From the NCBI RefSeq assembly GCF_014203735.1, contig NZ_JACHJQ010000004.1, positions 496,001 through 560,000 on the forward strand: DNA of 64,000 bases, given 5' to 3'. A program made the position numbers and the translations under genes. The notes under the pieces were generated by a model that made no database searches, was not told the origin of the DNA, and saw only the letters and a program-made list of their open reading frames with translations. This document shows positions 1-64,000 of this stretch, piece after piece; the stretch's first letter is position 1; each line of letters opens with the position of its first letter. The DNA is from Actinophytocola algeriensis. Its GTDB lineage: Bacteria > Actinomycetota > Actinomycetes > Mycobacteriales > Pseudonocardiaceae.

Positions 1-480
1 GTCGCGGCGGTGGCGCGGGCGTTCGGCATGGAGGTGCTGGCGTGGAGCCAGAACCTCACCGAGGAGCGGGCGTCGGCGGGCGGTGCCACGCTCGCCGGGT
101 CGCTGCCGGAGCTGATGGCCGCGAGCGACATCGTGTCGGTGCACGTCGTGCTGAGCGACCGCACCCGCGGCTTGATCGACGCCGCCGCGCTCGCCCACTT
201 GCGGCCCGGTGCCTGTCTCGTCAACACCTCGCGGGCGGACATCGTGGACCAGGCCGCGTTGCTGGACGCCCTGCGGCACCACCGGATCGCCGGCGCGGCG
301 GTGGACGTGTTCGCCACCGAGCCGCTGCCCGCCGACGACCCGCTGCGCGGCCTGCCGAACCTGCTCGCCACGCCGCACCTCGGGTACGTGACCCGCGAGA
401 ACTACGCGCAGTACTTCCGGGAGACGGTCGAGGACATCGAGGCGTTCCTCGCGGGCGAGCCGATCCGGGTGATCTCCTAG
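1..480 (+). CDS. D-2-hydroxyacid dehydrogenase, NAD-binding, C-terminal part (5' end outside window)
   Basis: The first 159 codons visible are open from base 1, so the N-terminal part lies upstream. What remains is the second half of the Rossmann NAD domain and the C-terminal return to the catalytic domain of the D-isomer 2-hydroxyacid dehydrogenase family. The VNTSRADIVD segment carries the substrate Arg, VDVFATEPLP the Glu, and TPHLGYVTRE the His acid/base. Such enzymes interconvert 2-oxo and D-2-hydroxy acids in the cytoplasm, for example phosphoglycerate or glyoxylate. The substrate cannot be decided from this fragment. Its stop overlaps the stop of the convergent lipase gene by 4 bp. Confidence 0.85.
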   Translation, partial: VAAVARAFGMEVLAWSQNLTEERASAGGATLAGSLPELMAASDIVSVHVVLSDRTRGLIDAAALAHLRPGACLVNTSRADIVDQAALLDALRHHRIAGAAVDVFATEPLPADDPLRGLPNLLATPHLGYVTRENYAQYFRETVEDIEAFLAGEPIRVIS

Positions 481-1415
481 ACGACGGGTGCGTTCGGCAG
501 GCACGGTGGCGGTGGCGCGGCCGGGTCGAGAGCCCGGCGCACGTGCCCGACGGCCCGCCACGAGTACGTCATGGACAGGTGGTCGGACAGGTCGATCGGG
601 CAGCCGTCCTGCAGGGTGATGTTGGTGACGGTGGCGCCGGGCCCCGCCGTGAGGAACGTCGACCGGTACGGCGTCGTCACCTCGTCGTAGCGCGTCGCGA
701 TGACCACATAGGACACGCCGGGCACGGTGTCACCGCCCGCGTTGAGGGTGGTCAGGAAGGCGGAGCCGGCCACCTGCTGTGCGGCGGCCGCACCCAGGAC
801 CGGCGGCGTGAAACCCAGTAGCCCCAACGTGTCCACGAACGTGCCGATGCCTGAGAGCGTGGTGCCGTGATGTGTCGCGCCGAGTGTCACGAGCGTCGCG
901 ACCTTGCCCGCGCCGCCGTCGAAGCGCAGGTACTGGCGCGGCATCATGCCGCCCTGCGAGTGGCCAACGATGTCGACCTTGGCGGTGCCGGTCGCCGCGC
1001 GCACGCGGTCGACGAACGTGGCGAGTTCCTTGGCGGAGGCGCGGATGTCGCCGTTGCCCTTGATGAACTCGGGCTGGCTCAGCAGGTTGTCGTCGGTGTC
1101 ACCGTAGTTCAGGGCGAAAACGCAGTAGCCGTCCCGTTTGAGCGCGGGGGAGAGCTGCGCGAAGTTGTTGTAGCGGTTCTCCCAGGTGCCGTGGACGAGC
1201 ACGACCGGACGCGGGTGCTTCGCGCTGGGGCGACAGGACCAGTCGTTGGCGCCGGGCGGGTCCAGGTCGGGGTGGGTGATCGAGTGCCCGAACGCGACGA
1301 CGAAGCTGTGTAGTTCGGGCCCGGGGTCGGCGGTGGCAGGGCTGCCGGCGCCGAGCGTCGAGGCCGCGACGGCGATCGACACGGCCACTGTGGACAGTAC
1401 GCGACGGTGCGTCAT
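477..1415 (-). CDS. Secreted class 2 lipase / alpha-beta hydrolase
   Basis: 312 residues. Residues 1-29 form a Sec signal peptide with the cleavage context ATADPG. The mature enzyme has the alpha/beta-hydrolase start VVLVHGTWENRYNNF, with an HG oxyanion element, and the nucleophile elbow GHSQGG in which Ser is catalytic. The later THHGT and HLSM segments resemble actinobacterial class 2 triacylglycerol lipases. It probably hydrolyses extracellular acyl esters. The ATG at 1415 is chosen because it opens a textbook signal peptide. Several Cys residues could form disulphides. It is monocistronic and convergent with the dehydrogenase gene. The 154 bp upstream show no recognisable operator. Confidence 0.85.
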   Translation of the reverse strand: MTHRRVLSTVAVSIAVAASTLGAGSPATADPGPELHSFVVAFGHSITHPDLDPPGANDWSCRPSAKHPRPVVLVHGTWENRYNNFAQLSPALKRDGYCVFALNYGDTDDNLLSQPEFIKGNGDIRASAKELATFVDRVRAATGTAKVDIVGHSQGGMMPRQYLRFDGGAGKVATLVTLGATHHGTTLSGIGTFVDTLGLLGFTPPVLGAAAAQQVAGSAFLTTLNAGGDTVPGVSYVVIATRYDEVTTPYRSTFLTAGPGATVTNITLQDGCPIDLSDHLSMTYSWRAVGHVRRALDPAAPPPPCLPNAPVV

Positions 1416-1569
1416 GGTCCGATGATGAGCGCTGCCACCGGCCCCGGGAAGAGGAACACGCGAAGGTTGTCACGGTCGCACAAATCGGGGGACGGGAATC
1501 GTCTGCCCGTGATGGCGGTGGCCGAAGGTGATCCCGGCCGGGTGTCCGAAGAGCATCTCCGGGGTGTGG

Positions 1570-1887
1570 TCAGCGGTGGCGGTGGAGTAGTTCGAAGTGT
1601 GGTGAGCGGGCGTCGTGGCGGGCCAGCAGCGCTCGGGCGGCGGGTGGGACCACCGAGTTCGCCGCGTCCGGGCCTGCGAACTCCTCCACTGCCTGCCAGT
1701 TGTCGAAGGTCATCAGGGTCAGGAAGTGGCCCTGCGCTTCCCGGGTGACCCTGCGCAGCACTGCCAGGTCGTGGAGGCCGGGGATCTCGCGGGCCATGAT
1801 CGCCGGGGCGATGGTGCCGTTCAGCAGTTCCTCGTAGGCCGTCGCGTTCTCGGGTGTGGTCCAGCCGTTCCACGCTCGGATGATCAT
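1570..1887 (-). CDS. Antibiotic-biosynthesis-monooxygenase (ABM) fold protein
   Basis: 105 residues beginning MIIRAWNGWTTPEN. This is a small ferredoxin-like ABM/dimeric alpha-beta barrel protein, with the typical pattern of a first strand, a helix ending in PGLHDLAVLRR, and FLTLMTFDNWQAVEEFAGPD. Members oxidise quinols or act as stress or heme-associated proteins; no cofactor is visible and the substrate is unknown. I chose the ATG at 1887 because GAGGAG lies 6 bp upstream. Longer in-frame starts would place codons inside the operator. It is divergent from a MarR regulator across a strong inverted repeat, so it is probably that regulator's target. Confidence 0.75.
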   Translation of the reverse strand: MIIRAWNGWTTPENATAYEELLNGTIAPAIMAREIPGLHDLAVLRRVTREAQGHFLTLMTFDNWQAVEEFAGPDAANSVVPPAARALLARHDARSPHFELLHRHR

Positions 1888-1901
1888 TGTGCTCCTCATA
1901 G

Positions 1902-1930
1902 CAGCGTGCTGTTGATTTAACAGTATGCTG
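1902..1930. promoter_or_regulatory. Probable MarR operator between divergent genes
   Basis: Left arm CAGCGTGCTGTT (1902-1913) and right arm AACAGTATGCTG (1919-1930) are reverse complements at 10 of 12 positions around a 5-bp AT-rich centre. The site fills the 48-bp gap between the ABM gene and the MarR gene, ending 5 bp before the MarR start. MarR dimers classically bind such palindromes of about 20-30 bp and repress themselves and the divergent gene. The assignment is inference from position and symmetry. Confidence 0.7.
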
Positions 1931-1935
1931 TCATT

Positions 1936-2370
1936 ATGCACGAGGTGGAGGCGTACCGGCTGTTGATCGCGGACGTGTACGAGCTGGCGGGTGTTTCGCG
2001 GCGGACCAGTGAGGATCTGGCCAGGTCAGCGGGCCAGACGGCGGCTCGGTGGCACGTGCTCAGCGTCGTGTCGGACGGGCCTCGGACTGTGCCCGCCGCG
2101 GCGCGCAGGCTGGGGCTGGCGCCGCAGAGTGTGCAGCGGGTGGTGGCCGACCTCGTGGCCAGTGGTCATCTCGAGGCGGTGGACAACCCGGACCACGCGC
2201 GGTCGCCGTTGATGCGGCTGACCGACCTGGGCCGGTCAGCGGTCGACGAGTTGTTCGCGCGGTCGGCGGACAACCGGGCTGACGTGCTGGCGCGGGCGGG
2301 GGTGACGGCCGACGAGCTTGCGGTGGCGCGAGGGGTCCTCCGCAAGCTCGTCGGCGCGTTGCGCGACTGA
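1936..2370 (+). CDS. MarR family winged-helix transcriptional regulator
   Basis: 144 residues with the MarR order: an N-terminal dimerisation helix (HEVEAYRLLIADVYELAG), a winged HTH (PRTVPAAARRLGLAPQSVQRVVADLVASGHLEAVDNPDHARSP) and a C-terminal helix (VARGVLRKLVGALRD). The DxRS-like wing (NPDHARSPLMRLT) is typical. It probably represses itself and the divergent ABM gene through the palindrome immediately upstream. Spacing to the operator leaves almost no leader, so binding would occlude both promoters. The ligand is unknown. Confidence 0.88.
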   Translation: MHEVEAYRLLIADVYELAGVSRRTSEDLARSAGQTAARWHVLSVVSDGPRTVPAAARRLGLAPQSVQRVVADLVASGHLEAVDNPDHARSPLMRLTDLGRSAVDELFARSADNRADVLARAGVTADELAVARGVLRKLVGALRD

Positions 2371-2371
2371 G

Positions 2372-3043
2372 TCAGCGGGCCCGCTTGGCCAGCAACCCCA
2401 GGGCGAGGGTCTCGGTCAGGCGGGTGATGGCGGAGACGAACTCGATGGCCGTGTGGGACATGGCGGGGTGTTCCACGTAGAGCTTGGCGACGTGGGGTGG
2501 CGGGTGGCCCAGCTGCCACAGTCCCGCCGCGAGCGTGGTGATGCCGACCAGCAGCTCATTGCCGTCGTCCTCGGTCAAGGTGGGCAGGAGCTCGCGGACG
2601 GCGTCGGTGAGGATTTTGACGGCGGTGATGGCCGAGAGTTTGAACGTGATCACCGCGGTGAGGGACACGTTGCGTTCGAGGTTCAGCGGTGCGTGCGTGA
2701 ACAGGTCGCACAGCAGGGGGCGCATGTCGAGGCTCGTCGCGAACGCTTTCGCGATGCCGGGAACGTCACCGAGGGACAGTTCCCCGAGGGCGGCCGACAG
2801 GGACTTGGCCCACTCCTGCCACGCCTCGGTGGCGATGTGGAGGTAGATCTCCTCGCGGGTGCCGAAGTAACGCAGCAGCGCGGTCTTGTGCATGCCGACG
2901 TCGGCGGCGATGTCGGCGAGGCTGATGTTGCGCACGCCGTCACGCAGGGCGAGCCGCCGCGCCGCCTCGAGGATGGCGGCTTCGCGTTGCCGTTTCTGCT
3001 CGGGGCGGCGCGCCCGCTGGAAGTCATCGTCGCCGCGCGCCAT
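2372..3043 (-). CDS. TetR family transcriptional regulator, last gene of the Mo-hydroxylase operon
   Basis: 223 residues from the ATG at 3043 (MARGDDDFQRARRPEQKRQR). The TetR HTH is clear: AAILEAARRLALRDGVRNISLADIAADVGMHKTALLRYFGTREEIYLHI. The rest is an all-helical ligand domain with no close recognition. An in-frame GTG at 3091 would overlap the stop of the molybdenum subunit gene as GTGA and add 16 residues with poor TetR character; translational coupling through it is possible. Position at the end of the operon suggests it controls the oxidoreductase and perhaps the divergent ABM gene. Candidate operators are the 19-bp direct repeats at 6897-6937. Confidence 0.85.
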   Translation of the reverse strand: MARGDDDFQRARRPEQKRQREAAILEAARRLALRDGVRNISLADIAADVGMHKTALLRYFGTREEIYLHIATEAWQEWAKSLSAALGELSLGDVPGIAKAFATSLDMRPLLCDLFTHAPLNLERNVSLTAVITFKLSAITAVKILTDAVRELLPTLTEDDGNELLVGITTLAAGLWQLGHPPPHVAKLYVEHPAMSHTAIEFVSAITRLTETLALGLLAKRAR

Positions 3044-3087
3044 GCACATACCGTAACCACGGCACAGTTGGATCAGTCGCAGTGTCC

Positions 3088-5310
3088 TCACAGCAGCTTG
3101 TCGAGGGTGATGGGCAGGTCACGGACGCGCAGGCCGGTGGCGTGGTGGACGGCGTTGGCGATGGCTCCGGCCACACCCACGATGCCGACCTCGCCCGCGC
3201 CGAGCACGCCCAGCGGCATGGTCGGGTCGGGATCGCCGAGGCATTCGATGTCGATGCGCGGGACGTCGGCGTGCACGGGCACGTGGTACTCGGCGAGATT
3301 GGCGTTGACGATCCGCCCGGTGTGGCCGTCGACGAGCGTTTCCTCCCCGAGCGCCGCACCGATGCCCATGACGATGCCACCGCGCAACTGGCTGGCGGCG
3401 GTCTTCGCGTTGACGACGGTGCCGATGTCGAACACGCCGAGCCAGCGGGTGACCCGGACCTCGCCGGTGTCACTGTCCACTCGCACCTCGCAGAACTGCG
3501 CGCCGCACGCGGCTTTCACGTACTTGCGGCGTTCGCGGAGCAGTGTGGACATGAACCGCACCTGCCCTGCCAGCCGCCCGATGCCGCGGTCGGCGCCGAC
3601 CGCCACCTCGTGGTGCGTCCGGCCGGCCCGGCTGAGGATCGTGGCCGGCGCCTCGTCGGGGGACGTGTTGTTGCGGCGCGCGAGTGCGGCGAGGTCCTTC
3701 TTGAGCTTGGCGGCGGCGTCGAGGATGGCGCGGGACACGCTCGCGGTCTGCGCCGACCCGCCCGCCCCAGGCCCGATGGGTAAGTCGCTGTCGCCGTACT
3801 CGATCCGGACGGAGTCGAGCGGCACCCGCAACGCGTGCGCGGTGACCTGGGTAAAGGCGGTGGCCGCACCCATGCCCATCTCGTGGAAACCGCACCGCAC
3901 CAGCACGTCGCCGTCGGCGGAGAGCCGCATCGTGACGTTGGCTGGGAACACCCACGCCGGGTGGAAGGCGGTGGCGACACCCGTGCCGACGAGCCAGCGA
4001 CCGTCCCGCATGGACCGGGGCTCGGGGGTGCGGTCGGCCCAGCGGAACCGTTCGGCGCCACGCGCGTAGGCCTCCCGCAGCCCACGCCGGGCGAAGAGCT
4101 TGCCGTCCATGGGGTTGCGGTCGGGTTCGTTGCGCATCCGCAGTTCGATGGGGTCCAGGTCGAGGCGGTGGGCGAGCTCGTCCATGGCGGCTTCGAGCGC
4201 GAACGAGCCGATCGACTCGCCGGGCGCGCGCATGACGCCGTTGGCGATCGAGTCGAGCGTGAGCTGGTGTTGCTGGACGAGGATGTTCTCGGCGTCGTAC
4301 AGGTGCCGTGACTGGGACACCACTTGCTCCGCGTAGCCGCCGACCCTGCCCATCTGGGTGACGCTGGTGTGGATCAACGCGGTCAGCTGTCCGTCGGCGT
4401 CGGCCCCGAGCGCGACCCGTTGTGTCGACGGGGTGCGTCCGCCGGTCGTCCGGTACACGCCTTCCCGGCTGAGCGCGAGTTTCACCGGCCGGCCGGTGAC
4501 CTTCGCGGCGACGACCGCGAGGATGGTGCCCGCCCAGACGTTGGTCTTCCCGCCGAACGCCCCGCCGACGAAGGTGGAGATCACCCGGACGTCGTTCAGC
4601 GGGAGCTTGAAACGCAGGGCCAGGTGGCGCCGGGTCCAGTCGATGTGCTGGGTTCCGTCGTGGACGGTGAGGGCTTTGCCGTTCCAGACCGCGGTGGTGG
4701 TGTGGGGTTCGATGGCGTTGTGGTGCTGCATGGGGGTGGAGAAGCGCAGGTCCACCGAGACGTCGGCGGATTTCAGCGCGGCGACGGCGTCGCCCTTCTT
4801 TCCGCCGCCGTCGGAGAGCGCGCTGTTCTTCTGGGGGACGGCGTTGGGCTCTTCTTGTTCGAAGTCGACCGTTGCGGGGAGTTCTTCGTAGGTGACGCGG
4901 ATTCGTTGGGCGGCTTCGCGGGCGATGTCGAGGGAGTCGGCCACCACTACCGCGACGGGCTGGCCGTTCCAGTGGACTTCGTCGGTGTTGAGGTAGTTGA
5001 CGGAGGTGCCAGCCGCGAGGGTGGGCAGGTTGAGGAGGGTGGGTTTGGGCGGGGGTTGGAGGCGGGGGGCGTTGTGGTGGGTGATGACGGCGTGGACGCC
5101 GGGGAGACTGTCGGCGGCGGTGGTGTCGATGTGGGTGATGCGTGCTCGGGGGACGGTGGCGTGGACCAGAGCGGCGTGGGCGAGGTCGGGGTAGAGGTGA
5201 TCGCCGGAGTACTGGGCGGCACCGGTGGTTTTGACGTGGCCGTCGACTCGGTCGATGGGCTCACCGAGGACGCGTTGGGGTGTGCGGGTTGGGATTGAGG
5301 TTTGCGTCAT
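3088..5310 (-). CDS. Molybdopterin-binding large subunit, aldehyde/xanthine dehydrogenase family (PaoC-like)
   Basis: 740 residues, the usual length for the stand-alone Moco subunit of three-subunit molybdenum hydroxylases. The N-terminal part (about 15-145) is the a/b hammerhead domain. GGAFGGK at 249-255 is the pterin-binding signature, and GAGEVG near 704-709 carries the candidate catalytic Glu. No Tat or Sec signal is present, so the complex should be cytoplasmic, unlike periplasmic E. coli PaoABC. It oxidises an aldehyde or N-heterocycle with water as oxygen donor. Start ATG 5310 follows GGGAG. Gene order 2Fe-2S, FAD, Moco is standard. No XdhC/PaoD-type maturation gene is in the window. 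Confidence 0.88.
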   Translation of the reverse strand: MTQTSIPTRTPQRVLGEPIDRVDGHVKTTGAAQYSGDHLYPDLAHAALVHATVPRARITHIDTTAADSLPGVHAVITHHNAPRLQPPPKPTLLNLPTLAAGTSVNYLNTDEVHWNGQPVAVVVADSLDIAREAAQRIRVTYEELPATVDFEQEEPNAVPQKNSALSDGGGKKGDAVAALKSADVSVDLRFSTPMQHHNAIEPHTTTAVWNGKALTVHDGTQHIDWTRRHLALRFKLPLNDVRVISTFVGGAFGGKTNVWAGTILAVVAAKVTGRPVKLALSREGVYRTTGGRTPSTQRVALGADADGQLTALIHTSVTQMGRVGGYAEQVVSQSRHLYDAENILVQQHQLTLDSIANGVMRAPGESIGSFALEAAMDELAHRLDLDPIELRMRNEPDRNPMDGKLFARRGLREAYARGAERFRWADRTPEPRSMRDGRWLVGTGVATAFHPAWVFPANVTMRLSADGDVLVRCGFHEMGMGAATAFTQVTAHALRVPLDSVRIEYGDSDLPIGPGAGGSAQTASVSRAILDAAAKLKKDLAALARRNNTSPDEAPATILSRAGRTHHEVAVGADRGIGRLAGQVRFMSTLLRERRKYVKAACGAQFCEVRVDSDTGEVRVTRWLGVFDIGTVVNAKTAASQLRGGIVMGIGAALGEETLVDGHTGRIVNANLAEYHVPVHADVPRIDIECLGDPDPTMPLGVLGAGEVGIVGVAGAIANAVHHATGLRVRDLPITLDKLL

Positions 5311-5415
5311 GGTGAGGCTCCCGGGGTTTGGTGGAGAGGCTGGGTGACGGGACCGCGGGCTGTGAGGGTGGGGTCGCCGGTCGTTGGAAGGGAGGTACGT
5401 GGGACGGGCTCGCGA

Positions 5416-6396
5416 TTACGTCAAGCTCGTCAGGGTGGCTGTGATCGTGCGGACTGCCAGTGGGGCTTTGAAGGCGTTGTCGGGAAGCAGGGTTGCTGTC
5501 GACAGTTCTGCTTCTGCCGCTTCGCGGAAGGTGGATTCCGTCGCCGGGGCGCCCTTCAGTACGGACTCCGCTGTCCGGGCTCGCCAGGGGTGGGTGCCGA
5601 CGCCGCCCAGCGCCAGGCGGGCGTTGGTTATCCGGCCGTTTTCCGTCTCCAGTGCCGCCGCCACCGAGACCAGGGCGAAAGCGTACGACGATCTGTCTCG
5701 GACCTTGCGGTACCGGGAGTTCCTTGCCGGCGGCAGGACTGGGAGTTCTATCGCTGTGATCAGTTCGTTCTCGCCCAGCGTTGTTTCGCTGTACGGGGTT
5801 TCGCCCGGGGGTTTGTGGAAGTCCTCGATGGGGATTCGGCGGTTGCCTTCTGCGCTTTCCGTCTCCACCACGGCGTCCAGGGCGGCCAGTGCCACGGCCA
5901 TGTCCGACGGGTGTGTGGCGATGCAGTTCCGGCTCGTGCCCAGTACGGCGTGGTTTCGGGTGTAGCCGCCGTTCAGGGCCGCGCAGCCTTCGCCAGGGGA
6001 GCGTTTGTTGCACGGGGCCGCTGTGTCGTAGAAGTAGTGGCACCTTGTGCGCTGCAGCAGGTTGCCGCCCACGGTGGCCATGTTTCTCAACTGGCCTGAG
6101 GCGCCTGCCAGGATTGCCTGGGTGAGCACCGGGTAGCGGGTTCTGATCAGCGGGTGTGCCGCTGCGTGGCTGTTCCTTGTCAGTGCGCCTATTCGCACCG
6201 CGCCCGTGGAGATTTCTTCCACGTCGGCGAGGGGAAGCCGGGTGATGTCTATCAGTGTGTCCGGGTGTTCGATGTCGGCGCGAATCAGGTCTACCAGGTT
6301 TGTGCCGCCGCCCAGGTACTTGGCGTTCGGGGTCGTTGCCTTGGTCTTCACCGCATCGGTGACCGTGTTCGCTGTGACGTAGGTGAAGCGTCTCAT
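5416..6396 (-). CDS. FAD-binding medium subunit with extra 4Fe-4S loop (PaoB-like)
   Basis: 326 residues beginning MRRFTYVTANTVTDAV. YLGGGTNLVDLI (27-38) and ATVGGNLLQRTRC (107-119) are the FAD-binding signatures of the CoxM/XdhB family. Cysteines at 119, 129, 138 and 158, in a stretch running from RTRCHYFYDT to SRNCIATHPSDM, match the insert that binds an additional 4Fe-4S cluster in E. coli PaoB and 4-hydroxybenzoyl-CoA reductase. That points to the PaoABC branch rather than classical xanthine dehydrogenase. It passes electrons between the 2Fe-2S subunit and FAD. Its ATG overlaps the upstream stop as ATGA, so translation is coupled. Confidence 0.88.
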   Translation of the reverse strand: MRRFTYVTANTVTDAVKTKATTPNAKYLGGGTNLVDLIRADIEHPDTLIDITRLPLADVEEISTGAVRIGALTRNSHAAAHPLIRTRYPVLTQAILAGASGQLRNMATVGGNLLQRTRCHYFYDTAAPCNKRSPGEGCAALNGGYTRNHAVLGTSRNCIATHPSDMAVALAALDAVVETESAEGNRRIPIEDFHKPPGETPYSETTLGENELITAIELPVLPPARNSRYRKVRDRSSYAFALVSVAAALETENGRITNARLALGGVGTHPWRARTAESVLKGAPATESTFREAAEAELSTATLLPDNAFKAPLAVRTITATLTSLT

Positions 6397-6881
6397 CGTG
6401 CTGTCTCCTCGATCGCCGACACGATCCCGTTGTACGCGCCGCAGCGGCACAGGTTGCCGCTCATGCGTTCCTGGATCTCGGCCCTCGTCAGCTGTGGGGT
6501 CGTTGCCACGTCTTCTGTTGCCGCGCTTGGCATTCCGGACCTGTGTTCGGCCAGCATGCCGAGTGCCGAGCAGATCTGGCCCGGCGTGCAGTAGCCGCAC
6601 TGGAAGCCGTCGTGTTTGACGAACGCCTGTTGTAACGGGTCGGCCACGCCCTCGATCGTGGTGATCTCCCGGTGTTCGTACTGGACGGCCAGCGCCAGGC
6701 AGGACAGGACTCGTTCGCCGTCGGCCAGGACCGTGCACGCGCCGCACGCGCCCTGGTCGCAGCCCTTCTTCGTGCCGGTCAGGCCCAGGTGGTCGCGCAG
6801 GACATCCAGCAGGCTCACCCTCGGTTCCACGGTTACCGGTCTGGTGGTGCCGTTGACGCGCAGGGACAGGTCGTGGGTCAT
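6393..6881 (-). CDS. 2Fe-2S small subunit of molybdenum hydroxylase (PaoA-like)
   Basis: 162 residues. The plant-type ferredoxin domain has Cys 41, 46, 49 and 61 (GCDQGACGAC, then SCLAL). The helical domain has Cys 95, 98, 145 and 147 (QCGYCTPGQ, NLCRCGAYNG), so both 2Fe-2S sites are complete. The ATG at 6881 is preferred because the family normally starts a few residues before the first strand (LSLRVNG). A longer version from 6917 would run into the repeat operator. No twin-arginine signal is seen, although E. coli PaoA has one. It is the first gene of the operon; transcription probably starts in the divergent gap that holds two direct repeats. Confidence 0.88.
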   Translation of the reverse strand: MTHDLSLRVNGTTRPVTVEPRVSLLDVLRDHLGLTGTKKGCDQGACGACTVLADGERVLSCLALAVQYEHREITTIEGVADPLQQAFVKHDGFQCGYCTPGQICSALGMLAEHRSGMPSAATEDVATTPQLTRAEIQERMSGNLCRCGAYNGIVSAIEETAR

Positions 6882-6896
6882 GAAACCGAGACTAGA

Positions 6897-6937
6897 GCAA
6901 CGGTGTTGACTTAACAAGGCAACGGTGTTGTGTTAAC
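6897..6937. promoter_or_regulatory. Tandem 19-bp direct repeats spaced 22 bp, candidate operator
   Basis: GCAACGGTGTTGACTTAAC (6897-6915) and GCAACGGTGTTGTGTTAAC (6919-6937) are identical at 17 of 19 positions. Their starts are 22 bp apart, two helical turns, so two regulator dimers would sit on one face. Each contains the CAAC/GTTG dyad around GGT. They lie just upstream of the 2Fe-2S subunit gene and in front of the divergent ABM gene. The operon's TetR protein is the obvious but unproven ligand. Confidence 0.6.
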
Positions 6938-7000
6938 TCGAACGGGTGGGCGGCGCGTTATGTTCGGACCGGCAGCTTTCATGATCGGAAAGGTGGAGCC

Positions 7001-7324
7001 GTGATCTTCATCTGTGTGAAATGGACTATTCGGCCGGAGAAGGCGGACAGCTGGCTGTCGCTCGTGGACGAGTTCACCCGTGCGACGCGGGCCGAGCCCG
7101 GCAACATCTTCTTCGAGTGGTCGCGCAGTGTGGACGAGCCGAACCAGTTCGTGCTGGTCGAGGCGTTCCAGGACGACGCGGGCGAGGCCCACGTGAACTC
7201 CGACCACTTCAAGAAGGCGATGAGCTGGATGCCTCAGGTGGTGGCCACGACACCGCGGATCATCAACGTGAAGACCGACGGTGAGGGCTGGTCCCTGATG
7301 GCCGAGGTGCAGCCGGTCGGCTGA
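7001..7324 (+). CDS. Putative quinol monooxygenase (ABM/YgiN family)
   Basis: 107 residues with GTG start, preceded by AAAGGTGGAG. MIFICVKWTIRPEKADSW, then TRAEPGNIFFEWSRSVDEPNQFVLVEAFQDDAGEAHVNSDHFKKA, is the full-length ABM pattern of YgiN-like quinol monooxygenases. These are cofactor-free dimers acting on hydroquinones or reactive aldehyde-derived products. It is transcribed away from the molybdenum hydroxylase operon and shares its repeat-bearing promoter region, so co-regulation with an aldehyde or aromatic oxidation pathway is likely. Confidence 0.8.
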   Translation: MIFICVKWTIRPEKADSWLSLVDEFTRATRAEPGNIFFEWSRSVDEPNQFVLVEAFQDDAGEAHVNSDHFKKAMSWMPQVVATTPRIINVKTDGEGWSLMAEVQPVG

Positions 7325-7496
7325 ATTCCGATCGGGCGAACGGAGTACTGGTCACCGAGCACTTTCTGTATAGGGCCCCGGTGAAACGCCACTCGGACGA
7401 GTGGATACCCTACGCATCTATTTGCGGCTGGCGACTCTCGGTAGTTCGGGAGTAACCGGCTTTCCCGTTCGCCCGACGTAGCAGCCGGAGGCATCC

Positions 7497-8150
7497 TTGG
7501 CACTCAACTTGACCCCGCGCCGCCGGTTCGGCGTGGCTCTCGGTGTCGTTCTCGCGACCGTCTCGACCGGTCTGATCGGTTTCGCAGGCACCGCCGGTGC
7601 GCACACGAACCGGTCCTCCGCCGAGTGCGTGGACGACACCACCACCCTGACGGTCGACCTGACGGCCTACAACAAGCAGAAGGCCAACACCGTCAAGATC
7701 ACCGACAACGGCACCGTCCTGCACGAGGGCGAGTTCCGTGAGGACTACCAGGAGACGTTCGACGTCCCCGGCGATGTCCAGCACACGTTCACGATCGACG
7801 TCGTGGCGTGGGACGACCCGGTGGACGAGGACAACAACAAGAACTGGTCCTTCAGCGACCAGCACGTGGTCGAGGCCTGCGTCAAGGTGACGGAGCCGCC
7901 GACCGAGACCACCGAGACGACGCCGCCGTCGGAGACCACCACGACGACGACCGAGGCCCCGCCCGCGCCGACCAGCTCCGAGGCCCCGCCGGTGCCGACC
8001 ACCCCGCCGACCACCACGACCACCGAGGTCCAGGAGGAGGCGCTGGCCGAGACCGGTGCGAGCATCGCGCTGCCGCTGGGCATCGCGGGTGTGCTGATCG
8101 TCGGTGGCGTTGGTGCGCTGTTCGTCGTTCGTCGCCGCAGCAAGGCCTGA
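7497..8150 (+). CDS. Cell-wall anchored surface protein with LAETG sortase signal
   Basis: 217 residues from TTG 7497, chosen because GGAGG lies about 6 bp upstream and the signal peptide (1-35, ending GTAGAHT) follows at once. Residues 40-130 form a compact secreted domain with two Cys, 44 and 128. Residues 131-180 are a Thr/Pro/Glu-rich spacer, a likely wall-spanning stalk. LAETG (183-187), a membrane helix (about 190-211) and the tail VRRRSKA form a sorting signal. The LAxTG form is typical of class E sortase substrates in high-GC actinobacteria. The domain itself is unrecognised. It is monocistronic, ended by a strong terminator. Confidence 0.85.
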   Translation: MALNLTPRRRFGVALGVVLATVSTGLIGFAGTAGAHTNRSSAECVDDTTTLTVDLTAYNKQKANTVKITDNGTVLHEGEFREDYQETFDVPGDVQHTFTIDVVAWDDPVDEDNNKNWSFSDQHVVEACVKVTEPPTETTETTPPSETTTTTTEAPPAPTSSEAPPVPTTPPTTTTTEVQEEALAETGASIALPLGIAGVLIVGGVGALFVVRRRSKA

Positions 8151-8194
8151 GCAACACCATGTGAGCCACACATGAGCCATTGAGTTTTGAGCCG

Positions 8195-8234
8195 CGTGCA
8201 GGGCGGGTCCGCTTCGGCGGGCCCGCCCTGCACG
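8195..8234 (+). terminator. Strong intrinsic terminator with UUCG loop
   Basis: An 18-bp stem with arms 8195-8212 and 8217-8234, with one G-U pair, closes a TTCG tetraloop and is followed by TTTCTC. It lies 45 bp after the surface protein stop and before the ligase gene, so it insulates the two. Confidence 0.85.
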
Positions 8235-8268
8235 TTTCTCCGATCACTCGTTCGGGTACCTCACGGCT

Positions 8269-9348
8269 GTGACAGCTGAACAGCTCACCATGGGTGTGGA
8301 GGAGGAGTTCCTGCTCGTCCGCGAGGACGGCAGGCTCTCCGGGTCCGGTCCGGAGGTCGTGGACGCCACCGCCGAGGGGCACGGCGAGGTCGAACAGGAG
8401 CTGAAGCGCTGCCAGGTAGAGGGCGTGTCGGACATCTGCCGCACGCCGGACCAGGTCCTCGAGCAACTGAACGGGCTGCGTGGTGAGCTGGCGGCCTCGG
8501 CGGCGAAACGCGGTCTTCGCCTGCTGCCGAGCGGCTGCCCGGTGCTGCCGGAGACCGAGGAACAGGAGATCACGCCGAGCCCGCGCTACCTGCGGATGGC
8601 CGAGTGGTTCGGCGCCACGGCGCGCTCGCTCGCGACCTGTGGCTGCCACGTCCACGTCGGCATCCCGGACCGGGAGACCGGTGTCGCCGTGAGCAACCGG
8701 GTGCGGCCCTGGCTGCCGGTACTGCTCGCGCTCACCGTCAACTCGCCGTTCAACGGCACCGACACCGGCTACGCCAGCTGGCGCTACCAGGAATGGTCGC
8801 GCTGGCCCTCGGCGGGCCCGCCGCCCGTCTTCTCCAGCCTCGACGAGTACGAGGCGACCGTGGACACCATGCTCCGCGCAGGCGCACTCATGGACCGCGC
8901 GATGATCTACTGGGACGTCCGGCTGTCCGAACGGCACCCCACGCTCGAGTTCCGGATCGCCGACGTCGCCGCGGTTCCCGAGGACGCGGCGCTGCTCGCC
9001 GCCCTGATCCGCGGTCTCGTCGCGCGTGCGCTCGACGATGCGGGCCCGGCGCCCGAGCTGCCGCAGGCGGTCCTGCGCGCGAACCTCTGGCGCGCGTCGC
9101 GGGAGGGCGTGACCGGGTCGACGCTGCACCCGGTCACCGGTGAGCTGGTGCCGGTCCAGTCGCAAGTGGACGACCTGGTCGAGCACCTGAGCCCGTTGCT
9201 CGGCGGTGACATCGAGTTCGTCAAGGCCGGGATCGGACGGTTGCGGGAACGCGGCACCGGCGCCGCCAGGCAGCGGGCGGCGTTCGCGCGGCGGGGTGAG
9301 CTGGCAGACGTCGTGGACGCCTTGGTCGTCACCTCCGCGACCATGTGA
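8269..9348 (+). CDS. YbdK-type carboxylate-amine ligase (GCS2 family)
   Basis: 359 residues from GTG 8269. The N-terminal MGVEEEFLLVREDG is the GVEEE Mg-ATP-binding start of glutamate-cysteine ligase family 2, and TCGCHVHVGIPDRE plus ERHPTLEFRIADVA complete the active-site signatures. Length fits E. coli YbdK, a weak gamma-glutamyl ligase, rather than the larger mycothiol/ergothioneine-pathway EgtA. The physiological amine is unknown. It is followed after 49 bp by a transporter gene on the same strand, so a two-gene unit is possible. Confidence 0.85.
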   Translation: MTAEQLTMGVEEEFLLVREDGRLSGSGPEVVDATAEGHGEVEQELKRCQVEGVSDICRTPDQVLEQLNGLRGELAASAAKRGLRLLPSGCPVLPETEEQEITPSPRYLRMAEWFGATARSLATCGCHVHVGIPDRETGVAVSNRVRPWLPVLLALTVNSPFNGTDTGYASWRYQEWSRWPSAGPPPVFSSLDEYEATVDTMLRAGALMDRAMIYWDVRLSERHPTLEFRIADVAAVPEDAALLAALIRGLVARALDDAGPAPELPQAVLRANLWRASREGVTGSTLHPVTGELVPVQSQVDDLVEHLSPLLGGDIEFVKAGIGRLRERGTGAARQRAAFARRGELADVVDALVVTSATM

Positions 9349-9397
9349 TCACCGGGGCACGTATCGTCGGCTCCTGCGGCACGTGAGGGGAGCCCGG

Positions 9398-10507
9398 GTG
9401 GTCGTTCGGCTGGCGATCGTGTTCGGGATGCTGGGCCTGTTCCAGGCCACCCTCGGCCCGCTGATCCCGTTGCTGCGAGACCGCGACGACCTGTCCCCGG
9501 CGACCGCCGGCCTGCTCGTCACCGGTTTCTTCGGCGGCTGCCTCGTCAGCACCGCGGTGGGTGGCGCACTCACCGACCGATGGGCCAGGGGACCGCTCTA
9601 CGTCGTCTCGTCCGTGCTGTTGCTCGTGGGGCTGGGGTTGCTCGCACTGCCCACCGCGTGGCCCTGGCCGCCGCTGGCGGTGGCCGTGGGAGGGCTCGGG
9701 TTCGGCGGGCTCGTGCTCATCGTGAACACCGTGATGGCCACCCGGGGGCTCACCTACGTCAACCTCGTCAACGGCACGTACGGTCTCGGCGCCGCGGCGG
9801 GGCCCGCGCTGATCAGCCTGACGCACGGCGGTGTCCTGTTCGCCGTGCTCGCGGCCGGGATCCTCGTGTCGCTGCCCTGGACCGTGCCCGAGACCGCGCC
9901 GGTGGCCGAGGCCGGGATGACCACTGAACGGGAGCGCCTGCGCCTGAGCCTGCCGCTGGTCCTGTTCTGCGCCATGCTGTTCTGCTACGCGGGTGTCGAG
10001 ACCGGACTGTCCAGCTGGGAGGCGACGCACCTGCGGGCGCACGGCTACAGCGCGAACACGGCGGCCGCGCTCACGTCCCTGTTCTGGCTGGGCCTCGCGG
10101 GTGGCCGGCTGCTCGTGCCGCTGGTCACCAGGAACTGGTCGCCGCCCCGGCTCATCGTGACCGCACTGCTCGCCTGCGGTGCGGGCCTGTCGGTGATCGC
10201 GTTCGCGTTCAGCGCGCCGGCCGGGTTCCTGCTGCTCGGCGTGTGCGTGGGGCCGATCTTCCCCGCCACGCTCGCGTGGATCGCGCGCACGCTGCCGCAC
10301 CCGAGGCGGGTCAACGCGGCCGTGCTGACCGTCGCGATGCTCGGCAACGCGGCCGTACCGGCGCTCATCGGGTACGGCCTGCAGGCCACGTCCGTGCTCG
10401 CGCTGCCGCTGTTCGTCGCCGTGGCCCTCGCCGGATGTCTCGGGATCGCGGTCGCGTTGCGCGCGAAGGCCAGGGAGCGTCAGGGCGTCAGTCAGGGCAC
10501 CGTGTAG
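9398..10507 (+). CDS. MFS transporter, 12 membrane helices
   Basis: 369 residues from GTG 9398, placed by GAGGGGAG about 6 bp upstream. A second in-frame GTG at 9383 has no good site. The first helix (LAIVFGMLGLFQATLGPLIPLL) is followed by DRDDLSPATAGLLVTGFFGGCLVSTAVGGALTDRWARG, the motif A region between helices 2 and 3 of the major facilitator superfamily. YGLGAAAGPALISL resembles the helix-5 motif. The second half begins near FCAMLFCYAGVETGLSSWEATHL, reminiscent of sugar/fucose-permease-like MFS proteins (FucP/bypass-of-stop-codon type). The substrate cannot be called. The 3' end overlaps the convergent sialidase gene by 16 bp. Confidence 0.85.
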   Translation: MVVRLAIVFGMLGLFQATLGPLIPLLRDRDDLSPATAGLLVTGFFGGCLVSTAVGGALTDRWARGPLYVVSSVLLLVGLGLLALPTAWPWPPLAVAVGGLGFGGLVLIVNTVMATRGLTYVNLVNGTYGLGAAAGPALISLTHGGVLFAVLAAGILVSLPWTVPETAPVAEAGMTTERERLRLSLPLVLFCAMLFCYAGVETGLSSWEATHLRAHGYSANTAAALTSLFWLGLAGGRLLVPLVTRNWSPPRLIVTALLACGAGLSVIAFAFSAPAGFLLLGVCVGPIFPATLAWIARTLPHPRRVNAAVLTVAMLGNAAVPALIGYGLQATSVLALPLFVAVALAGCLGIAVALRAKARERQGVSQGTV

Positions 10508-12642
10508 GCCACGTCGTCGATCAGCCAGTCGTCACCGGTGGTCGCGGTGCCGGTCGACCCGATCTCGACGGCGTCGATGCTCGTCGCGGCCTGCGACTTC
10601 GACCTGGTGGCGAGGAGTGTGCCGTCCAGGTACACCTGCACCCGCGTCATCGTGGCCACCAGGCGCACGGTGTGCCAGGTGCCGGTGTTGATCGCGGTCG
10701 GGTTCAGCGCGGTGCCCCACGGCGGGTTCAGGCTGTAGTTCGCCCAGTGGAGCCTGCCCGCGCCGGTCAGCCAGAACCCGTACGGGGTGGCGGCCGCGGT
10801 GCCGTTCCTGCCCTTCAACGAGAACAGCAGGCCCTTGTTCGTCGTGCCGAGGCCGCGGAAGCGGAACTCGGCCGTCACGGCGGTGGCCGTGGCGTGCGCC
10901 CACGTCGCGCGTCCGATCTGGGTCGTCGTGTCGTCCTTGATGCGCAGGAACCGGGACGAGATCTTCTCCGCCGACGGCACGGTCGTCTGGTTCACGACGG
11001 TCGCGAGGGTGCTGGTGGTGACCCAGCCGTTGCCGCGGGGCGCCTGGCCAGGGTAGTCGTGCTCGAAGCTCACGGCCGCCGTGTACAGCTCGATCTCGTG
11101 CAGGAACGCGGCGGCCGGATCGGTGACCGCGTTCGGGTCGGTGAGCCGGACGTACTGCGCGGTGACGGGTGCGCTGAACGGCCGCACGATGCCGTCGCGG
11201 GCGCCGCGTGCCGGGGTGATCCACGTGGTCCCGTCGACCGACGTCTCGATCCGCACGTCCGCCGCGCCCTGCAGCCACACGTGCAGGCCAAGTCCCGTGA
11301 CCGGCACCGCGCGCGGCAGCCGCAGCGTGACCGACCGGTTGCCGGTCACCAGACTCGAGTCCGCGCGGGAGTCGCCGTCGAACGCGTACGCGGCGAGCGA
11401 CCGGCGGCACGCGGACGCGTCGCCGTAGCAGGACAGCGGGGAGTTCACCACCGTCAGCTCGCCGCGCTGGAACATGGTCGCGAGGTCGGCCTTGCCCCAC
11501 TGGTCGGTGTCGGCCTCCACCACCGAGCGCCACAGCGCGGGCACGCCGTCGACCTGGTAGCCGCGGACCGAGGTGTCGGCGGGACAGCCCCAGTCCGGCG
11601 CGCAGTTGTCACCGGTCACCAGCACCCGGTTGCCCGCGAGGGGCGCGATCCCGACCGTCCCGCTGGAACCGAGGTGGCGCAGCGGCCGGGCCGTCCCGCC
11701 GTCCGGCGTGTACCAGCCGTCCACGTCGGCGCCTGCCGTCGGGTAGTTCTGGTACACGGTCGTGGGCGAGGTCCACGACGCGCCCTTGCCGTCGAAGGAG
11801 AAGCGCAGCACGTTGTCCGGCCGGCCGGAGGCCAGCACGAGCGCGCCGTTGCCGAGCAGGGTCATCGAGGGGGCGCCGCCGGTGTCGGCGGCCACGCGAA
11901 CCGGTGCGCCCCATCCGGTGCCGGTCTGGGTGGGTGCCTTCACCGTGTACAGGGCGACGTTCGCGGGGACCGCGCCGCGCAGGTTCTCGTTCCTGCCCAG
12001 CGCGGCGATCAGCCCGCCGTCGGCGGTGGCGGACAGGCTCGCCGCCGACCAGCCGTCGCCGGTGGCGAGCCGTGCCGTCTCGGACCACGTCACGCCGCCG
12101 TCGGTGCTCGCGACGACGGCCGCGTACGACCCGCCGTGCACCGGCGCCAGCACCGTCTTCCCGTCGCCGAGCAGCACCACGCCGCGGCCGAACCGCGCGG
12201 ACCCGACCGGCTGCGCGAACGTGACGGTCGCCGTGCCCGCTTCGGCCCAGCCGCCCGCGGTGAGCTGCTTGCGGGCGAACCGGGCACAGCCGTCGCCGCA
12301 CGCCGTGCCGTCGGTGTCGATCGCGACGACGTCACCCGCCGCGTTCGCGAGCCGGAACGGTGTGCCCGCGGTCCCGGTGAGCGACGACCACGTGGTGCCG
12401 CCGTCCGAAGACTGCAGGGTCTGCCGCGTCCCGTCCGCCGAGGACAGGACCAGGCGTCCGGACCGCGTGCCGTCGGCGGCCGTGACACCCGCGTCGAACA
12501 GCGCGGGCGCACCCGTGGCCGCGGTGAGGAACCGTTGCCCGCCCGGCACGTGGGCGTGGTCGACGCCGGGTTCGGCGCTCGCCTGGCCCGTGACGGCCAC
12601 GGCGAGTGCCGCGAGGGCGGCCACGGTCAGAGGACGGTTCAT
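10492..12642 (-). CDS. Secreted multidomain sialidase-like protein (BNR propeller + discoidin-like + LamG-like)
   Basis: 716 residues. A signal peptide (about 1-24, AVTGQASAEPG) precedes a BNR/sialidase-like propeller with Asp-boxes such as SSDGGTTW and STDGGVTW. A middle region around VRIETSVDGTTWITPARGARDG looks like an F5/8-type discoidin domain. The C-terminal part (FRFRGLGTTNKGLLFSLKGRNG, then TGTWHTVRLVATMTRVQVYLDGTLLATR) is a LamG/concanavalin-like sugar-binding domain. It probably cleaves or binds sialylated or related glycans outside the cell. The catalytic Arg triad could not be verified. Start ATG 12642 follows GGAGGAG-like GAGGAG. It is the last gene of a three-gene unit. Confidence 0.75.
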   Translation of the reverse strand: MNRPLTVAALAALAVAVTGQASAEPGVDHAHVPGGQRFLTAATGAPALFDAGVTAADGTRSGRLVLSSADGTRQTLQSSDGGTTWSSLTGTAGTPFRLANAAGDVVAIDTDGTACGDGCARFARKQLTAGGWAEAGTATVTFAQPVGSARFGRGVVLLGDGKTVLAPVHGGSYAAVVASTDGGVTWSETARLATGDGWSAASLSATADGGLIAALGRNENLRGAVPANVALYTVKAPTQTGTGWGAPVRVAADTGGAPSMTLLGNGALVLASGRPDNVLRFSFDGKGASWTSPTTVYQNYPTAGADVDGWYTPDGGTARPLRHLGSSGTVGIAPLAGNRVLVTGDNCAPDWGCPADTSVRGYQVDGVPALWRSVVEADTDQWGKADLATMFQRGELTVVNSPLSCYGDASACRRSLAAYAFDGDSRADSSLVTGNRSVTLRLPRAVPVTGLGLHVWLQGAADVRIETSVDGTTWITPARGARDGIVRPFSAPVTAQYVRLTDPNAVTDPAAAFLHEIELYTAAVSFEHDYPGQAPRGNGWVTTSTLATVVNQTTVPSAEKISSRFLRIKDDTTTQIGRATWAHATATAVTAEFRFRGLGTTNKGLLFSLKGRNGTAAATPYGFWLTGAGRLHWANYSLNPPWGTALNPTAINTGTWHTVRLVATMTRVQVYLDGTLLATRSKSQAATSIDAVEIGSTGTATTGDDWLIDDVAYTVP

Positions 12643-12665
12643 TCGGCGGCTCCTCGCTTCGTACG

Positions 12666-13622
12666 TCAGAGCGTCGAAAGCAGAGCGTAGATCGCGTCGT
12701 CGGTGCCGGGAAGTCGGTTGTGCCCGAAGTCCGGGTACAGGCGGTACGACTTCTCGCACTCCAGGGCGTTGTACACGGCGAACTGGGTCGACGGCGGGCA
12801 CGTGCGGTCGGCCAGCGAGATGGTCATGACCGTCTTCGCCTTGACGCGTGGTGCCAGGTTCCGCACGTCCACGTACCCCATCCGCCGGAAGACCTCCTCC
12901 GCGTTGCGGTGCATGGGGTCGCGCCTGCGGAAGTACTCGCCGATCTCGGCGTAGGGCGCCTGGTCCAGGTCCAGTTCCCACGCCCGGCGGTAGTCGGACA
13001 GGAACGGGTGGATCGGCGCCGCCAGCTTGAGCCGCGGCTCGAGCGCCGCGCACGCGAGCGTGAGCCCGCCGCCCTGGCTGCCGCCCATCGCGCCGACGCG
13101 GTCCGGGTCCACGCCGTCGAGCCCGGACACGATCCGCGCCAGCCGCACGGTGTCCAGGAACAGGTGCCGGTACAGCAGGTTGTCCGGCCGGTCGTCGACG
13201 CCGCGCATCAGGTACGTCGCCATGGACCAGCCCGCGACCGGGGTCTCCTCGCGGGACAGGCCACCCTGGCCACGCACGTCAAGGGCCGCGACCGTGTGGC
13301 CGAGCGCGACGTAGGGCAGCTTCTCCACCCAGTCGCCGGAGTCGCCGTAGTAACCGTGGAACGCCAGCACCGCGGGCCCTGCCGGGGTGACCGGCCGCAG
13401 CAGCTTGGCGTGCACCCGCGCGCCGCCCGTCCCGGTGAACCACAGGTGGGAGCAGCGGGCGTACGGCGTCTGGAACTCGGCGGGAGTGATCTCCACGTCG
13501 GCTGGGGTGTCCGCGAGCTCGGCGAGCCCCCGTGCCCAGTACTCGTCGAAGTCGTCCGGTCGTGGTGAGCTGCCGCGGTAGGTGAGCAGCTCGTCGAACG
13601 ACATGTCGAAGGTCGAGGGCAC
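12666..13622 (-). CDS. Acetylxylan esterase / cephalosporin-C deacetylase family esterase (AXE1)
   Basis: 318 residues, the standard AXE1/CAH length. Motifs are [14 protein letters not shown] (oxyanion), ALDVRGQGG (the RGQ motif of carbohydrate esterase family 7), GGSQGGG (nucleophile Ser), [17 protein letters not shown] (acid Asp) and YPDFGHN (His). It lacks a signal peptide, so it deacetylates sugars or other small esters in the cytoplasm. Sitting between two sialidase-like genes suggests it removes O-acetyl groups from imported sugars. It is spaced 12 and 23 bp from its neighbours and is probably co-transcribed. Confidence 0.88.
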
Positions 13623-13634
13623 GGGGGCGCTCCT

Positions 13635-14747
13635 TCACGGCCGGAGGTAGTCCTGCAGCCGACTGTAGGTGCCGCCGATGATCTTGTTAACCGCGTCGTA
13701 GTAGATGGTCAAAAACCTGTCCGGTCCTACCTGGACACTGCTCGGGTAGCTCTCGTCGGTCGCGCCCCGGCTGTAGATCACCTTCGGTGCGAGACGGGTG
13801 CCGTCGGCGAGGATCACGCGGCCGACCGTCGGCCTGCCCGGGCCGAACGCGCCGGACCGGTCGCCCCACGTCTGCAGCAGCCGTCCGCCACGCAGCGGCA
13901 GCAGGTCCGACGCCTGCTCCCAGTAGTCGCTCTCGGTCAGCGGCGCCCACGTGCGGCCACCGTCGCGGGAGGACGTCCAGAAGCCGATGTTCCTGCTGCG
14001 GATCGCCATCACGACGGTGCCGTCACCGCGCAGCGCGATCGCGGGCTCCTGCAGATCGTTGCCGTCCGGGTGCACCGCCACCGGGACCTCCAGTGCGGCC
14101 GGCCAGGTGCGGCCGCCGTCGCGGGACCGCATGACCGTGATCGACGACCTCGCGTCGGCCGGGGTGTTGCCGTACAGGGCGAGCAGCAGCGTGCGGTCCG
14201 GCAGCTCGACGACCTTCGCGGACGTCGCGACCCACGGCGTCGCGTAGCTCACCGGCGGGATGGCCCACTCGCCGTTGCCGTACACGCCCGACCGCACGCG
14301 CACGGGTGCCGACCACGTGCGCCCCTTGTCCCGGGAGCGGGCGGTCCAGACGCCGCCGGGGGTGGGCAGGGGGGAGGTGGACCAGTCGGTCTGGAACCAG
14401 CTCATCAGCAGGGTGCCGTCGGCCAGCTCGATCAGCGACGGGTCGCGGTCGTCGAGCGGGGTGTCGATCGCGACCGACGGCGTCCGCCACGTGTGGCCGC
14501 CGTCGTGGCTGCGGGTGAGCGCGATCCGGCCCGAGGGACCGGTGTGGCTCGTGGCGTCGTAGTAGACGGCGACGAGGGTGCCGTCGTGCAACCGTTCGAC
14601 GGTGGGGAACCAGGTGCTCCGGTCGCCGGACCCGGCCGCGACGACCACGTCGGGCGACTCCGGATGCCCGAGGTCGGCTGAGGCGAGGCCGGGGGTCACG
14701 ACCAGCAGTATGAAGGACAGGAACACGCACACCGTGCGCACACGCAT
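13635..14747 (-). CDS. Secreted sialidase-family BNR protein
   Basis: 370 residues with a signal peptide (1-24, ending GLASADLG). It has four Asp-box turns (SHDGGHTW, SRDKGRTW and SRDGGRTW twice) typical of a six-bladed sialidase/neuraminidase propeller. No FRIP motif is evident, so exo-sialidase activity is not assured; many such proteins are annotated from BNR repeats alone. Start ATG 14747 follows GGAGGTCTCC, an excellent site. It is the first gene of the minus-strand glycan unit, divergent from a peptide-type ABC importer across a striking 17-bp inverted repeat. Confidence 0.8.
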   Translation of the reverse strand: MRVRTVCVFLSFILLVVTPGLASADLGHPESPDVVVAAGSGDRSTWFPTVERLHDGTLVAVYYDATSHTGPSGRIALTRSHDGGHTWRTPSVAIDTPLDDRDPSLIELADGTLLMSWFQTDWSTSPLPTPGGVWTARSRDKGRTWSAPVRVRSGVYGNGEWAIPPVSYATPWVATSAKVVELPDRTLLLALYGNTPADARSSITVMRSRDGGRTWPAALEVPVAVHPDGNDLQEPAIALRGDGTVVMAIRSRNIGFWTSSRDGGRTWAPLTESDYWEQASDLLPLRGGRLLQTWGDRSGAFGPGRPTVGRVILADGTRLAPKVIYSRGATDESYPSSVQVGPDRFLTIYYDAVNKIIGGTYSRLQDYLRP

Positions 14748-14783
14748 GGAGACCTCCTCCAGCAGGGGATTCCGACGTCACCA

Positions 14784-14833
14784 GGAATGCCGTTTCATGT
14801 CAACTGCTCGGTCCGCACATGAAACGGCGTTCC
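14784..14833. repeat. Large inverted repeat in divergent gap, 17-bp arms
   Basis: Left arm GGAATGCCGTTTCATGT (14784-14800) and right arm ACATGAAACGGCGTTCC (14817-14833) match as an inverted repeat at 16 of 17 positions, with a 16-bp spacer. It lies between divergent genes, so it is not a terminator. It may be an operator for both units, or a copy of the dispersed hairpin family found elsewhere in the window. Confidence 0.7.
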
Positions 14834-14905
14834 GAGAGTCTTTACGTGGCGCGTTCCGCTGGCTAGGTTGTGCCTACTCGACACCAGGTTCGAAAGAGGC
14901 GTGGT

Positions 14906-16504
14906 ATGAGCGGACTCAGGTGGATCACGACCGCGGTTCTGGCGGCGGGCCTCGTCGTCTCGGGATGTGCGGGCCCGCAGCCGGCACCGGGCGCGGCGGG
15001 AGAAGGTGGCTCGGTCAGCATCGTGCTGTACCAGAAGCCGAAGCTGTTCAGCCCGCTCGAACCGGCCCATGGTCCGGACCAGCAGGTGATGTCACTGATC
15101 TACCAGAGCCTGATGACCTCGAACCCCGACCTCGAGCTGGTGCCGCAGCTGGCCGAGAAGGTCGACGTGAACGACGACGCCACCGAGTTCACGTTCCACC
15201 TGCGGAAGGGTCTCAAGTGGAGTGACGGGGAACCGTTCACCTCCGCCGACGTCCTGTTCACCCACCAGGCGCTCGCCAACCCGAAGAGCGGCTCGGCCGC
15301 GTCGGGCAACTACCAGAGCGTGGTGGGCGCCAAGGCGGTCGCGGACGGCACCGCCGACACCGTCTCCGGGCTGACCGCGCCGGACGACGACACGTTCGTC
15401 ATCAGGACCGACGGCCCGAACTACGGTGTGCTCGCACAGGTCGGCGTGGCGATGATCCTCCCGGAGCACGTCCTGGGCGACAAGCCGGCCGGCCAGCTCG
15501 CGAAGGACCCGTTCTTCTCGGCGCCGACCGTGGGGCTCGGGCCGTTCCAGTTCGTCAAGTACGAGGTCGACCAGTACGTCGAGCTGAAGAAGAACCCGAA
15601 CTTCCCCAAGCCCGCGAGCGTCGACAAGGTGTTCCTCAAGCCGGTCACCGCCGACGTGGCGACCGCGCAGCTGGGCACCGGCGAGATGGACATCGCGCCC
15701 GTCGCGCCGAGCGACCGGGAGACCCTGGACAGCTTCGGGACACTGAACTTCCAGACGTCCAAGGAAGGCGGCTTCGTCCGCGTCGGCCTGAACCTGACGC
15801 AGCAGCGGTTCCAGGACGCGCGGGTCCGCCAGGGCCTGCTCACCGGCATCGACCGCAAGTCGATCATCGACAGCGCGCTGCCGGAGGTCGGGGTCGCGCG
15901 GAACTCCTCGTTCGACCCGTCGGTCAGCGGTGACGGTATCAACGACTATGCCTACGACCCGGCCAAGGCCAAGCAGCTGCTGACCGAGGGCGGCTGGGAC
16001 TTCGGCCAGACCGTGAAGCTCGCGTGGATCCCGGGCAGCAACCCCGACCGGGACGCCGCCGCGGTCGCGATCCAGAGCCAGCTCAAGGAGATCGGCGTCA
16101 ACGTCGAGCTGCAGCAGGTCGACGCGGGCTGGACCACCGAGGCGCTCGCGGGGCCGAGCTTCGACATGTACATGTTCGGCGGCGGCAACTACGCGCTCGA
16201 CTCGTGGAACGTGTACACGATCGTCTCGTGCGGCACCTTCTTCCCCAACGGCGGCAACAACGTCCGCTTCTGCGACCCCGAGCTGGACGCGAAGATCAAG
16301 GAAGCCAACTCGACCGCGGACGAGGCGCAGCGCGAGAAGCTGTACGGCGAGGCCGCGAAGATCGACAACGAGCAGGTGCCGTACCTGTGGCTGTACAGCC
16401 CCGGCGGCCTGTGGGCGGTCAGTGACAAGGTGCAGGGCTTCACGCCGCTCAGCCCGACCGGCGGCGGGTTCTGGCAGCCGGAGAACTGGCGGCTCGCGAG
16501 TTGA
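14906..16504 (+). CDS. ABC importer solute-binding lipoprotein, family 5 (peptide/oligosaccharide type)
   Basis: 532 residues from ATG 14906, with GAGG upstream. The lipobox is VVSGC with Cys near 22. The family 5 signature is clear: VPQLAEKVDVNDDATEFTFHLRKGLKWSDGEPFTSADVLFTHQA, then FVRVGLNLTQQRFQDARVRQGLLTGIDRKSII. Family 5 proteins bind peptides, opines, nickel chelates or sugars. Sialic-acid importers of corynebacteria also use this family, which is notable beside sialidase genes. It is anchored outside the membrane and delivers ligand to the permeases encoded downstream. A hairpin separates it from them, as commonly seen for abundant binding proteins. Confidence 0.88.
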   Translation: MSGLRWITTAVLAAGLVVSGCAGPQPAPGAAGEGGSVSIVLYQKPKLFSPLEPAHGPDQQVMSLIYQSLMTSNPDLELVPQLAEKVDVNDDATEFTFHLRKGLKWSDGEPFTSADVLFTHQALANPKSGSAASGNYQSVVGAKAVADGTADTVSGLTAPDDDTFVIRTDGPNYGVLAQVGVAMILPEHVLGDKPAGQLAKDPFFSAPTVGLGPFQFVKYEVDQYVELKKNPNFPKPASVDKVFLKPVTADVATAQLGTGEMDIAPVAPSDRETLDSFGTLNFQTSKEGGFVRVGLNLTQQRFQDARVRQGLLTGIDRKSIIDSALPEVGVARNSSFDPSVSGDGINDYAYDPAKAKQLLTEGGWDFGQTVKLAWIPGSNPDRDAAAVAIQSQLKEIGVNVELQQVDAGWTTEALAGPSFDMYMFGGGNYALDSWNVYTIVSCGTFFPNGGNNVRFCDPELDAKIKEANSTADEAQREKLYGEAAKIDNEQVPYLWLYSPGGLWAVSDKVQGFTPLSPTGGGFWQPENWRLAS

Positions 16505-16510
16505 TGCCCC

Positions 16511-16553
16511 GAAGGTGCCCTTCGAGACGCTCACCGTCCCGAAGGGCACCTTC
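16511..16553 (+). repeat. Intergenic hairpin between binding-protein and permease genes
   Basis: GAAGGTGCCCTTCG (16511-16524) and CGAAGGGCACCTTC (16540-16553) form a perfect 14-bp stem with a 15-nt loop, and each arm is itself nearly palindromic. TTCACGGCAT follows, giving the TGCCGTGAA core on the other strand that is shared with two other hairpins. Its position fits an mRNA-stabilising or attenuating element that keeps binding-protein levels above those of the permease. Confidence 0.7.
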
Positions 16554-16573
16554 ACGGCATGTGGAGGAGGTGA

Positions 16574-17536
16574 GTGGTGGGCGCGTACCTGGTACGCCGC
16601 GTTCTGGTCAGTGTGCTCGTGCTGGTCCTGGTGTCGATCGGCATCTTCTGGCTGTTCCGGCTCGCGCCGGGCGACCCGGTCGAGATGATGCTGCCGCCGC
16701 AGAACCGGGGGCCCGGTTCCGAGGCGTTCATCGCCGCCAAGCGTGCCGAGCTGGGGCTCGACGAACCGGTGTGGGTCCAGTACTTCACGTGGCTGGGCAA
16801 CGCGGTCACCGGTGACCTCGGGTACTCGCTCGACACCGGCCGGTCCGTCAGCGACCTGCTCGGTGAACGGGTCGGGCCCACCGTGTACCTCATGGGGCTT
16901 TCCCTGCTGCTCGCGCTCGTCATCGCCGTCCCGCTGGGGCTGCTCGCGGCCGTGCGCAAGGGCCGGTTCGCCGACTACGCCGCGAGTGTGGTCAGCCTCG
17001 GCGCCGTGTGCACGCCGCCGTTCTTCCTCGGCATCCTCGGCATCTACGTGTTCTCGCTCAAGCTCGGGCTGCTGCCGTCGGCGGGGATGTCGACGCCGGG
17101 GCAGTACAGCGTCGGCGACTCGCTGTCGCACCTGCTGATGCCGCTGGTGATCCTCGCGTTCTCCCAGTCCGGGCAGTTCACCAGGTACGTCCGGTCCAGC
17201 GTGATCGCCGAGCTGCACGCCGACTACGTGCGCACGGCCGAGGCGAAGGGCGTCAGCGCGACCGGGGTGGTGACGCGGCACGTGCTGCGCAACGCGCTGA
17301 TCCCGGTGATCACGATCGTCGCGCTGTCGCTGCCGAACGTCCTCGCCGGTGCGGTCGTGATCGAGACGGTGTTCGCGTGGCCCGGCATGGGCCAGCTCGC
17401 GATCGCCTCCTTCCAGGGCCGCGACTACCCGGTGATCATCGGGTTCGCGTTGTTCTTCTCGATCATGGTGTTGCTGTCGAACCTGATCGCCGACCTGCTG
17501 TACACACTGGTGGACCCCCGGGTGAGCCTGCGATGA
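16574..17536 (+). CDS. ABC importer permease, DppB/OppB type
   Basis: 320 residues starting GTG at 16574; GTG 16577 is equally possible, with GGAGGAGGTGA just upstream. MGAYLVRRVLVSVLVLVLVSIGIFWLFRLAPGDP is the characteristic first helix and DppB-type periplasmic start. The EAA-like cytoplasmic loop is DYVRTAEAKGVSATGVVTRHVLRNALIPVI. About six membrane helices. It pairs with the DppC-type permease whose ATG overlaps its stop. Confidence 0.88.
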   Translation: MVGAYLVRRVLVSVLVLVLVSIGIFWLFRLAPGDPVEMMLPPQNRGPGSEAFIAAKRAELGLDEPVWVQYFTWLGNAVTGDLGYSLDTGRSVSDLLGERVGPTVYLMGLSLLLALVIAVPLGLLAAVRKGRFADYAASVVSLGAVCTPPFFLGILGIYVFSLKLGLLPSAGMSTPGQYSVGDSLSHLLMPLVILAFSQSGQFTRYVRSSVIAELHADYVRTAEAKGVSATGVVTRHVLRNALIPVITIVALSLPNVLAGAVVIETVFAWPGMGQLAIASFQGRDYPVIIGFALFFSIMVLLSNLIADLLYTLVDPRVSLR

Positions 17537-18408
17537 CAACTCCAGCGACCGCTCCTGCTCTGCGTTCGCCCGGCCGGATGGCGGTGCGCCGGTTCCTGCG
17601 GCACAAGCTCGCGATCGCGGGCGTCGTGGTGCTGCTGCTGGTGGTGCTGGCGACCGTGTGCGCGCCTCTGCTGACCGGGCACGACCCGCTCAAGGTCGAC
17701 CTGTCGCAGGTGCGGCAGCCACCCAGTGGTGAGCACCTGCTCGGCACCGACGGCTCCGGCCGGGACGTGTTCGCGCGCCTGCTGTACGCGGGCCGGGTGT
17801 CGCTGCTCGTCGGTGTGTTCTCCGCGTTGCTGGCGGTCGTCATCGGCTCGGTTCTCGGTGCGGTGGCGGGCATCCTCGGTGGCTGGGTGGATGCGCTGAT
17901 CATGCGGGCCGCGGACGTGTTCCTGTCGTTCCCCGTGCTCGTGGTGATGATCGTGATCGCGGGCATCCTCGGCCCGAGCATCACCACGATGGTGATCGCG
18001 ATCGGCCTGTTCACGTGGCCGCGGGCCGGCCGGGTGGTGCGCGGGGTGACGCTGTCGCTGCGGGAACGCGAGTACGTGCAGGCCGCGCAGGCGTTCGGCG
18101 CCAGGACCGGGTGGTTGGTCGTGCACCACGTCCTGCCGGCGGTGCTCGGCTCGGTCGTGGTGGTCGCGACGATCGCCGTCGCCGACGGCATCCTCATCGA
18201 GGCGTCGCTGTCGTTCCTCGGGCTCGGTGTGCAGCCGCCGCAACCCAGCTGGGGCAACATGCTGACCGACGCGCAACGGCTGACGGTGATCAGCCAGATG
18301 CCGTGGCTGTGGATTCCACCCGGTGTCGCGGTCGCGGTCACCGTGCTGTCGGTCAACTTCGTCGGCGACGGGCTGCGGGACGCGCTCGACCCCAGGGAGT
18401 CCTCATGA
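17533..18408 (+). CDS. ABC importer permease, DppC/OppC type
   Basis: 291 residues. The ATG at 17533 overlaps the preceding TGA as ATGA. The N-terminal cytoplasmic segment and first helix (FLRHKLAIAGVVVLLLVVLATVCAPLL) lead into HLLGTDGSGRDVFARLLYAGRVSLLVG, the signature LGTD..GRD..SR..YG-like segment of DppC. The EAA loop is LREREYVQAAQAFGARTGWLVVHHVLPAV. It forms the membrane channel with the DppB-type partner. The downstream ATPase gene again overlaps as ATGA. Confidence 0.88.
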   Translation: MTTPATAPALRSPGRMAVRRFLRHKLAIAGVVVLLLVVLATVCAPLLTGHDPLKVDLSQVRQPPSGEHLLGTDGSGRDVFARLLYAGRVSLLVGVFSALLAVVIGSVLGAVAGILGGWVDALIMRAADVFLSFPVLVVMIVIAGILGPSITTMVIAIGLFTWPRAGRVVRGVTLSLREREYVQAAQAFGARTGWLVVHHVLPAVLGSVVVVATIAVADGILIEASLSFLGLGVQPPQPSWGNMLTDAQRLTVISQMPWLWIPPGVAVAVTVLSVNFVGDGLRDALDPRESS

Positions 18409-19382
18409 GTCCACTGTTGACGGTCGAGGACCTGGCGGTCGAGTTCCGCACCGAGGACGGTGTCGCCCGCGCGCTCGACGGGGTGAGCTTCACGGTCGAG
18501 GCGGGTGAGACCGTCGCGATCGTCGGTGAGTCCGGGTCGGGGAAGAGCGTCACGGCCCTGACCGTGCTGGGGTTGCTGCGTCGGCCGCCCGCGCGGATCG
18601 TGCGCGGCTCGGTGCGTTTCCGCGACCGCGAACTGCTCCGCCTGTCCCGTGACGAGCTGCGGAAGATCCGCGGCAAGGACGCGGCGATGGTGTTCCAGGA
18701 CCCGATGACCGCGCTGAACCCCGTGCAGCGGGTGGGAAAGCAGATCGCCGAGGCCATCCGGCTGCACTCGGCGGTGTCCAGGCAGCAGGCGATGGCGCGG
18801 GCGGTCGACCTGCTGGGGCTGGTCGGCATGGCCCAGCCGGGGACCCGGGCACGCCAGTACCCGCACGAGTTCTCCGGCGGCATGCGGCAGCGGGCGATGA
18901 TCGCGATGGCGATCGCCAACGACCCGGCGCTGCTGATCGCCGACGAGCCGACCACCGCGCTGGACGTGACGATCCAGGCGCAGGTGCTGTCGCTGCTGCG
19001 GACCGCGAAGCAGGAGACCGGTGCCGCGACCGTGCTCATCACGCACGACCTCGGGGTGGTCGCGGAGATGGCGGAGCGGGTGCTGGTGATGTACGCGGGA
19101 CGGATCGTGGAGCAGGCGGACGTGCGGTCGCTGTTCGCGTCGCCGCGCCACCCGTACACGGCCGGGTTGCTGGCGAGCATTCCCCGGCTGGACGTGGAAA
19201 GCCAGACTCTGACCCCGATCCCGGGCAGTCCGCCGAGTCTGCTGGCGCCGCCGCCGGGGTGCCCGTTCGCGCCACGGTGTGCGTTGCGGCAGGGCCGCGC
19301 GGAGTGCGTTTCGGAGCGGCCCGCGTTGCGGGAGGTCGACGGGCACGCCACGGCCTGTCACTTCGCGGAGCTTGCGGAGTGA
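18405..19382 (+). CDS. ABC importer ATP-binding protein, DppD/OppD type
   Basis: 325 residues from the ATGA-overlapping start at 18405. Walker A is GESGSGKS, Q-loop VFQDPMTALNP, signature FSGGMRQR, Walker B LLIADEPTTALD, switch His in LITHDLGVV. The C-terminal oligopeptide-type extension with Cys residues (PPPGCPFAPRCALRQGRAEC, HATACHF) is the domain that in some family members binds an Fe-S cluster. It energises import together with the DppF-type ATPase. Confidence 0.9.
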   Translation: MSPLLTVEDLAVEFRTEDGVARALDGVSFTVEAGETVAIVGESGSGKSVTALTVLGLLRRPPARIVRGSVRFRDRELLRLSRDELRKIRGKDAAMVFQDPMTALNPVQRVGKQIAEAIRLHSAVSRQQAMARAVDLLGLVGMAQPGTRARQYPHEFSGGMRQRAMIAMAIANDPALLIADEPTTALDVTIQAQVLSLLRTAKQETGAATVLITHDLGVVAEMAERVLVMYAGRIVEQADVRSLFASPRHPYTAGLLASIPRLDVESQTLTPIPGSPPSLLAPPPGCPFAPRCALRQGRAECVSERPALREVDGHATACHFAELAE

Positions 19383-19412
19383 ACATTCAACGCCGCGCTG
19401 AGGAGCTGGCGC

Positions 19413-20438
19413 ATGTCTGAGCTGCTGCGGGTCGAGGGGCTGACGAAGCACTTCCCGATCAGGGGCGGGGTGCTGCGCCGGGCCCGAGGACAGGTGCGGG
19501 CGGTCGACGGAGTGTCGTTCACCGTGGCGGCGGGGGAGACGCTCGGCCTGGTCGGCGAGTCGGGCTGCGGCAAGACCACGACCAGCCGCATGGTGGTGCG
19601 GCTGGTGGAGCCGACCGAGGGCCGGGTCTTCCTGCGCGGCAAGGAGATCACCGGGCTGTCGGGTGACGCGTTGCGGGACGTGCGGCGGGAGCTGCAGATC
19701 GTCTTCCAGGACCCGTACTCGTCGCTCAGCCCGCGGATGACCGTGCACGACCTGGTCGCGGAACCGTTGCGGATACAGGGGTTGTACCGCGACGGCGGCC
19801 GGGAGCGGGTGACGTCGCTGCTGGAGACGGTCGGGTTGCAACCGGAGCACGCGAACCGGTACGCGCACGAGTTCTCCGGCGGGCAGCGGCAGCGGATCGG
19901 CATCGCACGGGCGCTCGCGCTGGGGCCGTCGATCCTGGTGCTGGACGAGCCGGTGTCGGCGCTGGACGTCTCGGTGCGGGCGCAGGTCGTGAACGAGCTG
20001 TCGGCGTTGCAGGACTCGCTGGGGCTCGCGTACGTGTTCGTGTCGCACGACCTGTCGGTGGTGCGGCACGTGTGCGACCGCGTCGCCGTGATGTACCTGG
20101 GGAAGATCGTCGAGCTGGCGTCCACGCGGTCGCTGTACGCGCGGCCCGCGCACCCGTACACGCAGGCGTTGTTGTCGGCGATCCCGATCCCGGACCCGAC
20201 GCAGGTGCGAGAGCGGATCGTGCTGACCGGGGACGTGCCCAGCGCGTCCGACCCGCCGAGCGGGTGCCGGTTCCGGACGCGGTGCTGGAAGGCGCAGGAG
20301 GTGTGCGCGGTCGAGGAGCCGCCGCTGCTGCCACAGGGGCCGGCCGATCATGTGGCTGCGTGCCACTTCCCGACCGAGGCGGACGTCCTGGCTGGCGAGC
20401 ACTTCGCCCCGGAGGCGGCGGACGACGTTTCAGGGTGA
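19413..20438 (+). CDS. ABC importer ATP-binding protein, DppF/OppF type
   Basis: 341 residues. Walker [10 protein letters not shown]-loop [11 protein letters not shown], signature FSGGQRQR, Walker [12 protein letters not shown], switch FVSHDLSVV. The C-terminal part ending [14 protein letters not shown] and ACHFP is the oligopeptide-ATPase tail. Distance to DppD is 30 bp. It completes a five-gene importer with its own binding protein. Its 3' end overlaps the convergent WYL regulator gene by 9 bp. Confidence 0.9.
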
Positions 20439-21404
20439 CACGTCGTAGCGGGTGGCCATCGTGGCGGCGCGGTTGTGCAGGGAGGTGCGCAACCACTGCG
20501 GGGCGAGGGCTTCCGCGTTCGTGGTGAGCTGCCACAACGCCCATTCGGCGTGTCTCGCGTCCTGGAAGGTCACCTCCAGCCGCAGCCAGCCGTCCGCGTC
20601 GGTTTCCTCGGTGCGGACGGCCAGCGCGGTGCCCACCAGGTCCGCGCGTCGCGCCGGGTCCACCCGTACCAGCACGGCGACCTGGTCGCCGCCGGTCCGG
20701 AACCGCGTGCTGCGTTCCTGCCAGGCCCGGTCCAGGTCGACCCGGTCCGGTCGCTGCGCTGGTTCGGCGAGTTCCTCGGCGGCCAGCACCCTGGCCAGCC
20801 GGTAGGTGCGGTCCGCGCCGGACCTCGTGGCCAGCAGGTAGCTCTGACCGCGTGCGGTGACCAGGCCGATCGGGTCCACGGTGCGCCACTTCGGGGTCTG
20901 GTCGCGGGCCGCGTAGTTGATGCGCAGCTTGTGTCCGGCGAACACCGCGCGCCGGATCTCGGCCACCACGGCGTCGGGCACCTCCTCGGCGACCACGCGG
21001 CGCGCGAGGAGGTCGGTCTCCGGGTCGATGAGCAACCGCCGCGCCGCGCCTGCCGCGATGGCCCGGTTGCCTTCCGGCAGTGCGTCGACCACCTTGAGCA
21101 TGGCCGAAGCGAGCGCGGAGCCGAGGCCGAACACCTGCGCGCCGCGCCGTGAGCCTGCGACCAGCAGGGCGAGCGCCTCGTCGTGGTTCAGTCCGGTGAG
21201 CTCGGTCTGGAAACCGGGCAGCAGCGCGAAACCGCCGTGCCTGCCGCGCTCGGCGTAGACCGGGACGCCTGCCGAGGACAGCGCCTCGATGTCGCGCAGC
21301 ACGGTGCGGGTGGACACCTCCAGCTCGCGGGCCAGCGTGGCCGCGGACAGCCGGCCGTGCCGGCGCAGCAGCAGCACCAGCGAGACCAACCGGTCGGCGC
21401 GCAC
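20430..21404 (-). CDS. HTH plus WYL-domain transcriptional regulator (YafY-like)
   Basis: 324 residues from GTG 21404 ([64 protein letters not shown]), a DeoR-like winged HTH starting exactly where the family starts. The WYL domain sits around 140-215 ([11 protein letters not shown], then [33 protein letters not shown]), followed by the WCX C-terminal extension. WYL domains are thought to sense nucleic acids or nucleotides, or other ligands. Divergent from ridA with 61 bp between starts, so it probably controls that gene; this pairing is common in actinobacteria. Confidence 0.87.
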
Positions 21405-21465
21405 GCCGAAAACCCTACCGAATACATGACACAGGATGTCGTGATTGGTTGGGAGGCTTTTCGCC

Positions 21466-21894
21466 ATGACGTCAACGACGAACGGAGCTCAGGTGGCATT
21501 GGCACGAACGGCGGTCAACCCGGTGGCGTGGTCGGTGGAGATGGGGTTCAACCAGGGGGAGATCGTCTCCGGGAACACCCGCACCCTGTACTGCTCGGGG
21601 CAGACCGCGATGAGCGGCGACGGCAAGCCCCAGCACGACGGGGACATGGCGGCCCAGTTGGCGCTGAGCCTCGACAACGTGGAGGCCGTGCTCGGCGAGG
21701 CAGGCATGTCGCTCGCGAACCTCGTCCGGCTCAACGTCTACACCACCGACGTCGACCTGCTCTTCCAGCACTACGGCGTGCTGGCGTCCCGGCTGGGCGC
21801 CGCAAGGGTGGCCCCGACCACCACGATGCTCGGGGTGACCCGACTGGCGATCCCGGGCCAGATGGTCGAGCTCGAGGGGACCGCCGTCGCGTGA
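21466..21894 (+). CDS. RidA family protein (enamine/imine deaminase-like)
   Basis: 142 residues from ATG 21466, with GGGAGG about 9 bp upstream. It has the RidA core: EIVSGNTRTLYCSGQTAMSGDG, MAAQLALSLDNVEAVLGEAGMSLANLVRLNVYTTDVD, and RVAPTTTMLGVTRLAIPGQMVELEGTAVA. RidA proteins form trimers and hydrolyse reactive 2-aminoacrylate-type enamines. The usual catalytic Arg near the C-terminal strand is not obvious: TTTMLGVTRLA has Thr where RidA has a conserved R.A/C element. It may belong to a subgroup with another role. Divergent from the WYL regulator. Confidence 0.82.
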   Translation: MTSTTNGAQVALARTAVNPVAWSVEMGFNQGEIVSGNTRTLYCSGQTAMSGDGKPQHDGDMAAQLALSLDNVEAVLGEAGMSLANLVRLNVYTTDVDLLFQHYGVLASRLGAARVAPTTTMLGVTRLAIPGQMVELEGTAVA

Positions 21895-21953
21895 CCTGAC
21901 CCCGGGACCGGGCTCGGCACGGCGGATCGAGACCCCGGCAGCTACGCGCCTCC

Positions 21954-21986
21954 GCTGCTCGTGCCGGTCGAACCGGCACGAGCAGC
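21954..21986 (+). terminator. Hairpin terminator after the RidA gene
   Basis: GCTGCTCGTGCCGGT (21954-21968) and ACCGGCACGAGCAGC (21972-21986) form a perfect 15-bp stem with a 3-nt CGA loop, 60 bp downstream of the stop. No U-tract follows, as is common in actinobacterial terminators. Confidence 0.7.
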
Positions 21987-22059
21987 TGGCGATGTCCGGT
22001 GTGCGGAACCAGTAAGCTCGAAGCCAGGTCGGGGCCTGTTCACTCCTGGGGGAGTCACG

Positions 22060-24336
22060 TTGTTCCGTGCTGTGCTGACCGCCGCGTTCCTCGCTGGTGC
22101 GCTGATCGCCGTTCCCGTCACGCCGTCGGCCGCCGCGCCCGCCGCTGAGGTGACCGGCTCGACCTTCACACCGCGGTCGCCGGTGCGGGTGCTCGACACC
22201 CGCACGGCCGGTCCGGTCGGCGCGGGTGGGACGGTCGCCATCGATCTCGCGTCCCACGTGCCCGCGACCGCGACGGCCGTGGTGCTGAACGTGACCGGTG
22301 TGGCGCCGACCGCGTCGACGTTCGTGACCGTCTACCCGGGTGGCGCGGCGCGCCCGACCGCGTCGAGCCTCAACCTGGACGTCGGGGAGGTCCGTGCCAA
22401 CCAGGTCACGGTCGCGCTCGGTGCCGACCGGACCGTGCGGCTGTACAACAACAGCGGCCGGATCAACCTGGTCGCCGACCTCGCGGGCCACTACGGCACC
22501 GAGTCGGGTGCGCTCTTCACCGGCCTGCCGCCGAACCGGGTCCTCGACACCCGCGACGACCACCCGCTCTCCTCGGGCGGGGTCCGGGTGCTCGACCTGT
22601 CGCGCGTGGTGCCGGAGTCGGCCACCGCGGTGACGTTCAACCTGACCGCGACCCTGCCGACCGCGTCGACGTTCGTGACCGCGTGGCCGACCGGCGCACG
22701 ACGGCCGACCGCGTCGAACCTGAACGTCGAGATCGGTGAGACCCGGCCGAACCTGGTGACCGCGGCGATCGGTGCGGACCGCACGGTGTCGCTGTACAAC
22801 AACTACGGCAACGTGCACCTGCTCGCCGACCTCACCGGCTTCCACACCCCCGACTACGGCGCCCGGTTCGTGCCGCGCGCACCGCAACGGGTGCTCGACA
22901 CGCGTGCGGGCATCGGCCTCACCGGCCCGCTCGCCTCGGGTGGCCTCCCGCACCCGCTCGCCCTCGGCGAGGCGGTGCCGGTCAACGCGACCGGCGTGGT
23001 GCTGAACCTGACCGGCGTCGGCGCGTCGACCTCCACCTACGTCACGGCCTGGGGCGAGGGGACGGTCCAGCCGTACCAGTCGTCCACGCTGAACGTCGTG
23101 CCGGGCAAGGCGGTGCCGAACGCGGCCACTGTCGTGTTCGGCCAGTACCGCGGGCTGTACCTCTACAACCACCGGGGCACCGTCCACCTCATCGCTGACC
23201 TGTCCGGGATGTTCGTCGTGTCTCCCGAGGACTGCGCGCCGGGGTGTGTGCGTGCGTGGGGCAGCAACGACACCAGGAAGCTCGGGACCGGCCAGACCGT
23301 CGGCAGCTCGCCGGCGCCGACGCCGGTGGCAGGGCTCTCCGGGGTGCGGCAGGTCGTGGGCGGCGGCTCGGGAGGCGCGTCCTACGCGGTGCTCGACGAC
23401 GGCACGGTCCGCGCATGGGGTGGCAACGAGGCCGGGCAGTTGGGCAACGGCTGGTCCGCACGCAACGGCGTGTCGGCGGTGCCGGTTCCCGTCGTGGGAC
23501 TGACCGACGTCACGGCGGTGTCGACCAACGGCCACACCACGTACGCCCTGCGCGCGGACGGCACAGTGTGGGGCTGGGGCCAGGGCCCGTTCGGCACCGG
23601 CGACCACGAGGTGTCGAACGTGCCGATGCCGCTGCCACACCTGACCGGCGTGACCGGCATCGCGGTCGGACATGCGAGCACGTACGCGCTGCGCCCCGAC
23701 GGCACGGTGTGGGCGTGGGGAGTGAACCACCACGGCGCGCTGGGCACCGGCAGTGCGGACGACAACGGCGTGCTCGCGCCGGTGCGGGTGCAGGCGTTGT
23801 CGGACGTGGCCTCGATCGGGGCGGGTTCGTACAACGGCTACGCGGTCACCTCGGATGGCACGGCGTGGGCGTGGGGCTTGAACGTGCATGGTCAGCTCGG
23901 CAACGGCGATCCGTGCGACCCCTTCACGAACTGCGAGTCCCGCGTGCCCGTGCGGGTGACCGGTCTCAGCGACGCCGCACAGGTGGTGGCCGGGGGCGAC
24001 TACACCGCGTACGCACTGCGGTCCGACGGGTCCGTCGCCGCGTGGGGTTACGCCTACAACGGCGCGCTGGGCAACGGCGTCGCCTGCGAGGGGACCTGCG
24101 TGTCCAGGATCCCGGTCGACGTGGCAGGCCTGACCGGGGTCGTCTCGATCGCCTCGTTCGGGTGGGGCGCGTACGCCCTGCGCGGCGACGGCACCGTCTG
24201 GGCCTGGGGTGACAACACCTACGAATCCATTGGGAACCACTCGGCTCCGTTCGCCCTGGCCCCGGTCCAGGTCCAGGGCGTCGACGACGTCACCGTGATC
24301 GGCAGCGGCGTGTCCGCCGGGTACGCGGTCAGCTGA
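22060..24336 (+). CDS. Secreted DTR-repeat plus RCC1-repeat protein
   Basis: 758 residues from TTG 22060, selected because GGGGGAG lies upstream and a signal peptide (FRAVLTAAFLAGALIAV, ending SAAAP) follows. The first half has three homologous units of about 120 residues, each opening RVLDTRxx and holding VxxNLTxxxPTASTFVTxxP and VxLYNNxGxxHLxADLxG. The second half is an RCC1 beta-propeller with about seven units of the form YALRxDGTVWAWGxNxxGxLGNG. The beta-propeller should mediate binding. No enzyme motif or wall anchor is seen. It looks like an extracellular lectin or adhesin-type scaffold; function unknown. Confidence 0.8.
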   Translation: MFRAVLTAAFLAGALIAVPVTPSAAAPAAEVTGSTFTPRSPVRVLDTRTAGPVGAGGTVAIDLASHVPATATAVVLNVTGVAPTASTFVTVYPGGAARPTASSLNLDVGEVRANQVTVALGADRTVRLYNNSGRINLVADLAGHYGTESGALFTGLPPNRVLDTRDDHPLSSGGVRVLDLSRVVPESATAVTFNLTATLPTASTFVTAWPTGARRPTASNLNVEIGETRPNLVTAAIGADRTVSLYNNYGNVHLLADLTGFHTPDYGARFVPRAPQRVLDTRAGIGLTGPLASGGLPHPLALGEAVPVNATGVVLNLTGVGASTSTYVTAWGEGTVQPYQSSTLNVVPGKAVPNAATVVFGQYRGLYLYNHRGTVHLIADLSGMFVVSPEDCAPGCVRAWGSNDTRKLGTGQTVGSSPAPTPVAGLSGVRQVVGGGSGGASYAVLDDGTVRAWGGNEAGQLGNGWSARNGVSAVPVPVVGLTDVTAVSTNGHTTYALRADGTVWGWGQGPFGTGDHEVSNVPMPLPHLTGVTGIAVGHASTYALRPDGTVWAWGVNHHGALGTGSADDNGVLAPVRVQALSDVASIGAGSYNGYAVTSDGTAWAWGLNVHGQLGNGDPCDPFTNCESRVPVRVTGLSDAAQVVAGGDYTAYALRSDGSVAAWGYAYNGALGNGVACEGTCVSRIPVDVAGLTGVVSIASFGWGAYALRGDGTVWAWGDNTYESIGNHSAPFALAPVQVQGVDDVTVIGSGVSAGYAVS

Positions 24337-24721
24337 GCGGGGCGAACAGGTCCACCACGTTGTCGTCCGGGTCGGTGATCGAGGCGTAGCGCTGGCCCCA
24401 GAAGGCGTCCCACGGGTCCTTGTGGCTGCGGTAGCCCGCCGCGACGAGGTCGGCGTGGACCTTGTCGACCTCGGCCGGGCTGTCGCACAGGAAGCAGATG
24501 CCCACCGAGTTGCCGCCCTGCGGCTTGGTCCACTCCGGGGCGAACGAGCGGACCGTCGCCACGGTGTCCCAGCCGAAGCGCAGACCGTTCGGCAGGGTCG
24601 CCTCCACGTGCGGTTCGCCGTCGCTGCCGGCCGGGATCGGCAGGCCGAGGCGGCGGTAGAAGGCGAGCGACGCCGCCATGTCCTCGACCACCAGGCCGAT
24701 CATGTCGAGTTTCGGAGTCAT
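24329..24721 (-). CDS. VOC-superfamily (glyoxalase/bleomycin-resistance fold) protein
   Basis: 130 residues. Two betaalphabetabetabeta modules: MTPKLDMIGLVVEDMAASLAFYRRLGLPIPAG and SVGICFLCDSPAEVDKVHADLVAAGYRSHKDPWDAFWGQRYASITDPDDNVVDLFAPLS. The final DPDDNVVDLF is the usual metal-site Glu region, here with Asp, so metal binding is uncertain. No substrate can be named. Its 3' end overlaps the convergent RCC1 gene by 8 bp. Confidence 0.82.
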   Translation of the reverse strand: MTPKLDMIGLVVEDMAASLAFYRRLGLPIPAGSDGEPHVEATLPNGLRFGWDTVATVRSFAPEWTKPQGGNSVGICFLCDSPAEVDKVHADLVAAGYRSHKDPWDAFWGQRYASITDPDDNVVDLFAPLS

Positions 24722-24771
24722 GGGCCCACGCTAACGGCCGCGTGCCGGGCTGCCTTGAACGAATCGGACGG

Positions 24772-25926
24772 TTACTCGTCGGCCGGTGCCGCCACCGGGA
24801 TGTCGTTGGTCGCCGCCCACGTCGCGATGTCCTGGTGCTGGATCGCGGCCGACATCAGGTCCGGGAACTTGTCGGGGGTGCACGCGAACGCGGGGATGCC
24901 CATCGCCGCGAAGGCGGCCGCCACGTCGTGGTCGTACGCCGGAGCGCCCTCGTCGCTCAGCGCCAGCAGGCACACCACCTGCACGCCGTCCGCGACGAGT
25001 GCCCGCGCGCGGTGCAGCATCTCCTCTTCGTTGCCGCCCTCGTACAGGTCGCTGATCAGCACCAGCACCGTGTCCCGGGGCGCCTCGATCCGGCTCTGGC
25101 AGTACGCGAGCGCCGCGTTGATGTCGGTCCCGCCGCCGAGCTGCACGCCGAACAGCAGCTCCACCGGGTCGGTCAGCTGCTCGGTCAGGTCCGCGACGGC
25201 CGTGTCGAACGCGATGATCTGCGTGCGCAGCGACCGGATCGACGCCAGCACCGCGCCGAACACGCTGGCGTACACGACGGAACTGGCCATCGAGCCGCTC
25301 TGGTCGAGGCACAGCACGATCTGCTTGCTCACGTTGGGCAGCCTGCGGCCGTAGCCCACCAGCCGTTCCGGCACCACCGTGCGCTGTTCCGGCTGGTAGT
25401 GCTTCAGGTTCGCGAGGATGGTCCGGTTCCAGTCGATGTCCGCCTGCCGCGGCCGGTGCGTGCGGTTCGCGCGGTGCAGGGCGCCGCTCACCGCCTGCCG
25501 CGTCGGTTGCGCGAGCCGCTTCTCCAGGTCGTCGACGACCTTGCGCACCACCGCGCGTGCCGTGTCCCGCGACCGCTCGGGAATAGCGCGGTTGAGCGAC
25601 AACAGCGTGCCGACCAGGTGCACGTCCGGCTGCACCGACTCCAGCAGCTCCGGCTCGAGGAGCAGCTCCCGCAGCCCGAGGCGGTCCATCGCGTCGCGTT
25701 GCATGACCTGCACGACCGAGCTGGGGAAGTAGCCGCGGATGTCACCCAGCCACCGCGCCACCCGGGGCGACGAGCTGCCCAGGCCGCCGCGCCGGTCCTC
25801 CTGCTTGTCGTACAGGGCCTCCAGCGTCGCGTCGCGTTTGGCGTCCACACCGGATAGCGACGTGCCGGTGCCGTCGGCGTCCTCGCCGCCGAGGATCATC
25901 CGCCACCGGCGCAACCGCTCACTCAT
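24772..25926 (-). CDS. VWA-domain protein of the MoxR/DUF5682/DUF5691/SWIM system
   Basis: 384 residues from ATG 25926, overlapping the upstream stop as ATGA. Residues 1-200 are a helical region rich in basic residues that may bind partners. A von Willebrand A domain starts near 202 with a complete MIDAS: D208-x-S210-x-S212 in DQSGSM, T267 in GGGTD and D293 in SDLYEGG. VWA proteins encoded beside MoxR ATPases usually recruit or position clients for the ATPase and bind Mg through the MIDAS. No membrane helix, so cytoplasmic. It is the last of five co-directional genes. Confidence 0.88.
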   Translation of the reverse strand: MSERLRRWRMILGGEDADGTGTSLSGVDAKRDATLEALYDKQEDRRGGLGSSSPRVARWLGDIRGYFPSSVVQVMQRDAMDRLGLRELLLEPELLESVQPDVHLVGTLLSLNRAIPERSRDTARAVVRKVVDDLEKRLAQPTRQAVSGALHRANRTHRPRQADIDWNRTILANLKHYQPEQRTVVPERLVGYGRRLPNVSKQIVLCLDQSGSMASSVVYASVFGAVLASIRSLRTQIIAFDTAVADLTEQLTDPVELLFGVQLGGGTDINAALAYCQSRIEAPRDTVLVLISDLYEGGNEEEMLHRARALVADGVQVVCLLALSDEGAPAYDHDVAAAFAAMGIPAFACTPDKFPDLMSAAIQHQDIATWAATNDIPVAAPADE

Positions 25927-28157
25927 CGCAACAGCTCCAGAATCCGTGGCACCACAAGGGAAGCGCGCTCGTGGTCGAGATCGCCGTCGTCCCCGCGCCC
26001 GCCCGCCGCGCCCTCGCCGCGGTCGATGCGGCGCACCCGCAACCCGATGTCGCGCCGCTCGGTCGCGCTGAACTCCGCGAACGTCCTGCGCAGCAACGGG
26101 AGCAGGTGGTCGAACAGCTCCCCGTTCACCCCGGTCGCCCACTCGTCGACGATCTCCAGCAGCTCCGGTTCGTGCACCAGCAGCGCCGCCTCGCCCGACA
26201 GGAACCCCTCCAGCCAGCCCGCGGCCTGCGTCGCGTCCGCCGCGAGCGACAGCTGCCGCGACAGCCGCGCGGCCGCGTCGGTCACGTCCACCAGGCCGGC
26301 GTCCAGCAGCAGCCGCACCGCACGGCCCGCGATCAGGCCCGGCACGCTCTGCCGGTCCGCGACCGACCGGAGCGCGCCGTACCAGACGACGCGCAGTTCC
26401 TCCTGGTCCAGCAGGCCGATGCCGCGCTGCACGGCATCGACGAGTTCGCGGACCTCGGCCGCGGCCTCCTCGTCCAGTGCGGTGCACGCGGCGGGCAGCC
26501 CGATCGCGATGCGCGTGACGATGCCGGTCAGCACCCGCTGCACGACCTCGGTGTCCGCGCGGCGCACGTTGCCGTACCGGCGCACCCGCGCCATCGGCTC
26601 GACCGCCGCCATCAACCGGGTCGTGTCGTGTTGCCTGGCGGCACGTTCGTCGAGCGCGGCGAGCACCCCGCCCAGCGCGGCGGGCAGGTCGGCGGTCAGC
26701 GTCGTCTCGACCAGCACGGACAGCTCGGCGATGTCGGCCTCGAGCGTCCGCGCCGCGACCACGGCCGTGGCCGCCGACTCGATGGTCGTGCCGTAGCCGC
26801 TCGCCTCGATCAGCGCGACCTCCAGCTCGGGCGTCCACTCGAGGGTCCACGACTCGCGGAACGTGCCCTTGCCGCGGGAGGTGTCGGCCCGCTCACCCCA
26901 CCGCACGTCGAGCAGCAGCAGGCGGTGCAGGAGCTTGCTGCGAGCGAGGTTCGTCTCGGTGCGCAGGTCCAGGTCGAGCTGCTGCTCGGCGGCGCTCTGC
27001 TTGAGGCGCAAGCGTTTGCGCGTCTTGGCGAGGTCCATGGCGAGGGGCACCATGGGGGTCTCGCGCGGGACGCGGCCGAGGATGTCGCCGACGAGCAACT
27101 TGCGCGCGACCAGTCGCATGGGGACGTTCGAGCCGCCGCACAGCGCGGCCTGGCAGGACTCCAGGACCTCCGGCAGCCCGGGGTGCGGGCGGTCGCGGAT
27201 CGCCGACAACGTGTACGCGAGGCGGACGGCCTCGATGACCGCGGCCGACGACACGTCGTGCTGTTCGCGGCGCAGCAGGCGCGCCACCCGCACCAGCCAG
27301 CGGCTGACAACCTCGTCGGGGGCGGTGAACAGGTGGTGGTACCAGCCGGGCGACTCGATGCCGGCGCCGTAGCCGCTCATCCTGGCCAGCCGCGTCGACG
27401 TCCACGGCACCCACGTTGCCGCGACCTTGGCGGTGCGCAGGCCTTTCAGCAACTGCGTGTCCGCGGTCTGCGTCGGGAACTCCGACGGCACCAGCACCGG
27501 CGCGTGCCACGCCCCGCACACGACCGCGATCCGCTCCGCCTCGCTGCGGAGCGCGACCCGCAGCACGCGGCGCATGGCGGCCTCGCGGCGGCGGGTGCGC
27601 AGGTCGGGGACGTGCCCTTCGCGCAGTGTGCGCATGGCGTCGAGGACGGCGTGGAACACGTCCATGCCGTGGTAGCGCAGCTCGACCGCGTCCTCCCACC
27701 AGCGTTCCGCGTCGTCGAAACCGGCCGCGGTGGCGAGGGTCTTGATCGGGTCCATCGGCGGCTGGGCGTCCGGGTCGTCGGTGCCGTCGTCGCTGTCCCC
27801 GAGGACCAGCGCCACGTTCGCGGGCAGGTCGAGGAAGCGGACCTCCCGGTCGTGCTCCAGCGCCCACCGCAGCGCGACCCACTCCGGGGAGAACACCGCC
27901 ATCGGGTAGAACGACGCGGTCGCGGGCGCGTCGACCGCGTACACCAGACCGGCGACGGGCGGGCGCATCCCGGCCGCCATGGCGAGCGGTGCGACCGCGT
28001 CCAGCTCCGGCGGACCCTCGATCAGCACGATCTCCGGGTCCAGCTCGGCGAGCACGGTCGCCACGGCACGTGCGGAACCCGGCCCGTGGTGGCGGATCCC
28101 CAGGATGTGGACCCGCTCGTCGTGGGAAGTGCCCTGTGTCAACGGTTCGCTCCGCAA
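25923..28157 (-). CDS. DUF5682 protein with TIKI/TraB/EreA-like motifs
   Basis: Up to 744 residues. The start is uncertain: TTG 28157 lies inside a tandem repeat, TTG 28142 is an alternative, and neither has a clear ribosome site. The N-terminal domain has HILGIRHHGPGSARAV (GIRH, residues 20-23), EIVLIEGPPELD (E47), HDREVRFLDLP and AVVCGAWHAPVL (GAWH, 215-218). A pair of GX2H motifs with a Glu between them is the hallmark of the TIKI/TraB/EreA/GumN hydrolase superfamily, so I infer a metal-dependent hydrolase fold. The remaining 500 residues are helical and unrecognised. Probably the effector or substrate-processing component beside MoxR and VWA. Confidence 0.75.
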   Translation of the reverse strand: MRSEPLTQGTSHDERVHILGIRHHGPGSARAVATVLAELDPEIVLIEGPPELDAVAPLAMAAGMRPPVAGLVYAVDAPATASFYPMAVFSPEWVALRWALEHDREVRFLDLPANVALVLGDSDDGTDDPDAQPPMDPIKTLATAAGFDDAERWWEDAVELRYHGMDVFHAVLDAMRTLREGHVPDLRTRRREAAMRRVLRVALRSEAERIAVVCGAWHAPVLVPSEFPTQTADTQLLKGLRTAKVAATWVPWTSTRLARMSGYGAGIESPGWYHHLFTAPDEVVSRWLVRVARLLRREQHDVSSAAVIEAVRLAYTLSAIRDRPHPGLPEVLESCQAALCGGSNVPMRLVARKLLVGDILGRVPRETPMVPLAMDLAKTRKRLRLKQSAAEQQLDLDLRTETNLARSKLLHRLLLLDVRWGERADTSRGKGTFRESWTLEWTPELEVALIEASGYGTTIESAATAVVAARTLEADIAELSVLVETTLTADLPAALGGVLAALDERAARQHDTTRLMAAVEPMARVRRYGNVRRADTEVVQRVLTGIVTRIAIGLPAACTALDEEAAAEVRELVDAVQRGIGLLDQEELRVVWYGALRSVADRQSVPGLIAGRAVRLLLDAGLVDVTDAAARLSRQLSLAADATQAAGWLEGFLSGEAALLVHEPELLEIVDEWATGVNGELFDHLLPLLRRTFAEFSATERRDIGLRVRRIDRGEGAAGGRGDDGDLDHERASLVVPRILELLR

Positions 28158-28199
28158 GCTCCGCTCGGTGTCAATGGTTCGCTCCGCAAGCTCCGCTCA
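28136..28199 (-). repeat. Tandem duplication of a 32-bp unit across a gene junction
   Basis: Two adjacent copies of a 32-bp unit differ at two positions only, and each contains GCGGAGCTTGCGGAGCGAAC on the minus strand. The copies span the junction between the MoxR stop and the DUF5682 start and supply both candidate TTG starts. The unit resembles the GGAGCGCAGCGAC-type sequence in front of the DUF5691 gene, so it may be a leader-region repeat common in this genome. Confidence 0.75.
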
Positions 28200-29276
28200 C
28201 ACCAGCTCGCGGCACGCCCGGTACAGGTCGCCCCACGGCTTGCGCTCCCTCACCACCGCTTCGAGGTACTCCTGCCAGATGATCCGGTCCTGCACCGGGT
28301 CCTTCACGACCGCGCCGTGCAGCCCGGCCGCCACGTCGCCCGCACGGACCACACCGTCGCCGAAGTGCGCGGCGAGCGCGATCCCGTTGGTGACCACGGA
28401 GATCGCCTCGGCCGTCGACAGCGTGCCGGACGGCGACTTGACCTTCGTGCGCCCGTCGTCGGTGACGCCGTCCCGCAGTTCGCGGAACACCTGCACGACG
28501 CGGCGGATCTCGTCGACGTTCTCCAGGTCGCCGGGCAGCTTCAGCGACTGGCCGAGCTGCGCGACCCGCAGCCGCACGATCTCCACCTCGGACTCGGCGT
28601 CGTCGGGCAGCGGCAGGATCACCACGTTGAACCGGCGCTTGAGCGCGGCGGACAGGTCGTTGACGCCGCGGTCGCGGTCGTTGGCGGTGGCGATGATGTT
28701 GAAGCCCGCGCGGGCCTGCACCTCGCTGTCCAGCTCGGGGATCGGCAGCGTCTTCTCGGACAGGACGGTGATCAGCGCGTCCTGCACGTCCGACGGGATG
28801 CGGGTCAGCTCCTCGATCCGCGCGATGCCACCGGTTTCCATCGACCGCAGCACCGGGCTCGCGACCAGCGCCTGCGGTGACGGGCCCTCCGCGAGCAGGC
28901 GCGCGTAGTTCCAGCCGTAGCGGATGGACTCCTCCGACGTGCCCGAGGTGCCCTGCACCAGCTGGGTCGAGTCGCCGGAGATGGCCGCGGCCAGGTGCTC
29001 GGACAACCACGTCTTCGCGGTGCCTGGGACACCGAGGAGCAGCAGCGCGCGGTCGGTCGCGAGGGTGGCGATCGCGACCTCGATGAGCCGCCGCGACCCC
29101 AGGTACTTCGGCGAGATCGGGGTGCCGTCGGGTGCCTCACCGCCGAGGACGTAGGTGGCGACCGCCCACGGCGACAGCTTCCAGTTCGGCGGGCGGGGCC
29201 GGTCGTCGGTCCTCGCGAGCACCGCCAGTTCCTCGGCGTGCTCCTGCTCGGCATGTGCCCGAAGCATCTCGGTCAT
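28197..29276 (-). CDS. MoxR-family AAA+ ATPase
   Basis: 359 residues from ATG 29276, overlapping the previous stop as ATGA. Walker A GVPGTAKT (82-89), a Walker B-like GGIARIEELTRI (149-160) in which the usual DE is EE (155-156), sensor 1 ATAND, and Arg-finger region SAALKRRFN. MoxR ATPases act as chaperones that remodel or activate partners, usually together with a VWA protein encoded nearby, as here. The Asp-to-Glu change in Walker B may alter hydrolysis or may be a family trait. The N-terminal 40 residues are an extra helical extension. Confidence 0.9.
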   Translation of the reverse strand: MTEMLRAHAEQEHAEELAVLARTDDRPRPPNWKLSPWAVATYVLGGEAPDGTPISPKYLGSRRLIEVAIATLATDRALLLLGVPGTAKTWLSEHLAAAISGDSTQLVQGTSGTSEESIRYGWNYARLLAEGPSPQALVASPVLRSMETGGIARIEELTRIPSDVQDALITVLSEKTLPIPELDSEVQARAGFNIIATANDRDRGVNDLSAALKRRFNVVILPLPDDAESEVEIVRLRVAQLGQSLKLPGDLENVDEIRRVVQVFRELRDGVTDDGRTKVKSPSGTLSTAEAISVVTNGIALAAHFGDGVVRAGDVAAGLHGAVVKDPVQDRIIWQEYLEAVVRERKPWGDLYRACRELV

Positions 29277-30691
29277 CGAAACTCCTGGTCGATCGTGGCT
29301 CGCACGGTCAGTGCGTGGGCGAGGCCGCGCAGGACGCGGCGGGCGGGTTTGCGTTCGGCGTCGAGGGTCAGCAGCCAGCCCTCGACGGCGGCGAGCGCGG
29401 CGGGGTGCAGGTGCTCTGCCAGCGCGGAAGCCGCCAGCTGCAGGACGTTCTCGGTCTTCTGCGCGCGCATCCGGTTGATCAGCGCGGCCGAGAACTCGGC
29501 AGGCCACGGCCCGCGCGCGGCGGCGAGGAGACCACCGAAGCGGGCGTCGAGCTTCTTCTGGCCGGCGAGGATCTCCGTGGCGACCTCGGGGGTGAGCGCG
29601 CCGATCAGCTCCGGCCCCGGCTGGTGGCGGGCGAGCGCGGCCAGCCACTCCTGGTTCCGTTGCCGCAGCGCGGCTTTCGTCCAGCCGGTGAGGACCTCCT
29701 GGTCCGCGTCACCGATCAGGTCGGGATCCCAAGTGGACAGCGGGGTGGCGGCGAGGATCTGGATGAGCCAGGACGCGGCGCGGCCGTAGCCGGGTTCGCG
29801 GTGGTCGGTGACCCCGTCGCGGCGGGCGGCCGCGTCGGGTTCGTCGGGCAGCTCGACGGTAAGGCCCTTCCCGACGGTGATCAGCGCGGTGGCGCGTGCG
29901 GCCATGCGCGCGGCGCGGGCGGAGCCAGGCAGCCGGTCGAGCATCGCGGCGGCCGCGGCCCGCACGGAGGCGGCGCGGTCGTCGAGTGCCCGCTCCAGCA
30001 GCGGTTCGTCGCGCTCGGAGAGTCCGATGTGGAACGTGTCGAGGAGCCCGGCGCGGGTCGCGGCCTGCTCGTCGTCCCACGTGTCCTCGACGAGCGTGCG
30101 GGCGAAGTCGGGCTCGGTGGCACGCAGGTCGGCCAGCAGCGCGAGCCGGTCGGCGCGGGTGGCGGTGGCGAAGCGCTCGACGACGTCCTCCGGCGGGACG
30201 GTCGCCGCCCACCGCCACGCCGGGTTGAACCGGGCGAGCCACGCGCCGCGCGGGCCGAGCACGTCCCGGATGACGGCACGGGTCGCGGTGTTGGCGGTGC
30301 CGAACCGCAACAGGTCGACGACCATCGGGTGCGGCGGCCGCTGCCCGGCGGCGCGTGCGGCGGCGAGCCAGTGGAGCACGATGAGGTCGGTGCCGCCCTC
30401 GATCCGGATCGTGCGGTTGAGCAGCAGTTCCAGCAGTTGCGCCGCGGCGGGGGAGCACTCCGGCCGGTCGTCGGGCCCGGCAGGCGGGGCGGGGGTGCCG
30501 CGCCAGACCGGCGGGACCCAGCCCGCGCGCCGGTACCCCGAGGCGAGCGCGGCGGCGGCCAGGAGCTGCGCCTCCGCGCCCTCGGCCGCGACGCCGTCCG
30601 CGCCCGGGATGCCGAGCCGGTCGACGGTGAACCCGCGGCGCGCGGTGCCGACGAGCGCGGCACCGAGGAGTTCGTCCCAGTCCGTACTCAT
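29273..30691 (-). CDS. DUF5691 protein (HEAT-like helical repeats)
   Basis: 472 residues beginning MSTDWDELLGAALVGTARRGF. The sequence is almost entirely alpha-helical and Ala/Leu/Arg-rich, with recurrent segments such as RADRLALLADLRATEPDFARTLVEDTWDDEQAATRAGLLDTF and ASVRAAAAAMLDRLPGSARAARMAARA that read as HEAT-type repeats. No catalytic motif. I recognise the family by its N-terminus and its constant neighbourhood with MoxR, DUF5682, VWA and SWIM genes. It is probably an adaptor scaffold. The stop overlaps the MoxR start as ATGA. GGAGGAG lies about 14 bp before the ATG, slightly far. Confidence 0.8.
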   Translation of the reverse strand: MSTDWDELLGAALVGTARRGFTVDRLGIPGADGVAAEGAEAQLLAAAALASGYRRAGWVPPVWRGTPAPPAGPDDRPECSPAAAQLLELLLNRTIRIEGGTDLIVLHWLAAARAAGQRPPHPMVVDLLRFGTANTATRAVIRDVLGPRGAWLARFNPAWRWAATVPPEDVVERFATATRADRLALLADLRATEPDFARTLVEDTWDDEQAATRAGLLDTFHIGLSERDEPLLERALDDRAASVRAAAAAMLDRLPGSARAARMAARATALITVGKGLTVELPDEPDAAARRDGVTDHREPGYGRAASWLIQILAATPLSTWDPDLIGDADQEVLTGWTKAALRQRNQEWLAALARHQPGPELIGALTPEVATEILAGQKKLDARFGGLLAAARGPWPAEFSAALINRMRAQKTENVLQLAASALAEHLHPAALAAVEGWLLTLDAERKPARRVLRGLAHALTVRATIDQEFR

Positions 30692-30806
30692 GGGTCGCTG
30701 CGCTCCTCCGCTACCGCACCGTCTTCCCTCGTCACGTGCTCGGCGCTGGCGCGCCTGCGCGCGCTCCTCAGTCCAGACGGCGCCCGCTCCGTCGCTCCGC
30801 TCCCGG

Positions 30807-32159
30807 TCACACGCTCACCAGCCGATCGTCGATCTCGGCGCTCAGCGGGTGGAAGCGCTCGCCGCCCCACTCGCCGAACACGGGGATCGGGTGGCCGCCG
30901 GACAGCGCGAGGAGCTGCCAGACGTCGGTGTCGGGGGCGAGCGTGAGTGCCGCGCCGTTCCGGTCGACCAGCAGCGGGGTGTCGCCGGGCACGACGGTCA
31001 TGCCGGTGAGCGCCATGGGGACGCGGCGCAGCCATGGGTTCCCGGCCTGCCAGCGGGCCGCGCGGTCGAGCGCGGCGCCGACGTCGGTGGCGCCGGGCAG
31101 CCCTTCGCCCTGGGCGACCTTGTGCTCGTCACCGGCGAACAGGGCGCGCCGGGGCGCCCCGCCCGGGTACAGCGCGACCTCACCGTCCACAACGGACCCG
31201 AGGACGTGCGAGACGGTCAGCGCCATGCCCGCCGCGGCGAAGTCGAGCAGTACGACCGTTTCCTTCGTGTGCTCGCCGTACAGCCAGGTCCGTTGCGACA
31301 GCAGCCGTTCGTCCTCCTCCTGGCTGAGCCCGACGACGTGCCAGCGGTCCGCGAGCCGTTCCCCGGAGCGGACCTCCTCGGTGCGGCGCGACCAGCCGAG
31401 CAGTGCGCGGAGGTCGCCCATGGCGGCCGGGTCGAGCTCGGCGCGGCGGCGCCACGCATTGACGGCCAGGTACCAGCGGCCCAGCTCACCGAGGAGGTGC
31501 GGTGCCCAGTCGTGGCGCGCGTGGACGGCGCTGCCCATCGCGCGGACCCGCTCCCCGAGGCCGGGCACCTGGGCGTCGACGAGCCGGGCGCCGGCGGCGT
31601 CCCAGAAACCCGGCGGCTGGCGCCGGACGCTCGCGAGGCCCTGGCGGGCGATGTCGTGCAGCCAGCGCTCGAAGTCGTCGATGCCCGCCGACATCAGCGA
31701 CTCGCGCTCGGCCAGCCGTTTGGCCTGGGCCTCGGGGTCGGGTGTCCTGCCCGTGGCGGCGCTCTTCGTGCGCGCGGCCCGGTCGGCGGCCCAGTCGGCG
31801 GCGAAGGGCTCCGTCGTGTCGAGGTCGGCCACGACACCGTCGTTGGCCGACCAGAGCAGGAGCAGCGCCAGCCCGTGCTTGCAGGGGAACTTGCGGGACG
31901 GGCACGTGCACCGGAACGCGGGCTCGTTCAGGTCGACGGTCACCTGGTAGGGGGCGCGGGCGCTGCCCTGGCACTTGCCCCACACGAGCGACTCGTTGCT
32001 GCCGAGGTCCGACCACGTGCGCGGGTTGGCGAGACCGCGGGCCGACTTGGCGGAACCTGAGTCGGGCGCGAGCGCGAGTACCTGCGCCACCGTCCACCGC
32101 GATCCCAAGTCGGCCATCCTCTCCGTCGCCGACGCCAGGGTAGCCGGGGACACCGACAA
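30807..32159 (-). CDS. SWIM zinc-finger protein, first gene of the MoxR/VWA system
   Basis: 450 residues from TTG 32159, or 448 from GTG 32153; no good ribosome site supports either. Residues 84-95 hold the SWIM motif C-x-C-x6-C-x-H (CTCPSRKFPCKH), which binds one zinc and in other proteins contacts nucleic acid or protein. The N-terminal AKSARGLANPRTWSDLGSNESLVWGKCQG is conserved in actinobacterial SWIM proteins of this gene neighbourhood. The C-terminal 300 residues are unassigned. It is separated from DUF5691 by 115 bp containing no gene, only GGAGCGGAGCGA-type direct repeats. Likely the recognition component. Confidence 0.85.
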   Translation of the reverse strand: MSVSPATLASATERMADLGSRWTVAQVLALAPDSGSAKSARGLANPRTWSDLGSNESLVWGKCQGSARAPYQVTVDLNEPAFRCTCPSRKFPCKHGLALLLLWSANDGVVADLDTTEPFAADWAADRAARTKSAATGRTPDPEAQAKRLAERESLMSAGIDDFERWLHDIARQGLASVRRQPPGFWDAAGARLVDAQVPGLGERVRAMGSAVHARHDWAPHLLGELGRWYLAVNAWRRRAELDPAAMGDLRALLGWSRRTEEVRSGERLADRWHVVGLSQEEDERLLSQRTWLYGEHTKETVVLLDFAAAGMALTVSHVLGSVVDGEVALYPGGAPRRALFAGDEHKVAQGEGLPGATDVGAALDRAARWQAGNPWLRRVPMALTGMTVVPGDTPLLVDRNGAALTLAPDTDVWQLLALSGGHPIPVFGEWGGERFHPLSAEIDDRLVSV

Positions 32160-32165
32160 TCCGTG

Positions 32166-32771
32166 TCACGTGCTCGCGGTGGCGCCCGCGCTGGTGAAGA
32201 CCCCGGCCACGGCGGCTGTGACGGCGGCCGCCGCGGCCCGGTCGGCGGTGGTCTCGTCGAGGTCACCGGTGCCCGTGAGGAGCCGGTAGTACAGCGGCGC
32301 CGACACCGCGCGGATGACCTCCTCGGCGTCCGTGCCCCTCGGGACTTCGCCCCGGGTGACGGCCTGCGTCACGCACGGCGCCCACTCGGCGACCCGCGTC
32401 GCGTAGAACCCGCGCAGGGCCGCCGCGGTGGCGTCGTCGCAGGTGGCGGCCGCGATGACGGCCTTGAAGAGCGGGCCCTGCCTCGGGTCGGTCAGCGTCG
32501 TCAGCACCAGCCGGGCGTTGGCGCGCAGGTCCCCGGAGAGCGTGCCGGTCTCGGTGCGGGGCACCGATTCCGCCGCCATCTCCGCGAGCAGGTCGGTCAC
32601 CACGGCCGTCACCGTGCCCCAGCGCCGGTACACGGTCGTCTTGCCCACGTCCGCGCGGCGGGCCAGGTCGCTCAGCTCGAGGTGGGCGAAACCCTGCTCG
32701 GCCAGCACGTCCCCGGCCGCGCGCAGTACCGCCGCACGCACGCGTGCCGTCCGCCCACCTGGTCGTTCCAT
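32166..32771 (-). CDS. TetR family transcriptional regulator
   Basis: 201 residues. The N-terminal HTH is RVRAAVLRAAGDVLAEQGFAHLELSDLARRADVGKTTVYRRWGTVTAVVTDLLAEM, with the typical GKTTVYRRW recognition helix. The C-terminal helices have the TetR_C form seen in regulators of reductases and exporters. It is divergent from an aldo/keto reductase gene across a 55-bp inverted-repeat operator and should repress both. The ligand is unknown. Confidence 0.88.
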   Translation of the reverse strand: MERPGGRTARVRAAVLRAAGDVLAEQGFAHLELSDLARRADVGKTTVYRRWGTVTAVVTDLLAEMAAESVPRTETGTLSGDLRANARLVLTTLTDPRQGPLFKAVIAAATCDDATAAALRGFYATRVAEWAPCVTQAVTRGEVPRGTDAEEVIRAVSAPLYYRLLTGTGDLDETTADRAAAAAVTAAVAGVFTSAGATAST

Positions 32772-32774
32772 GGG

Positions 32775-32829
32775 CTAATGGTACCTCAGTTCCGTTAGTG
32801 CTACCTTAAAGGAACCGTAGTTCCATTAG
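32775..32829. promoter_or_regulatory. Large inverted-repeat operator for the TetR/AKR pair
   Basis: CTAATGGTACCTCAGTTCC (32775-32793) and GGAACCGTAGTTCCATTAG (32811-32829) are reverse complements at 15 of 19 positions, separated by 17 bp. The right half also contains the shorter perfect palindrome GGAAC-CGTA-GTTCC. Together they fill the 67-bp gap between the TetR and AKR starts, giving room for two TetR dimers. Confidence 0.65.
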
Positions 32830-32838
32830 GGAGTGATC

Positions 32839-33870
32839 ATGGAGTACAGACGACTGGGCGCGTCCGGCATGAAGGTCCCCGCGCTCGCGTTCGGCGCAGG
32901 CACGTTCGGCGGCCGGGGCGAGCTGTTCGGCAACTGGGGCACCACGGACGTCACCGAGGCGCGGCGGCTGGTCGACATCTGCCTCGACGCGGGCGTGACG
33001 CTGTTCGACACGGCGGACGTCTACTCGGACGGCGCGTCGGAGGAGGTGCTCGGCGCGGCGCTGAAGGGCAGGCGCGACCGGGCGCTGATCTCGACGAAGA
33101 CCAGCCTGCCACTGGCCGGCGACGACGGCGGTTCCTCCCGCTCCCGCCTGCTGACCGCGGCCGACGCGGCGCTGCGCAGGCTGGACACCGACCACATCGA
33201 CCTGTTCCAGCTGCACGCCTTCGACGCGGGCACCCCCGTCGAGGAGGTGCTGTCCACATTGGACGACCTGGTGCGCGCGGGGAAGGTGCGGTACGTGGGG
33301 GTGTCGAACTTCTCCGGGTGGCAGCTGATGAAGTCCCTCGCCGCGGCCGACCGGCACGGACTGCCGAGGTACGTCGCGCACCAGGTGTACTACTCGCTCG
33401 TGGGCCGGGACTACGAGTGGGAGCTGCTGCCGCTCGGCCTGGACCAGGGCGTGGGTGCCGTGGTGTGGAGCCCGCTGGGCTGGGGCCGCCTGACCGGCCG
33501 CGTCCGCCGCGACCAGCCGTTGCCGTCGGGCAGCCGCCTGCACCGCACGGCGGCGTTCGGCCCACCGGTGGCCGACGAGTACCTGTACCGCGTGGTGGAC
33601 ACGCTGACCGACATCGCGGCGGAAACCGGGCGCGCGGTGCCGCAGATCGCGCTGAACTGGTTGCTGCGCAGGCCTTCCGTGTCGTCGGTGCTGATCGGCG
33701 CCCGCGACGAGGCGCAGCTGCGCCAGAACCTGGGCGCGATCGGCTGGGAACTGACTCCCGCGCAGGTGTCCCGGCTGGACGAGGCGAGCGCGACGACGGC
33801 GCCGTACCCGTACTTCCCGTACCAGCGCCAGGAAGGCTTCGCGCGACTGAACCCGAGTGTGGTTGCCTGA
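32839..33870 (+). CDS. Aldo/keto reductase
   Basis: 343 residues from ATG 32839, placed by GGGAG 7 bp upstream; GTG 32833 is in frame but lies on that site. TIM-barrel AKR of the YajO/PhdE-like group: MEYRRLGASGMKVPALAFGAGTFGG, catalytic Asp/Tyr in LFDTADVYSDGASEE, Lys in LISTKTSLP and His in LFQLHAFD. The NADP-binding end is SSVLIGARDEAQLRQNLGAIGWELT. It reduces aldehydes or ketones; the substrate is unknown. Controlled by the divergent TetR. Confidence 0.9.
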   Translation: MEYRRLGASGMKVPALAFGAGTFGGRGELFGNWGTTDVTEARRLVDICLDAGVTLFDTADVYSDGASEEVLGAALKGRRDRALISTKTSLPLAGDDGGSSRSRLLTAADAALRRLDTDHIDLFQLHAFDAGTPVEEVLSTLDDLVRAGKVRYVGVSNFSGWQLMKSLAAADRHGLPRYVAHQVYYSLVGRDYEWELLPLGLDQGVGAVVWSPLGWGRLTGRVRRDQPLPSGSRLHRTAAFGPPVADEYLYRVVDTLTDIAAETGRAVPQIALNWLLRRPSVSSVLIGARDEAQLRQNLGAIGWELTPAQVSRLDEASATTAPYPYFPYQRQEGFARLNPSVVA

Positions 33871-33875
33871 GGGGC

Positions 33876-34562
33876 ATGGACATCCGCGTGGTGGCGTGCG
33901 ACATCTTCGGTACGACCGTCGACTGGTACACCGGGGTGGCGGCACAGGTGGCGGCGCTGCTGCCGGAGGTTGACCCTGGCGAGTTCGCGGCACGGTGGCG
34001 GGGCGAGTACGCCCCGTCGATGGACCGCGTCCGCACCGGCGAGCGCGAGTGGGCCTACCTGGACACGCTGCACCGCGAGTCCCTGGACGGCCTGCTGGCC
34101 GGTCGCCCTGTCGACGAGCCGACCCGCGACCGCCTGGTCAGGGCGTGGCACACGCTGCCGGCGTGGCCGGACTCGGTCCCGGGCCTGACCCGCATCAGCG
34201 CCGCGCACACCACCGCTGCGCTGTCGAACGGCGGATTCGCGCTGCTCACGAACCTGGTCAAGAAGGCGGGCCTGCCGTTCGACTGCGTGCTGTCAGCGGA
34301 ACTGGCGCAGGCGTACAAACCGGACGCGGCGGTCTACCACCGGGCCGCGGCGCTGCTCGACGTCGAGCCGTCGCAGATCCTGATGGTGGCCGCCCACAAG
34401 TGGGACCTGGACGGCGCCCGTGCGGCCGGTCTGCGCACCGCGTTCGTGCACCGCCCTCGCGAGAAAGGCCCACGTCAGGAAGCGGACCGGCCGGAGGACG
34501 TCACGGCGGACCTGCACGCGACCGACTTCGAGGACCTGGCCGGCCAGCTCGGGAGCCGCTGA
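33876..34562 (+). CDS. Haloacid dehalogenase type II-like HAD hydrolase
   Basis: 228 residues from ATG 33876, only 5 bp after the AKR stop. VVACDIFGTTVDWYTG gives the nucleophile Asp of motif I, with Phe-Gly-Thr as in L-2-haloacid dehalogenases. ALSNGGFALLTNLVKKAGLPFDCVLSAELAQAYKPDAAVYHRAA covers motifs II and III (Ser, Lys), and MVAAHKWDLDGARAAGLRTAFVHRPRE motif IV. In haloacid dehalogenases motif IV is AAHxWD, matched here. It probably dehalogenates or dephosphorylates small acids. Co-transcribed with the AKR. Confidence 0.87.
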   Translation: MDIRVVACDIFGTTVDWYTGVAAQVAALLPEVDPGEFAARWRGEYAPSMDRVRTGEREWAYLDTLHRESLDGLLAGRPVDEPTRDRLVRAWHTLPAWPDSVPGLTRISAAHTTAALSNGGFALLTNLVKKAGLPFDCVLSAELAQAYKPDAAVYHRAAALLDVEPSQILMVAAHKWDLDGARAAGLRTAFVHRPREKGPRQEADRPEDVTADLHATDFEDLAGQLGSR

Positions 34563-34569
34563 CCGATCC

Positions 34570-35022
34570 CTAACAGAGCGAGCGGCGCCAGATGAGGGCC
34601 TCTGCCGGGGTGGCGGCCATGTCCTCGTACTCGACCTCGGGGTCCTCGGCGTCCGTGCCCGCGAAGCGGTAGGGGAGGACGACGGTGATGGCCATGCTGT
34701 CGGCGTGCTCGAGGTGGACCATGATCGCGTCGGTCTTCTCGCTGGTCACGTCGCTGACCAGGGCCGCGGCGCGCAGGTCGTTGGACTCGGCGGACATGCC
34801 GCTGACCAGGCTCGTCAGCACCTCGGACGGGTTCGGGTCCGCCGCCTCGGCGGTGTCCGCGGCGAACACCTGCTCCTCGCCCTCGCGGGTGATGGCCGCG
34901 CCGTACGGGTAGAACTCGCCGTGCCGCCGCAGCATCTCGTCCGCGAACGGCAGAACCGTGTTGAGCAGGCGGTCCAGGTCGGACTGCACGTGCTCCGAGG
35001 TGGTGTCACGCCAGGTCGTCAC
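34570..35022 (-). CDS. Conserved-looking small cytoplasmic protein, unknown function
   Basis: 150 residues from GTG 35022, preceded by GGAGAC. I do not recognise the family. It is acidic (pI low by eye), has no signal or membrane segment, and reads as alternating helices and strands: HVQSDLDRLLNTVLPFADEMLRRHGEFYPYGAAI, then EVLTSLVSGMSAESNDLRAAALVSDV and MAITVVLPYRFAGTDAEDPEVEYEDM. The length and pattern suggest a single alpha/beta domain. It lies 7 bp from the convergent HAD gene stop and downstream of a terminator that ends the protease gene, so it has its own promoter. Confidence 0.7.
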   Translation of the reverse strand: MTTWRDTTSEHVQSDLDRLLNTVLPFADEMLRRHGEFYPYGAAITREGEEQVFAADTAEAADPNPSEVLTSLVSGMSAESNDLRAAALVSDVTSEKTDAIMVHLEHADSMAITVVLPYRFAGTDAEDPEVEYEDMAATPAEALIWRRSLC

Positions 35023-35046
35023 GTCTCCAGTGTGCCTGTTCGTGAG

Positions 35047-35082
35047 CCGGGGGCGGTGACCTGGTGTGGTCACCGCCCCCGG
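35047..35082 (-). terminator. Terminator of the metalloprotease gene
   Basis: CCGGGGGCGGTGACC (35047-35061) and GGTCACCGCCCCCGG (35068-35082) form a perfect 15-bp stem with a 6-nt loop, 14 bp beyond the protease stop and upstream of the 150-aa gene on the same strand. Confidence 0.8.
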
Positions 35083-35096
35083 GGGAGTCCGTTCGC

Positions 35097-35669
35097 TCAG
35101 AACGCGCCGGCCGGAACCTTTTCCTGGATGAGCTCCATCTCGCCGCGGGCCTTCCTGCCGTTCGCCCACAGCTGGTTCACCCGGGACGACTCGGTGGCGT
35201 TCGGGTAGGCGTTCGTGCACGACGGGCCGGGGCCGCCGCCGGACATCAGCTCGGAGCAGGGGCCCGAGTAGTTGTCCGGCAGGCCGAGCGCGTGGCCGGT
35301 CTCGTGCGCGGTGACCCGAACCTGGTAGTACTGGCCCATCTGCGTGTAGTCGAAGAAGATGTAGCCGTTGCCGTGACCGTCGGTGTAGGCGTACGAGCCG
35401 GACGGGTCGTTGCCCTCGTAGTAGTCGAGCGTGGCGGCCGAGGAGTTCTCGACCAGCCGCACGTTGGACACCGACGCGTTCCAGATCGCCGCGCCCTCCC
35501 GGATCTGCGACGCGTACGTCGGTGCACCGGAGACGTCGTAGTAGACCGTGACGGCCGCGGGGGTCACGTCCTGGGGCGTGACCGGTGCGGCCGCGGCCTG
35601 ACCCGCGGTCAGTGGAGCGGCGACCAACGCGGCCCCGACAGCCGCGGTGAGGAAGGACTTCCTGATCAT
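35097..35669 (-). CDS. Secreted snapalysin-like zinc metalloprotease (family M7)
   Basis: 190 residues from ATG 35669, with GAGGTG upstream. The signal peptide is 1-28 (AGQAAAAPV). The mature protein begins its fold at [28 protein letters not shown]. The zinc site is H122-E-x-x-H126-x-x-G-x-x-D132 ([11 protein letters not shown]), with Asp as the third ligand, the mark of snapalysins. Two Cys around CSELMSGG can form the family disulphide. It degrades extracellular protein. Streptomyces snapalysins normally sit next to a LysR activator; none is present here, the neighbour being a divergent calcium-binding protein. Confidence 0.9.
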
Positions 35670-35948
35670 GAAAGCACCTCGCCAGTGAGTGTTCTCTGCA
35701 GGGTCGGCCCACGAAATGGGCCTCGCGAGGACGTTAGAAAGCGCATTCATGATCACGGCACCGACTTTCGTAGGTAGCCGGAGTTGGGAAATTGCCAGGC
35801 ATTTCGGCGTGTTGACGGGGTTCACCCGAGGTGGTGGGATGGATTACCCGAATGCCGGGAAACGCCGACGGAAAGTAGTCGCCGGCACGGCATCCGCCAC
35901 TCGCTCGGTCAATTGTCCCGACTGTCCGTTGTGGGCAAAGCTTTTTCC
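35670..35948. other. 279-bp divergent intergenic region, lower GC
   Basis: This gap between the protease and the EF-hand gene is visibly richer in A/T than its surroundings, for example near 35740-35850. It should hold two promoters. GTGTTGACGG near 35808 could be a -35 element for the EF-hand gene. No clear palindrome or open frame with coding character is seen. Confidence 0.4.
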
Positions 35949-36503
35949 ATGGCGAGTGAGTTGCAGCGGCGCAAGACCGCGGTGGTGTTCGGTGCGATGG
36001 ACGTCGATTTCGACGGGTTCCTGACCGAATCGGACTTTTCGGCACTGGCCGCGCGGTGGACCGAGAACCGCGGGTTGCCACCCGCCTCGGCGCAGGCGCG
36101 GCGGCTGACGGCGATCATGACGGGCTGGTGGCAGATGCTCCTCGCCGAGTCCGACGCCGACGGCGACGGCCGGGTCACGCTGGACGAGGTGCTGCTGGTC
36201 GTCGACGGCCTCGCGGCCGACACCTCGCCGGTGGTCGCGACCGCGGACGCGATGTTCGAGGCGGTCGACGCGGACGGTGACGGGCGGATCTCGGCAGGCG
36301 AGTACCGCGAGCTGATCGAGGCGTGGACCGGGCAGCCGACCGACACCGACGAGGTGTTCGGGCTGCTCGACGGCAACGGTGACGGGTACCTGTCGCGGCA
36401 CGAGTTCACCGAACTGTGGACGGAGTTCTGGGCCGGGGACAACCCGAACGCGCCCGGCACCTGGGTGTTCGGGCGGTTCGAGTTGCCCCTGCGGTCCGTC
36501 TAG
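35949..36503 (+). CDS. Four-EF-hand calcium-binding protein (calerythrin-like)
   Basis: 184 residues from ATG 35949. Four EF-hand loops at 18-29 (DVDFDGFLTESD), 69-80 (DADGDGRVTLDE), 107-118 (DADGDGRISAGE) and 141-152 (DGNGDGYLSRHE). The first ends in Asp instead of Glu, which usually weakens Ca or favours Mg. Length and spacing match calerythrin, the sarcoplasmic-type Ca-binding protein of Saccharopolyspora, supporting an actinomycete host. It has no signal, so it acts as a cytoplasmic calcium buffer or sensor. The ribosome site is weak. A hairpin repeat follows. Confidence 0.9.
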   Translation: MASELQRRKTAVVFGAMDVDFDGFLTESDFSALAARWTENRGLPPASAQARRLTAIMTGWWQMLLAESDADGDGRVTLDEVLLVVDGLAADTSPVVATADAMFEAVDADGDGRISAGEYRELIEAWTGQPTDTDEVFGLLDGNGDGYLSRHEFTELWTEFWAGDNPNAPGTWVFGRFELPLRSV

Positions 36504-36540
36504 GTCTCCGTGTGCGCCGGCGGCCCGGGCTGTGCTTGCC

Positions 36541-36627
36541 TGCCGTGAAAGGCGCTTTCAGGGCACTGGGCGCCCTCACCGCGCCATTCACAACGCCTGC
36601 CATGTCCCGAACGCGCCTTTCACGGCA
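36541..36627. repeat. Long intergenic inverted repeat between convergent genes
   Basis: TGCCGTGAAAGGCGC (36541-36555) and GCGCCTTTCACGGCA (36613-36627) form a perfect 15-bp inverted repeat with 57 bp inside. The inside holds GCGCCATTCAC, the arm of the repeat at 45088, and GGGCACTGGGCGCCC. It may act as a bidirectional terminator for the EF-hand and glycosidase genes and is a member of the dispersed hairpin family. Confidence 0.75.
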
Positions 36628-36709
36628 TACCAGCCCACCCCGGTACGGCGATCACCGCCGGCTTGGTCGGACCCGCCGCAGGACCCGGCAAACGTTGGTG
36701 GACACAGCA

Positions 36710-39700
36710 CTAGCCGGTGGCCGTGCGCGTGGCGATCAGGTCGAGCGTCTGGCGCTGGGTTGCGCCGTTGACGGTCACCGCGAGCGTGATCGTCGACGGC
36801 CGCAGCGCGGTCAGCTCACCGGTCGCCGGGTCGAAGTTCGCCGTGTGGTAGCGCTTCGCGTCCCGCTGGGGTCCGATGTGGACGTTCGGCGACGCGGACC
36901 ACCTGGCGGACACCGGGTAGGCGACCGGGACGGTCCGGTCCGCCTGCGTGATGCTCGCGGTGACCACGGTGGACCGCCCGACGGGCAGCGAGTCCGGCGC
37001 GTCGACGGTCAGCGTGTCGACGTGCGGGCGGACCTCGGCGGCCAGCCAGTCGCCTGGCGCACCGCGGTCGTCGACGCCCCACAGGGACCACCCCGTGAAC
37101 CCGCCTTCGGACGGCAAGGTCGAGGGGTTCTTGCCGGAGTTGCCGTTGACGAAGTACGGCACGCCGTCGACGTGGCTCGCGTGGAACGTCCCGACGTGGG
37201 CGCCGATGAATGCGGTGCCCTTGCCGGTCCGGTCCTGGAAGGCCGACAGCCAGGACTCGATGGTCGCGGCCTCCTTGCGGTCCGACAGCTCGCTCGCGCG
37301 GGCGGGCGTCGGGTCGCGCGGCGGCACGTGCTCGACGAGGACCACCGACTTCACGCGCCGGTCCGTGGCGGCCTTCTGCAGCTCGGTGCGCAGGCGGCCG
37401 AGCTGGGTCCAGTCGCTCGCCCGGAGGTTGATGCCGGACGTGTCCATGGTGATGAACCGGGTGCCCTTGTGGTCGATCACCTGCTGGGTGTCGCCGAACA
37501 CCGCGCGGAAGTTGTCGAGGGAGTTGTTGCCGCGCTCGTGGTTGCCCGGCACGTAGTGGAACGGGAGCGTGCCGCCCAGCTCCTCGTCGAGGATCTTCCT
37601 GGCGAGCGCGAAGTCCGCCGCCGACGCCTCGTCGACGAGGTCGCCGTTGATGATCAGGAAGTCCGGCTTCGCGGCCTTGATCTCCCGCAGCGTGCGGCGC
37701 GCGTTGCGGACGATGTCGCTGTCCGGGTCGCGGGCCACGAACTGCGCGTCGGACATGACGGCGAACCGCCAGTCACCGCCCGCCGTCGAGTGGATCACCG
37801 GGTCCTCGACGACCGGCTGCGGTGGCACGTCCAGCGTCGGCGGTACGAGCGCGGTGATCCCGTCGATCACGAGGTCGCCGTGGTAGCTGTTGCTCGCGAC
37901 GGTCTCCGCCGCGTAGAAACGCCGCAGCGTCAACGGGTACGTGGTGCCCGCGGGCACCTGGAACTCGAGCTGCCGCCAGCCGGTGTGGGTGAGGTAGCCG
38001 GCGCGGAAGGCGGGTAGCAGCGTGCCGTTGCCGTCCCAGACCTGCATGCTCGCCCACTCGCCCTTGCCGGTCGAGTTCACCCACAGCCGGATCGCCTTGG
38101 GCTGGCCGGGGAGCACGAGACCCGGCGGCGCGACGGCGCCACCGGTGCGGGTGCCGGTGCTCTGGGTGAAGTCGTAGGTGAGGCGCAGGCCCTGGCCGTC
38201 GTGGCCGGTCGCGGGGGCGACGGCACCGGTGGCGCGCTCGCCGAGGAACTTCCAGCCCGCGGTGTCGGTGAAGTCGGCGACGGACACCTCGGTGAGGCCG
38301 ACGGTCACCGGCAGGACCGACTTCTTGCCGCGCACGTCGACGGTGACCAGCGCGGAACCGGTCGGCTGCTCGGCCTGCACGGTGTACTGGCCGTCGGCGT
38401 TCGGCGTGATGTCGAGGAGGTTCCGGTCGTAGGTGAGCGTGACGTCCCGGGGCTCGACGGGCGCGCTGGTGCCGTCGTCGTCGAAGCCGAGGACGCCGAA
38501 CGTGGTCGTCTCGTCCGGGTTGGACAGTGCGATCTGTTCCTTGGTGGGCGCGGTGCGCGCGACCTCGCCGATGACGGTGAGGGTGGTCTCGCCGCGTGCG
38601 CCGCGGTCCTGTGCGACCACGGTGGCCGCACCGGGCCTGCGGCCGGTGAACACGCCGTCCCGGACGGTGCCGTTGTCGGTGCGCCAGCGCGGGTCGCCCG
38701 CGGCGGGGCCGTAGGTCTCGTCGTACCCGGCGGCGGTCAGCGTGCGGGACAGGCCGGACAGGACGCGCTCGGGGTGGCTCGGCGCGACGGTGGAGGCGCC
38801 GGACGCGCGGGTCGGGTCGAGCTTGGTCTCGACCCAGAACGCCTTGAGCCGCCCGCTTCCCTCGGGCGCGAACAGGCCGAGCCCGTTGGGCACGTTGCGT
38901 TCGGCGCCGTCGGACGGCCGGTTCTCCAGCTGCGCGGTGGTGGCACCCGGCTCACGCACGACGATCGTGGTGGAGCCGCCGCCGTCGAGGTTGACCGCGC
39001 TCCACGCGCCGAGCTCGACCATCATGCCGGCCAGCTCGTCGAGCCCGAGCCCGTCGGCGAACGCGGGCTGGCGGCCGTCGGCGGACAGGAGGAACATCTT
39101 CCGCCCGTCCCGGGAGAACCCGAGCGCGGTCCGCGGTGCGGCGGGGGTGTTGTTGCCCTGGCTGGCTTTCTGGGCGACACCGTCGACCACGAGCAGCTGG
39201 CGGCCGTTGATGGCGGCGTGGATCTTCTGGTCGTCCGCGGTGCGCGCCCGGTAGTCGATGCTGACCGGGTCACCTGGCTCGAGTTGTGTCAACGTGGCGG
39301 CCGCGGCGTCCCGCCCGACGAGGATCATGGTGCCGGCGGGGATCGCGCCCTCACCGGCTGCGTCCCGGACGGCGACGACGGTGTTGTCCCTGACCTCGAC
39401 CTCGGCGACCGCGGTGGCGCCCTGGGTGGCACGGCAGCGGCAGTAGGTGCCCCAGAGCGGGGTGAACGCCTCGATGCCGCCGGCCCTGAGGGTCGGCTTG
39501 TTGACCCCGTCGAGGCCGAGGTCGCCGTCGGGCGTGGTGATGGTGCCCTCGAAGAACACCTCGCCGATGTCCCCGACACCACGCTCGGTGAAGATCGCCG
39601 AGGACTGCCGCCAGGTGGGTTCGGAGTCCGGCGACTGGATCAGCTCACCGTCCTTGATCCCCACCCCCAGTGCGGCGTTCGAGTTGTTGATGTCGAAGAA

Positions 39701-40102
39701 GTCCCCGTTCACGGCGGCGACCGCCCCGGCCCGGTTGGCGGTGGCGCTCAGCGGTTCGCCCTTGGCGACCTGCCCGGGGAAGAGGTAGTCGACGGTCGTG
39801 CCCTTGGTGAGGTCGACGGTGAGGCTGTCGCCCTGCAGCCAGGTGGGCGCGCCGGTGTAGGCGTCGGGCCCGTAACGGTCGAAGGAGCGGAGCGTCACGC
39901 CCGGCGCGACGGGCCGCGTCCGGGAGGCGGTCTCGATCCGGTCCTCCGGCGCGGCCTTGGCCTGACGCGCGGAGGCGAGGAAGTCGTCGCCGGGGAAGGC
40001 GGCGGCATCACTGGTGGCGGCGTCCGTATCAGCGGCGGCGGGCGCCGCGAGCGCCACGGCCGAAGCGGCGGCGGCAAGGAGGGAGAGCAATCTCTTCGAC
40101 AC
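36710..40102 (-). CDS. Secreted phosphodiester glycosidase (NAGPA-like) fused to metallophosphoesterase
   Basis: 1130 residues from GTG 40102 (VSKRLLSLLAAAASAVALAAPAAADT, a clear signal peptide). Residues about 80-330 are an NAGPA-type phosphodiester glycosidase domain: AVNGDFFDINNSNAALGVGI, then LGAWSAVNLDGGGSTTIVV. Ig-like and jelly-roll segments follow. From about 775 there is a calcineurin-like phosphoesterase with MSDAQF (D-x-Q for the usual D-x-H), NGDLVD, GNHERG and VEHVPPRD, but the GxH motif is replaced by AHVGTFHASH. It probably degrades sugar-phosphodiester polymers such as teichoic acid outside the cell. Weak ribosome site. Confidence 0.8.
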   Translation of the reverse strand: MSKRLLSLLAAAASAVALAAPAAADTDAATSDAAAFPGDDFLASARQAKAAPEDRIETASRTRPVAPGVTLRSFDRYGPDAYTGAPTWLQGDSLTVDLTKGTTVDYLFPGQVAKGEPLSATANRAGAVAAVNGDFFDINNSNAALGVGIKDGELIQSPDSEPTWRQSSAIFTERGVGDIGEVFFEGTITTPDGDLGLDGVNKPTLRAGGIEAFTPLWGTYCRCRATQGATAVAEVEVRDNTVVAVRDAAGEGAIPAGTMILVGRDAAAATLTQLEPGDPVSIDYRARTADDQKIHAAINGRQLLVVDGVAQKASQGNNTPAAPRTALGFSRDGRKMFLLSADGRQPAFADGLGLDELAGMMVELGAWSAVNLDGGGSTTIVVREPGATTAQLENRPSDGAERNVPNGLGLFAPEGSGRLKAFWVETKLDPTRASGASTVAPSHPERVLSGLSRTLTAAGYDETYGPAAGDPRWRTDNGTVRDGVFTGRRPGAATVVAQDRGARGETTLTVIGEVARTAPTKEQIALSNPDETTTFGVLGFDDDGTSAPVEPRDVTLTYDRNLLDITPNADGQYTVQAEQPTGSALVTVDVRGKKSVLPVTVGLTEVSVADFTDTAGWKFLGERATGAVAPATGHDGQGLRLTYDFTQSTGTRTGGAVAPPGLVLPGQPKAIRLWVNSTGKGEWASMQVWDGNGTLLPAFRAGYLTHTGWRQLEFQVPAGTTYPLTLRRFYAAETVASNSYHGDLVIDGITALVPPTLDVPPQPVVEDPVIHSTAGGDWRFAVMSDAQFVARDPDSDIVRNARRTLREIKAAKPDFLIINGDLVDEASAADFALARKILDEELGGTLPFHYVPGNHERGNNSLDNFRAVFGDTQQVIDHKGTRFITMDTSGINLRASDWTQLGRLRTELQKAATDRRVKSVVLVEHVPPRDPTPARASELSDRKEAATIESWLSAFQDRTGKGTAFIGAHVGTFHASHVDGVPYFVNGNSGKNPSTLPSEGGFTGWSLWGVDDRGAPGDWLAAEVRPHVDTLTVDAPDSLPVGRSTVVTASITQADRTVPVAYPVSARWSASPNVHIGPQRDAKRYHTANFDPATGELTALRPSTITLAVTVNGATQRQTLDLIATRTATG

Positions 40103-40306
40103 GAACAGAGTCTGCCGCCGAGGTCGAAGATTTACCAGACCTGAAGATGACCGGAAAGAAAATTCCGGATGGCCGAGGCGGAGGCCGGTGGAGCGGACCG
40201 GGCACGCTCCGTGGGCCGCGTTCCGGTCCGCGGTCGAGGCCGAAGGATTGTAGGGCGATCGGATACACTCGCAGACGTTGCTGGTCAGGGACTTTGGGAG
40301 CGCGTC

Positions 40307-40978
40307 GTGGATGCCGAGCTGGACACCGATCGTCTGCTGATCGACCGGCCCAGCACCGTGGAGCTGCTCGCCGACGCGTTGCGCGAGCGGATCATCAAAG
40401 GTGTCTACCGGCCCGGTGAACGGCTCGTCGAGAAGGCGATCGGGGACTCGTTCAAGGTGTCCCGCAACTCGCTGCGGGAAGCGTTCCGGCTCCTGTCCCA
40501 CGAGCGGCTCCTCGTCCACGAGCTGAACCGCGGCGTCTTCGTCCGCATGCTGTCCGTCGCCGACGTGAGCGACGTGTACCGGGTGCGCAAGCTCGTCGAG
40601 TGCACCGCCGTCCGCTCGCTCAAAGGGCGGCCGCCGCAGGTCGATGACATGGTCGCGGCCGTGCGGGCCGGGGACGCCGCGATGAAGGAGCAGGACTGGC
40701 GTGCGCTCGGCACCGCGAACATGCTGTTCCACCAGGCGGTCGCGTCGCTCTCCGACAGTCCGCGGATCGACGAGCTGATGCGCAACACCCTCGCCGAGCT
40801 GCGGCTCGTCTTCCACACCATGGCCGACCCGCGCCGCTTCCACGAGCCCTATCTCGAGCGCAACAAGGAGATCCTCACCGCCATCGAGGCCGGGGACGGG
40901 GCCCGCGCCGAGCGGCTCCTCCTCAAGTACCTGGACGACTCCGAGCACCAGATCGTCGAGGCGTACCGCAGCGCCTGA
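40307..40978 (+). CDS. GntR family (FadR/FCD type) transcriptional regulator
   Basis: 223 residues from GTG 40307, with GGGAG 7 bp upstream. N-terminal winged HTH: VELLADALRERIIKGVYRPGERLVEKAIGDSFKVSRNSLREAFRLLSHERLLVHELNRGVFVRML. The FCD domain follows (VYRVRKLVECTAVRSL, then LFHQAVASLSDSPRIDELMRNTLAELRLVFHTM, RNKEILTAIEAGDGARAERLLLKYL) and would bind a carboxylate effector through its His/Asp metal site. Convergent with, and overlapping by 56 bp, the 5-oxoprolinase gene; FCD regulators commonly control carboxylate or amino-acid catabolism, so it may regulate that module. Confidence 0.88.
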   Translation: MDAELDTDRLLIDRPSTVELLADALRERIIKGVYRPGERLVEKAIGDSFKVSRNSLREAFRLLSHERLLVHELNRGVFVRMLSVADVSDVYRVRKLVECTAVRSLKGRPPQVDDMVAAVRAGDAAMKEQDWRALGTANMLFHQAVASLSDSPRIDELMRNTLAELRLVFHTMADPRRFHEPYLERNKEILTAIEAGDGARAERLLLKYLDDSEHQIVEAYRSA

Positions 40979-42464
40979 ACCGCACCGCCTGGCCCGGCCG
41001 CGCTTGCGCCAGCACCGGCAGGTCCGCCTCGACCACGACCCCGATCACCGGGTAACCGCCCGTCACCGGGTGGTCGGCGAGGAACACGATCGGTTTGCCA
41101 CCGGAGGGAACCTGCACCGAACCGGTCACCATGCCCTCGCTCGGCAGCTCACCGTCCCGTGCCCGCGCCAGCGCCGGGCCGTCGAGCCGCACCCCGACAC
41201 GGTTGCTGTCCGCCGTCACCGTGTAGGACGCGGTGATCAGCGTCGTCAGCGCGTCCTCGGTGAACCAGTCGTCCCGGGGGCCCGGTACCACCCGCACCAC
41301 CAGCTCGTCCGCCGACGGTGCCGGGACCGGCGCCACCTCCACCGAGGGCGGCGGCCCGCTGTGGGCGCCACCGATCGGGAGCACCGCCCCCGCCGCCAGT
41401 GGCGGCGGCCCCAGCCCGGACAGCACATCCGTCGAGCGGGAACCCAGCGTCGCCTCGACCGCGATGCCGCCCCGCACCGCCACATACGCGCGCAGCCCCA
41501 CCGAAGCCGGGCCCACCACGAGCTGCTGACCGGCACGTACCGTGAACGGCGCGTTCATGCCCTCGCCCCGGCCGTCGCGCGACACGGCGCACAGCGCGCC
41601 CGTCACCGCCACCCGCGCCGTCTCCCGGAACGCGAGCGTCGCACCGAAGGACAGCTCCACCACCGCCGCTTCCCGCGCGTTGCCCACCAGCCGGTTCGCG
41701 AGCGCCGCCGACGCCGCGTCCGCCGCACCCGAGGTGCCGACGCCGAGCGAGGCCCAGCCGGGCCGGCCGGTGTCCTGAACGGTGCCCGACGGTCCACAGC
41801 GGATCACCTCGATCCCGTGCTCGACAACCGGAACCGGAGCCGACCGGTCCGGAACCTCGGGCAGCGACGCCACCGCCTCGAACCGCACCCGCGTCCCCGG
41901 CCGCAACATCGCGGGCGGCTCCCGCGTCGTGTCCCACAGCGGCGCGGTCGTGTGGCCCAGCAGGTGCCACCCGCCCGGTGACGGCCGCGGGTACACCCCC
42001 GTGAACTCTCCCGCGACCGCCACCGCCCCCGCGGGCACGCGGGTGCGCGGCGACTCCCGCCTCGGCAACCGCAACCGGTCGTCGAGCCCCGTCAGGTACC
42101 CGAAACCGGGCGCGAAACCCGTGAACGCCACCGTGTACTCGGGTCCCGTGTGGACGGACACGACCTCGTCCGCCGACATCCCGGTCGCCGTCGCCACGTC
42201 GGCGAGGTCCTCGCCGTCGTAGCGCACGGGGATCGTCACCGGCTCCCCGGACTCGGCCGCCGAGGCGACCGGTGTCACGTCCGACAGCCGCGACACCACC
42301 GCGTCGAAGTCCACATCGGACTCGTAGCGCACCAGCAGCGTCCGCGCCGCCGGCACCAGGTCCACCACCCCGGGCAGGGGCCGGGCGGTGAGCGCGGCGT
42401 ACCAGCCGAGCACCTCGTCGGTCTCGATCAGCAACGCCGACTCACCGCACCGGCGGACCTTCAC
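40923..42464 (-). CDS. 5-oxoprolinase subunits B and C fused (PxpB-PxpC)
   Basis: 513 residues. Residues 1-205 are the PxpB/KipI half (TVAFTGFAPGFGYLTGLDDRLRLPRRESPRTRVPAGAVAVAGEFTGVYPRPSPGGWHLLGHT). From about 220 comes the PxpC/KipA biotin-carboxylase-like half (IEVIRCGPSGTVQDTGRPGWASLGVGTSGAADAASAALANRLVGN, then VRLDGPALARA and PSGGKPIVFLADHPVTGGYPVIG). In E. coli these are separate genes; with PxpA they form the ATP-dependent 5-oxoprolinase that opens 5-oxoproline to glutamate. The ATG overlaps the PxpA stop as ATGA. The last dozen residues (TPRRSGARSRPGT) are low-complexity and run into the convergent GntR gene. Confidence 0.92.
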   Translation of the reverse strand: MKVRRCGESALLIETDEVLGWYAALTARPLPGVVDLVPAARTLLVRYESDVDFDAVVSRLSDVTPVASAAESGEPVTIPVRYDGEDLADVATATGMSADEVVSVHTGPEYTVAFTGFAPGFGYLTGLDDRLRLPRRESPRTRVPAGAVAVAGEFTGVYPRPSPGGWHLLGHTTAPLWDTTREPPAMLRPGTRVRFEAVASLPEVPDRSAPVPVVEHGIEVIRCGPSGTVQDTGRPGWASLGVGTSGAADAASAALANRLVGNAREAAVVELSFGATLAFRETARVAVTGALCAVSRDGRGEGMNAPFTVRAGQQLVVGPASVGLRAYVAVRGGIAVEATLGSRSTDVLSGLGPPPLAAGAVLPIGGAHSGPPPSVEVAPVPAPSADELVVRVVPGPRDDWFTEDALTTLITASYTVTADSNRVGVRLDGPALARARDGELPSEGMVTGSVQVPSGGKPIVFLADHPVTGGYPVIGVVVEADLPVLAQARPGQAVRFRRCGTPRRSGARSRPGT

Positions 42465-43219
42465 CGGAAGCTCTCCACCGTGACCCCCGCCGCGGTCATG
42501 CCGTCCCGCACCGCGCGCACCAGCTCCAGCGCACCCGGTGTGTCACTGTGGACACACACCGACCGCGCGGGCATCGCCAGCACGGACCCGTCGACCGCCA
42601 CCACCGTGCCGTCGGTCGCGAACCGCACCGCGCGCCGCGCGACCACGTCCGGATCGTGCAGCACCGCACCGGGTTCGCGCCGCGACACCAGGCGGCCCTC
42701 CGGCGTGTACGCCCGGTCGGCGAACGCCTCCGCCACCGTCTCGAGCCCGGCCGCCTCGGCGAGCGCGAGCCACCGCGACCCCGGCATGCCGAGCACGGCG
42801 AGCGACGCGTCGAACGTCGTCACCGCCTCGACCACGGCCGCCGCCTGCTCCTCGTGCGTCGCGATCGCGTTGTACAGCGCGCCGTGCGGCTTCACGTACG
42901 CCAACCGTCCACCCGCGACCTCGGCCATGCCCCGCAGCGCGGCCATCTGGTACAGCAGGTCGTCGACCAGCTCGGCGGGCGGCATGTCGATGAAGCGCCT
43001 GCCGAACCCGGCCAGGTCGCGGTAGCCGACCTGCGCGCCGATCGACACGCCGTGCGCCACCGCGGTCACGCACGCGCGCCGGATCGTGCCGGGATCGCCC
43101 GCGTGGAAACCGCACGCGATGTTCGCGCTCGACACCACGGCGAGCAGCGCGTCGTCGTCGGCGATCCGCCACGCGCCGAACCCCTCGGCGATGTCGACGT
43201 TCAGGTCGATGACTGTCAC
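42461..43219 (-). CDS. pxpA: 5-oxoprolinase subunit A (LamB/YcsF family)
   Basis: 252 residues from GTG 43219, which overlaps the transporter stop as GTGA. VTVIDLNVDIAEGFGAWRIADDDALLAVVSSANIACGFHAGDP is the N-terminal LamB/YcsF signature. GAQVGYRDLAGFGRR and YVKPHGALYNAI complete the family motifs. The usual DLNCDxGE is DLNVDIAE here, with Val for Cys. PxpA is the hydrolase-like partner that, with the PxpBC fusion, cleaves 5-oxoproline (pyroglutamate), a damage product of glutamine, using ATP. Start is fixed by the overlap and the signature. Confidence 0.92.
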   Translation of the reverse strand: MTVIDLNVDIAEGFGAWRIADDDALLAVVSSANIACGFHAGDPGTIRRACVTAVAHGVSIGAQVGYRDLAGFGRRFIDMPPAELVDDLLYQMAALRGMAEVAGGRLAYVKPHGALYNAIATHEEQAAAVVEAVTTFDASLAVLGMPGSRWLALAEAAGLETVAEAFADRAYTPEGRLVSRREPGAVLHDPDVVARRAVRFATDGTVVAVDGSVLAMPARSVCVHSDTPGALELVRAVRDGMTAAGVTVESFR

Positions 43220-44535
43220 GACAGGACTTTCTCCTCGGCGGCGGGCGCGACCTCGTCCTCCTCGGCCGGGTCGCGGGCGAGCCACAAGCCAACCACGGTC
43301 AGCACGGCGGTGAGCCCCAGGTACACGCCCAGGATCCACCACGACTCGAACCAGTTCAGCAGGGCCGCGAGGATCAGCGGGGCGGGCGCGCCGCCGATGA
43401 CCCCCGCGAGGGTGTAGGCGAGCGAGCTGCCCGTGTACCGCAGCCGCGGCGAGAACTGCTCGGTGATCAGCGCGGCCTGCGGCCCGTACAGGGCGGCGTG
43501 GATGACCAGCGCGACCACGATGCCGAGTGCGAGCAGGACGAACGAGCCGCCGCTGACCATCGGGAAGAACACGAACGGCCAGATGGCCGCGGCGATCGTG
43601 CCGTACAGGTACAGCTTCCGCCGGTTCACGCGGTCGGACAGGGCGCCGAACGCGGGCATCAGCCCGAGCTGCACCGCCGAGCCGATCATGACCGCGGCCG
43701 AGCCCTGCGCCCGCGACATGTCCAGCTCGTTCACCATGTAGGTCAGGACGAACACGGTGAACAGCGAGTACATGACGTCCGGGCACACGCGCACGAGAAT
43801 CCCCGCGACCAGCGCCCGCCGCTCGGTCCGCGCGACCTCCGACACCGGCGCGCTCGGCTGTTCCTCCCGCTGGGCGATCGCCTTGAACACCGGCGTCTCC
43901 TCCAGCCGCAGCCGGATCCACAGGCCGAACCCGACGAGCACCGCCGACAGCAGGAACGCGACCCGCCAGCCCCACGACTCGAACGCGGCCTCGGTCAGCA
44001 GCGCGCCGAGCAGCGCGATCACGCCGTTGGCGAGCAGGGTGCCCGCCGGTGGGCCGATCTGCGCCGCCGACGCCCACAGCCCGCGCCGTTTCGGATCGCC
44101 GTACTCGCTGGACAGCAGCACCGCGCCGCCCCACTCGCCGCCGACCGCGACGCCCTGTGCGAACCGCAGCACCACCAGCAGGATCGCCGCCGTGCCGCCG
44201 ATCGTCGCGTACGTGGGCAGCAGGCCGATGAGGAACGTCGCGACCCCCGCCAGCATCAGCGTGTGGACCAGGACCTTCTTGCGGCCGATGACGTCGCCGA
44301 GCCTGCCGAACACGATGCCGCCGAGCGGGCGGGCGAGGTAGCCGATGGCGTAGGTCGAGAAGGCCGCCATGGTGCCCGCGAGGTCGTCGCCGGAAGGGAA
44401 GAACAGGTCACCGAACAGGGTCGCGGCGGCGACCGAGTAGGCGGCGAAGTCGTAGTACTCCAACGCTGTTCCGGACAGGCTCGCGGTGTAGGCCCGGCGC
44501 AGTGCTTTCTTGTCGACTCCCTGGTGTGTGGTCAT
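43216..44535 (-). CDS. MFS transporter, metabolite:H+ symporter (MHS) family
   Basis: 439 residues from ATG 44535; ATG codons a little upstream are also in frame and no strong ribosome site decides. MHS motifs: SGTALEYYDFAAYSVAAATLFGDLFFP, FGRLGDVIGRKKVLVHTL between helices 2 and 3, and RFAQGVAVGGEWGGAVLLSSEY in helix 4. The second half repeats at FGALSDRVNRRKLYLYG. These carriers import organic acids, proline/betaine or shikimate with protons. Coupled to pxpA by a GTGA overlap, so the likely substrate is 5-oxoproline or a related acid. Probably transcribed from the gap shared with the IclR-like gene. Confidence 0.88.
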   Translation of the reverse strand: MTTHQGVDKKALRRAYTASLSGTALEYYDFAAYSVAAATLFGDLFFPSGDDLAGTMAAFSTYAIGYLARPLGGIVFGRLGDVIGRKKVLVHTLMLAGVATFLIGLLPTYATIGGTAAILLVVLRFAQGVAVGGEWGGAVLLSSEYGDPKRRGLWASAAQIGPPAGTLLANGVIALLGALLTEAAFESWGWRVAFLLSAVLVGFGLWIRLRLEETPVFKAIAQREEQPSAPVSEVARTERRALVAGILVRVCPDVMYSLFTVFVLTYMVNELDMSRAQGSAAVMIGSAVQLGLMPAFGALSDRVNRRKLYLYGTIAAAIWPFVFFPMVSGGSFVLLALGIVVALVIHAALYGPQAALITEQFSPRLRYTGSSLAYTLAGVIGGAPAPLILAALLNWFESWWILGVYLGLTAVLTVVGLWLARDPAEEDEVAPAAEEKVLS

Positions 44536-44640
44536 CGTGCACATCCGTTCGGCAGGGATCCAGGTCACACTGAGGGTAGAAAATTGTCCCACGATCCTGC
44601 AATACTACGTTTTCAATCTGGAACGGAAGGGGCGACGCGC

Positions 44641-45033
44641 ATGACGACCGTGACCTCCAACCGAGCGGTCCGCAACGCGTTCCAGCTGCTCGAGCTACTG
44701 TCCGGCGCCCCGGACGGCATACGGCTCGCACGGCTGGTGGAGATCAGCGGGCAGCCGAAGACCACCGTGCACCGCCTGCTCCACACGCTGGCGGACCTGG
44801 ACATCGTGTGCCACGACGACGACCGCTACCACCTGAACGCGAGCTGGCAACGGTTCGGCGGCGATCAGTTCAGCGCTCCGATCGTGGGTGGTGACGGCAG
44901 GCAGCTGGCGGGCCTCACGCTCCGCACCCCGGCTCCGGTGTCGTGCGAGGCGACCGCGGACCGTCTGCGTCGGCTGGTGTCCGATCTGGCGGTGGCCGTG
45001 TCGCGGCGGATCGGTGTGCGGGACTCGGTCTAG
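44641..45033 (+). CDS. IclR-like regulator with the middle of the effector domain missing
   Basis: 130 residues; normal IclR proteins have about 250. Residues 1-70 are an intact IclR winged HTH (AVRNAFQLLELLSGAPDGIRLARLVEISGQPKTTVHRLLHTLADLDIVCHDDDRYHLNASWQRFG). The rest, FSAPIVGGDGRQLAGLTLRTP then ADRLRRLVSDLAVAVSRRIG, corresponds to the last strand-helix part of the IclR effector domain (family form: APV.d..G..vaal, V...A..iS..lG). About 110 residues between are absent, in frame. It may still bind DNA but should not sense the usual ligand. Divergent from the MHS/pxp operon. Confidence 0.78.
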   Translation: MTTVTSNRAVRNAFQLLELLSGAPDGIRLARLVEISGQPKTTVHRLLHTLADLDIVCHDDDRYHLNASWQRFGGDQFSAPIVGGDGRQLAGLTLRTPAPVSCEATADRLRRLVSDLAVAVSRRIGVRDSV

Positions 45034-45087
45034 TGCCATGGGGTCACCGCCCGCGGCGATGCGCGTGCCCTTCGCGTGGCGGGTGCT

Positions 45088-45134
45088 GTGAATGGCGCGT
45101 TGACGGCGCTCAACGCCGTGAAAGCGCCATTCAC
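45088..45134. terminator. Nested hairpin between convergent genes
   Basis: Outer arms GTGAATGGCGCGTT (45088-45101) and AAAGCGCCATTCAC (45121-45134) pair at 13 of 14 positions. Inner arms ACGGCG (45103-45108) and CGCCGT (45114-45119) close a short loop. It ends two converging genes and shares the TGCCGTGAA core with the repeats at 16511 and 36541. Confidence 0.7.
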
Positions 45135-45177
45135 GGCAGAAGACCCGGGCCGGTTGAACCGCCGCCAATACCCCCGG

Positions 45178-46608
45178 TCAGCGTGGTGGGCGCAGTGCCA
45201 GCTGGGCGCCCAGTTCGCGGACGACCTTCACCAGTAGGTCGATGTCGGCCTCCGTGGTGCGCCAGTTGACGATCGCCGGGCGTAGGGCGATCATTCCTCT
45301 GTAGACGGTGGTGCCCACGTACACTCGGCCGTCGTCCAGGATGGCTTTGCCCAGTGCGGTGTTGAGCGCGTCGAGGTCGTGGTTCGGGGCGGTGTAGCGG
45401 AAGCACACCACGCACAGCTGTGCGGGCGCGAGCAGTTCGAGGTCAGGGGACTGGTCGACGAGGAACTCCAGCCGCTCCGCCAGGTCGAGGTGGCGCTCCA
45501 CCATCGCCCGGTGTCCCGTCCGGCCGTACGCCCGCAGCGACGCCCAGATCGGCAGTGCCCTTGCCCGCCGGGACGACTCCGGGCCGAGGCAGTTGTAGTC
45601 GATCGACGTGTCGTCCATCGGCGCCAGGTACGGGGCGTTCCACGACCCGAACGTCGTGCCCAGTCGTTCCGGCTCCCGGACGAACGCGAACCCGCTCTCG
45701 TACGGCACGTTCAGCCACTTGTGCCCGTCCGCGGCGACCGAGTCCGCGCGCGCCACGCCGTCGACCAGGTGTGCGGTCCTCGGGGACAGCGCGGCGAACA
45801 GCCCGAAGGCGCCGTCGACGTGCAGCCACGCGCCGTGCGCCTCCGCCAGGTCCGCCATGTCGGACAGCGGGTCGAAGTCACCCGCGTTCACCTCGCCCGC
45901 ACACCCGACGAGCACGGCGGGGCCGGACGACAACGCCGCCCGCATGCCGTCGAGGTCCGCCCGGCCCGCGTCGTCGCTGGCGAGGACCTGGACCGTGTCG
46001 CGGCCGTAACCCAGTATCTGCAACGCTTTCCGCACGCTGGCGTGCACGTAGCCGCTCGCGATCACCGGCATGCGCGGCAGCCCGGCGATGCCGTCCGCGG
46101 CCACGTCGACCCCGTGCTGCTCGCCCCACCACTGGCGCGCGCACGCCAGCCCGGTCAGGTTCGCGAACGTGGCACTCGGTGTGAGCACCCCACCCCAGTC
46201 CGGCGGCAGCCCGAAGAGGTCCCTGAGCCAGCGCAGCGTGACGGTCTCCGCCGTGGTGGCGAACGCGGACGCGGTCCACATCCCGCCGACCTGGTCGAGC
46301 AGTGACGTGACCCAGTCGCCCGCCATCGCGGCCGGGGTGGACCCGCCGACGACGAAGTGGAAGAACCGGGGGCCAGACGAGTGCGTGGCCGCCGCGGTAC
46401 CGATCCGCAACAGCTCCGCGACCGAGTCGGGGGCGCCGTGGCCGTCCTCGGGCAACGGCCCGTCGAGCCCGTCGAGCAGCGGGAGGCTTGCGACGTCCCG
46501 GACCAGCCGCGCATCGAGCCCGGCCAGGTAGTCCGGCGCCGCCGCGGCCACGGAGGACAGGACGTCCTCGGCTTTATCTCGGTCGAACAATGGGTCCATG
46601 TATGCCAT
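45178..46608 (-). CDS. PLP-dependent amino-acid decarboxylase (group II, aromatic-L-amino-acid type)
   Basis: 476 residues from ATG 46608; ATG 46599 is a second choice. Group II decarboxylase features: RFFHFVVGGSTPAAMAGDWVTSLLDQVGGMW, GVLTPSATFANLTGLACARQWW, WLHVDGAFG with the PLP-pairing Asp, and SVAADGHKWLNVPYESGF with the Schiff-base Lys. It decarboxylates an aromatic or related amino acid in the cytoplasm. The PLP-stacking His is at ASGYVHASVRKAL. Neither an amine transporter nor a biosynthetic cluster lies beside it. Its start is 11 bp from the divergent DUF4291 start, so promoters must overlap. Confidence 0.88.
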   Translation of the reverse strand: MAYMDPLFDRDKAEDVLSSVAAAAPDYLAGLDARLVRDVASLPLLDGLDGPLPEDGHGAPDSVAELLRIGTAAATHSSGPRFFHFVVGGSTPAAMAGDWVTSLLDQVGGMWTASAFATTAETVTLRWLRDLFGLPPDWGGVLTPSATFANLTGLACARQWWGEQHGVDVAADGIAGLPRMPVIASGYVHASVRKALQILGYGRDTVQVLASDDAGRADLDGMRAALSSGPAVLVGCAGEVNAGDFDPLSDMADLAEAHGAWLHVDGAFGLFAALSPRTAHLVDGVARADSVAADGHKWLNVPYESGFAFVREPERLGTTFGSWNAPYLAPMDDTSIDYNCLGPESSRRARALPIWASLRAYGRTGHRAMVERHLDLAERLEFLVDQSPDLELLAPAQLCVVCFRYTAPNHDLDALNTALGKAILDDGRVYVGTTVYRGMIALRPAIVNWRTTEADIDLLVKVVRELGAQLALRPPR

Positions 46609-46619
46609 TGTGGCGGCAC

Positions 46620-47204
46620 ATGCGAAAGATCAGAGCCCTTTACACGCCGGAGACGATCACCGTCTACCAGGCCTATCCACCCGGCATCGCCCGCCCCGCG
46701 CTCGCCGCGGGCCGGTTCGTGCCGCCGTTCAAGCGCGACCGGATGACCTGGATCAAGCCGTCGTTCCTGTGGATGATGTACCGCTGCGGGTGGGCCACCA
46801 AGCCGGACCAGGAAACCGTCCTCGCCGTGGAGATCACGCGCGCCGGCTTCGAGGAAGCGCTGAGCGGCGCGTGCCTCTCCCACCACGACCCCGGCCGGTA
46901 CGCCTCGCGCGAGGAGTGGTCGCGGCAGCTGAAGGAGAGCCCGGTCCGGGTCCAGTGGGACCCCGAACGGTCGCTCCGCCTCGCCGCCCTGCCGTACCGG
47001 TCGCTGCAGGTGGGGCTGTCGGGCCCGGCCGTGCACCGGTACGTGGACGAATGGCTGGTCCGGTTGACCGACGTGACGCCGCTGGCGCGGGAGATCCACG
47101 AGCTGGTCCTCGCTGGTGACGACGACACCGCGCGGGCGCTGCTCCCGGTCGAGGAGGAGTACCCGCTCCCCGAGGACATCGCCGCGCACGTCAACGCCTC
47201 CTGA
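46620..47204 (+). CDS. DUF4291 family protein
   Basis: 194 residues from ATG 46620. The family is recognisable by IRALYTPETITVYQAYPPGIARPALAAGRF and the striking RMTWIKPSFLWMMYRCGWATKPDQE, followed by VQWDPERSLRLAALPYRSLQVGLSG. Function of DUF4291 is unknown; the conserved Trp/Met/Lys core suggests a binding pocket rather than a known catalytic site. No signal peptide. It is divergent from the decarboxylase, with almost no space between the two starts; a leaderless transcript is possible. Confidence 0.85.
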   Translation: MRKIRALYTPETITVYQAYPPGIARPALAAGRFVPPFKRDRMTWIKPSFLWMMYRCGWATKPDQETVLAVEITRAGFEEALSGACLSHHDPGRYASREEWSRQLKESPVRVQWDPERSLRLAALPYRSLQVGLSGPAVHRYVDEWLVRLTDVTPLAREIHELVLAGDDDTARALLPVEEEYPLPEDIAAHVNAS

Positions 47205-47216
47205 CTACACGCGGTG

Positions 47217-47256
47217 ACAGGTCTGGACAAATTGGGCAGCATTGGTCTAGACAATT
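47217..47256 (+). promoter_or_regulatory. Two DasR-like dre sites upstream of the chitinase operon
   Basis: ATTGGTCTAGACAATT (47241-47256) matches the dre core TGGTCTAGACCA at 11 of 12 positions. ACAGGTCTGGACAAAT (47217-47232) matches at 9 of 12. Their centres are about 24 bp apart and 55-80 bp before the chitinase start. DasR is the GntR-type N-acetylglucosamine regulator that controls chitinases in Streptomyces, so GlcNAc control is inferred. Confidence 0.7.
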
Positions 47257-47303
47257 AGTACCTCGCGGCCACCCCCTGCTCGCCGCGTGTTTCGGAGGTT
47301 GTC

Positions 47304-48878
47304 ATGCGACGCCGCCTGTCCACGGTCCTCGCCGCGCTCGTCCTCGGGCTGGCCGGAACCATCACCACCGCGACCCCCGCGCTCGCCGCCGGGGAGACCG
47401 CGACCTTCACCAAGACCTCCGACTGGGGCTCCGGTTGGGAAGGCAAGTACACGATCACCAACGCCGGCACGGCGTCGATCTCGAGCTGGCGCGTCGAGTT
47501 CGACCTCCCGCCGGGCACCACGCTCGGCAGCTACTGGGACGCGCTGCTCACCTCGAGCGGCAACCACCACACGTTCACCAACCGCGAGTACAACGGTTCG
47601 CTCGCGCCCGGCGCGTCGGTGAGCTTCGGGTTCCTCGGGAACGGCTCCGGCGCGCCGCAGAACTGCCGGATCAACGGTGCGAGCTGCACCGGCGGCACCG
47701 ACCCGCAACCGGGAGTGCCCGGGGTGCCGGGCAACGTGCGCGTCACCGGCACCACCGCGTCGGCCATCACGCTCGGCTGGAACGCCGCCTCCGGCGCGAC
47801 GGGCTACCGCGTGTACGAGGGCACGGCGCTGCGCACCACGGTCACCGGCACGTCGACCACGTTCAGCGGCCTCCCCGCCTGCACCTCGCGGACATACACG
47901 GTCGCCGCGTACAACTCCGTCGGTGAGTCCGCGCGCAGCGCGCCGGTCACCGGCACCACGACCGGCTGCCAGCAGACCGACCTGCCGCGCCACTTCCTCA
48001 CCGGCTACTGGCACAACTTCGTCAACCCGGCGACCGAGCTGCGGCTGTCGGCCGTGCCGAACGAGTACGACCTGGTCGCGGTGGCCTTCGCGGAGGCCAC
48101 GTCCACCCCGGGTGCGGTCACGTTCGGTGTCGACCCCGGGCTCTCGACCGCGCTGGGCGGCTACACGAACGCCCAGTTCAAGGCGGACGTGACCACGCTG
48201 AAGTCGCGTGGCAAGAAGGTGATCCTGTCGGTCGGCGGTGAGGCGGGCCGGGTGTCGGTCGGCGACTCGGCGTCGGCGGCGAACTTCGCCAACAGCGTCC
48301 GGTCGATCATGACCGAGTACGGCTTCGACGGCGTCGACATCGACCTGGAGAACGGCCTCAACCCGACGTACATGGCGCAGGCGCTGCGGAGCCTGCGCGG
48401 CGCGGTCGGTTCGAGCCTGATCATCACGATGGCGCCGCAGACGATCGACATGCAGTCCACCGGCGGCTCGTACTTCGCGCTCGCACTGTCCATCAAGGAC
48501 ATCCTGACGGTCGTGCACACGCAGTTCTACAACTCGGGCTCGATGCTCGGCTGCGACCAGTCGGCCGCGTACTCGCAGGGCAACGTCAACTTCATCACCG
48601 CCCTCACGTGCATCCAGCTGGAGAACGGGCTGCGGCCCGACCAGGTCGCCGTCGGCCTGCCCGCGGGACCCGGCGCGGCCGGTGGCGGGATCGTCGCGCC
48701 GTCGGTGGTGAACAACGCGCTCGACTGCCTCGCGCGCGGCACGAACTGCGGCTCGTTCCGGCCACCGCGCACGTACCCGGAGATCCGCGGCGCGATGACG
48801 TGGTCGATCAACTGGGACGTCGCCAACGGCAACGGTTTCGCGCGCACGGTCGCGCCGCACCTGGACACGCTGCCATGA
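47304..48878 (+). CDS. Secreted GH18 chitinase with CBM2 and FN3 domains
   Basis: 524 residues from ATG 47304 with GGAGG upstream. Signal peptide 1-29 (ATPALAAG). A CBM2-type cellulose/chitin-binding domain spans about 30-130 (WGSGWEGKYTITNAGTASISSW). FN3 spans about 142-225 (PGNVRVTGTTASAITLGWNAASGATGYRVYEG). GH18 follows from about 230 with HFLTGYWHNF, ILSVGGEAG and the catalytic FDGVDIDLEN (D-x-x-D-x-D-x-E). It cleaves chitin outside the cell through substrate-assisted catalysis. Behind dre-like sites; the next chitinase starts on its stop as ATGA. Confidence 0.92.
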   Translation: MRRRLSTVLAALVLGLAGTITTATPALAAGETATFTKTSDWGSGWEGKYTITNAGTASISSWRVEFDLPPGTTLGSYWDALLTSSGNHHTFTNREYNGSLAPGASVSFGFLGNGSGAPQNCRINGASCTGGTDPQPGVPGVPGNVRVTGTTASAITLGWNAASGATGYRVYEGTALRTTVTGTSTTFSGLPACTSRTYTVAAYNSVGESARSAPVTGTTTGCQQTDLPRHFLTGYWHNFVNPATELRLSAVPNEYDLVAVAFAEATSTPGAVTFGVDPGLSTALGGYTNAQFKADVTTLKSRGKKVILSVGGEAGRVSVGDSASAANFANSVRSIMTEYGFDGVDIDLENGLNPTYMAQALRSLRGAVGSSLIITMAPQTIDMQSTGGSYFALALSIKDILTVVHTQFYNSGSMLGCDQSAAYSQGNVNFITALTCIQLENGLRPDQVAVGLPAGPGAAGGGIVAPSVVNNALDCLARGTNCGSFRPPRTYPEIRGAMTWSINWDVANGNGFARTVAPHLDTLP

Positions 48879-50611
48879 GGCGCGCGGTGGCGGCCGCTGC
48901 CGCACTCCTGATGGCGGTCGTGTTCGCGCAGCCGGTGTCGGCCGCGAACCTGTTGACCAACGCGGGTTTCGAGTCCGGCTCGCTGTCCGGCTGGTCGTGC
49001 TCGGGTGGCTCGGTGGTGTCCTCGCCGGTCCACTCGGGGAGCTACGCGCTCTCCGCATCGGACCTCGGGAAGTGCACACAGACGGTGACGGTCCGGCCGA
49101 GCACGACGTACACGGTGTCGGCCTGGGTGCGCGGCAACCCGGTGTACCTCGGCGTGACCGGCGGACCGTCCACCTGGGCCGCACCGTCGGCGTACCAGCA
49201 GCTGTCGCTGACGTTCACCAGCGGCGCGAGCCAGACGTCGGCCGAGCTGTACCTGCACGGCTGGTACGGCGCGGGCACCTACTACGCGGACGACGTGGTG
49301 TTCGACGGCCCGGGCGGCGGCAACCCGGGAACCCCTGCCACACCGGGGACGCCGTCGGCCACCGCGACCGCGTCGTCGATCACCCTGTCGTGGCCCGCGG
49401 TCGGCGGCGCGACCGGTTACCGCGTGTACGAGGGATCTTCCTTGCGCACCACGGTGTCCGGCACGTCGGCCACCGTGGGCGGCCTCGGCGCCTGCGCGAC
49501 GCACACGTACACCGTCGCCGCCTACAACGCGGCGGGGGAGTCGGCCCGCAGCGCACCGGTGTCGGCGACGACCACCGGCTGCCAGCAGGCGGACCTGCCG
49601 CGCCACGCGCTGATCGGGTACCTGCACGCGAGCTTCGCCAACGGCTCCGGGTACGTGCGGATGGCGGACGTGCCCGCGGCGTGGGACGTCATCAACCTGG
49701 CGTTCGGCGAGCCGACGACGGTGACGAGCGGTGACATCCGGTTCGCGCTCTGCCCGGTGGCGGAGTGCCCGAACGTGGAGTCGGAGGCGGACTTCACCGC
49801 CGGGATCCGCGCGAAGCAGGCACAGGGCAAGAAGGTGCTGCTGTCGATCGGCGGCCAGAACGGCCAGGTACAGCTGACGACCACGGCGGCCCGCGACAAG
49901 TTCGTGCAGTCGGTGGCGGCGATCATCGACAAGTACGGCCTTGACGGTCTGGACGTCGACTTCGAGGGCCACTCGCTGTACCTCAACGCCGGTGACACCG
50001 ACTTCCGCAACCCGACGACGCCGGTGGTCGTGAACCTGATCGCCGCGCTGAAGTCGCTGAAGGCCCGCTACGGCAGCGACTTCGTGCTGACGATGGCGCC
50101 GGAGACCTTCTTCGTCCAGGTCGGCCACCAGTTCTACGGCGGTGCCGGTGGCGGCGACAATCGGACGGGCTCGTACCTCCCGGTGATCCACGCGATGCGG
50201 GACGCGCTGACCGTGCTGCACGTGCAGGACTACAACTCGGGCCCGGTGATGGGGCTGGACGGCCAGTACCACAACATGGGCGGCGCGGACTTCCACATCG
50301 CGATGACCGACATGGTCAAGGCCGGTTTCCCGGTGGCGCGTACCGGCCACACGTTCCCGGGGCTGCGGGAGGACCAGATCGCGTTCGGCCTCCCGGCAGC
50401 GGTCAGCGCGGGCAACGGCTACACGCCACCCTCGGCGGTGCACGACGCGCTGAACTGCCTGGCACGCAACCAGAGCTGCGGTGGCTACACGCTGCGCGGC
50501 GGCGCGTCACCGGCCATCCGCGGCCTGATGACGTGGTCGATCAACTGGGACAGGTACTACGGATGGGAGTTCCAGAACAGCCACGAGCCGTTCCTCAACG
50601 GGCTGCCGTGA
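48875..50611 (+). CDS. Secreted GH18 chitinase with N-terminal carbohydrate-binding and FN3 domains
   Basis: 578 residues from ATG 48875, overlapping the first chitinase stop as ATGA, so both enzymes are translated together. Signal peptide 1-23 (AQPVSAAN). About 24-145 is a CenC/CBM16-type jelly roll (NLLTNAGFESGSLSGWSCSGGS). FN3 follows, closely similar to that of the first chitinase (ATGYRVYEG, HTYTVAAYNAAGESARSAPV). GH18 has HALIGYLHASF, VLLSIGGQNG and LDGLDVDFEG with the catalytic Glu. The different binding domain suggests a complementary substrate face. Its 3' end overlaps the convergent SDR gene by 17 bp. Confidence 0.92.
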   Translation: MRRAVAAAAALLMAVVFAQPVSAANLLTNAGFESGSLSGWSCSGGSVVSSPVHSGSYALSASDLGKCTQTVTVRPSTTYTVSAWVRGNPVYLGVTGGPSTWAAPSAYQQLSLTFTSGASQTSAELYLHGWYGAGTYYADDVVFDGPGGGNPGTPATPGTPSATATASSITLSWPAVGGATGYRVYEGSSLRTTVSGTSATVGGLGACATHTYTVAAYNAAGESARSAPVSATTTGCQQADLPRHALIGYLHASFANGSGYVRMADVPAAWDVINLAFGEPTTVTSGDIRFALCPVAECPNVESEADFTAGIRAKQAQGKKVLLSIGGQNGQVQLTTTAARDKFVQSVAAIIDKYGLDGLDVDFEGHSLYLNAGDTDFRNPTTPVVVNLIAALKSLKARYGSDFVLTMAPETFFVQVGHQFYGGAGGGDNRTGSYLPVIHAMRDALTVLHVQDYNSGPVMGLDGQYHNMGGADFHIAMTDMVKAGFPVARTGHTFPGLREDQIAFGLPAAVSAGNGYTPPSAVHDALNCLARNQSCGGYTLRGGASPAIRGLMTWSINWDRYYGWEFQNSHEPFLNGLP

Positions 50612-51368
50612 CCAGGCCTTGCGTGTAGGTCGTCAACCGTCGGGCGTCGGCTTCCTTGCCGGACAGGTCAACGGGTTCGCCGCGGTCGCTGGTGGTCAGC
50701 CGGTCGGCGGGTGGGTGCTCGATCCACTCGACGACCGGCGCCACCGACCGCGCCACCGGTCGCGCGGCGAACAGTGCCAGCGTCTTCAACACCCCGCGCA
50801 CCAGGGGGTTCGGGTGCCCGTCGAGCCCGCTGCGCGTGAACCCGGGGTGGTACAGCACGTACCGCGCGTCCCCGGCGTGTGCCACGCCCAGCAGGTCGTT
50901 CGCGCGCCCCGCCTGCAGCTGCGCGCGGATCGCGCCGTACCGCGCCCGCAACTGCGGGTCGTCCCAGTGGATCCCACCCTTCGTCGTGCCGACGCCTGAC
51001 ACGTTCACGATCACCGAGGCGGCCGACATCAACGGTGCCAGCCGGGCCGCGAGCAGGTACCGGCTCAGGTAGTACAGCGCGAACGTGTACTTCAGCCCGT
51101 CGGCCGTCTCCGTCCGCTTCGGCTGGACGCGGTTCGCGAACAGACCCAGTGCGTCGACCCGGTCGTGCCGTGACGCGATGTCCGACGAGACCCGCTCGAC
51201 CTCCGCGATCGACGACAGGTCCGCCCGCAGGAACCGCACCGACGACGGCAGGTCCCGCCGCGACCGGCCGATCACCGTCACGTCGTCACCGCGGGCCGCG
51301 CGCGCCAGCGCGGTCGCACGGCCCATCCCGGTGGTTCCGCCGGCCACGATCACGATCTTCGAAGTCAT
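50595..51368 (-). CDS. Short-chain dehydrogenase/reductase-like protein
   Basis: 257 residues from ATG 51368 (SKIVIVAGGTTGMGRATALARAARGDDVTVIGRS). The GGTTGMGRA nucleotide-binding turn is the TGxxxGxG motif of SDRs in modified form. The active-site region is divergent: NVSGVG followed by LRARYGAIRAQLQAGR does not show an orthodox YxxxK spacing, although YGAIRAQ could stand in. It may be an atypical SDR or a non-catalytic relative. Divergent from the HxlR regulator, 47 bp apart, a common regulator/oxidoreductase arrangement. Confidence 0.8.
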   Translation of the reverse strand: MTSKIVIVAGGTTGMGRATALARAARGDDVTVIGRSRRDLPSSVRFLRADLSSIAEVERVSSDIASRHDRVDALGLFANRVQPKRTETADGLKYTFALYYLSRYLLAARLAPLMSAASVIVNVSGVGTTKGGIHWDDPQLRARYGAIRAQLQAGRANDLLGVAHAGDARYVLYHPGFTRSGLDGHPNPLVRGVLKTLALFAARPVARSVAPVVEWIEHPPADRLTTSDRGEPVDLSGKEADARRLTTYTQGLVTAAR

Positions 51369-51415
51369 GGCACCATCGTGGGAGCCAGGCCGCGCCAGCG
51401 AAAGAAGGCAGTTCC

Positions 51416-51799
51416 ATGTCCGCAACGCACACCAGTGTGCTCGCCACCGAACTGCCGCGACCGGTCCCGCAGACCGAACTCGACGCCTGCCCGGTCAGCG
51501 CCCTCTTCCGCCGTCTTGGCGACCGCTGGAGCATGCTCGTGATCATCCTGCTCGGTGGCCGCACCCACCGCTACAACGAACTGCACCGCGCCATCGAGGG
51601 CATCAGCCAGCGCATGCTCACCCGCACCCTGCGCACCCTCGAAGCTGACGGGCTGGTGACGCGCACCGTGCACCCCACCGTCCCGCCGAGCGTCGAGTAC
51701 GGCCTCACCGACCGGGGCCGGTCACTCCTCGTGCCGATCTCCGCCCTCGCCGACTGGGCGGTCGAGAATCAGAACCCTTCGGGGCGGTGCGGCACGTAG
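51416..51799 (+). CDS. HxlR family winged-helix regulator
   Basis: 127 residues from ATG 51416. CPVSALFRRLGDRWSMLVIILLGGRTHRYNELHRAIEGISQRMLTRTLRTLEADGLVTRTVHPTVPPSVEYGLTDRGRSL is the complete HxlR domain, including the N-terminal Cys that often senses aldehydes or redox state, and the P.SVEY wing. Likely regulates the divergent SDR gene. The 3' end overlaps the convergent AKR gene by 31 bp. Confidence 0.9.
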   Translation: MSATHTSVLATELPRPVPQTELDACPVSALFRRLGDRWSMLVIILLGGRTHRYNELHRAIEGISQRMLTRTLRTLEADGLVTRTVHPTVPPSVEYGLTDRGRSLLVPISALADWAVENQNPSGRCGT

Positions 51800-52746
51800 T
51801 CGGCCTCCAGCCGCGCCAGCTCGTCGTCCGACAGGCGCAGGTCCACCGCCGCCACCGCGTCGTCCAGGTGGTGCGGCTTGGTCGCACCCACGATCGGCGC
51901 CGTCACCGCGGGCTGGTGCAGCAGCCACGCCAGCGCCACCTGCGCGCGGGACACGCCGCGTTCCTCCGCGATCTTCGCCACCGCCGCGGCCACGCGCCGG
52001 TCCGCGTCCTCCGCCTGCCGGTACAGCGTGCCGCCGAAGTCGTCGTTCTCCGAGCGCGTGGTCGTGGCGTCCCAGTCGCGGGTCAGCCGCCCGCGCGCGA
52101 GCGGGCTCCACGGCAACACGCCGACGCCCTGGTCGGCGCAGTACGGGAGCATTTCGCGCTCTTCCTCCCGCATGACCAGGTTGTACTGGTCCTGCATCGA
52201 CACGAACCGGGTCCAGCCGTTGAGGTCGGCCGCGTGCTGCAGCTGCGCGAACTGCCACGTCCACATCGACGACGCGCCGAGGTAGCGGGCCTTGCCCGAC
52301 CGCACCACGTCGTCGAGCGCCTCCATGGTCTCCTCGACGGGGACGTCCGGGTCGAAACGGTGGATCTGGTACAGGTCCACGTAGTCCGTGTCGAGACGGC
52401 GCAGGCTGGCGTCGATCTGCGTGAGGATCGCCGCCCGCGACAGGCCGGCACCGTTGGGGCCGGGCCCCATGCGCCCGTTGACCTTCGTCGCGATGACGAC
52501 CTCGTCGCGCCGCGCGAAGTCGTTGAGCAGCGTGCCGGTGATCTCCTCACTGCCGCCGTCGCTGTACACGTTCGCCGTGTCGAAGGTCGTGATGCCCGCC
52601 TCGATGGCGGTGCGGAAGAACGGCCGGGACTCCTCGAGGCCGAGCGTCCACCCGTGGTTGCCGCGGTGGGGCGGCCCGAAGCTCATGCACCCGAGGACCA
52701 CTGTGGACACTTCAAGCCCGGACCTGCCGAGTCGCCTGTACTCCAT
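51769..52746 (-). CDS. Aldo/keto reductase
   Basis: 325 residues, ATG 52746. MEYRRLGRSGLEVSTVVLGCMSFGPP, catalytic Asp/Tyr in TFDTANVYSDGGSEE, Lys in VIATKVNGRMG, His in YQIHRFDPDVP, and NADP end APIVGATKPHHLDDAVAA. It belongs to the same broad group as the AKR at 32839 and reduces carbonyls with NADPH. It lies 9 bp downstream of a TetR gene on the same strand, so they share a transcript that starts at the tandem palindromes near 53335. Confidence 0.9.
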   Translation of the reverse strand: MEYRRLGRSGLEVSTVVLGCMSFGPPHRGNHGWTLGLEESRPFFRTAIEAGITTFDTANVYSDGGSEEITGTLLNDFARRDEVVIATKVNGRMGPGPNGAGLSRAAILTQIDASLRRLDTDYVDLYQIHRFDPDVPVEETMEALDDVVRSGKARYLGASSMWTWQFAQLQHAADLNGWTRFVSMQDQYNLVMREEEREMLPYCADQGVGVLPWSPLARGRLTRDWDATTTRSENDDFGGTLYRQAEDADRRVAAAVAKIAEERGVSRAQVALAWLLHQPAVTAPIVGATKPHHLDDAVAAVDLRLSDDELARLEADYVPHRPEGF

Positions 52747-52755
52747 GCCCCGACG

Positions 52756-53301
52756 TTAGCCGAGGAGCTTCCCGGCAGCGGCGCGCGCCTGGTGCGCGGC
52801 CGCCGGGTCGCCGGTGATCGCCGCGGTCACGATCGCGCCCTCGGCCAGGATCAGCAGCTGCTCGGCCAGGTCGTCGTCGTACCCGGCCGCGGCCGACAGG
52901 TCGCGCAGCAGGCGGCGGAAGCCCTCCTTGTGCGTGCGCACCTCCTCGGCGACGGCGGGGGAGGTGGCGCCCAGCTCGCCGAAGCAGTTGATCCACGCGC
53001 AGCCGCGGTAGTCCGGGTCGACGAACCAGGTGCGCAGCCAGTCGAACACGGCGAGCAGGCGCTCACGCGGGTCCTCGACACGCGCGACGTGGTCGGTCAG
53101 CCCTCCGCGCCAGCGGACGTCCCTGCGCTGAAGGAACGCGGTGACCAGTCGTTCCTTGTTGGGGAACAGCTGGTACAGCCGCTTGAGCGACACGCGGGAG
53201 GTGTCGCGGATGTCGTCCATGCCGACCGCGTGCACACCGCGGCGGTAGAACAGGTCCTCGGCCGCGTCGAGCGCGCGGTCCTCGGCTGTCTGCACGTCCA
53301 T
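52756..53301 (-). CDS. TetR family transcriptional regulator
   Basis: 181 residues. HTH: RALDAAEDLFYRRGVHAVGMDDIRDTSRVSLKRLYQLFPNKERLVTAFLQRRDVRW. The C-terminal domain has YRGCAWINCFGELGATSPAVAEEVRTHKEGF as in YxaF/LmrA-like TetR_C proteins. It heads a two-gene unit with the AKR and faces an NTF2-like gene. Two identical palindromes in the shared promoter are its probable operators, implying self-repression and control of both sides. Confidence 0.9.
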   Translation of the reverse strand: MDVQTAEDRALDAAEDLFYRRGVHAVGMDDIRDTSRVSLKRLYQLFPNKERLVTAFLQRRDVRWRGGLTDHVARVEDPRERLLAVFDWLRTWFVDPDYRGCAWINCFGELGATSPAVAEEVRTHKEGFRRLLRDLSAAAGYDDDLAEQLLILAEGAIVTAAITGDPAAAHQARAAAGKLLG

Positions 53302-53334
53302 TCACACGTCCCTTGGCAGTGATCGGTTGACACT

Positions 53335-53376
53335 GAGAACTGACGTTCTCTACCTTACGCGAGAACAAACGTTCTC
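53335..53376. promoter_or_regulatory. Two identical GAGAAC-N4-GTTCTC palindromes
   Basis: GAGAACTGACGTTCTC (53335-53350) and GAGAACAAACGTTCTC (53361-53376) have identical 6-bp arms and 4-bp centres, offset by 26 bp. They lie between the TetR start (53301) and the NTF2-like start (53391). TACCTTA between them could be a -10 element of the plus-strand promoter. Predicted operators of the adjacent TetR protein. Confidence 0.8.
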
Positions 53377-53390
53377 AGTGGAGGTGTGTG

Positions 53391-53855
53391 ATGTCCGAGG
53401 AGAGCCGCCCGCCGTTCCCGCCCTTCACCCGCGAGACCGCGCTGAAGAAGGTCCAGGCCGCCGAGGACGCGTGGAACACGCGCGACCCGCACCGCGTGGC
53501 GCTCGCGTACACGCCGGACACGGTGTGGCGCAACCGGGACACGTTCGTCACCGGCCGCGCCGAGGTCGAGGCGTTCCTGGCGGGGAAGTGGGAGCGGGAG
53601 CTGGACTACGCGCTCCGCAAGAACCTCTGGGCGTTCGACCGCAACCGCATCGGCGTCAGGTTCCAGTACGAGTGCCGCGACGCGGAGGGGCAGTGGTTCC
53701 GCGGCTATGGCAACGAACTGTGGGAGTTCGCGGACAACGGCCTGATGGCCAGGCGCGAGGCGAGCATCAACGACGTGGCGATCGACGAGTCGGAGCGCCG
53801 GATCTTCGGCCCACGCCCGGAGTCGGAACACGGCGTGGAGTTCCCGCCGCGGTAG
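53391..53855 (+). CDS. NTF2-like DUF1348 protein
   Basis: 154 residues from ATG 53391, preceded by GGAGGTG; the GTG directly before it is less likely. [104 protein letters not shown] is the DUF1348 form of the SnoaL/NTF2 cone fold. Such small proteins often act as isomerases or hydratases, but none is proven for this subgroup. Divergent from TetR/AKR and probably induced together with them. Confidence 0.87.
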
Positions 53856-53958
53856 CGGTCACCGAGGCCACGGCTTTCCCCGTAGCCCAGGAAGTCCCGC
53901 TCGGACAGCAGGAGAACCGAGGTGGATTCAGGGAAGTCGCGTGTCGTCCGGCGCCGGG

Positions 53959-56049
53959 TCACGCACTGCGCACCCGGCTCCGGTACAGGAGCCACACGAA
54001 GTACGGCGCGCCGATGATCGCCGTCATCAACCCGGCCGGGAGCTGGCTCGGCGCGATCACCGTGCGGCCGATCGTGTCCGCGACGCACACCAGGATGCCG
54101 CCCAGCAGGGCCGCCACCGGCAGCGCTCGCGCGTGCCGCCGGCCCACGATCGCGCGGGCCGCGTGCGGGGCCACCAGGCCGACGAACGAGATCACGCCGA
54201 TCCCGGCCACCGCCGCGCCGGTCAGCAGCACCGCGCACGTCAGCAGCAGCAAGCGCGACCGCGGCACGTTGACGCCCAGCACGCGCGGCGTCTCGTTGTC
54301 CACCGACAGCAGGTCCAGCTCGCCCCGTGCGCGGATGAGCAGTGGCACGACGACGAGCACCGCCAGCATCATCGGCACCAGGTGCTCGAACGACCGCCCG
54401 TAGGTCGACCCGCCGAGCCACGTCAGCGCCTTCGTCTCGTTCCACGGGTCCGACAGCGTGATCAGCAGCGTCACCAGCGCCTGCGTACCCGCCTGCACAC
54501 CGAACCCGATCAGCACCAGCCGTTCGCTCGCGAAACCGCCCCGGGCCGCCAGCGTGAACACCAGCATCATGGCCAGCGCCGCACCGATCCCCGCCGCGCC
54601 TGCCTGCGCCCAGAAACCCACCCCGGACACCAGCGTGATCATGGTGACCGCGCCGAGCCCGGCACCGCCCGACACACCGATGATCCCCGGCTCCGCCAAC
54701 GGGTTTCGCGCCACCGCCTGGATCACCGCGCCCGCGAGCGCGAGCGACGCTCCGGCCAGCAGTGCGGCCACCACCCTCGGCGCCCGGTTCTCCATGACGT
54801 TCGTGACGATCGGGCCGGCCTGGCCGGTCACCCAGTTCAGCACGTCGCCCATCAGCAGCTTCGTGTCGCCAAGCAGGACCGAACCCGCGACCGCGCCGAC
54901 GGCCACGACCACGAGCACGCCGAGGATCAGCCGGAACCGGCCCGTGCCGACGCCACCCCGCGCGCCAGCGGCCGGTGGCTCCGACGTCGCGCCGGTCACG
55001 CGGATGTTGCGGGCCAGCACCATGAGGAAGATCGCGCCGAGGATCGTCGTCACCACGCCCGTCGAGACCTCGAGCGCGCCCTGCGAGCCGATCACGGCAC
55101 GCAGCAGCACATCCGCGCCCAGCAGCAGGGCCACACCCATCACGGCCGACACCGGGATCAGCGCCGCGTGCCGGTGCAGGCCCGGCACGGCGTTCGTCAG
55201 CAACCGCACCAGCGCGGGCGCGGCGAGGCCGACGAAACCGATCGGGCCCGCGAGGGTCACCGCGGACGCCGCCAGCAGCACGGCGAGGATGATCGCCGCG
55301 AACCGGATGCGTCCGACGTGCACACCGAGGGACCGCGCGTGGTCGTCGCCCAGGTACACCAGGTCCAGCCGCCGCGACAGGGCGATCAGCAGCACGAGCG
55401 CGACCGCCACCACCGGGCCCAGCGTCCGCACACCGGAAAGGCCGTTCTGGCCGAGTGAGCCCGCGCCCCACGCGAACAGGCCGCGGGTCTCCTCCGAGAA
55501 CAGCAGGAGCAGCACGTGTGTCATCGCGATCATCGCCAGCGCGATCGCCGTGCCCGCGAGCACGAGCCGCACGATGCCCGTGCCGCCGGTGCCGGACAGG
55601 GTCAGCACCAGCATCGCCGCGCCGAGCCCGCCAACGAACGCGACACCGGCCGCGCCGAGCAGCGGCAGCGAGATGCCGAACGCGGCGACCGCGACGATCG
55701 CGAGGTGGGCGCCCGCGTCGACCGCGAGCGTGTCCGGCGACGCGATGATGTTGCGCGCCACCGACTGCAGTACCGCACCGGCCACCCCGAGCGCGACGCC
55801 CACGACGAGTGCCGCGAGCAGCCGGGGGAGCCGGGACTCGATGACGACCGCCGCGGTGTCGTCACTCCCGCCGCCGAACACCAGCCGCAGCACGTCCATC
55901 GCGTCGAGGTTCGCCGTGCCCTGCGTGAGGTGCACCGCGGCGCCGAACGCGATCAGGGCCAGGAGGCCGGTGACCAGCAGTGTGAGGCGGCCGCCCCGCC
56001 GGACGGGAAGCTCCGGCGGGGCGGGCCGCGCGATCGTCGCGGTGTCCAC
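53959..56049 (-). CDS. Double-length FecCD-type iron-siderophore permease (FhuB-like fusion)
   Basis: 696 residues, about twice a FecCD permease. Each half has about ten membrane helices. The N-terminal half has SRLPRLLAALVVGVALGVAGAVLQSVARNIIASPDTL and GFVGLAAPALVRLL. The C-terminal half has NRAPRVVAALLAGASLALAGAVIQAVARNPLAEPGIIGV and SFVGLVAPHAARAIVG, in both cases the cytoplasmic G-x-x-AP coupling segment. The two halves form the channel as an intramolecular dimer, as in E. coli FhuB. It is the last gene of the operon, 9 bp after the binding-protein gene. Confidence 0.92.
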   Translation of the reverse strand: MDTATIARPAPPELPVRRGGRLTLLVTGLLALIAFGAAVHLTQGTANLDAMDVLRLVFGGGSDDTAAVVIESRLPRLLAALVVGVALGVAGAVLQSVARNIIASPDTLAVDAGAHLAIVAVAAFGISLPLLGAAGVAFVGGLGAAMLVLTLSGTGGTGIVRLVLAGTAIALAMIAMTHVLLLLFSEETRGLFAWGAGSLGQNGLSGVRTLGPVVAVALVLLIALSRRLDLVYLGDDHARSLGVHVGRIRFAAIILAVLLAASAVTLAGPIGFVGLAAPALVRLLTNAVPGLHRHAALIPVSAVMGVALLLGADVLLRAVIGSQGALEVSTGVVTTILGAIFLMVLARNIRVTGATSEPPAAGARGGVGTGRFRLILGVLVVVAVGAVAGSVLLGDTKLLMGDVLNWVTGQAGPIVTNVMENRAPRVVAALLAGASLALAGAVIQAVARNPLAEPGIIGVSGGAGLGAVTMITLVSGVGFWAQAGAAGIGAALAMMLVFTLAARGGFASERLVLIGFGVQAGTQALVTLLITLSDPWNETKALTWLGGSTYGRSFEHLVPMMLAVLVVVPLLIRARGELDLLSVDNETPRVLGVNVPRSRLLLLTCAVLLTGAAVAGIGVISFVGLVAPHAARAIVGRRHARALPVAALLGGILVCVADTIGRTVIAPSQLPAGLMTAIIGAPYFVWLLYRSRVRSA

Positions 56050-56058
56050 TGTGGAGTA

Positions 56059-57036
56059 TCAGGCCTTCAGCGCGTCGATGGCGGCGTCGACGTACTGCTC
56101 CATCGAGCGCGGGCCGCCGAACATCCACAGCGAGTCGGGGAGGCGCTCCACCTTGCCGTTCTTGACGAACGGCAGGTTCTTCCAGATCGCGTTGTTCGCC
56201 AGCGCGTCCGCGAACGCGTCGCCCTCCGACTCGTTCGCCATGTACCAGAAGTGCACGTCGCCGAGCTTGGTCAGACCCTCGACGTCGGCCTGCGCGAGCC
56301 CGTACACCGGGTCGCCCTCCATCTGCCACGGGGACTCCAGGCCGATCCGCGCGAACACGTCCGCCACCAGCGAGCCCTTGACGAACGGCCGGATGCTGAC
56401 CGTGCCGGAGTCGACCCAGGCGTCGGCGAACGCGACCTTCTCGCCCGTCGCGCCGAGCTTGTCCACCTCGGCCTTGCCCTCGGCGAGCTTGGTGTCGAAC
56501 TCGGACTTGAGCTGCGCGGCCTTGTCCTCCGTGCCGGTCGCCTTCGCGATCAGGTCGATGTTGGCGAACATCGACCCGATGCTGTCCTTGGCGTCGCCGC
56601 CGTTGATGACGATCACCGGGATCTTCGCCTCGACCTGCTCGAGCGCGCCCTCGGTGAGGCTGTCGGTGACGACCACGAGGTCGAGGTCGAGCGAGCCGAG
56701 CGTGTCGATGCTGGGCTCACCCCGGGTGCCGATGTCCTTCGGGGTGTCGTCGAGCGGCGCCGCGCTGGACCACTGGCCGTAGCCCTTGATGTCGGACACC
56801 GCGGTCGGCATGACCCCGAGCGACACGAGGTACTCGGCCGCGTTCCACTCGGTGACCGCCACCCGCTTGGCCGGTGCGTCGAGCTTCACCTCCTTGCCGC
56901 GCGAGTCGGTGACCGTGACCGGTTCGCCGCCGCTCGCGGCAGGCTCGTTGCCGCCTGCCTCCTCGGTGGTGCCGCAGCCCGCCGCGAACAACGCGGTGGC
57001 CACGCACAGGCCGATGATCACACGGGTGGTACGCAT
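56059..57036 (-). CDS. Iron-siderophore ABC binding lipoprotein
   Basis: 325 residues. Lipoprotein signal with lipobox LFAAGC (Cys near 21), then an Ala/Gly/Pro linker and the FecB/FepB-type fold: VTVTDSRGKEVKLDAPAKRVAVTEWNAAEYLVSLGVMPTAVSDI, then RGEPSIDTLGSLDLDLVVVTDSLTEGALEQVEAKIPVIVINGG. It captures ferric siderophore at the cell surface and docks on the permease. 25 bp after the ATPase gene and 9 bp before the permease gene. Confidence 0.9.
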   Translation of the reverse strand: MRTTRVIIGLCVATALFAAGCGTTEEAGGNEPAASGGEPVTVTDSRGKEVKLDAPAKRVAVTEWNAAEYLVSLGVMPTAVSDIKGYGQWSSAAPLDDTPKDIGTRGEPSIDTLGSLDLDLVVVTDSLTEGALEQVEAKIPVIVINGGDAKDSIGSMFANIDLIAKATGTEDKAAQLKSEFDTKLAEGKAEVDKLGATGEKVAFADAWVDSGTVSIRPFVKGSLVADVFARIGLESPWQMEGDPVYGLAQADVEGLTKLGDVHFWYMANESEGDAFADALANNAIWKNLPFVKNGKVERLPDSLWMFGGPRSMEQYVDAAIDALKA

Positions 57037-57061
57037 TTCTCTCCTGATGTGCTGGTGCGGG

Positions 57062-57907
57062 TCAAGCGGAGGCGGCGCGCAGGCGGACGTCGTTGAAGCG
57101 GCCGACGGCGCGGGTGTGGATCCGCCCGTCGACCGGGTCGGTGACGACGTCCACCCGGATGCCGTACGCGCGGGTGAGGTTCGTGGTGGTGAGCACGTCT
57201 TCCGGGGAGCCCTCCGCGGTGACGCGGCCGTCCTCGAGCAACAGCAGGCGGTCCGCGATGGCGGCGGCCTGGTCGAGGTCGTGCAGCACCACGCCGACCC
57301 CGACCCCGTGCTCGTCGGCGAGGTCGCGGATCACGTCGAGGATCTCGACCTGGTAGCGGAGGTCGAGGAAGGTGGTCGGCTCGTCGAGGAGCAGCAGCGA
57401 GGTGTCCTGCGCGAGGCAGCTCGCGAGCCACACCCGCTGCGCCTGCCCGCCGGACAGCGCCTGCACCGGGCGCTCGGCGATCGGCGTCAGCCCGGTCAGG
57501 GCCATGGCCCGCTCGATCGCGGCCGGGCCCTCGGGGTCCCGGCCGCCCCAGCGGGAGCGGTGCGGGTGGCGGCCGAACTCGATCAGCTCACGCACGCACA
57601 GCCCGCCCGGCGCCGTCCTTTGCTGTGACAGCAAGGTGATCCGGCGTGCGAGGTCCCTTCCGGACAGTGTGCGCAGGTCGGCGCCGTCGGCGAACGTGAC
57701 CTCGCCCGCGACCGGCGGGTGCAGGCGGGCGAGCGCGCGGAGCAGCGTCGACTTCCCGCTGCCGTTGGGTCCGATCAGGGCCGTGACGGTGCCCGCGTCG
57801 AGCGCGATCGACGCGGCGTGCACGACGACGTCACGTCCGTAGGCGACGTCGATCTCACGGGCGGACACGCCGTTGGCGGCGGGCGGTGGGGTGGCGGGCA
57901 CCTCCAC
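57062..57907 (-). CDS. Iron-siderophore ABC ATP-binding protein (FecE/FepC type)
   Basis: 281 residues from GTG 57907. Walker A GPNGSGKS, Q-loop LLSQQRTAPGG, signature LSGGQAQR, Walker B LLLLDEPTTFLD, switch HDLDQAAAIADR: the FepC pattern. First gene of the uptake operon. The iron box ends only about 8 bp before this GTG, so the mRNA would have almost no leader; a downstream start, for example GTG 57868, is possible but less like the family. Energises siderophore import; expected to be repressed by iron through a DtxR/IdeR-type regulator. Confidence 0.9.
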   Translation of the reverse strand: MEVPATPPPAANGVSAREIDVAYGRDVVVHAASIALDAGTVTALIGPNGSGKSTLLRALARLHPPVAGEVTFADGADLRTLSGRDLARRITLLSQQRTAPGGLCVRELIEFGRHPHRSRWGGRDPEGPAAIERAMALTGLTPIAERPVQALSGGQAQRVWLASCLAQDTSLLLLDEPTTFLDLRYQVEILDVIRDLADEHGVGVGVVLHDLDQAAAIADRLLLLEDGRVTAEGSPEDVLTTTNLTRAYGIRVDVVTDPVDGRIHTRAVGRFNDVRLRAASA

Positions 57908-57915
57908 ACAGTAAA

Positions 57916-57934
57916 GACAGGCTTGCCTAACCTA
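57916..57934 (-). promoter_or_regulatory. DtxR/IdeR/DmdR-type iron box
   Basis: On the minus strand TAGGTTAGGCAAGCCTGTC reads close to the DtxR-family consensus TTAGGTTAGGCTAACCTAA, with about 14 of 19 positions agreeing when aligned on TTAGGCAAGCCT. It lies immediately upstream of the siderophore ATPase gene, so iron-loaded repressor should block transcription of the operon. Confidence 0.75.
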
Positions 57935-57999
57935 CAAGCCTGGGTGTGCGGTGGCACATTTCGGCGGACGGAGCGTGGTCGCGTCGCTACGATCGCCGC

Positions 58000-58377
58000 A
58001 TGAGCTGCCGGTTGTCGGAGTTGGTCGTGGACTGTGCGGACCCCGGGGCGCTGGCCCGTTTCTGGTGCGCGGTGCTGGACTACGTGGAGCTCAGTCGCGA
58101 GGAGCCCGACAACGGCATCGAGATCGGCCCGCCGTCGGGTTTCGGCGGCCCGGCGCCGACGCTGGTGTTCAGCCGCACCGCGGAGCCCAAGGCCGGCAAG
58201 CTCCGGCTGCACTTCGATGTCAACCCCGTCGACCGCGACGCGGACGCCGAACTGGAGCGGTTGCTGGCGCTGGGTGCCCGGCCCGCGGACGTGGGGCAGA
58301 CGGGTGACGAGTCGTGGCACACCCTGCAGGACCCGGAGGGCAACGAGTTCTGCCTGCTTCGTCGACGGCTGGCCTGA
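58000..58377 (+). CDS. VOC-superfamily protein (glyoxalase-like)
   Basis: 125 residues from ATG 58000: SCRLSELVVDCADPGALARFWCAVLDYVELSREEPDNGIEIGPPSGFGGPAPTLVFSRTAEPKAGKLRLHFDVNPVDRDADAELERLLALGARPADVGQ, ending DPEGNEFCLL. The LRLHFDV and GNEFCLL segments are the glyoxalase-like domain of actinobacterial VOC proteins, with candidate metal His and Glu. The substrate is unknown. No Shine-Dalgarno is visible upstream, so the gene could be leaderless. Confidence 0.85.
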   Translation: MSCRLSELVVDCADPGALARFWCAVLDYVELSREEPDNGIEIGPPSGFGGPAPTLVFSRTAEPKAGKLRLHFDVNPVDRDADAELERLLALGARPADVGQTGDESWHTLQDPEGNEFCLLRRRLA

Positions 58378-58670
58378 TATCGATAATCGAGCACAATTGC
58401 GGTAGTCCACATAGGTGACAGCGTTGTGTCGGTCGATCACATTCTTGTACAAGGTGTATCGGTGTGGGCTGGATAAGTAACCCTGAAGTTTTAAATGCCG
58501 TTCATCGTTCGTAACACACCGTTGAACGCTTACTCGGGGGTAGGCGCACCTGAACAACCCGTGTGCGCCATGATTGCCGCGTCATGGGGGCGCTCTTCGG
58601 TTCGCACACGCGACTTCCCGCGTGTCCGCGCCGCGTGCTCGAGCCCGCACGAACGAGAGAGCTAAGAAAC
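58378..58670. other. 293-bp AT-richer intergenic region
   Basis: Between the VOC gene and the small membrane protein. The stretch 58380-58540 is clearly lower in GC than its neighbours, with TACAAGG and GTTTTAAATG-like segments that suit promoter function. CGTTC...GAACG around 58510-58530 is a weak dyad. A short in-frame extension of the downstream gene reaches 58563 but lacks coding character. No RNA gene was recognised. Confidence 0.4.
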
Positions 58671-58943
58671 GTGAGCACTAGGGGGCCTGCTGCGGCGACG
58701 CGGCCGGGCAAGATCAAATACCTGCGGTATTACCTGATCCGCGACCGGGTCCTCCGGTTCGCGGAACACGCCATCGGCGGGTGGGCGCCGACATTACGGG
58801 CGGCATTCCTGATGATGTCGGTCTTTGTCGGCGTTGTCGTGCTCGTCGGAATCACGCTCGGCTTCGAGGGGGCGTTGGTGGGGGCGCTGGTGAGCGGCAT
58901 CGCGCTGTACCGCGTTGGCCGCTCGGCGGCCTCGGTGCGGTGA
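58671..58943 (+). CDS. Small two-helix membrane protein, unknown
   Basis: 90 residues from GTG 58671 (SSTRGPAAATRPGKIKYLRYYLIRDRVLRF in approximate order), with GAGAG upstream. A basic N-terminal segment is followed by two membrane helices: AAFLMMSVFVGVVVLVGITLG and GALVGALVSGIALYRVG. The positive N-terminus predicts both termini inside. No family recognised. The stop codon lies within the stem of a terminator hairpin. Confidence 0.6.
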   Translation: MSTRGPAAATRPGKIKYLRYYLIRDRVLRFAEHAIGGWAPTLRAAFLMMSVFVGVVVLVGITLGFEGALVGALVSGIALYRVGRSAASVR

Positions 58944-58972
58944 CCGGGGCCGGCCTCCGGCCCCCGGTCACC
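58939..58972 (+). terminator. GC-rich terminator overlapping a stop codon
   Basis: GGTGACCGGGGCCGG (58939-58953) pairs with CCGGCCCCCGGTCACC (58957-58972), with one bulged C and a 3-nt loop. The stem includes the TGA of the small membrane protein gene. Confidence 0.65.
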
Positions 58973-59186
58973 AGCGTACGGGGCAGGGCCGACAGTTCCG
59001 GTCCGCGATGGCGGCCGCTGTGGACAACCGGGTGAGCTGGGGACAACCGGAGGTTCGCGGACCGGCGCTGTCGGTGCGGCTCGTTACGCTGGATTCCGGG
59101 GGCTGACGGCCGCGATCGACCTTGGGCGGCCGGCTCGCGGCGTGGCTGAGGGGAACCGGACCGGGACCGCGGTGGTCCAACACCGC

Positions 59187-59741
59187 ATGTCCCTCCGGCT
59201 CGTCCTCATCGCGGTGCTGCTCGTGGTCGCGGGCTGCGGCCAGGGTGCCGTCACGCCCGGCAAAGCCACGCCAGAAACCGCCGCGTCCGACGACACCGCC
59301 ATGCCGTCCGACTTCGCAGGCGAGATCAGCTACGGCAACGGCTCGGTCGCGCCGCCCTACCACTACGAGTGGCGCGTCGAGTTCGACACGGGCACCGCGC
59401 ACCTGACGTGGACGCCCGGCTACGAGGACGCCGAGACGTGGACCGAGGCCGTCGACCTCGACGCGGCCGCGCGGGAACGGCTGTACGACCGGCTCCGCGA
59501 CGCCGGGCTGTTCGAGTTCACGAACGAGCCCGACGACGGACTCGTCGGCGGTTCCACCGGGCAGGCCACGTTGCGCCGAGGGTCGGACGTGTTCTACGAC
59601 TCCGGCACGCTCGGCACCAGCGAGGCCGGACAGGACCTGCTCGACGAGGTCGTCGCCGCGACCGAGGACCTGTTCCCGGACGAGGTGTGGGCGGCGATGG
59701 ACCAGCGGCAGCGCGACTGGGGTGCGCGGCAGCCGAAGTAG
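59187..59741 (+). CDS. Secreted lipoprotein, unknown function
   Basis: 184 residues from ATG 59187. The lipobox is LVVAGC with Cys at about 17, then a Thr/Ala-rich linker. The mature domain (DFAGEISYGNGSVAPPYHYEWRVEFDTGTAHLTWTPGYEDAETWTEAVDLDAAARERLYDRLRDAGLF) reads as a beta sandwich followed by helices. No family recognised beyond actinobacterial hypothetical lipoproteins. The next gene starts 38 bp downstream on the same strand and may be co-transcribed. Confidence 0.75.
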   Translation: MSLRLVLIAVLLVVAGCGQGAVTPGKATPETAASDDTAMPSDFAGEISYGNGSVAPPYHYEWRVEFDTGTAHLTWTPGYEDAETWTEAVDLDAAARERLYDRLRDAGLFEFTNEPDDGLVGGSTGQATLRRGSDVFYDSGTLGTSEAGQDLLDEVVAATEDLFPDEVWAAMDQRQRDWGARQPK

Positions 59742-59779
59742 TCTCGAGGTCGTCCGTGCCGGTGAGAGCGAGGGAGCCC

Positions 59780-60523
59780 ATGGCCGAGTTGACCGCGGAA
59801 GAGACCGTCCAGGCCGCGGACAAGGTCCTGCACGACGTCGGCTCGGCGTGGATGCTGCACCCCGAGACGCAGGCGCGCGGCGCGGCGCACGGCTACCCCA
59901 AACCCATGGCGTTCTACTTCGCCGGGCGGGGAGGCGTGCTCGGTGACGTCGACGCGGACGTGGTCACCGCCGCGATGGGCTGGTTCCACCCGGGGCTCGT
60001 GCGGCTCATGTGGGGCCGGGGCGTCGCGGTCGCGAGCGCGCGGGAGGGCGCCCGCCGCTACGCGCAGGCGTGTGCCGACTGGGCCGCCGACCACCTGGCC
60101 GGGTTCGCCGGCACCGACCGGCTCGCCGAGCTGGCCGCGAAGGTCGTGTTCGGCGCGGAGGAGTCCGGGCTGCCGCTGTTCGCGGGCTGGCGCGCCGAGC
60201 CGCTCGCCGACGGCGGGCCCGCCCGCCTGCTGCAGCTGGTCCACGTGCTCAGGGAGTGGCGCGGCTCCGTGCACCTGGTCGCCACCACGGCCGCCGGGCT
60301 GCGCCCGCTCGAGGCCATCCTCACCAACGAGGGCCCGGCGCAGGCCCGGTTCTTCGGCTGGCGCGACGAGCTGCCGGACTGCGACCACCTGAAGGATCGG
60401 CACGTGCTGGCGCAGGAGACCACCGACCGGCTGATCGCCGACACCTACGACCGTGCGCTGACCCCGGCCGAGCGCGCCGAGTTCGCCGGTCTGGTGCGCG
60501 GACTCGGCGACGCGGTGCTCTGA
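59780..60523 (+). CDS. SCO6745-like helical protein
   Basis: 247 residues from ATG 59780 with GGGAG upstream. The pattern MAFYFAGRGGVLGDVDADVVTAAMGWFHPGLVRLMWGRG, GLPLFAGWRAEPLADGGPARLLQLVHVLREWRGSVHLVATTAAGLRPLEAIL is that of the SCO6745 family of actinobacterial proteins, mostly alpha-helical. The conserved REWRGSVHL and FHPGL blocks suggest a small-molecule site; the function is not known. No signal peptide. Confidence 0.75.
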   Translation: MAELTAEETVQAADKVLHDVGSAWMLHPETQARGAAHGYPKPMAFYFAGRGGVLGDVDADVVTAAMGWFHPGLVRLMWGRGVAVASAREGARRYAQACADWAADHLAGFAGTDRLAELAAKVVFGAEESGLPLFAGWRAEPLADGGPARLLQLVHVLREWRGSVHLVATTAAGLRPLEAILTNEGPAQARFFGWRDELPDCDHLKDRHVLAQETTDRLIADTYDRALTPAERAEFAGLVRGLGDAVL

Positions 60524-60558
60524 CCGGTGCCGTTCCGGCCCGACGGCCGGCGACCGGT
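60523..60558. terminator. Possible bidirectional terminator between convergent genes
   Basis: CCGGCC (60535-60540), loop CGAC, and GGCCGG (60545-60550) form the inner stem. Flanking ACCGGT copies at 60523-60528 and 60553-60558 can extend it with internal loops. It occupies the whole gap between the SCO6745-like gene and the FAD monooxygenase gene. Confidence 0.5.
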
Positions 60559-61695
60559 TCAGGTGGAGTAGTCCGGCAGCTCGATGTCGGTGGCGAACCG
60601 GTCGGTCATCTTCATCATCGCGCCGAACAGGACCGCACGCTTGAACACCCAGTTCCGCATCCGGATGCCGCGTTTCGTACGCGGCGCGAGGAACGGGCCC
60701 GCACTGCCCTTCTTGGCGACCTTCGCGTAGCCGCGCATCAGCTCGGTGTACCGGCGGAACGCGGCGTCGTGGCCCGCGCGCCGCAGCTCGCCGGCGAGCA
60801 CGTACGCGCCGACGACCGCGAGGCCGCTGCCGAAACCGCCGAGCGTGTTGCCGTACGCGGCGTCGCCGAGCAGCACGACCCGGCCCTTCGCGTAGTCGTC
60901 CACGTCGACGCGGCTGAGCGAGTCGAGGAAGAAGTCGGTCGCGGCGGGCACCGCGGCCAGTACCTCCGGCACCCGCCAGCCACCGCCCCGGTACGCGTCG
61001 ATGACCAGCTTCTTCTGCTGTTCGGCGTCGTACCGGTCATAGGTCAGCTCCCCGGACGCGAACACGAAGAACGACTGCGCCTTCGGCCCGCCGAGCGCGA
61101 CCATGCGACCCGGCTCGTTGTACATCAGGCCCGCGCCCGTGCCCGCGAGGTCCGCGAGGGTCGCGAGCGCGTAGTGGTGGCCGAGGTGGTGGACGTAGTC
61201 GCGTTCCGGCCCGAACGCGAGGCGGCGGACGTTCGAGTGGATGCCGTCGGCGCCGACGACCAGGTCGAACGTGCGCGGCGCGGACCGCTCGAACGTGACG
61301 TGCACGCCGCTGCCCGTGTCGGTGAGCGAGGTGATCGAGTCGCCGAAGACGTACTCGCAGGCGTTCCTGGTGCGCTCGTACAGGATCGCCGCGAGGTCAC
61401 CCCTGCGGATCTCGACGTCCCCGCCCGTGAACTCGCCGGGAATCGTGACGAGCGGCGTGCCGGTGGCGTCGACGACGGTCTGGTCCGCGCCGCCGGTCTG
61501 GCGGGCGAGCACGTCGTCGAGGATGCCCATCCGCTCGAGGACGGTCCGGTGGACGGCGCCCTTGAAGTCGACCGCCTGCCCGCCGGTGCGCAGGCAGGGC
61601 GCCTTCTCGACGACGGTGACGGCGTGGCCGTCGCCGGCGAGCCGGAGAGCGAGTGACGGGCCTGCGATGCCGGCGCCGGAGATGAGGATGTTCAT
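60559..61695 (-). CDS. FAD-dependent monooxygenase (PHBH fold)
   Basis: 378 residues. MNILISGAGIAGPSLALRLAGDGHAVTVVEKAP is the FAD Rossmann GxGxxG, DLVVGADGIHSNVR the DG motif, and GRVVLLGDAAYGNTLGGFGSGLAVVGAYVLAGEL the GD motif with FAD ribityl contact. Hydroxylates or oxidises aromatic or tetracycline-like substrates with NAD(P)H. The C-terminal basic tail (RTKRGIRMRNWVFKRAVLFG) is usual for this subgroup. It lies 26 bp downstream of the AfsR-like gene on the same strand and may be its target. Confidence 0.9.
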   Translation of the reverse strand: MNILISGAGIAGPSLALRLAGDGHAVTVVEKAPCLRTGGQAVDFKGAVHRTVLERMGILDDVLARQTGGADQTVVDATGTPLVTIPGEFTGGDVEIRRGDLAAILYERTRNACEYVFGDSITSLTDTGSGVHVTFERSAPRTFDLVVGADGIHSNVRRLAFGPERDYVHHLGHHYALATLADLAGTGAGLMYNEPGRMVALGGPKAQSFFVFASGELTYDRYDAEQQKKLVIDAYRGGGWRVPEVLAAVPAATDFFLDSLSRVDVDDYAKGRVVLLGDAAYGNTLGGFGSGLAVVGAYVLAGELRRAGHDAAFRRYTELMRGYAKVAKKGSAGPFLAPRTKRGIRMRNWVFKRAVLFGAMMKMTDRFATDIELPDYST

Positions 61696-61721
61696 GCCGC
61701 GAAGGTTCGCGGCACCCGCTG

Positions 61722-64000
61722 TCAGCCCGCCGACAACCGGCTGACAGTGCTGTCAGCGGCCGTCCTGGACTGCCGCGCGCCCTCGGCGTAGGCCGTGGCG
61801 AACTCCTCGGCACCCAGCTCGGCCGTGGCGCGGGCGGCCGTTCGTGCCGCGGACCGGTCGCCGGTGATCGCCGTGCCGCGCAGTGCCACCGCCGTGCCCA
61901 GCAGCAGTGCCGCGTCGCGTGCGGGTGCCGTGCTCGCCAGGCCTTCGACGGCCGCCGCGAGTTCGGCCGCGAACGGTGCCGTGCCGGCGACCGCGACGGC
62001 CTCCCGGTGCCTGCCCAGCGCGGTGAGGAGCCGGGCCCGCGGGCCGTCCGGCGTCACCGCCACGCCGCTCAGTGGCCCGCGGTCGCCGGTCACCGCCGCC
62101 AGGCCGAGCAGCACGAGCGGTGGGTCCGGCTGCCCGGCCCGTGCGCTCAGCTCACGTGCGTGCCGCAGGTCGGCCTCGGCCCTGGCGGCGTCGCCCTGCC
62201 GCGCCAGGCAGTCGGCGCGGCGGCACAGCACGTCCACGCACTCCTCCAGTGCGCCGAACCGCTCGTACAGCGAGAGGGACTCCGCCCACAGCGCCTGTGC
62301 GCGGTCCCACTCACCCCGCCAGCTCGCGGCCTCGCCCAGCCAGTCCAGTGCCTGCGCCGTGCCCCACCGCTCGCCGAGCCCTCGGAACGTCGCGAGCACC
62401 GCGCGCAGGGCCGTTTCGCCCTCGGTGGGGCGGCCGTCGAGGAGGCTCATGATCGCGAGGCTGAGGTCGCCGAGCGCGGCGTTCCACGGGTCGGTCCCGA
62501 GCAGCGGCGCCGCCTCGTCGACCGGTCCCCACGGGCCGGTGGTCATGCCCCACAGGGCGGCGACGAACGGGTACCGCAGCTCGGTGAGTCCCCGCATGAC
62601 GTCCCGCGCCCGGTCCCAGTGCGACTGCTCCGGCCGGGGCACGGCGAGCAGCACACACGCGACGTACTGCTCACCGGTGGCACCCTTGTCCAGCAGTGCG
62701 GTGGCCGCCGCACCGGCCTGGCTGCGCCGCCCGGACAGCCACCAGTACGCGGTCAGCGCCGCCACCAGCCGATGCCCGGTCGCCGGGTCGCCGTCGACCG
62801 ACCAGCGCAGCGCGGCCATCAGGTTGTCGTGGTCGGCCGACAGTTCCGCCAGCCGCTCCAGCTGTTCCGAGCGCCGCAGGTGCGGGTCGGCGCGCTCGGC
62901 CAGCGCCAGGTAGTAGCGCGCGTGCGCGGGCCGGATGTCCTCGGTGGACTGTGCCGCGCAGAACAGCCGGACCGTCTCGAGCATGCGGTAGCGGCGGCCG
63001 TCGGTCTCGACGAGCGACCGGTCGACGAGGTCCGCGAGCACGTCGTCGGTGGTGTCGCAGACGGTCTCGACGGCCGCGAGCGCCGCACCACCGGTGAACA
63101 CGGAGAACCGCGCCGCCGCCAGCTGCTCCCCGGCCGTGAGCAGGTCCCAGCTCCACTCCACGACCGCCCGCAGCGTCCGGTGCCGCCGCGCCGCCGTCCG
63201 GTCGCCGCGGGACAGCAACCGGAACGGGCCGTGCGCGGCGAGCCGCCCGGCCAGCTCCTCGACCGTGAACTGCCGCAGGCGCGCGGCCGCCAGCTCGACC
63301 GCGAGCGGCAGCCCGTCGAGCGCGGCGCAGATCGCCGTGACGGCGTCCCGGTTCTCGTCGGTGACCGCGAACCCTGGCCGGACGGCGGCGGCGCGGTCGG
63401 CGAACAGGCGCACGGCGTCCGTGCCGAGCGGGGCCAGCGGCAGCAGCGTCTCGCCGGTGAGGCCGAGCGGTTCGCGGCTGGTGGCGAGGACCGCGAGACC
63501 GGGGCAGTCGGCGAGCAGCGTGCGGACCAGCACGGCGACGTCGACGACGACCTGCTCGCAGTTGTCCAGCACCAGCAGCAGCGGCCGGTCCAGCGCGGCG
63601 ACCAGCCCGCGGACGGGGTCGCTCGCGGCGGCGGGCTCGCGCAACCCGAGCGCGCGGAGCAGCGCGTGCGGCACCAGCTCGCCGTCGGTCACAGGGGACA
63701 GGTCGACGAAACAGGCGTCCCTGCCGCGGGCGGCCTCGATCACGAGGCACGTCTTGCCGGTGCCGCCCGGGCCGAGGACGGTGACGAGCCGCGTGCCGTG
63801 CAGGTCGGCGAGCCGCGCCAGTTCGGCCCCTCGGCCGACGAAGCTCGTGAGCTGCCCGGGCAGCCCGGCACGCGGTGGCCCTTCGGCACGCAGGATCGCG
63901 AGGTGGGCGGCGGCCAGCTCGGGGGAGGGGTCGGCGCCCAGCTCGTCGGCGAGGAGGCGGCGGGTGTCCTCGAACTCGGCGAGCGCCTCGGCCTGGCGGC
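61722..64000 (-). CDS. AfsR/SARP-like regulator, BTAD end plus NB-ARC ATPase (5' end outside window)
   Basis: Open to the right edge; about 758 residues visible. Entering from the edge: the end of a bacterial transcriptional activation domain (AEALAEFEDTRRLLADELGADPSPELAAAHLAILR), a linker, SFVGRGAELARL, Walker A GPGGTGKT, Walker B RPLLLVLDNCEQV, a GLPLAVELAAARLRQF region, then a winged-helix and TPR-like C-terminal half. The missing N-terminus should carry the OmpR-like DNA-binding domain. SARP-type STAND ATPases switch on secondary metabolism or neighbouring enzymes; the monooxygenase downstream is a candidate target. Confidence 0.88.
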   Translation of the reverse strand, partial: RQAEALAEFEDTRRLLADELGADPSPELAAAHLAILRAEGPPRAGLPGQLTSFVGRGAELARLADLHGTRLVTVLGPGGTGKTCLVIEAARGRDACFVDLSPVTDGELVPHALLRALGLREPAAASDPVRGLVAALDRPLLLVLDNCEQVVVDVAVLVRTLLADCPGLAVLATSREPLGLTGETLLPLAPLGTDAVRLFADRAAAVRPGFAVTDENRDAVTAICAALDGLPLAVELAAARLRQFTVEELAGRLAAHGPFRLLSRGDRTAARRHRTLRAVVEWSWDLLTAGEQLAAARFSVFTGGAALAAVETVCDTTDDVLADLVDRSLVETDGRRYRMLETVRLFCAAQSTEDIRPAHARYYLALAERADPHLRRSEQLERLAELSADHDNLMAALRWSVDGDPATGHRLVAALTAYWWLSGRRSQAGAAATALLDKGATGEQYVACVLLAVPRPEQSHWDRARDVMRGLTELRYPFVAALWGMTTGPWGPVDEAAPLLGTDPWNAALGDLSLAIMSLLDGRPTEGETALRAVLATFRGLGERWGTAQALDWLGEAASWRGEWDRAQALWAESLSLYERFGALEECVDVLCRRADCLARQGDAARAEADLRHARELSARAGQPDPPLVLLGLAAVTGDRGPLSGVAVTPDGPRARLLTALGRHREAVAVAGTAPFAAELAAAVEGLASTAPARDAALLLGTAVALRGTAITGDRSAARTAARATAELGAEEFATAYAEGARQSRTAADSTVSRLSAG

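Follow-up and report, generated by a model that had tools for sequence, protein, structure and literature searches.

The 1130-residue protein under study, encoded in the window (by which we mean the whole 64,000-nucleotide stretch of Actinophytocola algeriensis DNA that was analyzed), belongs to a conserved actinobacterial family in which a NAGPA-type phosphodiester glycosidase and a calcineurin-like phosphoesterase are paired in one chain, a pairing that is widespread. The loss of the second histidine of the phosphoesterase GHxH motif is a genuine change, with one metal site of this half consistently rebuilt in this lineage. We read the protein as an extracellular phosphodiester glycosidase joined to a modified, possibly one-metal phosphoesterase half, putatively acting on a sugar-phosphate polymer.

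Two Enzyme Folds in One Conserved Chain

Matches at E ≤ 1e-60 were present in 124 of the 297 genomes of the host family, and near full-length homologues in 114 of the 297 (tallied by eye, with the own genome counted). A second set of near full-length homologues comprises 80 loci, at least four of which are, by score, the same sequences as in the host-family set. Because near full-length homologues recur across genomes and loci, the open reading frame is not a chance one. Removal of the window's own two copies and of identical rows from 113 matches left a narrower alignment of 108 rows including the query; the wider alignment has 128 members, 48 of which, less than 82% identical, were taken into a tree.

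Both catalytic modules, which an earlier sequence-only reading had placed in a single chain, were recovered above their Pfam cut-offs, NAGPA (PF09992) at residues 233–411 (130.7 bits against a cut-off of 25, E 8.2e-38) and Metallophos at residues 779–934 (37.8 bits against 21.5, E 3.5e-9). The full-length AlphaFold2 model, for which 85 of the 108 aligned rows were supplied, has a pLDDT of 88 and a pTM of 0.82 and predicts the order NAGPA, two β-sandwiches, a jelly roll resembling a carbohydrate-binding module, the phosphoesterase fold and a last β-sandwich (Table 1). As modeled, both halves superpose on solved enzymes, the NAGPA half on the uncovering enzyme 6pku_B (rmsd 2.5, 227 aligned) and the phosphoesterase half on GpdQ (rmsd 2.5, 226 aligned). 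The jelly roll aligns with FlaA1 over 160 positions (rmsd 4.4), and the Foldseek matches to CBM11 would belong to this module. Of the Ig-like modules expected between the halves, two β-sandwiches are indeed found there, but the Pfam search of the 1130-residue protein gave no match to an Ig family, and the jelly roll also lies between. As had been proposed, the protein is probably secreted, its N terminus having been judged by eye.

Table 1. Features of the fusion gene and its upstream region (window coordinates; aa, amino acids)
Feature	Position	Strand	Basis
Complete ORF of 1130 aa and a stop codon, starting at GTG	36710..40102	-	ORF reading of the window; homologues elsewhere
Probable Sec signal peptide, aa 1-25	40028..40102	-	By eye; pLDDT <50 for aa 1-49
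NAGPA phosphodiester glycosidase fold, aa 52-416	38855..39949	-	Pfam; VIA Z 32.9 (6ozd), 30.0 (3ohg), 25.5 (6pku)
β-Sandwich module 1, Ig/BIG-like, aa ~420-512	38567..38845	-	Model nearly all-strand; without Pfam Ig match
β-Sandwich module 2, aa ~513-602	38297..38566	-	Model nearly all-strand; without Pfam match
Jelly roll, carbohydrate-binding-module-like, aa 604-753	37844..38293	-	VIA Z 18.3 to FlaA1 (9cyn) over 602-763; Foldseek CBM11 by inference
Calcineurin-like phosphoesterase fold, aa 775-1027	37022..37780	-	Pfam; VIA Z 24.5 (GpdQ, 2zo9), 23.1 (Rv0805, 3ib7); motif counts
Phosphoesterase motifs (residue numbers)	D785-x-Q787, G820-D821, G853-N854-H855-E856, H925, H969-V-G971	-	Alignment counts
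C-terminal β-sandwich, aa ~1030-1124	36731..37015	-	Secondary structure of model
Inverted-repeat element CCGGAATTTTCTTTCCGG ahead of the gene, belonging to a family of alike upstream elements	40151..40168	-	Upstream comparison
-35-like hexamer TGGTAA (TTGAAA in several relatives)	40132..40137	-	Pattern scan
-10-like hexamer CAGACT, with a leaderless-type spacing of 6 bases to the GTG	40109..40114	-	Inference

The Phosphoesterase Metal Site

Two motifs of the phosphoesterase half had been singled out as altered, the D-x-Q of motif I (residues 785–787) and the irregular motif V, A-H-V-G (residues 968–971), and they fared differently. D-x-Q is typical of the family, occurring in 121 of the 123 aligned members that keep metal motifs. 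ADPRibase-Mn, which retains a histidine at the second motif-V position, likewise has D-x-Q in motif I, and its fold (2nxf) matches with Z 19.2, rmsd 3.0 and 221 aligned. Its substrates are ADP-ribose and CDP-alcohols. In a published docking model of the human enzyme, metal 1 is coordinated by the carbonyl of the Gln in D-[VI]-Q (PMC4334965). Because this Gln sits on metal 1, D-x-Q is, by analogy, no sign of inactivity, and the proposal that it marks a dead half is not supported.

The change in motif V stands. Glycine occupies the position of the second histidine in 120 of the 128 aligned members (G971 in 107/108 of the narrower alignment), and the motif classes among the 128 rows comprise two with DxH/HxH, one with DxQ/HxH, 120 with DxQ/HxG and five with none. 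Around this position the site is strongly conserved, with D785, D821, N854, H855, H925 and H969 invariant in all 123 members that have a ligand-bearing phosphoesterase half, and D785, G820-D821, G853-E856 and H925 invariant in 108/108 rows of the narrower alignment; by sequence, the window protein does not lack metal ligands in both predicted sites. Members with the His-to-Gly substitution always carry a G-N motif, which is absent from the three members that keep the histidine, and N986-G-N988, co-occurring with the histidine loss, is a candidate replacement at metal 1. H974 was rejected as a general replacement ligand, since the position is histidine in 107 of the 120 members and is taken by D, N, S, F or G in the other 13. 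Which motif-V histidine serves metal 1 and which metal 2 is an assignment that we presume throughout.

In five members, all of one genus, every phosphoesterase metal ligand is gone and the domain is shortened. Metallophos matches number 13–16 per genome in this genus (five genomes searched); two long Metallophos proteins among them were considered as copies of the fusion and set aside as polynucleotide kinase-phosphatase-like by eye. The tree of 48 rows does not fix the order in which the ligands were lost, since it joins long branches to one another and gives the key branch a support of 10.

GpdQ and Rv0805, both class III phosphodiesterases, are the closest solved folds but share 16–24% identity with the phosphoesterase half and differ from the window clade at the missing second GHxH histidine. 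Set against D-GD-GNH[E/D]-H-GHxH, the motif quoted for class III cyclic-nucleotide phosphodiesterases in PMC8366450, the window protein has the D, GD, GNHE and H elements but A968-H-V-G971 in place of GHxH, and we do not place it in that family.

The NAGPA Half and Related Systems

Residues N132, D134, D137, R324, D342, R344, N371, D373, G374-G376 and S377 of the NAGPA half are invariant in 120/120 members of the main clade. The five ligand-free members are also changed here (E or D in place of R324, V or I in place of N371), and in the two members whose phosphoesterase is canonical, residue 344 is S and residue 371 is M; even the NAGPA motifs, then, are not constant beyond the main clade. The NAGPA/DUF2233 fold is shared with the uncovering enzyme (6pku), BACOVA_00430 (3ohg), BPSS2145 (6ozd) and Slr0280 (5h3k), and motifs of the R-T, D-G and N-L-D-G-G-G-S type are alike in most printed alignments. 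The matched chains are 285–610 residues long with the match confined to the NAGPA region, and none is described with a phosphoesterase half.

The fusion itself is not new, because a 2024 paper on the ShfP radiation already states that its secreted calcineurin-like phosphoesterases may occur as fusions to NAGPA (PMC11488536). The radiation of ShfP (YvnB of Bacillus subtilis) comprises secreted, multi-domain proteins with a calcineurin-like domain and Ig-like modules (PMC11488536); the window protein has a calcineurin-like domain together with β-sandwich and jelly-roll modules, putatively Ig-like by secondary structure, and is probably secreted, as judged by eye from the N terminus. ShfP differs in having a lamin-tail domain and seven Ig domains, with no NAGPA described in it (PMC11488536). 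Mutants in its active-site motifs fail partially or totally to complement in B. subtilis, and joint replacement of H1114 and H1116, by motif alone the pair whose second histidine the window clade has lost, impairs ShfP. Our literature search found no report naming a phosphodiester glycosidase and a metallophosphoesterase together, and, among the matches listed, no description of the H-to-G/NGN variant in the literature searched on NAGPA, phosphodiester glycosidase, DUF2233, ADPRibase-Mn and calcineurin-like pseudoenzymes.

Gene Neighborhood and Upstream Region

Neighbors were collected as open reading frames of at least 110 codons passing a codon-composition filter, which can miss genes, within at most 8 kb of 76 loci and the window; after clustering, those examined were the window's own clusters and the 14 that span the most genera. 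Neighbors in fixed places are shared within Micromonospora, and within Nonomuraea plus Thermoactinospora. A conserved operon across distant genera was rejected, the shared clusters being few and their places and strands differing. Three window neighbors cluster with reading frames elsewhere; for two of them the strand or side differs, and the third agrees in both with a single Nocardiopsis locus. Because no fixed-place gene is common to distant genera, the neighbors name no substrate.

The inverted-repeat element upstream of the gene may mark a leaderless-type promoter, the hexamer pattern having been drawn up after the conserved upstream regions were inspected. A scan of the own genome gave one exact copy and one match with two mismatches (control, 0). 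Eight genomes of Nonomuraea and related genera gave nine matches with at most one mismatch, two of them in one genome (reversed-pattern control, one match), and by coordinates each of the eight has one copy just upstream of the fusion gene. Six Micromonospora genomes gave seven matches with at most two mismatches, in five of the genomes and none in the other. At the stringency used the element is nearly gene-specific, with about one copy per genome, and a regulon was rejected; no support was found for a MurR/RpiR regulon.

Proposed Mechanism and Alternatives

That the protein is secreted and works at the cell surface or outside the cell as a phosphodiesterase with two steps we regard as an even proposition. 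Export would be by Sec, as the N terminus suggests, and the jelly roll and β-sandwiches, from their folds, would hold the protein to surface carbohydrate. The NAGPA half, with its motifs intact, would by analogy with the family reaction hydrolyze the glycosidic bond of a sugar-1-phosphate diester to give a phosphomonoester, and the phosphoesterase half would putatively hydrolyze this phosphomonoester or a neighboring diester at a site with metal 2 intact (D821, N854, H925, H969) and metal 1 rebuilt (D785, Q787, D821, without the second motif-V histidine). Candidate substrates would be teichoic acid, poly-glycosyl-1-phosphate or another phosphoglycan; the teichoic-acid or sugar-phosphate-polymer substrate suggested earlier is plausible, if putative. 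In favor of this scheme count the two Pfam scores, the full-length model with the superpositions of both halves, the invariant residues of each half, the metal-1 role of D-x-Q in ADPRibase-Mn, the existence of a one-metal calcineurin fold in MslH and the complementation failure of ShfP active-site mutants. Against it count the lost motif-V histidine, whose presumed ShfP counterpart belongs to the pair that impairs ShfP when replaced, the want of a fixed-place neighbor across distant genera, the changes in both halves outside the main clade and the variability of position 974. Only tentatively do we propose the more specific form, in which a two-metal phosphoesterase has been rebuilt to a metal-2-only or Asn-supported site (second His to Gly plus a new [NS]-G-N loop) and works in sequence with the same-chain glycosidase in stripping glycosyl-1-phosphate polymers.

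The phosphoesterase half could instead be a pseudo-enzyme, binding phosphoglycan and serving solely to position an active NAGPA half, as in the suggestion that one half may only bind. The widespread loss of the second motif-V histidine, the graded series of motif classes over the 128 rows and the shortened, ligand-free domain of the five members all point this way, but six catalytic or metal residues invariant in 123/123 members would be unexpected in a mere binding module and speak against binding as the sole function of this half in the window protein, leaving this account rather doubtful to us. It would be more surprising still if the half kept one metal for a different chemistry, as does MslH, a calcineurin-fold lasso-peptide epimerase that binds one metal (PMC10406935); MslH, likened here by description, has a ligand set of its own (Glu44, Asn87, His259 and His261). 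By the mapping that we presume, the two changed positions, 787 and 971, both fall at metal 1, and metal 2 is left without a change.

We also consider it improbable that the protein scavenges phosphate outside the cell and is induced when phosphate runs short. Phosphoesters are the targets of both domain families, teichoic acid is degraded by the B. subtilis enzyme PhoD (PMC11488536), and PHO-box scores of at least 10/14 occur in 55 of the 108 upstream regions as against ∼19 in base-shuffled sequence. However, the best score for the window gene is 8/14, common in shuffled sequence, and a PHO box is not supported there; in our reading, close relatives account for many of the high scores, as does the other conserved upstream element, which happens to resemble a PHO unit. 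A phosphate-starvation role may apply in genera other than that of the host.

Within this one family, orthologous positions hold canonical, modified and ligand-free phosphoesterases beside a glycosidase acting on related bonds, which makes the family a tractable system for asking how much erosion a two-metal site can bear before catalysis stops. If the rebuilt-site reading is true, the family would represent a natural series from full through modified to dead metal sites within one fused protein. To our knowledge, few enzymes are known to degrade the sugar-phosphate wall polymers of actinomycetes, and the fusion protein may be an enzyme for these polymers.

A two-domain gene and its predicted fold

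The reading of the open frame as a fusion of a phosphodiester glycosidase (NAGPA) with a metallophosphoesterase was confirmed by Pfam on both halves and by PDB sequence searches, in agreement with Pfam for the first half (3ohg, 6ozd, uncovering enzymes) and for the second (GpdQ-type matches, E 1e-05 with a profile of the second half). AlphaFold2 predicts the whole chain with a pLDDT of 88.0 and a pTM of 0.82 (85 aligned members) and the phosphoesterase half alone with 88.6 and 0.88 (108 members). The whole model resembles 6ozd (VIA Z 32.9, rmsd 2.8, 347 aligned), 3ohg (30.0, 2.6, 251), 6pku_B (25.5, 2.5, 227), GpdQ 2zo9 (24.5, 2.5, 226) and Rv0805 3ib7 (23.1, 4.3, 251), and its residues 602-763 resemble FlaA1 9cyn (18.3, 4.4, 160). 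Foldseek also matched the model to the CBM11 structures 1v0a and 6r3m, which we infer to belong to the jelly roll between the catalytic halves. The modules joining the halves had been called Ig-like; two β-sandwiches and a jelly roll are modelled there, and the description appears to hold for the sandwiches, judged by secondary structure, and not for the region as a whole.

Features in and around the fusion gene
Feature	Position	Strand	Remarks
Fusion ORF	36710-40102	minus	single open frame, 1130 codons plus stop, GTG start
NAGPA domain	aa 233-411 of fusion protein		Pfam
Metallophos domain	aa 779-934 of fusion protein		Pfam
Candidate leaderless-type promoter layout	40109-40168, with upstream element; GTG at 40102		TGGTAA, 17 bases, CAGACT, 6 bases, GTG
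FCD/GntR regulator	40169-40978 (ORF ends)		divergent from fusion gene
5-oxoprolinase-like set (pxpBC-like carboxyltransferase subunits, LamB/YcsF) and MFS transporter	40923-44592	minus	next to GntR/FCD regulator
Snapalysin-type M7 metalloprotease	35097-35825	minus	other side of fusion gene
EF-hand protein gene			same side as snapalysin

An altered active site across the family

Residues D785, Q787, D821, N854, H855, E856, H925 and H969 are invariant in 108 distinct sequences (the query and 107 relatives), and the GHxH motif keeps its second His, at position 971, in L005 alone, with Gly in the other 107. With 20 divergent members hand-picked from the host-family matches added, 120 of the 128 rows combine D-x-Q with H-x-G, two have D-x-H with H-x-H (L153, L154), L005 has D-x-Q with H-x-H, and five (L155-L159) have a ligand-free phosphoesterase half. 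The D-x-Q/H-x-G combination recurs in two further copies, one from Streptomyces clavuligerus and one from a faecal record. The ligand-free copies are the five read of seven genomes of genus g256 among the host-family matches; by eye, the machine alignment being loose there, their phosphoesterase domain is short yet recognisable with all ligands replaced or gone, and in the NAGPA half R324 becomes E or D and N371 V or I, with the remaining tabulated positions kept. L153 and L154 carry S at NAGPA position 344 and M at 371. G987 and N988 occur in all 120 D-x-Q/H-x-G members and N986 in 118, and none of the three occurs in the three His-keeping members; because independent events are few, the link between this loop and the loss of His971 is suggestive only.

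A tree built without the phosphoesterase half (48 representative rows, 44 of the D-x-Q/H-x-G type) places that type on one side of one branch, a single change that none of 500 shuffles equalled. This branch has a support of 10 and lies where long branches meet, so the tree does not fix the order of ligand loss.

Of the two GHxH histidines, the first binds metal 2 and the second metal 1 in metallophosphoesterase structures. On that mapping, both changes, Q787 and G971, would fall on metal 1 and leave metal 2 whole. For human ADPRibase-Mn, the published account gives D-[VI]-Q as family motif I; docking by its authors places the Gln27 carbonyl on metal 1, and Asn110 coordinates metal 2 (PMC4334965). 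MslH is described as a calcineurin-fold enzyme with one metal (PMC10406935). Since the changes are confined to metal 1 on this mapping and a one-metal enzyme exists in MslH, we read the phosphoesterase half in the window as altered, perhaps with a single metal, and not as dead; a dead phosphoesterase fits the five ligand-free copies. The sequence-only reading, in which the chain plausibly degrades teichoic acid or a sugar-phosphate polymer and one half may only bind, is supported in part only.

Distribution

Some match to the fusion protein (E<=0.001) occurs in 185 of 396 genomes spread over the phylum; among the matches listed, best first, most cover one half alone, and those near whole length come only from G171, G051 and the window's own genome. 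In the host family 124 of 297 genomes match at E<=1e-60. A tally by eye gives near full-length copies in 114 of the 297, own genome counted, and the match is partial or split in 10 of the 124 (G402, G414, G452, G482, G504, G521, G537, G552, G553, G624). One internal stop was flagged in four of the 114 (G411, G456, G538, G662); read directly, the G456 frame is open across the match. Five of six genomes of the genus carry the protein. A genome contig collection holds 403 stretches encoding a relative, and the 80 kept cover almost the entire query and include Actinophytocola, Actinopolymorpha, Nocardiopsis, Nonomuraea and Micromonospora, among others. The S. clavuligerus copy lies on a plasmid, annotated "phosphodiester glycosidase family protein".

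A record titled Rhodococcus rhodnii (L122) has a copy equal in length and score to that of a Pseudonocardiaceae genome (L039), and its title may be wrong. An unannotated faecal contig, "Bacteriophage sp." (L176, MT835602.1), with 72% GC in the stretch analysed, encodes a homologue of almost the whole protein (36.6% identity, 94% coverage); the contig may be bacterial DNA that entered a phage collection. The source genome (9.7 Mb) has a second NAGPA-domain protein at G000:C7:198337-198828, in an open frame of 524 aa.

Upstream element and neighboring genes

Of 108 upstream regions, 52 carry TTT[TC]C[TC]TT[TC], a pattern chosen after viewing the regions, 5' of the start, where base shuffling predicts ∼0.3; both figures are sums over groups of related, hence not independent, sequences. 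It occurs in 4 of 5 regions from the same genus, 1 of 3 from Actinopolymorpha, 21 of 30 from Nonomuraea, 9 of 9 from other Streptosporangiaceae and 17 of 26 from Micromonospora, and is absent from Nocardiopsis (0/7), other Pseudonocardiaceae (0/25), Virgisporangium (0/1) and others (0/2). At 14 of 18 loci listed a −35/−10 pair follows 25-26 bases on from the element, with a candidate ATG or GTG start 5-8 bases past the −10; of the other four, three lack the element and one such a pair. The spacing in the window supports GTG at 40102 as the probable start of a leaderless message. The element is common to several actinobacterial genera and, being near single-copy per genome, looks like a putative gene-specific control site. 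Among the clusters listed for 76 loci and the window (ORFs of at least 110 codons within 8 kb, filtered by codon composition), none of the window's neighbors keeps a fixed place beside the fusion gene across distant genera, so the neighbors do not name a substrate.

The ShfP paper (PMC11488536; preprint PMC11188070) already notes that secreted calcineurin-like phosphoesterases can occur joined to NAGPA, so this kind of architecture is known. In spore-forming Bacillota, secreted NAGPA fusions of other types are reported in a 2025 paper (PMC12419801). The clade-wide metal-1 change was not found in the literature searched on phosphodiester glycosidase, NAGPA/DUF2233, ADPRibase-Mn and metallophosphoesterase pseudoenzymes. 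The fusion protein is uncharacterised and widespread; its architecture is of a known kind, and its active site forms a well-defined variant.
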